32,345 nucleotides of DNA from Pseudomonadota bacterium. Lineage in GTDB: Bacteria; Desulfobacterota; Desulfobulbia; Desulfobulbales; CALZHT01. This document shows, piece by piece, positions 1 to 32,345 of this stretch (position 1 is the first letter of the stretch; each line of letters starts with the position of its first letter). The notes below the pieces were generated by a model. That model was not told where the DNA came from. It saw nothing but the letters and a program-made list of their open reading frames with translations, and ran no database searches. The stretch is taken from contig JAHJJF010000050.1 in NCBI GenBank assembly GCA_018823135.1, positions 1 through 32,345 of the forward strand, given 5' to 3'. Made by a program: the position numbers and the translations under genes.

Positions 1-2
1 AT

Positions 3-944
3 CTTGAAGAAAAAGATTTCAGGAAATCGTATCTGCTTGTGAAAAACGGCACGCCGATTGCCCGTTTGTCTTTAGACTCAAGCACCGGCGGAAAACAGCT
101 TATCCGAAAGCTCACCGAAGACCAGTTCGACATGGCCTTTGGCGGCGTGCCCTCCATGATCAGCTATATTGATCAAGGAAAATACATTAAAATCCTCGCG
201 CCGGTCATGACCGAAGGTTCCGGCCTGGTTTTAGGAAAAAACAATCCCGTAAACAGCTGGGAGGAATTTAAAAATTATGTCCGGAACAGTAACACCCCAA
301 TCAGAATCGGCTACAAGATTGACGTGTCAGTGCAAAACCTCATTTTTGAAAGCGCCCTCAAGGAATCAGGAATTATCTTTACAAAAAACCTCGATGATAA
401 AAACGCGCAGATTACCCTGATAAATCTTAACGGCGCCAAAAATCTTATTCCGGCCCTTGAAAATGAAATTATTGACGGTTTTGTTGTCAACCAACCCTTT
501 CCGGCCCTTGCTGAATACCAGGAAAAAGGAAAACTCATCGCCGACCTCAGTGACTTGCCGCCCGCAGGCAAATGGAAGAACAACCCCTGTTGCGCCCTTG
601 CCGCCCGCACCGAATTCAGCAGCCTTTATCCCGAAATCACAACATCCTTTGTAAGCTTGATGCTTCGAGCAAATAATTTTATCAACGAAAACCCGGAACT
701 CGTTGCCCAGCAAATTTCAAAATGGCTGGATCTGCCGGTTGAAGTGGAAAAAAAATCACTTCCGACAATCAACTTCATTACCGAATTCGATGCAGACTGG
801 GACCGTGGGGTTGAGTTCTGGATCAAGGAAATGATTGATTCAAACAAGATCAGGGGGAAAGTCAAATCTTCCTACGAATCAGGGAGACTTGCCGAGGAAC
901 TTTATTTAATGGACACCTATCATCAGGCGAGAAAAAACCTTTAA
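3..944 (+). CDS. Periplasmic substrate-binding protein, NMT1/NrtA-TauA type (5' end missing)
   Basis: The reading frame is open from the left edge of the window, so the protein starts upstream; the GTG at 39 is only an internal codon. The visible 313 residues look like the ligand-binding domain of ABC-type nitrate/sulfonate/thiamine-precursor binding proteins: a stretch with SLDSSTGGKQLIRKL, then FDMAFGGVPSMISYIDQGKYIKILAP, a hinge-like region and VVNQPFPALAEYQEKGK. These are family-like patterns, not a proof of ligand. The stop is 3 bases before the ATG of a hybrid sensor kinase, so the two are surely co-transcribed. That placement suggests the binding protein feeds a sensor rather than (or as well as) a transporter. 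No permease or ATPase gene is visible in the window. Signal peptide not visible because of truncation. Confidence 0.8.
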   Translation, partial: LEEKDFRKSYLLVKNGTPIARLSLDSSTGGKQLIRKLTEDQFDMAFGGVPSMISYIDQGKYIKILAPVMTEGSGLVLGKNNPVNSWEEFKNYVRNSNTPIRIGYKIDVSVQNLIFESALKESGIIFTKNLDDKNAQITLINLNGAKNLIPALENEIIDGFVVNQPFPALAEYQEKGKLIADLSDLPPAGKWKNNPCCALAARTEFSSLYPEITTSFVSLMLRANNFINENPELVAQQISKWLDLPVEVEKKSLPTINFITEFDADWDRGVEFWIKEMIDSNKIRGKVKSSYESGRLAEELYLMDTYHQARKNL

Positions 945-947
945 TCA

Positions 948-3119
948 ATGCATATCTCTATTTCCCGTAAAGTTTTTATTATTTTCTCGATTTTGACCCT
1001 GATAACCATCTTTCTTGGGTCAACAGTTTTTTTCGGCTTGAAACAGCTCGAAGATAATCGAAAGGAAATAAGAACACTGTACGATTTCAAATTTCAGATC
1101 AGCGAACTCGGCCATTTTCATTCGAACCACAACTTCCATCTCAATATTTCAGACTTACCTCTTCTTGAAAACAAAATCGAAGCAACCTATGCCCTGGCTC
1201 ATCAGATAATCAATTTCAAGGGGAAGAAAACCTTACCTGCCGACCTGCTCGCGGAATTAAATCATCTTGATGACTTTGTCTTGTATTACAAGGATGCGGC
1301 AATAGAACTTATCCCCAAAGAACTATTAAGAGAAGCAATGCACACCCAGGCTATTACTGAAATGCAGCTTCTTTTCACCGTTTTACAAAATCAGCAAAAA
1401 AAAGTTCCTCAAAAAGCCTTTGAATTATTCAGTTCCGCCGAAAAAATCATATACAGACACGAATACAATACAAACCCTTCGCATTTGAAACAATTAAAAG
1501 ATATTCGTCGGCAAATGAACCGTTTCATTAATGATGCCAATTTTACAATTGCCTTTGATAAAGTCGTATCCACTGTTGAGCAGGACTATTTCAACGAACT
1601 TGCCATTCTAGACCGCACCGATTTCCTTTCAACAACAAGTTCGCGTTTTTATACAATTGCCAACAGGACCATAGCAGAACTCACCATACAAGTCGAAAAA
1701 ACCCGGAAGCAAATCCAGCACATTATCCTTGCAATCATTATAATGACCGCGCTCATCACCTTCTGGTTATGGGCGTTATCAACCCGGAGGATAAGAGCCT
1801 TTCTCGATAATTTCCATCATTCATTGAATTTCATACGAAAAGGAAAATACGATTACAAGGCGCCACCGGTGTACTCCGATGAGTTAGGCGATGCCATATT
1901 ATTCATGAAAGAAATGGCAGACGACCTCCAGGAAAAAATCCAGCAGAGGGAACTTGTGGAACTTGATAAGGAAAAACTGCAGGAGCAGTTGATCCATTCC
2001 CAGAAAATGGAGTCCGTAGGACTTCTGGCCGGAGGAATCGCCCATGACTTCAATAATATCCTTACCGGCATAAACGGTTATTGTGAACTTGCACTTTTAA
2101 AACTCCCTGAAGATGATCCGGCCCGTGAATATTTCAAAATAATTCTGGCAAGCGGCTTCAAAGCCACCGCGCTTACCAAGCAGCTTCTCACCTTCAGCAG
2201 AAAACAGGTCCTTGAGAAAAAAATCGTCAATCTGAATCCAATAATCCTCAATATCACTAAAATGCTCCAGCGGATGCTCGGCGACGATATAACGCTGGAG
2301 ATTAAGACACCGGATAAAATCGGCAATATTCTTGCCGATACCAGCCAGCTTGAGCAGATTCTCCTGAATCTTTCGGTCAATGCCCGTGACAGCATGCCGA
2401 GCGGTGGCAGATTGACCATTGAAACATCTGAGATTTATATTGATGAAGAATACGCAAAGAGTCGCCCGGATGTAAAACCTGGCATGTATATTACCCTTTC
2501 AGTGACCGATACCGGACTGGGCATACCAAAAGAAATTCAGCACAAGATTTTTGATCCATTCTTCACAACCAAGGCTCCAGGAAAAGGGACGGGGCTTGGG
2601 CTTGCTACGGTATTCGGCATTGTAAAACAACATAATGGTCATATCTGGCTCTACAGTGAAGAAAACCACGGAACCACCTTCAAGATATATTTCCCGCTTA
2701 TTGACAAGGGAGAAGAGCTCCCTGCTGTGCCGGAACAACCGGCATTTATGACCGGTGACCAGACAATCCTGGTAGTTGATGACAATGAAGATGTCCTGCA
2801 GCTGGTCAAGGAGTCTCTGTCGCATCATGGTTTCCATGTTATCAGTTCCAGTGACCCCGTTGATGCCCTTGAACAATTAGATTCCTATAATGGCACGATC
2901 CATTTATTGCTCACTGATGTTATTATGCCCGGCATGAACGGCAAGGAACTTGCGAATGCGGCCATCAAAAAACGTCCGAACCTCAAAGTTGTTTTCATGT
3001 CCGGCTATTCCGACCACATAATAATGCAGGAAGAAATTGAAAATAACCCGGATCTGCATTTCATTCAGAAACCCGTAACCCCGACTCAGTTAATGAATAC
3101 ATTGCGGGAAATTTTTTAA
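948..3119 (+). CDS. Membrane-bound hybrid sensor histidine kinase with C-terminal receiver
   Basis: 723 residues. One membrane segment at about 9-31, a roughly 225-residue extracytoplasmic helical sensor region, a second membrane segment at about 257-276, a HAMP-like linker with coiled coil to about 350, then a HisKA dimerisation helix with the phospho-acceptor His366 in GGIAHDFNN, an HATPase domain with NLSVNARD (N box), DTGLGIP and GKGTGLGLA (G boxes), and a receiver at about 606-723 with the acidic pair D611/D612, phospho-acceptor Asp657 in LLTDVIMPG and Lys708 in QKP. All catalytic positions are present, so it should be an active hybrid kinase that can relay phosphate internally. It follows the binding-protein gene by 3 bases. 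The output partner is not obvious; an HD-GYP gene lies next downstream. No convincing Shine-Dalgarno is seen, in keeping with translational coupling. Confidence 0.92.
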
Positions 3120-3218
3120 TCTAATACATAACTATACATACATCTGCCCGCGTGCGAATAATCACCTTGTTCGACGTTGTGCTTTCAATACCCAATTTAA
3201 ATGATAACAGGTCTGCCC

Positions 3219-4181
3219 ATGCGGTTCGGGACAAGTGAATATATTCCAATCAATAAAAGCTACTTTCTTGCGGAAGACAGGGTCGTTGATTTTGATATTT
3301 ATTGCGGCAAAAAAGATGATGATACCCACGAACCGTTATTGTTGATAGGCAGGGATTCACAGCTTTCCAACGTCAAGGAAATTGTTTCACGTAAATATTT
3401 TCATACCTTTTATATCCGTACAGAAGACAACTCCAATTACTGGAAATTTCTTGAGGACTCCCTTCCCACCCTCATCGACGACAAGCTCACCCCTCTTGAG
3501 AAAAAATCGTCATTGGTTTACTCCTGTGCGGAAAATGTCATAAAAGATGTCCTCCAGGCCCCGCGAAAACGCGAAAACATCAAACGTGCGCAGAATATTG
3601 CATCAAATATTTTAAATTTTTCTCTAACCTATACCGATGCCATAGCGATGCTTCTCAAGCTGGGGTCTCCCAAATATCAAACCTTCACTCATTGTGTTAA
3701 TGTAGCAGTTTTTGCCGCAGGACTCTGTCTGATGATCGGCAAAGATTCCGAAAAGGAATTGGACGATATCGTCCTGGGTTGTCTGCTGCATGATATCGGC
3801 AAGGCATATATCGGCGACGAGATTCTCAAAAAGCCCGGCGAACTCACGCGGTCAGAATATGAAGAAGTAAAGCTGCATCCCATTAAAGGATATGAAATGA
3901 TGAAAAATCACCTTTCCGACATTTCTCTCGACATCATCCTTCATCATCATGAGAAAGTAAGCGGCGCAGGCTATCCTCACGGACTCAAAGATGTCGAAAT
4001 ATCCGATCAGGCAAAAATAGCCGCCATTGCCGACGTATATGACGCCCTGACCACAAAGCGTCCCTATGGCGATGCCAAAGAGCCATTCAAGGCCCTGCAC
4101 ATGATGAAAGATGAGATGGTTGGCCAGTTTGAGCAGGAAAAATTCACTCAATTCATTTATTTTCTCGCAGGAGAAAAGTAA
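3219..4181 (+). CDS. HD-GYP domain protein, probable cyclic-di-GMP phosphodiesterase
   Basis: 320 residues from the ATG at 3219, chosen because ACAGG lies 7 bases ahead of it; an ATG at 3201 in the same frame has no ribosome site. The N-terminal ~115 residues are an unrecognised domain that starts like a PilZ-less input module (LLLIGRDSQLSNVKEIVSRKYF). The C-terminal half is an HD-GYP domain: LLHDIGKAYIGDEIL supplies the HD metal ligands, followed by HHHEKVSGAGYPHGL with the GYP signature and IADVYDALTTKRPY. In this family these residues bind a metal pair and cleave cyclic-di-GMP to pGpG or GMP. No membrane segment. It lies 100 bases after the hybrid kinase and could be its output, but there is no receiver domain in it, so direct phosphorylation is not expected. 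Confidence 0.87.
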   Translation: MRFGTSEYIPINKSYFLAEDRVVDFDIYCGKKDDDTHEPLLLIGRDSQLSNVKEIVSRKYFHTFYIRTEDNSNYWKFLEDSLPTLIDDKLTPLEKKSSLVYSCAENVIKDVLQAPRKRENIKRAQNIASNILNFSLTYTDAIAMLLKLGSPKYQTFTHCVNVAVFAAGLCLMIGKDSEKELDDIVLGCLLHDIGKAYIGDEILKKPGELTRSEYEEVKLHPIKGYEMMKNHLSDISLDIILHHHEKVSGAGYPHGLKDVEISDQAKIAAIADVYDALTTKRPYGDAKEPFKALHMMKDEMVGQFEQEKFTQFIYFLAGEK

Positions 4182-4229
4182 GCCTCCTGGTGGCCTCATA
4201 AATTATCCCGGCCGACAAGACATTCTTCG

Positions 4230-5990
4230 ATGCAAAATCAAACCAACCAGTTCATCCCGGCATCCCGCGCCGAGATGAAACAAAACAAATGGGATGCGGT
4301 GGACATCGTCCTGGTCACAGGAGATGCTTACATCGACCATCCTTCTTTCGGGGTCGCGTTAATTGCCCGATGGCTCGAGGCCCATGGTTACAGGGTAGCA
4401 ATTCTTGCTCAACCGGAACACAATTCTTCTGAGGATTTCAAGCGTTTCGGCAGACCGGCGCTGTTTTTCGGGATTACCGCCGGCAATCTCGACTCGATAG
4501 TTGCCAACTACACCGGCAATGCCAAAGTCAGGGATCAGGACAATTATTCGCCTCTGGGCAATCCGTATTTTGGAGACGACAAAAACAAAACAAGACGACG
4601 GCGGCCCGACCGGGCAACCATCCGCTATACCAACCTCGCTAAAGCCGCATATCCAGATGTTCCGGTTATTCTCGGTGGAATTGAAGCTTCCTTAAGGCGT
4701 TTCATCCATTTTGATTACCAGCAGGATAAAATACGAAATTCAGTGCTCACCGACGCCAAGGCCGATCTTCTCGTTTATGGAATGGGAGAACGTGCGGTGC
4801 TGGAAATCGCCAGCCGAAGATCTCAAGGAAAAAGCCTTGCGGAAATCGACGGGACATGCGAACGACTTACCGACAAGGAAATTGAGCTCCGGACCCAAAA
4901 CATCGATTCTGTTGTCCTGCCCGGCTGGCAGGAAATACATGCTGATCTGCCGAAATTTATGGCAGCGGAAAAGCTGATTGATACATATTCCCGAAGCCTC
5001 GAAAATATATCAATTATCCAAAAACAGCAGGCCATGTGGGTCCTCCAGCACCCTCCGCCCCCCCCCCTTGACACACAGGAAATGGATTTCCTCTATTCCC
5101 TCCCCTATACCCGCCTGCCCCATCCGGCAAATAAAGGGAACATACCTGCGTACGCCATGGTCCGCGATTCTGTGACCATTGTCCGGGGATGCTACGGTAA
5201 TTGCTCCTTCTGCGCTATTTCAAGACATCAAGGGCCGATAATCAGCACAAGAAGCAAAATGTCGATTATTAAAGAACTTGAAAAAATTGCTCTTTCCAAA
5301 GACTTCAAAGGAACCATAAGCGATCTTGGCGGCCCCAGCGCCAACATGTACGGCACCTCCTGCGCAAGTCCCAATCCGTGTAAACGTCATGATTGTCTCA
5401 ACCCTGGCCTTTGTAAACACCTGCGGATTGACGAGAATCAATTCCTCCAGCTCCTCAGCGAGGCAACATCCGTAAAAGGAATAAAAAACGTGTTCATTTC
5501 TTCGGGAATGCGCATGGAACTTCTGCTGAAAACTCCGAAACTGCTCAAAAAACTGATCAGCGAAAACACTCCGGGATTAATGAAAATAGCTCCTGAACAC
5601 AGCCAGACGGAAATACTGCGCCTGATGCACAAGAATGGTTCGACACTTCTCGCTGAATTTCTGAAAACCTGCAGGGAAACTGCGCAGGCAGCACATAAGA
5701 CTATTGGATTTTCGCCCTACTACATTGCCTCACACCCGGGGAGCACAATCAGCGACATGGAAAAACTGGCAATTTCCATCCAGGAAAACGGCCTTACCGT
5801 AAAACATTTCCAGGATTTCACGCCAACACCGGGAACCCTTTCCACGGCTATGTATGTGACCGGCCTGGATCGCGACACATTGAAGCCGATCTTTGTCCCT
5901 CGCCACAAACGGCAAAGACTGGCCCAAAGAAATATTCTTGAAAAAATCAGTCTCCGTAATAAATCAGTGCGCATAAAAAAGACCCGGTAA
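4230..5990 (+). CDS. ygiQ: YgiQ family radical SAM protein
   Basis: 586 residues. The N-terminal ~300 residues carry the B12-binding-like region of the YgiQ/UPF0313 family (DIVLVTGDAYIDHPSFG, LGGIEASLRR, DLLVYGMGERA) and the conserved proline run before LPYTRLPHP. The radical SAM cluster motif is C321-x3-C325-x2-C328 in VRGCYGNCSFCAI, followed by a TIM-barrel-like half with a further cysteine set near 5360-5420 (CASPNPCKRHDCLNPGLC). The C-terminal part (KHFQDFTPTPGT, FVPRHKRQR) is typical of the family. The biochemical role of YgiQ proteins is unknown; they are widespread and usually cytoplasmic. A run of ten C bases at 5058-5067 lies inside the proline codons. The gene is followed by a terminator at 6051-6083. 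Confidence 0.93.
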   Translation: MQNQTNQFIPASRAEMKQNKWDAVDIVLVTGDAYIDHPSFGVALIARWLEAHGYRVAILAQPEHNSSEDFKRFGRPALFFGITAGNLDSIVANYTGNAKVRDQDNYSPLGNPYFGDDKNKTRRRRPDRATIRYTNLAKAAYPDVPVILGGIEASLRRFIHFDYQQDKIRNSVLTDAKADLLVYGMGERAVLEIASRRSQGKSLAEIDGTCERLTDKEIELRTQNIDSVVLPGWQEIHADLPKFMAAEKLIDTYSRSLENISIIQKQQAMWVLQHPPPPPLDTQEMDFLYSLPYTRLPHPANKGNIPAYAMVRDSVTIVRGCYGNCSFCAISRHQGPIISTRSKMSIIKELEKIALSKDFKGTISDLGGPSANMYGTSCASPNPCKRHDCLNPGLCKHLRIDENQFLQLLSEATSVKGIKNVFISSGMRMELLLKTPKLLKKLISENTPGLMKIAPEHSQTEILRLMHKNGSTLLAEFLKTCRETAQAAHKTIGFSPYYIASHPGSTISDMEKLAISIQENGLTVKHFQDFTPTPGTLSTAMYVTGLDRDTLKPIFVPRHKRQRLAQRNILEKISLRNKSVRIKKTR

Positions 5991-6050
5991 TCCTTATCAG
6001 AAAATTTCATGAAATATTCATGATTAAATCACCACTGGTCTAAACAAAAA

Positions 6051-6083
6051 AAAAGCCGCTCAGTAATTATCTGGGCGGCTTTT
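6051..6083. terminator. Bidirectional hairpin terminator between ygiQ and the PilZ gene
   Basis: The arms 6051-6063 and 6071-6083 pair over 13 positions (core AAAGCCGC/GCGGCTTT with one G-T pair) around a 7-base loop. On the minus strand it is followed by a long T-rich tract (complement of 6041-6053), so it terminates the PilZ gene well; on the plus strand the T tract is short but it probably also serves ygiQ, as the two genes converge here. Confidence 0.8.
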
Positions 6084-6101
6084 AAATGTATGAAAAAAAA
6101 A

Positions 6102-6491
6102 TCAGGCGGAAAGTGAAAACTCCATTTCTACGGCAGCATTGCTTTCAATGAAATGCTCAAGCTTACGCGTTTGCCCCGTGGTCAGTTTACCGAATCGAAC
6201 CCCACATTTTTTCACAACAAAGGTCTCATCAGGAAAATCACTCTGGGCCTTTGTATCGTAAACAACCTCATATGGAATTTTTGGAAGAAAGAATTCATAA
6301 TCGCCGATAATGATATCCATCTCAGATGATTCCATCGGCCAACGCTTACGGTCAACATATCTGAAGGAAAGCCCCTCCATGCTGATGTCTACGATGAGAC
6401 CAGGCTTTGTTGAATTAATGGTAAAGGCCCCTTCCTTAACAAGAAAGCGCCTCTGATCTCTCCTCTCAGTGGAACTCTGTGAAACTGCCAT
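6102..6491 (-). CDS. PilZ domain protein (cyclic-di-GMP receptor)
   Basis: 129 residues from the ATG at 6491, which has GGGAGG 10 bases ahead; an upstream in-frame TTG at 6509 lies on top of that ribosome site and is rejected. The cyclic-di-GMP-binding signature is complete: an arginine cluster ERRDQRR near the N-terminus (the RxxxR motif) and DISMEGLSF (the D/NxSxxG motif) about 25 residues later, followed by beta strands ending in a helix (TRKLEHFIE). It is a single-domain PilZ protein without membrane segments, so it should act as a soluble effector of cyclic-di-GMP; the target is unknown. It stands alone with its own promoter and terminator. Confidence 0.88.
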   Translation of the reverse strand: MAVSQSSTERRDQRRFLVKEGAFTINSTKPGLIVDISMEGLSFRYVDRKRWPMESSEMDIIIGDYEFFLPKIPYEVVYDTKAQSDFPDETFVVKKCGVRFGKLTTGQTRKLEHFIESNAAVEMEFSLSA

Positions 6492-6550
6492 AAAGCGATA
6501 TCCTCCCAAGATGTATTATTTACTTGTGAAAGACTGCGGCAAGACGAATT

Positions 6551-6580
6551 TAATAAAATGTGATAAAGAGTAATTGTCAA
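6551..6580 (-). promoter_or_regulatory. Candidate sigma-70 promoter of the PilZ gene
   Basis: Read on the minus strand, TTGACA (6580-6575) is separated by 18 bases from TTATTA (6556-6551). The -35 is perfect and the -10 is fair. It would give a leader of about 55 bases before the ATG at 6491. Confidence 0.42.
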
Positions 6581-6783
6581 GTGAAAATAAATTAACAGGC
6601 AATCTCCTGTCTTACTTTGACGGGAAAAGTTCATGAATGAGATGAATCAAATAACGTAGTTATGAGATGTTATATCAATGCTATGGTAAAATATAATAAT
6701 TAATTCATGATCAACATTATCAAATAACAATCAACCTTATTGGGGTATACACAGTTTTTGCAGCAATCCTAACAATCTAGCAG

Positions 6784-6812
6784 TTGACATTAACGGATTC
6801 TTCGATCACAAT
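6784..6812 (+). promoter_or_regulatory. Weak sigma-70 promoter candidate for the 7007-10627 sensor cluster
   Basis: TTGACA at 6784-6789, spacer of 17, CACAAT at 6807-6812 (4 of 6 to the -10 consensus). Only the -35 is strong. Confidence 0.3.
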
Positions 6813-7006
6813 AACATCTAAATACTATTTTCGGTTTATGGCTAATTTCGTTGAAAAGATACAGCGAACATTTATTTATAATCGGTTCATAAACTTATGA
6901 TTCAAATTAAAAGAGCATTCCCTGCATACGGTGATTCCTTTTGCTTCGGACTCCGTGCTGTCTCTCTTAATGGAGCATCAATACTTTCGAATACTATTAC
7001 CCCGGC

Positions 7007-7933
7007 ATGAAAAAAATCTTTTTTCTCATACTTTCCCTGTTGTTTCTTCTTTCTTCAGAAACTTCTGCGGATACGGGTAATATATTTGTTGTCCAGAGTT
7101 CCAGACTCAAACCATACATGGAGGCCCTTGACGGTCTCCGATATACTTTACGCAACATCCCCCCGCAAAAAGCTCAAAAATCAATACAGTCTTATACGAT
7201 AACGGAATTCCTCCTCACCGGAGACTGGAGCTGGAAAAACCTCCAGCAAACTATTGAAAGCAAGCAACCTCAACTCATTGTAGCCATTGGCACTAATGCC
7301 CTTGCCGCCCTCGAACCCGTTGTTGATATACCGATAATTTATCTCATGGTGCCTTTTCCAGAGTCCCTGATTAACGGCCGGAAAAATATTACCGGCATTG
7401 ATATGAAACTGAACCCCGAAACCCATTTGGCTGCAATATTGGGTAGTTTGCCCGCAACAAAAAAAATCGGTACCATTTATGATCCCCGGAAAAATTCAAA
7501 CCTTGTCCAGAAAATTAAAGAAATTGCCCGGCAATACAAAATTGAACTCGTCGCCCTAAAAACCGATGACCCAAAAAAAGTTCCGCAATTACTCTCTGAA
7601 ATTGCCGCTCATATAGATCTGTTCTGGATGCTGCCGGACCTCACGGTGTTAACTCCTGAGACCACTGAGCAGATACTTTACTTTTCCCTGGAGAACAGGA
7701 TCCCGGTTGCTACATTTTCCTCTAAATATCTCAAACAAGGGGCGGTGATCGCCGTTACTTTCGACATTTTTGATATGGGTAAACAGGCAGGTGAGCTTGC
7801 CGAAATGATCGTTGACGGCACACCCGCTCATGAAATTTCACCCCGCCCTGCCAGGACCACCAGACTCCAGGTCAATCATTCTGTAGCCAAAAATCTCGGC
7901 ATTGAGATACAGGAATTGAAGAATAATGATTAA
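7007..7933 (+). CDS. Periplasmic ABC substrate-binding protein (ABC_sub_bind family)
   Basis: 308 residues with a clear signal peptide (KK, hydrophobic 4-16, cleavage likely after ETSA near residue 21). The mature part resembles the ABC_sub_bind family (Pfam PF04392 as I recall it): QLIVAIGTNALAAL, IPIIYLMVPFPESLI, KKIGTIYDP, LFWMLPDLTVLTPETTEQIL and the end domain with IPVATFSSKYLKQGAVIAVTFDIFDMGKQAGELA. Ligands in this family include amino acids or related small molecules and vary a lot. The gene overlaps the following sensor kinase gene by 8 bases (the ATG of the kinase lies within its last codons) and no permease or ATPase gene is next to it. I infer that it presents a ligand to the kinase's periplasmic domain. 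Confidence 0.85.
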   Translation: MKKIFFLILSLLFLLSSETSADTGNIFVVQSSRLKPYMEALDGLRYTLRNIPPQKAQKSIQSYTITEFLLTGDWSWKNLQQTIESKQPQLIVAIGTNALAALEPVVDIPIIYLMVPFPESLINGRKNITGIDMKLNPETHLAAILGSLPATKKIGTIYDPRKNSNLVQKIKEIARQYKIELVALKTDDPKKVPQLLSEIAAHIDLFWMLPDLTVLTPETTEQILYFSLENRIPVATFSSKYLKQGAVIAVTFDIFDMGKQAGELAEMIVDGTPAHEISPRPARTTRLQVNHSVAKNLGIEIQELKNND

Positions 7934-9716
7934 ACCCATCCGATATTTAAAACAAAATTTCAGTGCAAAAGTTTTTTTCTATATCTTCTGCGGGATGATT
8001 ATCATTTTCAGCTCACTGAATCTTTTTTTCATTCACCTTCAACGGCAGACATTAGAGCAAAACCTCTATAGCCAGGGGGTCATGCATGTTAAAAATCTTG
8101 CATACTCCACGCGTCTGGGGGTTTTTACTGAAAACCACGACATGCTTGTCAACCTCATTGACGGCGTGCTTTTTAATACGGAAAACTCCCTGATACAAGC
8201 CTGTATCCTTTCATCTGACGGCGCCCCCCTGACATCCAAGAGAAAAGATACGTACCGGCAAAACAACATTAATTGCGCCATAGATATTTATTCTCCAGAA
8301 GAATTAATGATCAAAATAAAAGATGCCCCAAACAGATTATTCATCCTCGAACATGCCGACCATATCGAATTCTGGAGCCCGATTCTTGCGACCTCCAGCC
8401 TACAGACTTACGATTCCCTTTATTTTGATACCGTAAATGAAAATGTCCTTCATAAACAGAGAGTTATAGGTGCAATCGGCGTAACAATTGATAAGGCTCC
8501 ACTCAAGAAAGGCCTTGAAACAATCCTCAAAAGAACCATCACAAGCGGCATATTTTTTCTATTTCTTGCCGGCATTATCACCTATCTCATCACTCGAGAG
8601 GTTACTGCGCCGCTTAAAAAACTGATCCATAGAGTGGAAGAACGTGGAATTGTCATAGAGGCGGCCAATCAACTTGATCTTCTCGAGGGCACTTTCAATA
8701 ATCTGGTCAGAGGCCTGGAAGAGTCCATAACAACCATTGCAAATCTGAAAGAAAACCTTGAACTGAAAGTCGATGAACGTACCCATGCACTTCTGGAACA
8801 CAGCGTCTATCTCGAAAAAACCAACCAGGAACTGGAAAAAACATTGCGGCGGCTAAAGGAGGCCCAGACCCAACTAGTGCATTCTGAAAAGATGGCGGCA
8901 TTAGGCCAGCTTGTTGCCGGTGTTGCACATGAAATCAATAATACAACCAATTTTATTTCCGGCGCCCTGCCACCATTAACCCGGGGGGTGAATGATCTGA
9001 ATACCTTTCTTGATCTTTGCAATCAACTCCCCGAACACAGTGACGAAGACAAGATTATCGATCATTTCAAGATAACAGCGAAATATCGGAAAGATTTTCA
9101 GTTTAATAAACTTCCTGAAATTATGAATACTCTCATCGCAAACATTGCCGAAGGCACCCAGAGAACCACACAGATTGTCCAGGACCTGAAAAACTTTTCC
9201 CGCCCGGAAGAAGACCTCATGGTGCAAACGGATATAAACAAGAACCTTGAAAGCACCTTGACCCTGCTCCACAATGAATACAAATACAATATTGAGATTT
9301 TTAAAAATCTTGACCAGACACTTCCGACAGTATCGTGTTACCCCAGCCAGTTGAACCAGGTTTTTCTTAATATATTGCTTAATTCCATTCAATCCATCAA
9401 AGGAAAAGGCGTCATATGGATCAGCACCTGGCTTGAAGGCGAATTCGTCCATATACGAATCAAGGATAACGGTTGCGGCATTCCGGATGAGATTCGTGAA
9501 AAAATCTTTGATCCTTTTTTTACCACAAAAGAAGTTGGTCAGGGGACCGGTCTGGGATTGAGTATTTCATACGGAATCATTCAGAAGCATTCAGGAAAAA
9601 TTAAAGTCAACAGTCAACCCCAAAAAGGCACGGAAATGGAAATCATTATTCCCACTGTATTAAAAAAATCTACTATTGAATATGAAGAAGCTCATGATAT
9701 TGCTTTGAGCCAATAA
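7926..9716 (+). CDS. Membrane sensor histidine kinase
   Basis: 596 residues. Membrane segments at about 16-37 and 206-222 enclose a periplasmic domain of about 165 residues; a HAMP-like stretch and a long coiled coil follow (residues about 225-320, rich in E, K and L), then HisKA with His335 in GVAHEINNTTNFI, and an HATPase domain with DNGCGIP and GQGTGLGLSISYGI. All kinase boxes are present; there is no attached receiver. The gene overlaps the preceding binding-protein gene by 8 bases and the response regulator gene begins about 60 bases downstream, so the three form a ligand receptor-kinase-regulator cassette. The periplasmic domain has no motif that I recognise. Confidence 0.92.
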   Translation: MIKPIRYLKQNFSAKVFFYIFCGMIIIFSSLNLFFIHLQRQTLEQNLYSQGVMHVKNLAYSTRLGVFTENHDMLVNLIDGVLFNTENSLIQACILSSDGAPLTSKRKDTYRQNNINCAIDIYSPEELMIKIKDAPNRLFILEHADHIEFWSPILATSSLQTYDSLYFDTVNENVLHKQRVIGAIGVTIDKAPLKKGLETILKRTITSGIFFLFLAGIITYLITREVTAPLKKLIHRVEERGIVIEAANQLDLLEGTFNNLVRGLEESITTIANLKENLELKVDERTHALLEHSVYLEKTNQELEKTLRRLKEAQTQLVHSEKMAALGQLVAGVAHEINNTTNFISGALPPLTRGVNDLNTFLDLCNQLPEHSDEDKIIDHFKITAKYRKDFQFNKLPEIMNTLIANIAEGTQRTTQIVQDLKNFSRPEEDLMVQTDINKNLESTLTLLHNEYKYNIEIFKNLDQTLPTVSCYPSQLNQVFLNILLNSIQSIKGKGVIWISTWLEGEFVHIRIKDNGCGIPDEIREKIFDPFFTTKEVGQGTGLGLSISYGIIQKHSGKIKVNSQPQKGTEMEIIIPTVLKKSTIEYEEAHDIALSQ

Positions 9717-9775
9717 AAACCACAGACTTTCCCTTAGGTACTTAAAAACAATTTGTGAGGCGCCAACGTACTGAA

Positions 9776-10627
9776 ATGAACAAAATACTCTATATAGATG
9801 ACGAAAAAATAAATCTCACCAATTTCACCCAAACCTTCAACCGGGATTATGAGATCTTTACTGCAATAAACGGTGAGAAGGCACTGGATATACTTGAGCA
9901 GATCGGTGAAGTTTCGCTCGTCATAACCGATCAACGCATGCCGGGCATGTCCGGTGTTGAAGTGTTATATGCCATCAAAGAACTTTATCCAGACACCTCA
10001 CGGATGGTCATAACCGCCTATACGGATGTCGATTATCTCGTTGATGCAATAAACCGCGGTCACGTATATCAATATATTTTCAAACCCTGGAATGAAGTGG
10101 AGCTCAGAATCAAGGTCAAACACGCTGTTGATAAATATATCCTTACCAAGAGAAACCAGAAGCTTCTTGCCTGGCTTGAAAAAATGAACACGGAACTTGA
10201 AGACCGGGTCATCGAAAGAACAAAAGAACTCAATACGACAAACACTCTATTGAAATTGAGCAACAATGAACTTCGTGAAGCGCACACAACCGTACGGGAA
10301 CAGGCTGAAAAACTGGAAAAAAGCAATCACGAGCTCAAATGGAAGTTAAAAGAGCTTGAAAAAACAAAGGAAGAGGTCAAATCACTTCAGGATTTACTAC
10401 CGATCTGCTCATACTGCAAAAAGATTCGCGATGATGATCACTATTGGGAAGAAGTGGAAAGCTATATCCGGCGATTTAATAATGAACTTGAATTTTCACA
10501 CAGCATTTGCCCGGACTGTTACGAAAAACATATAGTCCCTGAGCTTGCCGTTTTTGCAGAGGAACAGAAAAAACAGAAAAAAACCGGCAAGAATGTGATC
10601 GAAATGCACCGCGAGGAAGAAGATTGA
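9776..10627 (+). CDS. Response regulator with coiled coil and C-terminal four-cysteine module
   Basis: 283 residues from the ATG at 9776, which begins the receiver directly (KILYIDDEK); a GTG at 9755 in frame would add seven residues and cannot be excluded. Receiver at 1-120 with Asp52 in VITDQRMPG and Lys in FKPW, so it should be phosphorylated, presumably by the kinase encoded just upstream. Then comes a coiled coil (about 125-205) and a cysteine module: ICSYCKKIRDDDHYWEEVE ... HSICPDCYEKH, i.e. two CxxC pairs about 35 residues apart, likely one zinc site. This module is common at the end of PAS/GGDEF/kinase proteins of Desulfobacterota; its job is unknown. There is no DNA-binding domain, so output is probably by protein contact. 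Confidence 0.88.
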   Translation: MNKILYIDDEKINLTNFTQTFNRDYEIFTAINGEKALDILEQIGEVSLVITDQRMPGMSGVEVLYAIKELYPDTSRMVITAYTDVDYLVDAINRGHVYQYIFKPWNEVELRIKVKHAVDKYILTKRNQKLLAWLEKMNTELEDRVIERTKELNTTNTLLKLSNNELREAHTTVREQAEKLEKSNHELKWKLKELEKTKEEVKSLQDLLPICSYCKKIRDDDHYWEEVESYIRRFNNELEFSHSICPDCYEKHIVPELAVFAEEQKKQKKTGKNVIEMHREEED

Positions 10628-10715
10628 TTTAAAGCTTGATTGTCCAAATTTTATTTTCAGGGAAAAAAATCGTATAATCAGAATAATTACCTTTAAAGAA
10701 CTTTTACCTGGAACA

Positions 10716-11315
10716 ATGAAATTGAATACAAATACCCCACCCCTGTTAGAGGCCATCACCCGGGGGGACCGAAAAAAGCTCAGAGAACTTCTTGATCGTA
10801 AAATCGTTGAGATAGACCGCTGTTTTGAAAACGGAGAAACCCCGCTTATCCTGGCAATTTCTCACGGTTACACGGATATAGCCCTCTTGCTCATCGCCCG
10901 GGGAGCCGACATCAACCTCAGTAATAACAAAGGAATCAGTCCATTAATGGCCGCAGGTGAAGCTGACAATTATGACTTGTTCAACCTGTTTATCATCAAA
11001 GGTGCCGACATTTCGCTTCGGGATTCTCAGGGAGAAAACGCTCTCCACAAAACTGCACGGCTGGGCCATGCAAAGCCTGTTCAACTTCTTCTACAAAAAG
11101 GGCTCTATCCCCATACCAAATCCGGTTACGGCCAAACGCCCCAAGAACTTGCACAAGCTAACGGCCACAAAGAGGTTGTCAGCATTTTCAAGAATTTCAA
11201 AACTACTGAACAGGACAAGGACTTGTTTACCATGGATGTCGAATCTTTGGAGGATGAATTTGACAGGCTGAAATTTGATGTATTACTCGGTCCAGAAATC
11301 ATTAACAAAGGCTAA
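10716..11315 (+). CDS. Ankyrin repeat protein
   Basis: 199 residues with no signal peptide. About four ankyrin repeats: ENGETPLILAISHGYTDIA, NKGISPLMAAGEADNYDLF, SQGENALHKTARLGHAKPV and GYGQTPQELAQANGHKEVV, each followed by LLLxxGAD-like turns. A short charged tail follows (about 170-199). Ankyrin stacks mediate protein contacts; nothing in the sequence tells the partner. It lies 88 bases after the response regulator gene and may be the last gene of that cluster. The next gene converges from the right. Confidence 0.85.
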   Translation: MKLNTNTPPLLEAITRGDRKKLRELLDRKIVEIDRCFENGETPLILAISHGYTDIALLLIARGADINLSNNKGISPLMAAGEADNYDLFNLFIIKGADISLRDSQGENALHKTARLGHAKPVQLLLQKGLYPHTKSGYGQTPQELAQANGHKEVVSIFKNFKTTEQDKDLFTMDVESLEDEFDRLKFDVLLGPEIINKG

Positions 11316-11399
11316 AAAATCAATATATACAGTCGTAATACCGGTCAGAACCTTTTTATTGCTATTCAAAAACAGTTTGATCACGCACAGGATAAAAAC

Positions 11400-12050
11400 T
11401 CATTTTATTTCCCGAAATAATTCCTCTTCAATGTCCTTTGCCGGAACCAGATGGTTATGCCGCTCATCAAATATCTGGCCGGTCGCCTTATCGATTTTAT
11501 AGGAAGACTCCTGAAACTCTGAAATCACCAGGATATCATAATACCGGGAATTATCGAGTATATCCATTGTCGCATTATCCGCCGGTTTGCCGACAAGCTT
11601 TGTGACAAATGAAATTGCCTGTTCGAATTCTTTCGAAGGCGCATAAAAAATCGGCCGCTCCCCTTTCGGAGTATCCCGGGGATTACTCAAACGTCCCAAA
11701 GACCTTGTGCGCCTCGTTAAATCAACCGCCACCCCATAAAAAAAATCTCCATTAAAGGGCACATACCTTACTGACATATTGAAAAAAACAATTACCGCTT
11801 TTTCACTGACCATTACTTTGATGCGATCAAAGTTTTCAATCTTGAAACTCGGGTCCTTAAAGGTCTCCACAGCTTTTTGTATAATGTCCGATTTAGTCAG
11901 TTTCATCTCATTTATATCTTCCGGATACATTATTCCCTCCTTTCCGGCATAGGTATCCTGAACCGAAAACAATAAAAAACAAACAGCAATCAGGAGAAAA
12001 TATCCCGTGGTATGTAAGAGATCAACCTTGTTCATTGATTGCCATGCCAT
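11400..12050 (-). CDS. Exported protein of unknown function
   Basis: Up to 216 residues; starts at 12050 (MAWQS) or 12035 (MNKVD) are both possible and neither has a clear ribosome site. A signal peptide covers roughly the first 35 residues (LLIAVCFLLFSVQ, then DTYAG). The mature part has mixed alpha/beta character with FKIENFDRIKVMVSEKAVIVFFNMSVRYVPF and ends with a segment resembling propeptide-like PepSY strands (SSYKIDKATGQIFDE), though I cannot assign a family. It has no cysteines forming obvious pairs and no membrane anchor. It lies 63 bases downstream of the aminopeptidase gene on the same strand and is probably co-transcribed with it. Confidence 0.7.
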   Translation of the reverse strand: MAWQSMNKVDLLHTTGYFLLIAVCFLLFSVQDTYAGKEGIMYPEDINEMKLTKSDIIQKAVETFKDPSFKIENFDRIKVMVSEKAVIVFFNMSVRYVPFNGDFFYGVAVDLTRRTRSLGRLSNPRDTPKGERPIFYAPSKEFEQAISFVTKLVGKPADNATMDILDNSRYYDILVISEFQESSYKIDKATGQIFDERHNHLVPAKDIEEELFREIK

Positions 12051-12113
12051 TGCTAAAAAGAAGCCATGTTATGTAAAAAATCATCTTCACCAGGAGAGAG
12101 CGGGCTGAATGGA

Positions 12114-13610
12114 TCAGCTCCGTTTCCAATGTCTCACCAACTCCAGCAGCGTTCGCACGCCAACACCGGAAGGTCCCTTGGGTATATACGACTTTTCGGT
12201 AAAATCCCAGGCCGTACCGGCAATATCAAGATGGGCCCACGGTACATCACCGACAAATTCCTGTAAAAATGCTCCGGCGGTAATCGTGCCGCCGGTTCGG
12301 TTGCCGATGTTTTTAAGGTCTGCAACCGTTGACTTGAGCTGCTTGGTGTATTCCGGGCCCAGCGGCAGACGCCATAAAGGTTCTCCGCATCTCGCCCCTG
12401 CGGCAATCAGTTTTTCTGCAAGACGATCATCAGTACTCATCAACCCGGTGCGATGATGCCCCAGGCCGACTACAACTGCGCCGGTGAGTGTTGCCAGATC
12501 AATGACCGCATCCGGTTTGAATTTTTCAACGCCGTAAGCAAGCGCATCCGCAAGAATCAGCCGGCCTTCAGCATCGGTATTTATAACCTCAACGGTTTTG
12601 CCGCCGTAATGGGTAATTACATCTCCGGGCTTTACCGCCGAAGGCCCGGGCATATTTTCCGTTGCCGGAACAATGGCAATAACATCGCAATGATTAGGCC
12701 TTTCTTCGCCAATGGCCTGCATGACCGCAAGTACCGCGGCTCCGCCACACATATCGTATTTCATCTCATGCATCCCGCTGCCGGATTTTATTGATATCCC
12801 GCCGGAATCAAAAGTCAATCCCTTCCCCACCAGCAATATCTTGGGAACCTTTTTCCCTGTGCGGTATTCAACGATTGTCATGGTCGGCGGAATAGCCGAT
12901 CCCTGGTTGACCGCAAGTAATCCTCCCATCTTAAGCTTTGTGATATCCGATTTACCGAGAACCTTCACCTTCAAAGGGTATTTTCTGGCAAGTTCTTTTC
13001 CGAATTCACCGAAGTCCGTCGGCGTCCAGAAATTTGCCGGCTCATTGGCCATATCCCGGGCAACACTGACAGCGTCTGAGGCAATTCGGCCACGTTTCAT
13101 GCCTTTTTTTGCAAGCGCCTCATCCTGTGCAAAAATTACCACCTCCTTGATACATCCATCTTCATCCTCAGGGTCATTGCCGGTCTTATATTTTTTAAAT
13201 TGATAATTGCCGAGCAACACTCCCTCGGCAAGACATTCGACAATATCATCCGCTGCCATACCGGTAGTTTCCGGAGCCACTACCATGATATTCAAAGCCT
13301 TGGTTTTTTTTACGGTAGAAGCTATCGTCCCCCCCGCCTTCCTGAAAAGTTCACGATCAGGATCTTCTTTACCCATACCGATCACTAATATTCTTCTTAC
13401 ACCTTTTTTATTGTCAGGGGCCACTTCCGGATAATACAAAAAGGTCTGCCCTTCTTTTCCGGAAAAATCACCGGATTCAATTGCCCGGTCAATCATCTCC
13501 TGAACTGATCGGTTATCACATTTTGAAATGGTTTTCTTAATCTGCCGGACAAGATAAACAAGCATGTCGCCTGTATATTCGGCAGGTTTCGTTTTAACGA
13601 TTTTTATCAT
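12114..13610 (-). CDS. pepA: Leucyl aminopeptidase (M17)
   Basis: 498 residues from the ATG at 13610, preceded by GGTGG; a start 10 residues upstream is less likely. It is a cytosolic two-metal exopeptidase that removes N-terminal residues. The N-terminal ~160 residues are the macro-like domain; the catalytic domain has all expected residues: VGKGLTFDSGG (K263, D268), ISIK (K275), KYDMCGG (D286) and NTDAEGRL (D346, E348, R350), which line up with the metal ligands and the catalytic Lys and Arg of Escherichia coli PepA. Length is normal for the family. It sits between an HDOD protein gene and an exported unknown, all on the minus strand; the link is not obvious. A role as DNA-binding architectural factor, known for E. 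coli PepA, cannot be judged. Confidence 0.96.
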   Translation of the reverse strand: MIKIVKTKPAEYTGDMLVYLVRQIKKTISKCDNRSVQEMIDRAIESGDFSGKEGQTFLYYPEVAPDNKKGVRRILVIGMGKEDPDRELFRKAGGTIASTVKKTKALNIMVVAPETTGMAADDIVECLAEGVLLGNYQFKKYKTGNDPEDEDGCIKEVVIFAQDEALAKKGMKRGRIASDAVSVARDMANEPANFWTPTDFGEFGKELARKYPLKVKVLGKSDITKLKMGGLLAVNQGSAIPPTMTIVEYRTGKKVPKILLVGKGLTFDSGGISIKSGSGMHEMKYDMCGGAAVLAVMQAIGEERPNHCDVIAIVPATENMPGPSAVKPGDVITHYGGKTVEVINTDAEGRLILADALAYGVEKFKPDAVIDLATLTGAVVVGLGHHRTGLMSTDDRLAEKLIAAGARCGEPLWRLPLGPEYTKQLKSTVADLKNIGNRTGGTITAGAFLQEFVGDVPWAHLDIAGTAWDFTEKSYIPKGPSGVGVRTLLELVRHWKRS

Positions 13611-13787
13611 TTTTCCACCATGTTGATCCTCTCCCCTCATGGGAGGGATTCGTTAAGACTTTACGACAAAAACAAAAACAATGCCTGAAATGTAAAATGA
13701 AAAGGGCAAAAAGGAAAGCCTATTAATTTAACTCGAGGGTAAGGCGTTTGATTGGATCAAAAAGGGTTGAATTGGCTGGCATCTTTT

Positions 13788-14981
13788 TCAGAAATTCTCA
13801 ACTTCGATTCCCTCAATCATGTCTTGCGCTGCCTGCCGCCATTTATCGACAGGAAAATCATCGGCAAGAAGAGTAATATCCGTCTCGATCTTGAGCCAGG
13901 GAGTTGCTTCCAGCAGGCACCGGTCAGCAATACTGACAATTAAAGGCACGCCAGAGAGTTCTTTAATCGGCAGATTATGATTTGCCGCTGTTTCCACAAT
14001 GGCCATGGGCAGATTCCACCAGAGCATTATCGAACTGCCGAGCTCGGCGTGAGAAATACCGAAAAGCTCCGACTCAAAATCAGATGACGGAAAGTCAAAG
14101 GTCTCCCGTCCGTCAATAAAATCCTTATACATTCCACAAGCCGTAGCAAAAAATATCAATTTGCCGATATCATGAAGGAGTGCAGCTGTTGCCACATCCT
14201 TCACCAACTCAGGGGCGATTTCCCGAGCAATGCCTGCTGCAAGTTTACTGCAGAGAAAGCTGTGTTCACCTATATCTTCGACATATACCTGGCACTGTTC
14301 GGAAAGTTTGAAGGATTTCAGGACGGCGATATACAGAACTATTTCTTTTATCTGAGTAATGCCCAAAAAAGTTATGGCATGCTGCAGATCGCCGATTGAT
14401 GATTTTTTAGCAAAAGCTGCAGAGTTGACAACCTGTAAGAGTTTCGAGGAGATTACCGGATCTTTTTCAATTGCTGCGGCAAGGTCCTCGGTGGTGAAAT
14501 CAGGATCACGAAGCAGTGCTTCGATATCTGTGACAACCGCAGGAAGAACCGGAAGATTTCCACCAGCTTCAAGAAATTTCCAGCATTTGTTTCGCTGAAG
14601 ACGTGAACGGGTCTGCAAATCCCTTTTAAGTATTTCGGCGATGCCATTCTTTTCCCAGGGAAAACACAGGTAACGATGAGCAAACCCTGAAGCCACAAGC
14701 TTCATAAGCTCATTTGTGTTATCATCGTTGGCATAAACAAAACGGATGGTGTAGGGAAATTTTTCTTTTACATGATACAGAAAATCGGTTGCGGATTCGC
14801 CTTCAATCTTAAGATTTACAATAACAAAATCAGGCGCAACCCCACCCATTATTTTTTTTGCCTCTTTAATCGAAGCGCAACAATAGACAAAATGAGAAAG
14901 CTGTTCGAATAGCTGTCTGAATTGCTCCAGAGCAACAGGGTCGGTGTCCACAACAAAAAAGGTATAGATCTTTCTCGGCAT
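13788..14981 (-). CDS. Degenerate receiver fused to HDOD domain
   Basis: 397 residues. Residues 1-125 fold like a receiver (IYTFFVVDTDP ... PDFVIVNLKIEG ... RFVYANDD ... YLCFPW) but the phospho-acceptor Asp is Asn56, the second acidic-pocket residue is Thr13, the Ser/Thr switch is Tyr83 and the conserved Lys is Phe107. It should not be phosphorylated in the usual way. Residues about 150-345 form an HDOD domain (LPVLPAVVTDIEALLRDPDFTTEDLAAAIEKDPVISSKLLQVVNSAAF) containing ALLHDIGK, then a tail. HDOD proteins act in signalling and regulation; most have no proven enzyme activity. It is the first gene of a minus-strand group with pepA, 178 bases apart. Confidence 0.88.
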   Translation of the reverse strand: MPRKIYTFFVVDTDPVALEQFRQLFEQLSHFVYCCASIKEAKKIMGGVAPDFVIVNLKIEGESATDFLYHVKEKFPYTIRFVYANDDNTNELMKLVASGFAHRYLCFPWEKNGIAEILKRDLQTRSRLQRNKCWKFLEAGGNLPVLPAVVTDIEALLRDPDFTTEDLAAAIEKDPVISSKLLQVVNSAAFAKKSSIGDLQHAITFLGITQIKEIVLYIAVLKSFKLSEQCQVYVEDIGEHSFLCSKLAAGIAREIAPELVKDVATAALLHDIGKLIFFATACGMYKDFIDGRETFDFPSSDFESELFGISHAELGSSIMLWWNLPMAIVETAANHNLPIKELSGVPLIVSIADRCLLEATPWLKIETDITLLADDFPVDKWRQAAQDMIEGIEVENF

Positions 14982-15553
14982 CAGATAAAAGAAGTTTGTG
15001 ATTAAGGTTCAGGGCTGTTTATTCCCAAAAAAACAACAACCGAGGATAAATACTCGTGCTTTCGGAGTCTCGCAGACCTCGCTTACCTTGAAGTCTTGAT
15101 ACTCGCGCTTATCACCGAGACCGACAATAATTTGAAATTTCCTTATCAAAAAAATATACTTTTTATACTAATTTTTTTAACTTTTTCCCAGTACATTTAT
15201 TATGACATCAAAATATACCAGCATCCTAACTTATTAATTAAATTGATTTTTCATCTATTTACGGGCCCTGGAGATCACTTTTCCATAGCAAACTTGTCTC
15301 CACGGAATGCACGGACATAACCACAGCATCCTTCACGGGAACCCAATACTAATGAAGCCTATTCTCCATGCGGGACACCAAACATCCCAAAGATCAAAGT
15401 TATGCAGAATAAAACCTTTTGCAGGCCATAACCAAAAAAAATGGTATAACATCCCCAAAAAATTATACCCTGGGAGTCTGTCGGAAAAAAAGATCGTTAC
15501 GAAGAACAGATGCAGAATTCCCCGACAGACTACCAGCTTTCCGGGAGGAAACC
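14982..15553. other. Intergenic region with repeat element, no credible gene
   Basis: About 570 bases between the divergent HDOD gene (-) and CNNM gene (+). It carries one copy of a dispersed element (15053-15129) and an AT-rich stretch at 15130-15260. Reading frames here, including a His-rich one from 15307, lack ribosome sites and run into the true gene in another frame. I see no riboswitch or tRNA. Confidence 0.5.
15053..15129. repeat. Dispersed intergenic element, copy 1
   Basis: CTCGTGCTTTCGGAGTCTCG followed by CAGACCTCGC at the left and CCGAGACCGACAATA at the right, with GTCTCG and CGAGAC facing each other. The same two end blocks occur at 30959-31010 with a shorter middle. The two copies differ by substitutions and by about 25 bases in the middle. 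Confidence 0.7.
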
Positions 15554-16597
15554 TTGATTACCCAACTTGTAATTGCGATTCTTTGTGCCGTGCTGATTTC
15601 CGGCTTTTGCAGCATCTGTGAAGCCGTTCTATTTTCCATATCTCCCGCTCAAGTGGAAATTATGTCACATTCCGGCAAAATCTCGGGACGCATCATGCAG
15701 AGCCTGAAAAAGGATATTCAGAAACCGATAACCGCCATACTCACGCTGAATACCATTGCCAACACCATGGGAGCAGCTGTTGCAGGAGCATCGGCGACAG
15801 TGGTGTTCGGTGATGCATATCTCGGCTTGTTTTCTGCAGCATTTACCCTTGTAATCCTTCTCTTTTCTGAAATTCTTCCCAAAACCGCAGGGGTTATTTA
15901 TCATCAAGCCCTGGCACCTTGGGTTGCAATCCCGATTCACTGGATGGTCATCATTCTTGCGCCTTTTACCTGGCTTTGTCAGATTGTCACCAGACTGATA
16001 CCTGGCAAGGATAAGGAAACCCTGATCTCGGCGGCGGAAGTCCTTGCCATCGCCAGGCTCAGCCGCAAATCCGGCGAAATTGATTTTCAGGAAGAAAAAG
16101 TCATCAAGAATGTCTTGAGCCTTAAAGAAAAGACGGTCAGGCAGGCAATGACTCCCCGCACGGTTTCCTTCACCCTAAGCGAACATCTGACCCTGGCCGA
16201 AGCCCTGGAACATCAGGACCAATGGGAACTTCACAGCCGAGTGCCGCTCTATGACAAAGACCCCGATGATATTGTCGGCATAGCATTGAGAAAGGATGTC
16301 CTCCAGAAGGTTGCCGAAGATTTTGAGCACTTAAAACTCACAGATGTCATGAACCCTGTGCACTTTGTGCCGGAATACGCCCCCCTGACTGCTGTGCTCC
16401 TGGATTTTTTCGAGTATCATCAGCATCTTTTCGCAGTCGTTGATGAATACGGCGGTTTTACCGGAGTTATCAGTCTTGAGGATATTATTGAAGAAATTGT
16501 CGGGCGTGAAATCATGGACGAATCCGACAAGACCATGGATATGAGAGAGTTGGCCCGCAGAAAACGAAAAATTCTTACTGGAAAAGGAACTGAGTAA
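15554..16597 (+). CDS. CNNM/CorB-type membrane protein with CBS domain pair
   Basis: 347 residues from a TTG at 15554, chosen because GGGAGG lies 5 bases ahead and the protein then opens with a hydrophobic segment (ITQLVIAILCAVLISG) as in its family; an in-frame ATG at 15419 would add a hydrophilic 45-residue extension without ribosome site. The DUF21/CNNM domain spans about 1-175 with several membrane helices (FCSICEAVLFSISPAQVE, NTIANTMGAAVAGA, LLFSEILPKTAGV). Two CBS motifs follow (TVRQAMTPRTVSF; LTDVMNPVHFVPE, FAVVDEYGGFTGVISLEDIIEEIVG). The usual C-terminal CorC_HlyC domain is absent; the protein ends shortly after the CBS pair. Family members are linked to magnesium or other cation movement. 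It is 3 bases ahead of the FmdB-like gene. Confidence 0.88.
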   Translation: MITQLVIAILCAVLISGFCSICEAVLFSISPAQVEIMSHSGKISGRIMQSLKKDIQKPITAILTLNTIANTMGAAVAGASATVVFGDAYLGLFSAAFTLVILLFSEILPKTAGVIYHQALAPWVAIPIHWMVIILAPFTWLCQIVTRLIPGKDKETLISAAEVLAIARLSRKSGEIDFQEEKVIKNVLSLKEKTVRQAMTPRTVSFTLSEHLTLAEALEHQDQWELHSRVPLYDKDPDDIVGIALRKDVLQKVAEDFEHLKLTDVMNPVHFVPEYAPLTAVLLDFFEYHQHLFAVVDEYGGFTGVISLEDIIEEIVGREIMDESDKTMDMRELARRKRKILTGKGTE

Positions 16598-16600
16598 TCT

Positions 16601-17095
16601 ATGCCGATCTATGAATTTTATTGCAGAAATTGCCACACGATTTTCAACTTTTTTTCTTCCCGGGTCAATACCGAAAAAAAACCGGAATGCCCTGCCTGCG
16701 GCATGAAAAACCTGAAAAAATATCTTTCCTCATTTGCAACCATCGGCAAGGCAAAAAATCCTGAGGATGGAATGCTTGCAAATATTGACGAATCAAAAAT
16801 GGAAAGCGTCCTTGGCGAACTGGCCATGGAAGCCGGCAATATCAACGCCGAAGACCCCAGACAAATGGCTAATCTCATCAGGAAATTCTCCCAGAAAACC
16901 GGGCTTGACATGGGCGGTCAGATGGAAGAAGCCCTTGCCCGGCTTGAATCAGGAGAAAACCCGGAACAAATCGAGCAGGACATGGGAAATCTTTTTGGCG
17001 ATGACTTTGATCCAGCGGCCATGTTTGCGAATAAAGGCACCACTCGGAATCGCAACGCTGAACCACGAAGGGATGAAACGCTCTATGAGCTTTAA
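16601..17095 (+). CDS. FmdB-like zinc ribbon protein with extended C-terminus
   Basis: 164 residues. The N-terminal 45 residues are the FmdB-type putative regulatory zinc ribbon: MPIYEFYCRNCHTIFNFFSS and ECPACGMKNLKKY, two CxxC pairs. Beyond it is an acidic helical extension of about 110 residues (ELAMEAGNI, MANLIRKFSQKTGLDMGGQMEEALARLE, DMGNLFGDDFDP). Many FmdB proteins are only 70-110 residues, though versions with this tail are common in Desulfobacterota as I recall. The gene begins 3 bases after the stop of the CNNM/CBS gene and is surely in the same operon. Function unknown; zinc binding is likely from the cysteines. Confidence 0.87.
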   Translation: MPIYEFYCRNCHTIFNFFSSRVNTEKKPECPACGMKNLKKYLSSFATIGKAKNPEDGMLANIDESKMESVLGELAMEAGNINAEDPRQMANLIRKFSQKTGLDMGGQMEEALARLESGENPEQIEQDMGNLFGDDFDPAAMFANKGTTRNRNAEPRRDETLYEL

Positions 17096-17163
17096 CGCGG
17101 ACAGATCACCAACCGATCATGCCGAATCTCCCGGGCTTAAACTCAATTCGCATACAATTGAGC

Positions 17164-17286
17164 ATGGCGAAATGCTTTGAACCACGGCGTCAGGATTTAT
17201 CTGAATCTTCAACCTGCCTGGCTCTTGAAATATCCGAGTTAATTGATTCTGTGTATCCGGAATACAGGAAGCGCTATTTCAAATAA
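17164..17286 (+). CDS. Possible 40-residue protein
   Basis: A short frame of 40 codons plus TAA opens with MAKCFEPRRQD and ends in VYPEYRKRYFK. The composition is protein-like (mixed charged and hydrophobic, with an amphipathic middle), but no good ribosome site precedes the ATG, only GAG too close. It fills most of the gap between the FmdB-like gene and the promoter of the outer-membrane protein gene. It could be a small co-transcribed gene, or chance. I do not recognise it. Confidence 0.3.
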   Translation: MAKCFEPRRQDLSESSTCLALEISELIDSVYPEYRKRYFK

Positions 17287-17287
17287 A

Positions 17288-17315
17288 TTGACACCAACCG
17301 CCCTGTTGTTATAGG
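17288..17315 (+). promoter_or_regulatory. Sigma-70 promoter candidate for the outer-membrane protein gene
   Basis: TTGACA at 17288-17293, 16 bases, TATAGG at 17310-17315. The expected start of transcription leaves a leader of about 63 bases before the ATG at 17386. Confidence 0.5.
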
Positions 17316-17385
17316 CTGGAAAAACTATGCCGTTACAGGCTACTCTCCATCCCGACAAACCAGAATTAATGGAGTTTGTTCTGCC

Positions 17386-18402
17386 ATGTACAAAAACACC
17401 CCACTTTCCCTGTTCATCCTTACTTGCCTTATTTTCTTTTATTTACCTCCGCATAATGCTGATGCATCCGGCACTGAAGAAATTCAGATACAAAAACCAC
17501 TACCTGGTAAATCAGCAAAAACTCGCACCTCTCGTCTTGAAGAAATAAGTTTAACCCTGGAAACGGGATACCGGGTTGACCAACTCGACTGGAATCATGC
17601 ATCCGATAGAACCGGTAATACCACCCCGAACATCCGTTCCGAACTCACCTGGGAAGACATTGAAAGTTATCAATTGCGAGCGGCAGGCCGAATCACCCAC
17701 AAAATGGGCCGGCTGCCTTTTTCTGCGACCTACCGCGGCTATATCAGTTCTGGCTTGATTGTTGACGGGATGAATCAGGATTCTGATTATAACGGAAATG
17801 ACCGCGCCCAGGAATTTTCGCGCTCCAACAATTCAAGTGATGACGGCTCGGTCTTTGACACTCAGTTTGGCCTCGGATTCACCTTTCGGCCATCACCCAA
17901 ACGATTCCATATCTCCCCTCTTTTCGGCTGGTCCTATCATGAACAGAACCTCACAATGACCGACGGCGATCAAACCATTCCCGCCACAGGTTCCTTCAGT
18001 GGCCTTGACAGTTCTTACAATAGCCAGTGGTACGGATTGTGGACCGGCGCGGAAATCGAATTCATGCCCATTAACAAACTGGCTCTTACCGGAAGCCTGG
18101 AACTCCATTCAGTCAAATATTATGCAGAAGCCAACTGGAACTTACGGAATGATCTTAAGCACCCGAATAGTTTTGAACACAATGCAGATGAAGGAAGCGG
18201 CATAGTTTTAAATCTGGGCGGCAAATATATCTTCGGCAAAAAGTGGTCGCTCAATCTTGCTCTTAATTACAGCAAATGGCAGATGGAAAACGGCACCCAT
18301 ACTTTTCATATGAGTTCAGGCGCTAATGTTACTTATCGATTAAACGAGGTCAACTGGGAATCTTTCAGCTCCATGGTCGGGGTCAAATACAGATTCAAAT
18401 AA
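17386..18402 (+). CDS. Outer-membrane beta-barrel protein
   Basis: 338 residues. A signal peptide (FILTCLIFFYLPPHNADA, cleavage near residue 27) is followed by a short polar spacer and alternating amphipathic strands: LEEISLTLETGYRVDQLDW, NIRSELTWEDIESYQLRAAG, LPFSATYRGYISSG, FDTQFGLGFTFRP, FHISPLFGWSYHEQNL, YGLWTGAEIEFMP, GIVLNLGGKYIFG, WSLNLALNYSKWQ and a last strand MVGVKYRFK with the aromatic residue typical of barrel C-termini. About 10-12 strands. The pattern SELTWEDxExYQL resembles proteins annotated with the Protochlamydia outer-membrane domain or with omptin-like barrels; no protease active-site set is evident. Ribosome site GGAG is 11 bases ahead of the ATG. Function unknown. Confidence 0.82.
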   Translation: MYKNTPLSLFILTCLIFFYLPPHNADASGTEEIQIQKPLPGKSAKTRTSRLEEISLTLETGYRVDQLDWNHASDRTGNTTPNIRSELTWEDIESYQLRAAGRITHKMGRLPFSATYRGYISSGLIVDGMNQDSDYNGNDRAQEFSRSNNSSDDGSVFDTQFGLGFTFRPSPKRFHISPLFGWSYHEQNLTMTDGDQTIPATGSFSGLDSSYNSQWYGLWTGAEIEFMPINKLALTGSLELHSVKYYAEANWNLRNDLKHPNSFEHNADEGSGIVLNLGGKYIFGKKWSLNLALNYSKWQMENGTHTFHMSSGANVTYRLNEVNWESFSSMVGVKYRFK

Positions 18403-18563
18403 ACACTTTTTGCATTGACTTAAACACTTCTTCGAAATTTCCTGCAAAAAAAGAGATTTTATTTCCTTATATCTCTATAACCCGCTATAGTATGGTAGTA
18501 TTTTATCTTATTGACTATACCACATTGTATCATGCTGTTTTTCTTAAAAAAATGAGTGCTCAC

Positions 18564-19925
18564 ATGCAAAAAACCAAAATTCTCTTTGTCGATGACGAAC
18601 AATCATACCGGAATTCTTTTGTCAGATCATTTGTCGATGACGAATACCTCATAGAAACAGCTTCAGACGGTGAAAATGCCATGCAGAAATTAATGCATTT
18701 TCATGCCGACACGGTGATTACCGATATTAAAATGCCTCGCATGGACGGTTTCGCCCTGCTCCAGAAAATAAAAAACAAATATCCGGATATTTTTGTTGTT
18801 ATGGCCACCGCTTACGGTGGTTCCGATGAAGCAATCCGGGCGATGAAGGCCGGGGCAAATGATTACGTCATCAAGCCTTTTGATTCCGACATAATCCGGA
18901 TGATTCTCTCACGAATGGCCGAGAAAAAAAGGAATTTCCAGGCTTTGTTGTTCAAAGGCGAGGACAGGAGAAAAAAATTCCGCTTTCAGAATATCATCGG
19001 CCAAGACATCAAAATGCTCAAGGTCTTCCAGATGATCAAGGATGTTGCAGCAACAAATTCCACTGTGCTCCTCACCGGTGAATCCGGTACAGGCAAGGAA
19101 CTGGTCGCAGAGGCGATCCATTTTGAAAGCAAGCGCAAAGACAAACCCTTTATCAAGGTCAACTGTTCCGCGCTCACCGACACCCTGATTAACAGTGAAT
19201 TGTTCGGTCATGAAAAAGGCGCATTTACCGGAGCGGTCATCCAGAAAAAAGGCCATTTCGAACTTGCCCACGGCGGGACGATATTTCTTGATGAAATCGG
19301 TGATATATCCGTACACACGCAGTTATCCCTTTTACGAGTACTTGAGTTAGGGACTTTTCACCGGGTCGGCGGCACCAAAACAATCAAAGTCGATACAAGG
19401 GTGATCTGCGCGACAAACAAAAACCTCGAACAGGCAGTACAGGAAAAGTTATTCCGCGAGGACCTGTTCTACAGAATTAACGTAGTTGCACTGCAACTCC
19501 CACCACTTCGGGAACGGAAATCGGACATCCCCCTGCTGGCGTTTCATTTCCTCAATAAACTTATAAAATCACATGATTCGACGAAAACCACCGGGATAGC
19601 AAAAGATGCACTGGACATGCTCATAGCTCATGACTGGCCGGGCAATGTCAGGGAACTGGCAAACATCCTTGAAAACGCCATAATTTTTTGCAAAAAAAAC
19701 AAAATCACCCCCGAATACCTCCCGCCCCAGCTAACCACCCGTAATAAAATTAAAGAATTTTCATTGACTCTCAACTCCAAATCCCTGCCGCACGCTGAGT
19801 CGCAACTCATCCGTTCAGTCCTTGAAACCTCGAATTGGAATCTTAAACGGGCTGCTGAGGATCTGGATATCGCCAGAGGCACGCTGTACAGCAAAATGAA
19901 GAAATACAAAATCATCAGACCCTGA
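18564..19925 (+). CDS. Sigma-54-dependent response regulator (receiver, AAA+, Fis)
   Basis: 453 residues from the ATG at 18564, where the receiver begins (KILFVDDEQ); ATGs at 18552 and 18492 are in frame and possible. Receiver at 1-120 with Asp54 in [12 protein letters not shown] and the Lys of VIKPF. Sigma-54 AAA+ domain at about 142-375: Walker A GESGTGKE (172-179), the sigma-54 contact loop GAFTGA (219-224), Walker [12 protein letters not shown] and the arginine-finger region [12 protein letters not shown]. The C-terminal Fis-type helix-turn-helix reads [25 protein letters not shown]. All parts are intact, so it should activate -24/-12 promoters when phosphorylated. No sensor kinase is adjacent. 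The nearest -24/-12 promoter is 400 bases downstream, before the lipoprotein gene, which is a natural target. Confidence 0.94.
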
Positions 19926-20026
19926 ACTGCGGTCATAATAATCATTTGCAGTTAACTGCCCAGGTAGTTTTGACTGTGGTTTACAGGCTATAGCCTATTA
20001 AGCCTTCAGTCTGAATTTCGGCCATT

Positions 20027-20092
20027 AACTCACACATTCCCTCACTCCTTACACCTCACTACTCACTCCTCACTATTCATTATTCACTGAAT
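20027..20092. repeat. CT-rich CACTCA-type low-complexity tract, locus 1
   Basis: Imperfect short repeats of CTCACT and TTCACT units, for example CCTCACTACTCACTCCTCAC. Related tracts with the CT-rich strand in the same orientation occur near 23290, 24650, 29325 and 30249. Confidence 0.65.
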
Positions 20093-20120
20093 AATGCCAT
20101 TTCTTGCCCAAAGTGGTCTT

Positions 20121-20218
20121 TATTGAACACAATCAAATTTAACTTTTTAAACATAATTTCAGGATGTTAATGAACCCTGCCAGAGACCCGAATCGCAAAA
20201 CTGTTGTATATTGAACAC
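20121..20218 (+). promoter_or_regulatory. Candidate enhancer sites: direct repeat TATTGAACAC
   Basis: Identical 10-base sites at 20121-20130 and 20209-20218, about 105 and 193 bases upstream of the -24 element, which is the distance range where sigma-54 activators bind. Inferred to be binding sites of the regulator encoded at 18564-19925; no direct evidence. Confidence 0.35.
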
Positions 20219-20322
20219 TTTTTTGAGGTTATTGGAAGGGATACCTGCAAATCCTTGATTTCGGCTAAACCAATATTTCGCATCCACCTGATATTACTTG
20301 ATTAAAAATTCAAATTCTATCC

Positions 20323-20337
20323 TGGCACTGTATTTGC
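20323..20337 (+). promoter_or_regulatory. Sigma-54 (-24/-12) promoter of the 929-residue lipoprotein gene
   Basis: TGGCAC (20323-20328), five bases, TTGC (20334-20337): an exact match to the core consensus TGGCAC-N5-TTGC, preceded by C and followed by T. Transcription would begin near 20349, leaving a leader of about 74 bases. A sigma-54 activator gene lies directly upstream. Confidence 0.85.
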
Positions 20338-20422
20338 TTAATAGAAGGGTGTCATTCAGATAATGAAATTTCCGATACACACAATCTTTACCCGCAAAAA
20401 CAATAAAAACCGGAGGTAAGAC

Positions 20423-23212
20423 ATGAAGAAGAAAGCGAACAGATTTATAGGACTAAGTTCGGTTTTTGTACTGGCAGGCTCTCTCGCCCTTTACGGGTGC
20501 GGCGGTGGCGGCGACACCCCCCCAACCGCTGGTGCAACCAATACGGACGGTGAAACCTTATCCAGCCAGACTTCAGGATTGACTCTGCCCTCTGAAGTTT
20601 CAGCGGTTCCGGCAAGCTCCACGCCATCATCTTCCCTATATACAGCGCTGCGCAATCTTTCCTCTGCAGTCGCAGCCCTTCCCGCTACCTCTGATTATGC
20701 CAATGCAAAGGGCGCAAAATATATTAAAGAACCCACCATCGACCAGTTTGAGATCATCGAGGAAGTCTTGAATGCCGTAGCTCAAACTAACTACTCTGAC
20801 CCAACAAACATCAACAACGGCCCATATAAAGCAATGGTTGCGATGACCGACGAAAATCAAGGGATAGAAATCAAAAAACTGGAACCCTGGGTTGTTGACT
20901 CGCGGATGATCGTTGTGGACGGTCAGGATGTCAACAGGGTCCTTTGCTGGATCGAAGAAGTTGACCGCATGAACCCCACCGTTTCAAAAACCATCAAAGC
21001 GGAAATGAAGATTTATGCTGCGGCGACCCTGAGTGCCGATGGAGAAATACTTGATCTCGGAACCTGGGAATTGAATGTTTCGTTTTCAGATGATGCATCA
21101 AACTTCTTTGTTGCATCCGCAGAGCCCAACCCAAACGGCGGCTCCATCCTGAGAGTCAATGAATATGAAAATTTCGGCCCCGGCGATGAACACACCATGA
21201 AAGGCGTTCTTTATCGCGCCGGCACCGTTGGATACGGCAAGGTCCTTTATACCGATTATGATTCCTGTACGGAATGGCCCTGCACCCCCACCAACGCCAC
21301 AGCAAAATATGCATACAACACCGATTACCTGGGTGTTCAGAAAGAAAGCGCTGCAATTATTTATAAAGATCGTAGCCTTACCTATGACATGACCCATCGC
21401 TACGGCCTGTTCTATGATGAAAATGCCACCGGCACCGGCCCAACCGGAAAAGCCATCGTTTCCGGCGACAACGTCATGAAGCATTATAACTTTGGCTTCC
21501 CGGTAGTGTACACAAGTGATAATGATGGCGGCAGATACTATGCTTATTACGGTGCATGGCAGGGACGCCATCAGCTCTGGGGCAGTGAGGATGGCGGTTT
21601 CGCAGCCGACCAGCAAGTAACCAAAGAATCATGGGGTTCAGGTGCTGCTGAAACCTACACTATTGCCGATCCATTATTAGGCTCTTTCACTAAACGTACT
21701 TACGTTGATGCGACCCTTGACGACATCAAGAATGTTCCAGTAGAAACCTGGATTGATAAGCGTTTTGACTTGTTCTTTGACGGCGCCAACTGGCAGAAAT
21801 GCGCCGACGGCTGGATCGATTTTTCCGGGCCGACCTGCATGGGATTTGACAATAATCCTAAATCGATGACCACCTATACACCAAATGGCGAACTCATTGT
21901 CGGCCCTGAAGACCGTAAATGGGTCGGTATCGGCCGTTGGGATAACATAAACTCTCTTCAAAAAGATTATGTTTACATTGACAGCACCGTAGTCAACCCG
22001 CCATCAGGGTATTCATCTCCTGGTTTCTTTGAAGCACAACAGGGTCAAAACGGCCTGCAGGCTAAAGACCCGGCAGTTCCTTATACTCCATCCACCAACG
22101 ACCAGTTGTGGGTCAGTATCGGCGGCTCCATCTATATCGCCTATGTCGGTTTTCCACACGCAGATACAACCACCGGCTGGGTGCAGAAAGAACTGCAGGA
22201 ATTCGATACCCGCAACTGGAAGCCTGTTTTCACCGGAACAAACTCTCCATTCACTCCTGATATGGGCCGCGAATACTACATGAACAGCAACGGTGTCAAC
22301 TATGTCATCAAACGTAAAGCCAATGTCGGCAGTACTGCTGATGACTATGAAGCATTTCTTGAAGTACAGACCACAGCAAATCCGGCAAACTGCACTGCCA
22401 CCGACTGCACGGATATCATCCCGGACGCAGTTGACTATCTCAGGACCCCCTGGGATCCGAATATGAGATATGCACTTGTAACCGCTGCGGCTGACCCTAA
22501 TTATCTCCTGGTTAAATTCCTCACTGATGATATCAACACCACGAGTGTCGATGAAAGTGCAGTAACAACAGTTTATTCACAAGGTGCCTGGGGACTCCAG
22601 GGCTGGAATAATGGCACGGATACCGTTGCTGGAACCACTGACGACTTTCCGGTTGACGCTCTCGGAGCTGCAGTTACTGTTGATGAATGGGGATTCCCCA
22701 CCGGCGGCGAAACCGACAGGCCTGTTGAATTCAACTGGGAATACGCGGCTAACGGCGGCTGGGGACAGCAGCAGTATCTGAAGGATATCAGCGGCAACTA
22801 TGTAATCCTTTCCGATCCTATCATGCTGAACGCATTCGATGCTACCAACGGCGCCAGTGTCACCAAGACCCTGATGCTGCAGTATGACGGCTGGCTGCAC
22901 GGCTTGCCTGATATGCATCAGGCCTTACAGCAGAACGACTGGGAAATGACTACTGATCTTGCTGACAAGATCATCAATATCCCTGCCGGCCAAGAAGTAA
23001 CCGACGGTACAAACGGCTTCTACCTTAAACCGCTTGATACCAGTGTCTTCCTGGCAGTTGTTGGCGACACAACCGGCCTGACTCTGCCGGATGTCACCCA
23101 GGCGGATGCCATAAACCTTACAACCGATGTTCCGGATTACACTGCTCACGGCATGGGCACTATGCCGGTGGTGACCACAGTGAAATACTCCGAAGGAGTT
23201 CTGGTTGAATAA
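20423..23212 (+). CDS. Large secreted lipoprotein of unknown function
   Basis: 929 residues. N-terminal KKK, a hydrophobic segment and the lipobox LYGC with Cys26, followed by glycines and a low-complexity Ser/Thr/Pro linker to about residue 70; absence of Asp after the Cys predicts outer-membrane sorting. The rest is one long region rich in Gly, Asp, Thr, Trp and Tyr, with no membrane helix and no heme motif. Cysteines come in close pairs (DSCTEWPC, CADGWIDFSGPTC, NCTATDC), suggesting disulfides. Phrases such as YYAYYGAWQGRHQLWG, VWVSIGG-like and WVGIGRWDN suggest beta-propeller or beta-solenoid repeats, but I cannot name a family. Strong ribosome site GGAGG. Driven by the -24/-12 promoter; ends at a strong terminator facing the maturase gene. 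A surface or periplasmic role is inferred from the lipobox. Confidence 0.85.
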   Translation: MKKKANRFIGLSSVFVLAGSLALYGCGGGGDTPPTAGATNTDGETLSSQTSGLTLPSEVSAVPASSTPSSSLYTALRNLSSAVAALPATSDYANAKGAKYIKEPTIDQFEIIEEVLNAVAQTNYSDPTNINNGPYKAMVAMTDENQGIEIKKLEPWVVDSRMIVVDGQDVNRVLCWIEEVDRMNPTVSKTIKAEMKIYAAATLSADGEILDLGTWELNVSFSDDASNFFVASAEPNPNGGSILRVNEYENFGPGDEHTMKGVLYRAGTVGYGKVLYTDYDSCTEWPCTPTNATAKYAYNTDYLGVQKESAAIIYKDRSLTYDMTHRYGLFYDENATGTGPTGKAIVSGDNVMKHYNFGFPVVYTSDNDGGRYYAYYGAWQGRHQLWGSEDGGFAADQQVTKESWGSGAAETYTIADPLLGSFTKRTYVDATLDDIKNVPVETWIDKRFDLFFDGANWQKCADGWIDFSGPTCMGFDNNPKSMTTYTPNGELIVGPEDRKWVGIGRWDNINSLQKDYVYIDSTVVNPPSGYSSPGFFEAQQGQNGLQAKDPAVPYTPSTNDQLWVSIGGSIYIAYVGFPHADTTTGWVQKELQEFDTRNWKPVFTGTNSPFTPDMGREYYMNSNGVNYVIKRKANVGSTADDYEAFLEVQTTANPANCTATDCTDIIPDAVDYLRTPWDPNMRYALVTAAADPNYLLVKFLTDDINTTSVDESAVTTVYSQGAWGLQGWNNGTDTVAGTTDDFPVDALGAAVTVDEWGFPTGGETDRPVEFNWEYAANGGWGQQQYLKDISGNYVILSDPIMLNAFDATNGASVTKTLMLQYDGWLHGLPDMHQALQQNDWEMTTDLADKIINIPAGQEVTDGTNGFYLKPLDTSVFLAVVGDTTGLTLPDVTQADAINLTTDVPDYTAHGMGTMPVVTTVKYSEGVLVE

Positions 23213-23241
23213 TTAAAAAGTTGTATTACCTCCTCCCCAAT

Positions 23242-23277
23242 AAAAAAGGGGGCGCCATCTCGGCGTCCCCTTTTTTT
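23242..23277. terminator. Strong bidirectional terminator between lipoprotein and maturase genes
   Basis: Arms 23242-23256 and 23262-23276 pair over 15 positions (AAAAAAGGGGGCGCC against GGCGTCCCCTTTTTT, one G-T pair) around a 5-base loop, with a T tract on the plus strand and an A tract that gives a T tract on the minus strand. It serves both converging genes. Confidence 0.9.
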
Positions 23278-23289
23278 ATCAATCGCCTC

Positions 23290-23325
23290 CCCCACTCATA
23301 ACTCAACTCTCAGCACTCAGCACTG
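23290..23325. repeat. CT-rich CACTCA-type low-complexity tract, locus 2
   Basis: CACTCATAACTCAACTCTC followed by AGCACTCAGCACT. The tract overlaps the 3' end of the maturase gene and supplies its TGA stop. Confidence 0.65.
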
Positions 23326-24606
23326 TCCTATTCCCTGTTTCACAAGGGTTTCAAGGGCTGCATCCCAATAGGGACGCTGGCAATCAACGCCATTCAGATG
23401 ACCGTCGCGCTGGAATTTATAATACCGGCAGCCGCCGAAACACAGCGGCAGGTATTGGCAATCAGTGCATTCATCCTGTTTTTTCCAGGAATCCAGATTA
23501 TGGCTGTGCCGGTAATCTCCGACTCCGTGTTCAATATCCCCCACTGCAAATTGATCGTGGCCAATGAGGGAAGGGCATTTATAGATCACCCCGTCATAAT
23601 GCACCACAAAGGCGTCATTCACATCCACCATGCATGGCGAGGGACTAACCTTGGGGCTGGCAAATCCCCTGGCAATCGCATCGGCATTTAAAACGGTTGA
23701 GGCCTCAACCAGCCAGGGCTCGTTGATTGATTCGCAACCGCCGTGGCATTCCGGTCCGGCAAATTCGTCGTTCACCTGCATCACCGGGTTGAAATTCACC
23801 TGATGCAGTTGTTTGGGGCCGACAGCCATTCCCTCAAGATGATCGAGGAGCTGCGGGAAATCTTGATAATTTTCCCTGGTGAAATTGCCGCCCAGAGTGA
23901 TTTTCACCAGGTCCCAGGATTGGCTGATATTGTTGAGGATTATATCAAAGCTTGCTGCGCCGTTTTTAAAGGGTCGGAATTTGTTATGATTATCAGACGG
24001 GCCGTCCACGGTGATCTTGGCATTGGTGAGGCCGTATCGCGCTAATTCTTCCGCGGTCTTTCTGGTTAGCAGGGAGCCGTTGGTCACCAGAGTGAAGTTG
24101 AATTCGCCGCCCCGCGCCTCCACAAAGGGTTTGAGCTTTGATGCAAAATACTTGATTCGGCTCTGATAGATCAATGGCTCGCCGCCGTAGAAATCAAGGG
24201 TGAGTTTCAACTTGTCAGCGGTAAAACGATTTTTGACAAATTCAATTATCCGGTCGGCTGTTTCATCGCTTATTGCGGCCTTGCCTTTCTGCGAGCCTTC
24301 ATAGCAATAAGTGCAGGCAAAATTACACTCCATACCGAGGATGATGGTGACTGATAGATTGGGGTTGATCCGGTTGATCTCATCCATCATTGAGAAAACT
24401 TCATCACGCTCATCATCAAGATCGGCAACCAGCATTTCCAGTTCAATCAGGGTTTGTTGGTTATCTCCAATTGACTTGCCGTTTTGTAATGCCTTAATTT
24501 CTTCATCAGGAAGCAGGACAAGAGATGCCCGCTTGGTGGAGTACAACAGAGAATATCCGGGTTCCTGGGGATAGGGCCAGATTTTGAGGTAGCGAGAGAG
24601 CTTCAT
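23317..24606 (-). CDS. Radical SAM/SPASM peptide maturase
   Basis: 429 residues from the ATG at 24606, which has AAGGAG 4 bases ahead; the frame is open 18 codons further but without a ribosome site. The radical SAM motif is C94-x3-C98-x2-C101 in GMECNFACTYCYEG, followed by DFYGGEPL. The C-terminal SPASM domain is complete: C325 and C344, then C380-x2-C383-x5-C389-x3-C393 and C409, which should hold two more iron-sulfur clusters. The N-terminal ~85 residues (LSRYLKIWPYPQEPGYSLLYSTKRASLVLL) act as a peptide-recognition-like region in such enzymes. SPASM maturases install thioether, C-C or epimer changes on ribosomal peptides. A 33-residue cysteine peptide is encoded 955 bases upstream on the same strand. 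From memory it resembles enzymes named geopeptide maturases; unverified. Confidence 0.88.
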   Translation of the reverse strand: MKLSRYLKIWPYPQEPGYSLLYSTKRASLVLLPDEEIKALQNGKSIGDNQQTLIELEMLVADLDDERDEVFSMMDEINRINPNLSVTIILGMECNFACTYCYEGSQKGKAAISDETADRIIEFVKNRFTADKLKLTLDFYGGEPLIYQSRIKYFASKLKPFVEARGGEFNFTLVTNGSLLTRKTAEELARYGLTNAKITVDGPSDNHNKFRPFKNGAASFDIILNNISQSWDLVKITLGGNFTRENYQDFPQLLDHLEGMAVGPKQLHQVNFNPVMQVNDEFAGPECHGGCESINEPWLVEASTVLNADAIARGFASPKVSPSPCMVDVNDAFVVHYDGVIYKCPSLIGHDQFAVGDIEHGVGDYRHSHNLDSWKKQDECTDCQYLPLCFGGCRYYKFQRDGHLNGVDCQRPYWDAALETLVKQGIGQC

Positions 24607-24649
24607 GAAACTCCTTTTTGTTGGTTTAAAAATCTGGGGACATGGAGAA

Positions 24650-24697
24650 ATCACTACCATCTTTACACTCTTAACACAGCACTCATCACTATGCCTT
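24650..24697. repeat. CT-rich CACTCA-type low-complexity tract, locus 3
   Basis: TCACTACCATCTTTACACTC then CAGCACTCATCACTATG, lying 3 bases beyond the stop of the PIN gene and in the leader of the maturase gene. Confidence 0.55.
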
Positions 24698-24699
24698 AC

Positions 24700-25077
24700 C
24701 TATCCCCAGAGAGCTTTGGGATACTTTTCCAGAATAAGTTGATCTTTTGTAATTAAATGGACGTTTCTGGCGACAGCGGCGGCAGTGATCATCCGATCAA
24801 AAGGATCTCTTGTCCAAGTCTGGAGGATTGCTTCAGAAATGAGCTGCATCAAGGATAAATCACAGGACTTCAGACCAATGCAGCTTGCCAGGTTTTCAAA
24901 GATTAAAGTCGGAGGTACGTTCAGTCTGCCGATTTCGTTGAGGTATTGGAGCTCAAGGAGCACTATCGGTGAAATCAATAAATCGTTTTCCTCTATGGCG
25001 TCCTTAACCTTTTCCGGAAACAACCCCGTCTCCCCGGCATAAAGCCAGACAACAACATGGGTATCAAGGTAGATCAT
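24700..25077 (-). CDS. PIN domain toxin (VapC-like)
   Basis: 125 residues from the ATG at 25077, which has AGGAG 7 bases ahead inside the antitoxin gene; the longer frame from 25110 has no support. PIN-domain ribonuclease pattern: IYLDTHVVVWLY (Asp5), LLELQYL (Glu42), TRDPFDRMI (Asp91, Asp94) and ITKDQLI (Asp112), the acidic cluster that binds the catalytic metal. Proteins of this subgroup cleave RNA when free of antitoxin. The start overlaps the antitoxin gene by 14 bases, the classic arrangement of a toxin-antitoxin pair. The toxin gene ends 93 bases before the maturase start, so maturase transcription may depend on this operon. Confidence 0.9.
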   Translation of the reverse strand: MIYLDTHVVVWLYAGETGLFPEKVKDAIEENDLLISPIVLLELQYLNEIGRLNVPPTLIFENLASCIGLKSCDLSLMQLISEAILQTWTRDPFDRMITAAAVARNVHLITKDQLILEKYPKALWG

Positions 25078-25294
25078 TGCGCCACTCCTCAGACCAATCG
25101 AGGTGGACAATTGACTCAGGATCCCCCTTTAAACATGAATGTTTGACAAGCTTTTTCAACTTGGAAATTTTCCCCGTTGAAACTATCTGCAGGAGTTTCC
25201 CTTTTCTTTCGATGGTCAGTGGTTGACCGGATTCCAATACCTGATCAAGGAGTTTATAGATGTTGCCTCGCAGGGCTGAAGCTGTAAGCGGCAT
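25064..25294 (-). CDS. Antitoxin, Phd/YefM-like
   Basis: 76 residues from the ATG at 25294, with GAGG/AGGTGG just ahead; a start four codons upstream lacks one. The N-terminal part (PLTASALRGNIYKLLDQVLESGQPLTIERKGKLLQIVS) has the short beta-alpha-beta DNA-binding pattern of Phd/YefM or closely related antitoxins; the C-terminal part (residues about 47-76, ESIVHLDWSEEWRNDLP) is a charged toxin-binding tail. It is upstream of, and overlaps, the PIN toxin gene. The promoter carries an inverted repeat, consistent with autoregulation by the antitoxin or the complex. Confidence 0.85.
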   Translation of the reverse strand: MPLTASALRGNIYKLLDQVLESGQPLTIERKGKLLQIVSTGKISKLKKLVKHSCLKGDPESIVHLDWSEEWRNDLP

Positions 25295-25318
25295 ATTCCA
25301 CCTCACTTGTTAATGGTA

Positions 25319-25359
25319 GCGTACGCATAAATATTATCATCACGTACGCCCGAATGCAA
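25319..25359 (-). promoter_or_regulatory. Promoter with operator-like inverted repeat for the toxin-antitoxin operon
   Basis: Minus-strand -35 TTGCAT (25359-25354), a 17-base spacer, -10 TAATAT (25336-25331). The 7-base arms GCGTACG (25319-25325) and CGTACGC (25343-25349) flank the -10 region. This is the expected layout for an autoregulated toxin-antitoxin promoter. Confidence 0.68.
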
Positions 25360-25510
25360 CTTTAATTTATGGTTCTTGGATGTCGCCGGATTTCAACCCA
25401 GGATGGATATAATTTTCCTGGCATATGCCGCCATGCTGGTTTTAATTACATTTGTCGCATGCACGCTCAAATCTTTTCGTGACTTCTTCGAATGCCCATA
25501 AAAAGCGCAT

Positions 25511-25539
25511 AAAAAAAGGGAGCGGTATCCGCCCCCTTT
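25511..25539 (-). terminator. Rho-independent terminator of the precursor peptide gene
   Basis: On the minus strand the arms AAAGGGGGCGG and CCGCTCCCTTT (25539-25515) pair over 11 positions with one G-U pair around ATA, followed by a run of T (25517-25511). It ends 21 bases beyond the stop codon of the 33-residue peptide and separates it from the toxin-antitoxin operon. Confidence 0.88.
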
Positions 25540-25560
25540 AAACCGGTTATGGTGATATGT

Positions 25561-25662
25561 TTATCTTGCTGATGCTGTCGCGGTACCTGCTTTACAGCAA
25601 GCCATGTTTAGCACGATTTCTTTCAATTTGATTCCCTTATTCAGTACGATTGCTTTTTTCAT
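25561..25662 (-). CDS. Small cysteine peptide, probable substrate of the radical SAM maturase
   Basis: 33 residues from an ATG at 25662 with an excellent ribosome site (AGGAGGGAG, about 8 bases ahead). The frame is open 29 codons further upstream, but only this start has a ribosome site. It opens with MKKAIVLNKGIKLKEIVLN, a basic amphipathic leader-like part, and ends with MACCKAGTATASAR: Cys22-Cys23 then a Gly/Ala/Thr/Ser tail that looks like a core peptide. There is no double-glycine site and no signal peptide. Downstream is a clean terminator, upstream the terminator of the TonB receptor gene, so it is a single-gene transcript. Peptides of this size with a conserved leader and a Cys-containing tail, near a SPASM maturase, are typical of ribosomally made, modified peptides. 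Modification is inferred, not seen. Confidence 0.75.
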   Translation of the reverse strand: MKKAIVLNKGIKLKEIVLNMACCKAGTATASAR

Positions 25663-25763
25663 AACTACTCCCTCCTGTTGACGTTGATGCTCTTTACCTA
25701 AAAAGCCCTCTCTATCCAACAAGACAAACCCAGCGCTTGGGTCTGCCAACTAAAGATTGAATG

Positions 25764-25784
25764 ATTATGATCGTTAATTACGAT
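25764..25784 (-). promoter_or_regulatory. Possible promoter/operator of the peptide gene
   Basis: CATAAT (25769-25764, minus strand) is a good -10 candidate; directly upstream an inverted repeat ATCGT-5-ACGAT (25770-25784) could be a regulator site. No good -35 is seen. The region also has a partial likeness to a Fur box, too weak to call. Confidence 0.3.
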
Positions 25785-25834
25785 AATATCACAGTATTCG
25801 ATAGGAAATCAAACTTCTATCCATTTTTTTCCAC

Positions 25835-25867
25835 AAAAAAACGCGCATGATATCAAGTATCCGCGCG
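25835..25867 (-). terminator. Terminator of the TonB-dependent receptor gene
   Basis: On the minus strand CGCGC and GATA (25867-25858) pair with TATC and GCGCG (25852-25842) across a small internal loop, followed by seven T (25841-25835). It lies 34 bases beyond the receptor stop codon. Confidence 0.72.
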
Positions 25868-25900
25868 CTCAATTGATTAATTATGAGAATTTCAAGGGTA

Positions 25901-27850
25901 TCAATAATTAAAACGGATGCCACCTTCGAACCAGCGGCCCGGATCAACATAATCAAAAGTAGTGGTACTTGTTCCATTGGCGATGTTATGCACGGAGAAA
26001 AAGAAATCCACATCCTGCCATTTGCCGAAAATTCCTTTGGAGTTCAACATGAAATCCCAGATCATATCATCGCAGCTATATGGAATTGCAAACAGGCCCT
26101 CCTCATACCACCGGTAGTTCCCTAAAAACTGTGCAGAAAAAATATCGTCTTTCACATAGCGGAGAGCAATATCCGAGCCGTATTCTTCCTTATTTTTGCC
26201 GTCTTCATAATCTTCAACATTGACCAGATCAAAACTTGCCCGCACAGATAAATTATAATACTGCATGGTTTCAAGCTCGACTTCAAAGCCCTGACGTCTG
26301 GCCTTTCCTGAATTTACCGCCATGTAATTGTCTGGATTGGTCGGGGAATTTATATAGTCCAGGGCATTCCTTAAATCATGTTGAAACAGGGTTGTTTTAA
26401 TCCAGACAAAGCCGGGATCAGATGATTCAAAACCCACCTGGTAGGATGTTACCTTTTCAGGCTTCAGGTCCGGATTCGGGTCAGCAAAAAGCGAGCCGCT
26501 TGAAGTTTCCAAAAGATTGGGGCTTGAAAACCCCCGTGAACAGGAGGCGCGGAAAACGGTTTTACTCAGGCTGTAGGTGAGACCAATACTTGGACTGGCA
26601 AAACCGCCGAATACTGAAGCGTGGTCATAGCGGATGCCAGGGGTCAGTGCAAAATCCCCCATCACAATAGTATCATTAATATACACGCCTACCTCGTCGC
26701 GTGTTGGTGAGAATTCATCTACGGGATCCGCGCCGCCGCCGTCCTCAGATTGCAGATAATCACCAGACTCAGCAGTAAAGTCCATTTCGCTGTGGATGAT
26801 ATCAGCTCCCATGACCATGGTTCCCAGATAACCTGTATCCAGATTGAAAATGGCGCTGCCGCCATGGGAATGACTGTCAAAAATACCATTAAAATAAAGA
26901 TCGCCAACCGGCCCATATACGCCGTTTTCATCATTATTTTGAACACCTTTTTTGTTCAGGGAATAGAGCAGGACATTGAGCATAAGATTGTCTGTGAGCC
27001 TGGCATCAAAATTGGCATTCACATAATCAGTACGCATAATACCGTGTGAAATAAGAAAAGAGTACTCCAGGTTGCCATAATTTTCATAGTTTTCGCCATA
27101 GCCTGCGGTCAATTTAAGGGACATGTCGCTTCCCATGTCGATATTCATTTTGCCTAAAAAGGTCTGTTCAGTATAATAGCGATTATTATTGAGTCCGTCG
27201 GTTTCCTTGGCGCCTGCATAGGCGTAATAACTTACATTACCGCCCTTGCCGGACATTGTTGCCCGGGTGTCCGAGGTGTTGGCGCTGCCTTCGGACCAGG
27301 AGATGTTCCCCGAAGGTGAACGAGATGTCCCTGCATCCTTGGTGATGATGTTGATGATCCCGCCCAGAGCGGAACCCCAGGTGGAAGAGGCTGGCCCCTT
27401 GATGATTTCAATACGTTTTACGATTTCAACAGGTATTGTGCCCATTGTGGTGCCGCTACTAGGAATACTCCAGCGCATACCGTCCAGCAACACGGTCATA
27501 TGCCTCTGCTCAGAACCCTGGATCGTGGGGCTAACACCAATAAAGTCATCCCGTAAATCATCGGATGATATTCCAGCAACCCTTCGCAACACATCATCGA
27601 TGGTGTGGGCGTTCATGTCTTTAATCTGCTTGGCAGTGATGATGGATACATTTTCAGGAATCTGCCAGACCGGCTTTGGGGCACGGGTGGTGGCTTCAAC
27701 AAGATCGAATTCGGAAAAATAGAGCAAAAGGTCTTCGCCTTCTCTGGGTGATTCCTGCTCTGCGGCTGAAACTCCGAAAGGCTGAAGCAGCAATACGAAG
27801 GCGATTACAATAAGCGGCTTAAAAACTTTCCACAGAGACTTCTCGTTCAT
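25901..27850 (-). CDS. TonB-dependent outer-membrane receptor
   Basis: 649 residues. Signal peptide at 1-29 (LIVIAFVLLLQPFGVSA), a TonB-box-like stretch after it, plug domain at about 55-175 (VSIITAKQIKDMNAHTIDDVLRRVAGI, TIQGSEQRHMTVLLDGMRW, VEIVKRIEIIKGPASSTWGSALGGIINIITK), then about 22 barrel strands ending in WFEGGIRFNY. Sequence signatures such as FRASCSRGFSSPNLLE and LKPEKVTSYQVGFE are typical of the siderophore/vitamin B12-type receptors (CirA/BtuB group). The ligand is not evident: no cobalamin riboswitch is seen upstream and no strong Fur box. It is followed by its own terminator, then the peptide gene, so it may import a metal complex or the modified peptide itself; that link is speculation from proximity. 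Confidence 0.93.
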   Translation of the reverse strand: MNEKSLWKVFKPLIVIAFVLLLQPFGVSAAEQESPREGEDLLLYFSEFDLVEATTRAPKPVWQIPENVSIITAKQIKDMNAHTIDDVLRRVAGISSDDLRDDFIGVSPTIQGSEQRHMTVLLDGMRWSIPSSGTTMGTIPVEIVKRIEIIKGPASSTWGSALGGIINIITKDAGTSRSPSGNISWSEGSANTSDTRATMSGKGGNVSYYAYAGAKETDGLNNNRYYTEQTFLGKMNIDMGSDMSLKLTAGYGENYENYGNLEYSFLISHGIMRTDYVNANFDARLTDNLMLNVLLYSLNKKGVQNNDENGVYGPVGDLYFNGIFDSHSHGGSAIFNLDTGYLGTMVMGADIIHSEMDFTAESGDYLQSEDGGGADPVDEFSPTRDEVGVYINDTIVMGDFALTPGIRYDHASVFGGFASPSIGLTYSLSKTVFRASCSRGFSSPNLLETSSGSLFADPNPDLKPEKVTSYQVGFESSDPGFVWIKTTLFQHDLRNALDYINSPTNPDNYMAVNSGKARRQGFEVELETMQYYNLSVRASFDLVNVEDYEDGKNKEEYGSDIALRYVKDDIFSAQFLGNYRWYEEGLFAIPYSCDDMIWDFMLNSKGIFGKWQDVDFFFSVHNIANGTSTTTFDYVDPGRWFEGGIRFNY

Positions 27851-27878
27851 CTATCCCTACCTCAAAATGGTTGTTCAG

Positions 27879-27901
27879 ATTGATGGCTGATAGCTGATAG
27901 C
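27879..27901. repeat. Short GCTGATA tandem repeat
   Basis: Two perfect and one imperfect copy of GCTGATA/GGCTGAT about 30 bases upstream of the receptor start. It lies in the leader region; it may be a trace of a wider family of low-complexity intergenic tracts. Confidence 0.4.
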
Positions 27902-27944
27902 AAAATCACTCTACCTCGACATATCAATCATAATTGACAGAATT

Positions 27945-27977
27945 TTTGAATTTAATGCATATTCAATTAAATTCAAA
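27945..27977. repeat. Perfect 12-base inverted repeat upstream of the receptor gene
   Basis: TTTGAATTTAAT (27945-27956), 9-base spacer, ATTAAATTCAAA (27966-27977). It is about 95 bases upstream of the receptor ATG and 15 bases after the stop of the preceding gene. The stem is all weak base pairs apart from one C-G pair, and there is no T tract, so a protein-binding site is more likely than a terminator. Confidence 0.5.
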
Positions 27978-27991
27978 GAAAAGAATAATAA

Positions 27992-28519
27992 TTACGATGT
28001 TTTTTGAAGAATTACTGGCTGTTGCGCTTCCACGGGCGGTGCAAAAAGCCCGAGGAGATCGGAGAGGAATATCAAGGCGCCTGACACTAAAAGCAACATG
28101 ATATTATTTATGAGTTTACTCATGACCGGATAATTGAAATCATAAATATTGAGGCAATAGACCGACGCAAGAATCAATTCCAGAGGGACAAACACTAACA
28201 GCCCCAAATCTTTAAAGACATTGACATGGGCCGTGACCCAGAAATAAATTGCAACCAGCGACAGGAGACAGATAATAAACTGACTGATCTCAAAAAAGAA
28301 CCTGCTCACGAGATGCAACAGGGCATATACACCCACGGCCCGCATCATAAAGGCGATCATTACTAAAAAAAATGCCGCGGCGCTGCCGTAAGCAAGAAAG
28401 AGGTGTTCATTGCCCGGAAGCAATGCAATGTACTTTGCGTAGTAAGATAAAAAATCAACCTGGGCCAGATACTTACCACAGGACCAGACAGAAATTATGA
28501 TGATTATATGGAGAAACAT
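27992..28519 (-). CDS. Integral membrane protein of unknown function
   Basis: 175 residues. About five hydrophobic segments: LHIIIIISVWSCG, HLFLAYGSAAAFFLVMIAFM, FIICLLSLVAIYFWV, LGLLVFVPLELILASVYCL and IMLLLVSGALIFLSDLL, with short polar loops and a polar C-terminal tail (PPVEAQQPVILQ). I do not recognise a family. The gene lies between the PII-like gene (240 bases upstream on the same strand) and the TonB receptor gene; a shared transcript with the receptor is possible because the gap of about 140 bases has no terminator, only the inverted repeat. Confidence 0.75.
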   Translation of the reverse strand: MFLHIIIIISVWSCGKYLAQVDFLSYYAKYIALLPGNEHLFLAYGSAAAFFLVMIAFMMRAVGVYALLHLVSRFFFEISQFIICLLSLVAIYFWVTAHVNVFKDLGLLVFVPLELILASVYCLNIYDFNYPVMSKLINNIMLLLVSGALIFLSDLLGLFAPPVEAQQPVILQKTS

Positions 28520-28759
28520 GGGGTATTCAACTTTTCTGGTTAATTATGGTTTAATCAATCCTGTTATATTATGAAGTGAGCAGGTTTTGTGCACAAATTA
28601 GAATCAGTTTATCAGCTGCTGAAAACCTGGAGCCTGTGATGATTTTAAACTGTATCCTGGATTCGAGGAAGTGCTGAATCCTTCCATACAAGAATATCAG
28701 CGGTTGAAGCTTCACGCAGCAGATAAGCGATAACTTCGCGCTGCCGGGGAAGCGCTTCG

Positions 28760-29086
28760 CTATAAATTTTCAGGCTCAAGAAAACCAACCGCTCGGTCGA
28801 TGCTGTGCAGGAAAGCAAAACCCTTGCCTTTCTTCTCAAGACGCGCCGCCTTGACCACTGCTTCAAAAACCTGATCGGTCTGCTCGCCCTTGACGACAAT
28901 CAGAATTATTTCCTTTTCAGGTTTTATAAATCTCCCCCTGAAACCAAGAGCTTCCCGGATACCGGTACCGCGCCCGTAATAAATCGTCGCGCCTTCGGCA
29001 CCGGCCTCCTGGGCAGCCTTGACAACCTTGTCCGCTTCGCCGCGCTGAACAATGCATGTGATCAAATTTGGATTAACACTGGTCAT
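28760..29086 (-). CDS. PII-like signalling protein
   Basis: 108 residues, the length of a GlnB-type trimer subunit. The ferredoxin-like pattern is visible: NLITCIVQRGEADKVVKAAQEAGAEGATIYYGRGTG, then EIILIVVKGEQTDQVFEAVVKAARLEKKGKGFAFLHSIDRAVG. The T-loop differs from true GlnB: no uridylylated Tyr context, and the nucleotide B-loop is replaced by LEKKGKGFAFL. Such divergent PII-like proteins usually bind adenyl nucleotides and regulate a neighbouring membrane protein. The nearest membrane gene is at 27992-28519 on the same strand. A role in nitrogen control is therefore not assured. Confidence 0.8.
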   Translation of the reverse strand: MTSVNPNLITCIVQRGEADKVVKAAQEAGAEGATIYYGRGTGIREALGFRGRFIKPEKEIILIVVKGEQTDQVFEAVVKAARLEKKGKGFAFLHSIDRAVGFLEPENL

Positions 29087-29354
29087 ATCCTGATCTTCCT
29101 TCTTGATGTTATAAATAGTAATGCCGTTCGTTTATAGTATCGAGGAACTGCTCCTCTCCGATAAAAACTGCCTGAATCAGATAGCGGAAAATATGTTCCC
29201 CTACCACTTGGCTAAAGGAAACAGGGATTCAAAGTCAAGTAAAAACGATATGGTAATTACTCTTGGCAAGGGGTAATAAGCTACAAAGATGAAAGGTGAA
29301 AAAAAGTCCACCCATTCCCGTTGCCTCTCCTCACTCAGCTCTCAGCACTCATCA
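29087..29354. other. Intergenic region, little recognisable content
   Basis: About 270 bases between the PII-like gene and the OmpA-type gene, both minus strand. The right part is a CT-rich low-complexity tract (29325-29357). An A/T-rich stretch near 29110-29140 may hold the promoter of the PII-like gene, but I cannot place a clear pair of boxes. Confidence 0.4.
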
Positions 29355-29357
29355 CTA
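29325..29357. repeat. CT-rich CACTCA-type low-complexity tract, locus 4
   Basis: CTCTCCTCACTCAGCTCTC followed by AGCACTCATCACTA, abutting the stop codon of the OmpA-type gene at 29355. Confidence 0.6.
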
Positions 29358-30113
29358 TTTATTCCTGGCCTTCAGGTGAATCTCAACCGCCCTTTCCTTC
29401 TGTACCGGATCCTTGCCGTTACCCAATTGAAGCGGTCGATAATGGGCCACACCCTGGGCAACGAGACGATCAGGGCTGATGCCATAGCCCCATTGAAGAA
29501 TCCGCACAACTTCAGTGGCGCGGGCCGCGGACAGTTCCCAGTTTGAGGGATATTTGTCGGAAATCCTGTCACTTGGCGGCAGAGGATCAGCATGACCGAT
29601 GACCAGTATTTCCTGATCCACGGCATTTTTCAAAACCGGAGCGATACGTCTGAGCAGATCCCTGCCGGCCTTTGAAACTTCTGCGGAACCTTTTTTGAAA
29701 AACAATCTTTCAAGAAGGTCCATTTTCAAGGCACCTTCCATCACAACTATTTTCGCCTCGTTGGTATTGACCTTTTCTTCAAGGGCGACAACCATGCTGT
29801 CCATCTCTTCTTTCTGTTGTCTTTTCTGCCGTTCAAGTTCCTGGGTCTGTTTTTCAAGTTCGGCTATTTCATTCTTATAATCTTTATTAGATGACTTAAG
29901 TTGATAATTGTCTTTCTGCTCCTTCTTGAGGGACTCGGAAAGGTCTTCATTACTTTTTTCAAGTGTTGCCTTTTCCTGCTGGGATGAGTTGAACTGTTCT
30001 TCAAGGGCATCATATTTGGATGTACTGACGCATCCTGATGCGGTAAGCAAAACGAACAGAAGAAAAAACGGGATTACGGCAACTCCTCTTTCCTGGCGGA
30101 TATTTTTTTTCAT
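29355..30113 (-). CDS. OmpA-type peptidoglycan-binding lipoprotein
   Basis: 252 residues. Signal peptide with lipobox (FFLLFVLLTASGC, Cys28), then a long coiled coil at about 35-120 rich in E, K and Q (LEEQFNSSQQEKATLEKSNE through QKRQQKEEMDSM), then an OmpA/MotB-type domain at about 140-248 with FKKGSAEVSKAGRDLLRRIAPVL and IGHADPLPPSDRISDKYPSNWELSAARATEVVRIL. It should be anchored in the outer membrane and bind peptidoglycan, tying the two together across the coil. The MotB-like NWELSAARA motif is typical. Ribosome site GAGG is 9 bases ahead of the ATG. It is monocistronic or paired with the downstream PII-like gene, with no clear functional link. Confidence 0.92.
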   Translation of the reverse strand: MKKNIRQERGVAVIPFFLLFVLLTASGCVSTSKYDALEEQFNSSQQEKATLEKSNEDLSESLKKEQKDNYQLKSSNKDYKNEIAELEKQTQELERQKRQQKEEMDSMVVALEEKVNTNEAKIVVMEGALKMDLLERLFFKKGSAEVSKAGRDLLRRIAPVLKNAVDQEILVIGHADPLPPSDRISDKYPSNWELSAARATEVVRILQWGYGISPDRLVAQGVAHYRPLQLGNGKDPVQKERAVEIHLKARNK

Positions 30114-30248
30114 TGGATCTGACCTCAGTTGGTTAAAATTGATAATCTTATAAAAGGCGATAATTCCAATAATTTATAAGACGAATACGCATCAGACGAG
30201 TGTTTTTCACGAGTCCGGTAAAGTTGGATGCAGCAAATCCACAGGCCC

Positions 30249-30292
30249 CATTCACCCCTGTCTTGTCACTCGTCACGATTCACTTGTCACTG
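30249..30292. repeat. CT-rich CACTCA-type low-complexity tract, locus 5
   Basis: TTCACCCCTGTCTTGTCACT then CGTCACGATTCACTTGTCACT, a few bases beyond the stop of the PilZ gene at 30296. Confidence 0.5.
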
Positions 30293-30295
30293 CAG

Positions 30296-30706
30296 TTAAT
30301 TCTGAACCGCTTCATTATTCAGAGAACTGCTCACCCACTCTGTATCAACAAAATCAACAATCTGTTCCTTGACTATATCGGGCAGATCCATGAATTCACA
30401 TCCGTAGCCAATATGTTTCATCAGGTGATGATCAAGAACCCATTTGATTTTTGTCTCTATATTCACCACGAGCTGAATCGGCGCGTTGCCCACTATTTTG
30501 GTAAGAATAAGATGGTCGCCTACCTTGAGTTTAATATTGTCATCCCGTTTCAAAGTGAAATGCAAACCACCGACGCTCATATTCATCACATTGGCAACTA
30601 TGCCTTTATCTCCCTGACTCGGACAGGAAAAAAAACCGACCATTTTATCCTGAACCGAGTAAAAGACTCGTTTATATTTTCTACGGTGCTGGACTTCCTC
30701 TCCCAT
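30296..30706 (-). CDS. PilZ domain protein (second in the window)
   Basis: 136 residues from the ATG at 30706, which has GAGGAA about 6 bases ahead; an in-frame TTG four codons upstream sits next to the ribosome site and is rejected. The RxxxR motif is in HRRKYKR (residues 9-13) and the N/DxSxxG motif in NMSVGGLHF. The core PilZ beta barrel follows (LKVGDHLILTKIVG, IQLVVNIETKIKWVLDHHLMKHIGYGCEFMDLP). A cytoplasmic cyclic-di-GMP effector without other domains. It differs enough from the PilZ protein at 6102-6491 that they are not recent copies. No operon partner. Confidence 0.88.
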   Translation of the reverse strand: MGEEVQHRRKYKRVFYSVQDKMVGFFSCPSQGDKGIVANVMNMSVGGLHFTLKRDDNIKLKVGDHLILTKIVGNAPIQLVVNIETKIKWVLDHHLMKHIGYGCEFMDLPDIVKEQIVDFVDTEWVSSSLNNEAVQN

Positions 30707-30958
30707 GAAATTCCTCAACTCTATATTTCTTGTTATGTTGTTTATCGTCTCGCCGGAATAACAAAGAACAAAATTCCGGACAAAATTAATCCGACAACCA
30801 GCTGATATTATTAGACCCGCTTGATGCTTGTGAGACTTTTCAGGTAATCATACGTATGAATCGCAAAAAGTCCAATACTGCTATAACGCCCAATGATTTC
30901 AAAAAGTTAGAAGCGGACTCCGCGTCGGTGTCGGCCAACAAAACAGCCGACGATCAAC

Positions 30959-31010
30959 ACTCGTGCTTTCGGAGTCTCGCAGAGCTCGCATATTTACGAG
31001 ACCGACAATA
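30959..31010. repeat. Dispersed intergenic element, copy 2
   Basis: ACTCGTGCTTTCGGAGTCTC then GCAGAGCTCGC at the left and ACGAGACCGACAATA at the right. It shares both end blocks with 15053-15129 but has a middle about 25 bases shorter. Confidence 0.7.
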
Positions 31011-31267
31011 CTGTGAGAAATACCATAAAAATTGATTCCAGGTCAACAACTTATACACCACAAAACAGCTCCGAAACGCTTGTTGAAGCCAGGAACGAAC
31101 AAGGAGAGTCGCAGAACAGGACTGACCGGGCTGGAGAGCCGACCAACCGCAGTGAGAACACATCCCTCCAGGCTTGATCAAACTTGTGTCGCTGTGTATA
31201 GAATCGTAAAGCCTCTTTTTATACAGAACAGTTTATGGTATAAGCATCAACAAAATAATCCACGCAC

Positions 31268-31273
31268 TATAAT
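31268..31273 (+). promoter_or_regulatory. Perfect -10 box upstream of the 94-residue gene
   Basis: TATAAT, 40 bases ahead of the ATG at 31314. No matching -35 is visible at 16-18 bases, so activation by a regulator would be needed if it is real. Confidence 0.35.
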
Positions 31274-31313
31274 AATGGATACCTCGTACTCAATTAATCC
31301 AAGGAGAAAAATC

Positions 31314-31598
31314 ATGGCTTCCGATGTCAATGAATTAAGCGTAGATTACGAAGAGGACGGAATACAACTGGTCAAGGAGATTGACAAGGTGATTCTCTCC
31401 AAAGGCGCCTGGGCCACCCTGATCTTCCGCTATCAGCAATGGGACAAAAAAAAGGAGGATTTCGGACCAGACCGCTTCACCATCAGACGATACCGCAAGA
31501 TGAACAACGAATACAGCCAGCAGTCAAAGTTTAATATTTCAAGCAAGGATCAGGCTGAAAAGATCGTCAGCGCCCTCGAAAAATGGACAAAAGAGTAA
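31314..31598 (+). CDS. Small conserved-looking protein of unknown function
   Basis: 94 residues from the ATG at 31314, with AAGGAG about 7 bases ahead. The frame stays open for 94 codons upstream, but that part overlaps the repeat and has no ribosome site. The protein is hydrophilic: VDYEEDGIQLVKEIDKVILSKGAWATLIFRYQQWDKKKEDFGPDRFTIRRYRK, then a tail with SSKDQAEKIVSALEKW. The central part predicts a small beta sheet closed by helices. I do not recognise a named family. Its stop overlaps the region where the PsiE-like gene begins, so the three last genes form one operon. Confidence 0.8.
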   Translation: MASDVNELSVDYEEDGIQLVKEIDKVILSKGAWATLIFRYQQWDKKKEDFGPDRFTIRRYRKMNNEYSQQSKFNISSKDQAEKIVSALEKWTKE

Positions 31599-31621
31599 AA
31601 AACTCTTTTTCTGGTGAGATC

Positions 31622-32104
31622 ATGAAAGAAGACCAACCAAGAGTCAACGTCAGATCACTGAGAAAAATTCTGATCATCGGCGATGACATCATGCATTTCA
31701 TCGTCGCGGCAACTCTTCTGGTCTGCGCCGCGTTGGTCCTTGTTAAAACCCTTCCCAACCTGCTGCATCCGGATATCAGTTCAGTACTGCATGTTTTAAA
31801 CGACGTCCTTCTGGTCTTGATCATAATGGAACTTCTCTGGCCGATTATTCGTTTCCTCCAGAGAAAGCCATTCATCCTCAACCCCTTTCTTTATATCGGG
31901 ATCATATCCTCAATCCGGCGCATCCTGCTTATTGAGGCGGAGCATTCCATGATCAGCCGAATCGGCAATACAGCTATTCAATGGCATGAACTCTGGCCGG
32001 TTCTTGCGGAACTCGGGGTAAATGTCCTGATAATTCTGGTTCTGGCCATTGCTTTGCGAATTCTGGCTCCAAACGGTTGCGATCAGGCAAAGATGAATGA
32101 CTGA
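31622..32104 (+). CDS. PsiE-family membrane protein
   Basis: 160 residues from the ATG at 31622 (GGTGAG just ahead); an in-frame ATG at 31583, inside the previous gene, is possible. Four hydrophobic segments: IMHFIVAATLLVCAALVLV, HVLNDVLLVLIIMELLWPI, NPFLYIGIISSIRRILLIEAE and LWPVLAELGVNVLIILVLAIALRIL. The order and the central P-F-L-YIGIISSIRRILL motif match phosphate-starvation-inducible PsiE family proteins. Role unknown; some relatives sit in stress or phosphate loci, but nothing here shows a phosphate box. Its stop overlaps the next start. Confidence 0.78.
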   Translation: MKEDQPRVNVRSLRKILIIGDDIMHFIVAATLLVCAALVLVKTLPNLLHPDISSVLHVLNDVLLVLIIMELLWPIIRFLQRKPFILNPFLYIGIISSIRRILLIEAEHSMISRIGNTAIQWHELWPVLAELGVNVLIILVLAIALRILAPNGCDQAKMND

Positions 32105-32345
32105 CCCATTCACCCTTCTTCCCCTTGAATATTTTACAACCGGAGGCAAGATAGTCCTTACCGCCCTTCTGGCAACCAGTTTTGCCCTTGCGGTGTCGGG
32201 CGCGATAAATCTCTGTTCCCCTAAGCCGCATTTCCAGAAATCATCCGGCTGGCTTCATGGGATGACCGCTGGTTTATATGTTGCGGGATTTCTATTGATC
32301 TGCTGGTTTCATTACTGTATCAACAGACATTTACCCTTGGAACTG
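32097..32345 (+). CDS. Membrane protein, 3' end beyond the window
   Basis: The ATG at 32097 overlaps the PsiE stop by 8 bases and the frame is open for 83 codons to the right edge. Two hydrophobic segments are visible: IVLTALLATSFALAVSGAI and TAGLYVAGFLLICWFHYCI, separated by a polar loop with CSPKPHFQKSSGWLHG. I cannot assign a family from this part. Translational coupling with the PsiE-like gene makes it a likely functional partner. Confidence 0.7.
   Translation, partial: MTDPFTLLPLEYFTTGGKIVLTALLATSFALAVSGAINLCSPKPHFQKSSGWLHGMTAGLYVAGFLLICWFHYCINRHLPLEL

Follow-up and report, generated by a model that had tools for sequence, protein, structure and literature searches.

The geopeptide family has been named, but no function was given for it in the open-licence papers searched. 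Queries on geopeptides or TIGR04280, or on radical SAM enzymes together with TonB, Geobacter or metallophore, returned nothing relevant from open-licence PMC papers, and a broader search of that collection found only general papers on radical SAM RiPPs. The solved enzyme nearest to the maturase described here, by both sequence and fold, is CteB, which forms thioethers. Methanobactin, a RiPP copper carrier, is a small Cys-containing peptide with a dedicated TonB-dependent receptor, MbnT. Here, a peptide/maturase pair in a 32,345-nucleotide stretch of DNA from an anaerobic bacterium of the Desulfobacterota (the window) was compared with its relatives. Judged by its family match, the pair is of a known kind, TIGR04280, and the Geobacter-type peptide/maturase pairs named in an earlier note on this DNA proved to be that same, real kind. 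What appears new are the receptor and sensor partners, of which no description was found in the open-licence papers; subscription journals or NCBIfam text may hold one.

The geopeptide precursor and its maturase

The maturase gene occupied 23317..24606 on the minus strand (23320-24606 without the stop codon) and encoded a protein of 429 aa, which matched TIGR04280 (“geopeptide radical SAM maturase”, NCBIfam) with 544 bits against a cut-off of 400, covering positions 1-426 of 428. Ten cluster-type cysteines were invariant in 54 orthologues, namely C94/C98/C101 of the radical SAM CxxxCxxC motif and the seven SPASM cysteines C325, C344, C380, C383, C389, C393, and C409; besides these seven, an eighth Cys, C291, was also invariant. 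The AF2 model had a pLDDT of 92.8, and its closest fold was CteB (5why). The ATG at 24606 fits the family start MxLSxYLK, is preceded by AAGGAG and gives the length of 429 aa. Judged from these features, it is most likely the start, so that the stretch 24607-24660 is probably non-coding. The complete SPASM enzyme proposed earlier was confirmed, and its cysteine numbers already fit this start, which takes the place of one at 24660. A single-protein scan of a collection of genome contigs gave no relatives, and the scan was repeated with an alignment.

The precursor gene lay upstream of the maturase at 25561..25662 on the minus strand, with the ribosome site AGGAGG nine bases before the ATG, and encoded a 33-aa peptide, MKKAIVLNKGIKLKEIVLNMACCKAGTATASAR, consisting of the leader MKKAIVLNKGIKLKEIVLNMA and the core CCKAGTATASAR. 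The peptide matched no NCBIfam or Pfam model, and 97 stretches around maturase relatives were therefore collected from genomes of the phylum and order. Against a profile built from 81 CC peptides upstream of maturase relatives, from which the window peptide was left out, the window peptide scored 38.0 bits, while the best of 30,566 unrelated background small ORFs reached 13.7. A CC peptide was found upstream of the maturase orthologue in 73/73 fully covered loci (those whose sequence reaches 4.2 kb or more upstream of the maturase) and in 89/91 of all loci, the two without it both lying near contig ends. Absence of the peptide beside maturase orthologues, named in the earlier note as the finding that would speak against the pairing, was thus not seen at any fully covered locus, and the pairing itself was borne out by the held-out profile. 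By its sequence, the window peptide is of the substrate type of the TIGR04280 maturase, and the two almost certainly act together.

The locus peptides shared the design IVLxKG...EVA...CC..., with a consensus leader of (I/V)(I/V)VLxKG and EVA, followed by CC and a short tail rich in Gly, Pro, Ser, Ala, and basic residues. The two adjacent cysteines, present in 94/96 peptides, were the only nearly invariant feature of the core, the rest of which varied between lineages, and no conserved Asp/Glu acceptor followed CC among the locus peptides. The two exceptions each keep one cysteine: the geopeptides of L158 (4080-4175) and L160 (4358-4459) carry ANC and GC in place of CC and adjoin intact maturases, which makes them natural tests of which cysteine matters. 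Two tandem geopeptides (5245-5358 and 5451-5567) were observed ahead of one maturase in L069.

The peptide gene was followed by an intrinsic terminator at 25511..25536 on the minus strand, GGGGGCGG-ATA-CCGCTCCC-T7, which was exact and unique, with 0 expected by chance. This element, the peptide ORF and its ribosome site were all recovered at the positions first noted. A hairpin with a T run after the peptide gene, separating it from the maturase, was present in 50/92 loci, compared with 4.7 expected from shuffles. The likely effect of such a terminator is a precursor in excess of the enzyme, and its conservation between the two genes offers a simple explanation for that excess.

Between the geopeptide terminator and the maturase of the window, the gap was filled by a pair of genes (24700-25306, minus strand) that the earlier note had omitted and that are not part of the module: a Phd/YefM-like antitoxin at 25064..25306 (PF02604, 25.8 bits, below the cut-off of 29.8) and a PIN-domain (VapC-like) toxin at 24700..25110 (PF01850, 39.2 bits, cut-off 23.6). 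The relatives have no such pair there, and their terminator-maturase gap is usually 40 to 130 bp; the 955 bp between peptide and maturase in the window result from this insertion. Although the distance and the intervening toxin-antitoxin pair could suggest that the peptide is a chance or unrelated small ORF and not the substrate, this reading is strongly contradicted by the 38.0 bits against 13.7 and by the same type of peptide at all 73 fully covered loci, by which it is ruled out; its probability is negligible.

The linked receptor and sensor genes

Clustering of the ORFs neighbouring the maturase relatives identified two recurrent partners. The first was a TonB-dependent outer-membrane receptor of 649 aa (PF07715 and PF00593), which in the window is encoded at 25901..27850 on the minus strand and ends 240 bp upstream of the peptide gene; it had been left out of the earlier note and not linked to the system. 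A BtuB/Cir-like homologue lay within 5 kb of the maturase in 73/73 fully covered loci. Since the genomes hold only 1-23 TonB receptors (7 in that of the window), the chance of such adjacency is about 1%. Across the order (194 genomes), 58/61 genomes with the maturase and 8/133 without it had a receptor of the window type (58 vs 3; 8 vs 125), giving an odds ratio of about 300 and a Fisher P of about 1e-36. Some of the receptor-only genomes retain other traces of the system: a maturase remnant persists in L164 and L165 and an intact geopeptide in L165 and L170; the sequence of L166 stops within a maturase, and L168 has a divergent one. In L164 (7242-7631) and L165 (4504-4644) the maturase fragments were accompanied by receptor and sensor genes, an apparent decay of the enzyme with uptake retained. 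The distances among maturases and those among receptors correlated at 0.83, while the largest value of 2000 permutations was 0.13, and in a genome with two copies of the system each receptor tracked its own maturase; shared ancestry of the genomes alone therefore does not explain the correlation. The same layout of the module was found in Nitrospirota (L197, L199), and no window-type receptor occurred within 6 kb at 41 other SPASM maturase loci, many of which belong to organisms that lack an outer membrane. In Omnitrophota (L213, L214, L219, L222), maturases about 28-31% identical had a TonB receptor 2-4 kb upstream, and L219 also has a CC peptide.

Thus, a receptor with plug and beta-barrel is genetically tied to producer genes, which is one mark of a TonB-dependent metallophore uptake system; the other would be a product that binds a metal and enters through the receptor. 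The receptor very probably serves the same function as the peptide and the maturase. What adjacency shows is joint function, not the identity of a ligand; the modified peptide is nonetheless probably the ligand of the receptor. The receptor model (pLDDT 86.7) was closest in fold to BtuB, then Cir, PfeA, and FpvA, a match that gives the class of the receptor and not its ligand. The fold search also returned the PQQ receptor PqqU, as well as Cir-microcin V and FhuA-microcin J25. TonB receptors serve many microcins and lasso peptides as the way into the cell, and the last two matches would suit an antibacterial, microcin-like peptide that enters competitors through the receptor, or a receptor that helps to protect the producer itself. 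It would be surprising, however, for a toxin-producing cell to maintain a receptor that admits the toxin and co-evolves with it, and neither a recurrent immunity gene nor a dedicated bacteriocin exporter was found, which makes such a role very improbable.

The second partner was a periplasmic ABC_sub_bind (PF04392) protein, which adjoined 62/73 full loci, with a histidine kinase at 57/73, mostly following it. In the window, the binding protein (7007..7933, plus strand) matched those of 67 geopeptide loci, with a best score of 265 bits and up to 47% identity, and was the genome's only ABC_sub_bind protein to resemble the geopeptide-linked ones. Its gene is overlapped by that of a sensor histidine kinase (7926..9716, plus strand; HisKA/HATPase_c), which scored 322 bits to the kinase of the geopeptide locus L116. 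Just 3' of the kinase lies a response regulator (9755..10627, plus strand; Response_reg), a putative member of the module by its position only, whose best NCBIfam model was a NosR-type regulator, below cut-off. The nearest named model of the binding protein was a tryptophan-binding protein, far below cut-off, and the ligand might on this account be other than the peptide.

Two arrangements recurred among the relatives, in which kinase and binding protein are divergent either from receptor, peptide and maturase or, together with the receptor, from peptide and maturase. In 61 loci the genes of binding protein and receptor pointed away from each other across less than 900 bp, and a search of this promoter region for common sigma-54 sites or k-mers yielded nothing but A/T runs and a handful of family-level words. 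No metal-responsive motif or RNA element common to the loci emerged, and an Rfam search of the window gave nothing. No gene downstream of the maturase recurred in more than 4 of 100 ORFs, which places the end of the module at the maturase. Peptide, enzyme, receptor and, mostly, the sensor pair form one conserved module. All its main parts are present in the window but rearranged, with the binding protein/kinase pair about 14 kb from the rest. Elsewhere in the window, a 929-aa lipoprotein-like protein of no Pfam family (20423-23212, plus strand) is encoded convergent to the maturase and has a homologue downstream of the maturase in the same-family genome L146; a PF17251 protein (Protochlamydia outer membrane protein, 215 bits) at 17386-18402 on the plus strand was found far from the lineage that gave the family its name.

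The sensor pair at most loci, as well as the differences between lineages in the core outside CC, which are usual in pheromones, would fit a modified CC peptide that acts as a pheromone without any metal: the cell would secrete it, take it in again through the receptor and detect it by means of the binding protein and kinase. Pheromones rarely enter by TonB-dependent uptake, which is costly, and two adjacent cysteines kept while the rest varies suit a chemical or metal role; signalling of this kind is considered unlikely.

Export, re-uptake and the proposed role

The statement in the earlier note that no exporter is evident held for the neighbourhood of the pair, but nine relatives carry an MFS_3/EntS-like exporter gene in the locus. 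In six of the nine (L107, L110, L056, L061, L063, L065) it lies in the gap between peptide and maturase, the contigs of L063 and L065 ending there; the remaining EntS-like exporters are elsewhere in the locus. The exporter was absent from most loci, and a recurrent protease was found in none. These absences, together with the match of the receptor to PqqU (PQQ being itself a radical-SAM RiPP cofactor), could point to a system in which receptor, binding protein and kinase import and sense an external nutrient, while the peptide serves as an internal or periplasmic redox cofactor or as a chaperone for its use. EntS-like exporters recur in different families and at different positions, which favours a role for export over such an internal peptide; the latter we regard as improbable.

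A receptor beside the pair in every fully covered relative suggests that the cell makes, releases and takes back the modified peptide. On balance, with moderate confidence, we favour a geopeptide RiPP system that is linked with uptake through the outer membrane and with sensing, its likeliest role being to scavenge thiophilic metals. We infer modification at CC, export, re-uptake, sensing and metal scavenging, in the following order. The separate short transcript with its own terminator would provide more precursor than enzyme. The TIGR04280 enzyme would recognise the IVLxKG...EVA leader and act around the cysteine pair of the core, most likely forming a thioether, as CteB does, or a related radical bond. 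A general protease may then trim the peptide, and the product would leave the cell, in some species perhaps via the EntS-like MFS exporter. Probably loaded with a metal or other small ligand, it would re-enter through the linked TonB-dependent receptor, and the periplasmic binding protein and histidine kinase may sense the imported compound and set expression.

The system would most likely help anaerobes of sulfidic or metal-reducing habitats to scavenge a thiophilic trace metal. We favour, though tentatively, a role of the modified peptide as a metallophore. It is likewise possible, and put forward with reserve, that geopeptides form a widespread class of cysteine-based RiPP metallophores, made by radical SAM enzymes in Desulfobacterota and some Nitrospirota. 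After export, they would be reloaded via a TonB receptor of their own and sensed by a binding-protein/kinase pair devoted to them. The near-universal TonB receptor with its co-evolving sequence, as well as the sensor pair, gives geopeptides a concrete role that can be tested, namely that of ribosomal peptides imported across the outer membrane, possibly to scavenge thiophilic metals that are scarce where sulfide ties them up. Such a role would also supply a ligand for a family of orphan TonB receptors.

Comparison with known systems

With the described TIGR04280 geopeptide pair, the window shares the family match over cut-off and the short CC peptide upstream of the maturase, and differs in the Phd/PIN pair between them. 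CteB/SCIFF and other ranthipeptide maturases (PapB) are likewise SPASM enzymes with two auxiliary cluster sites, but their cut-offs were missed (TIGR03974, 101 vs 425 bits; NF047865, 139 vs 340 bits), and their peptides contain six Cys or Cys-x3-Asp/Glu repeats, whereas the geopeptide here contains two Cys and no conserved Asp/Glu. Methanobactin resembles the system in that its ribosomal peptide is likewise small, contains Cys and has a TonB-dependent receptor of its own, but it is made with the MbnB/MNIO enzyme (PF05114), of which the window's genome assembly (95% complete) gave no match; a radical SAM enzyme is found here instead. Enterobactin-type siderophore systems (EntS, FepA/Cir) share the EntS-like exporter of some loci and the Cir/PfeA/BtuB-like receptor, but their siderophore is a catechol, whereas the geopeptide loci encode a ribosomal peptide.
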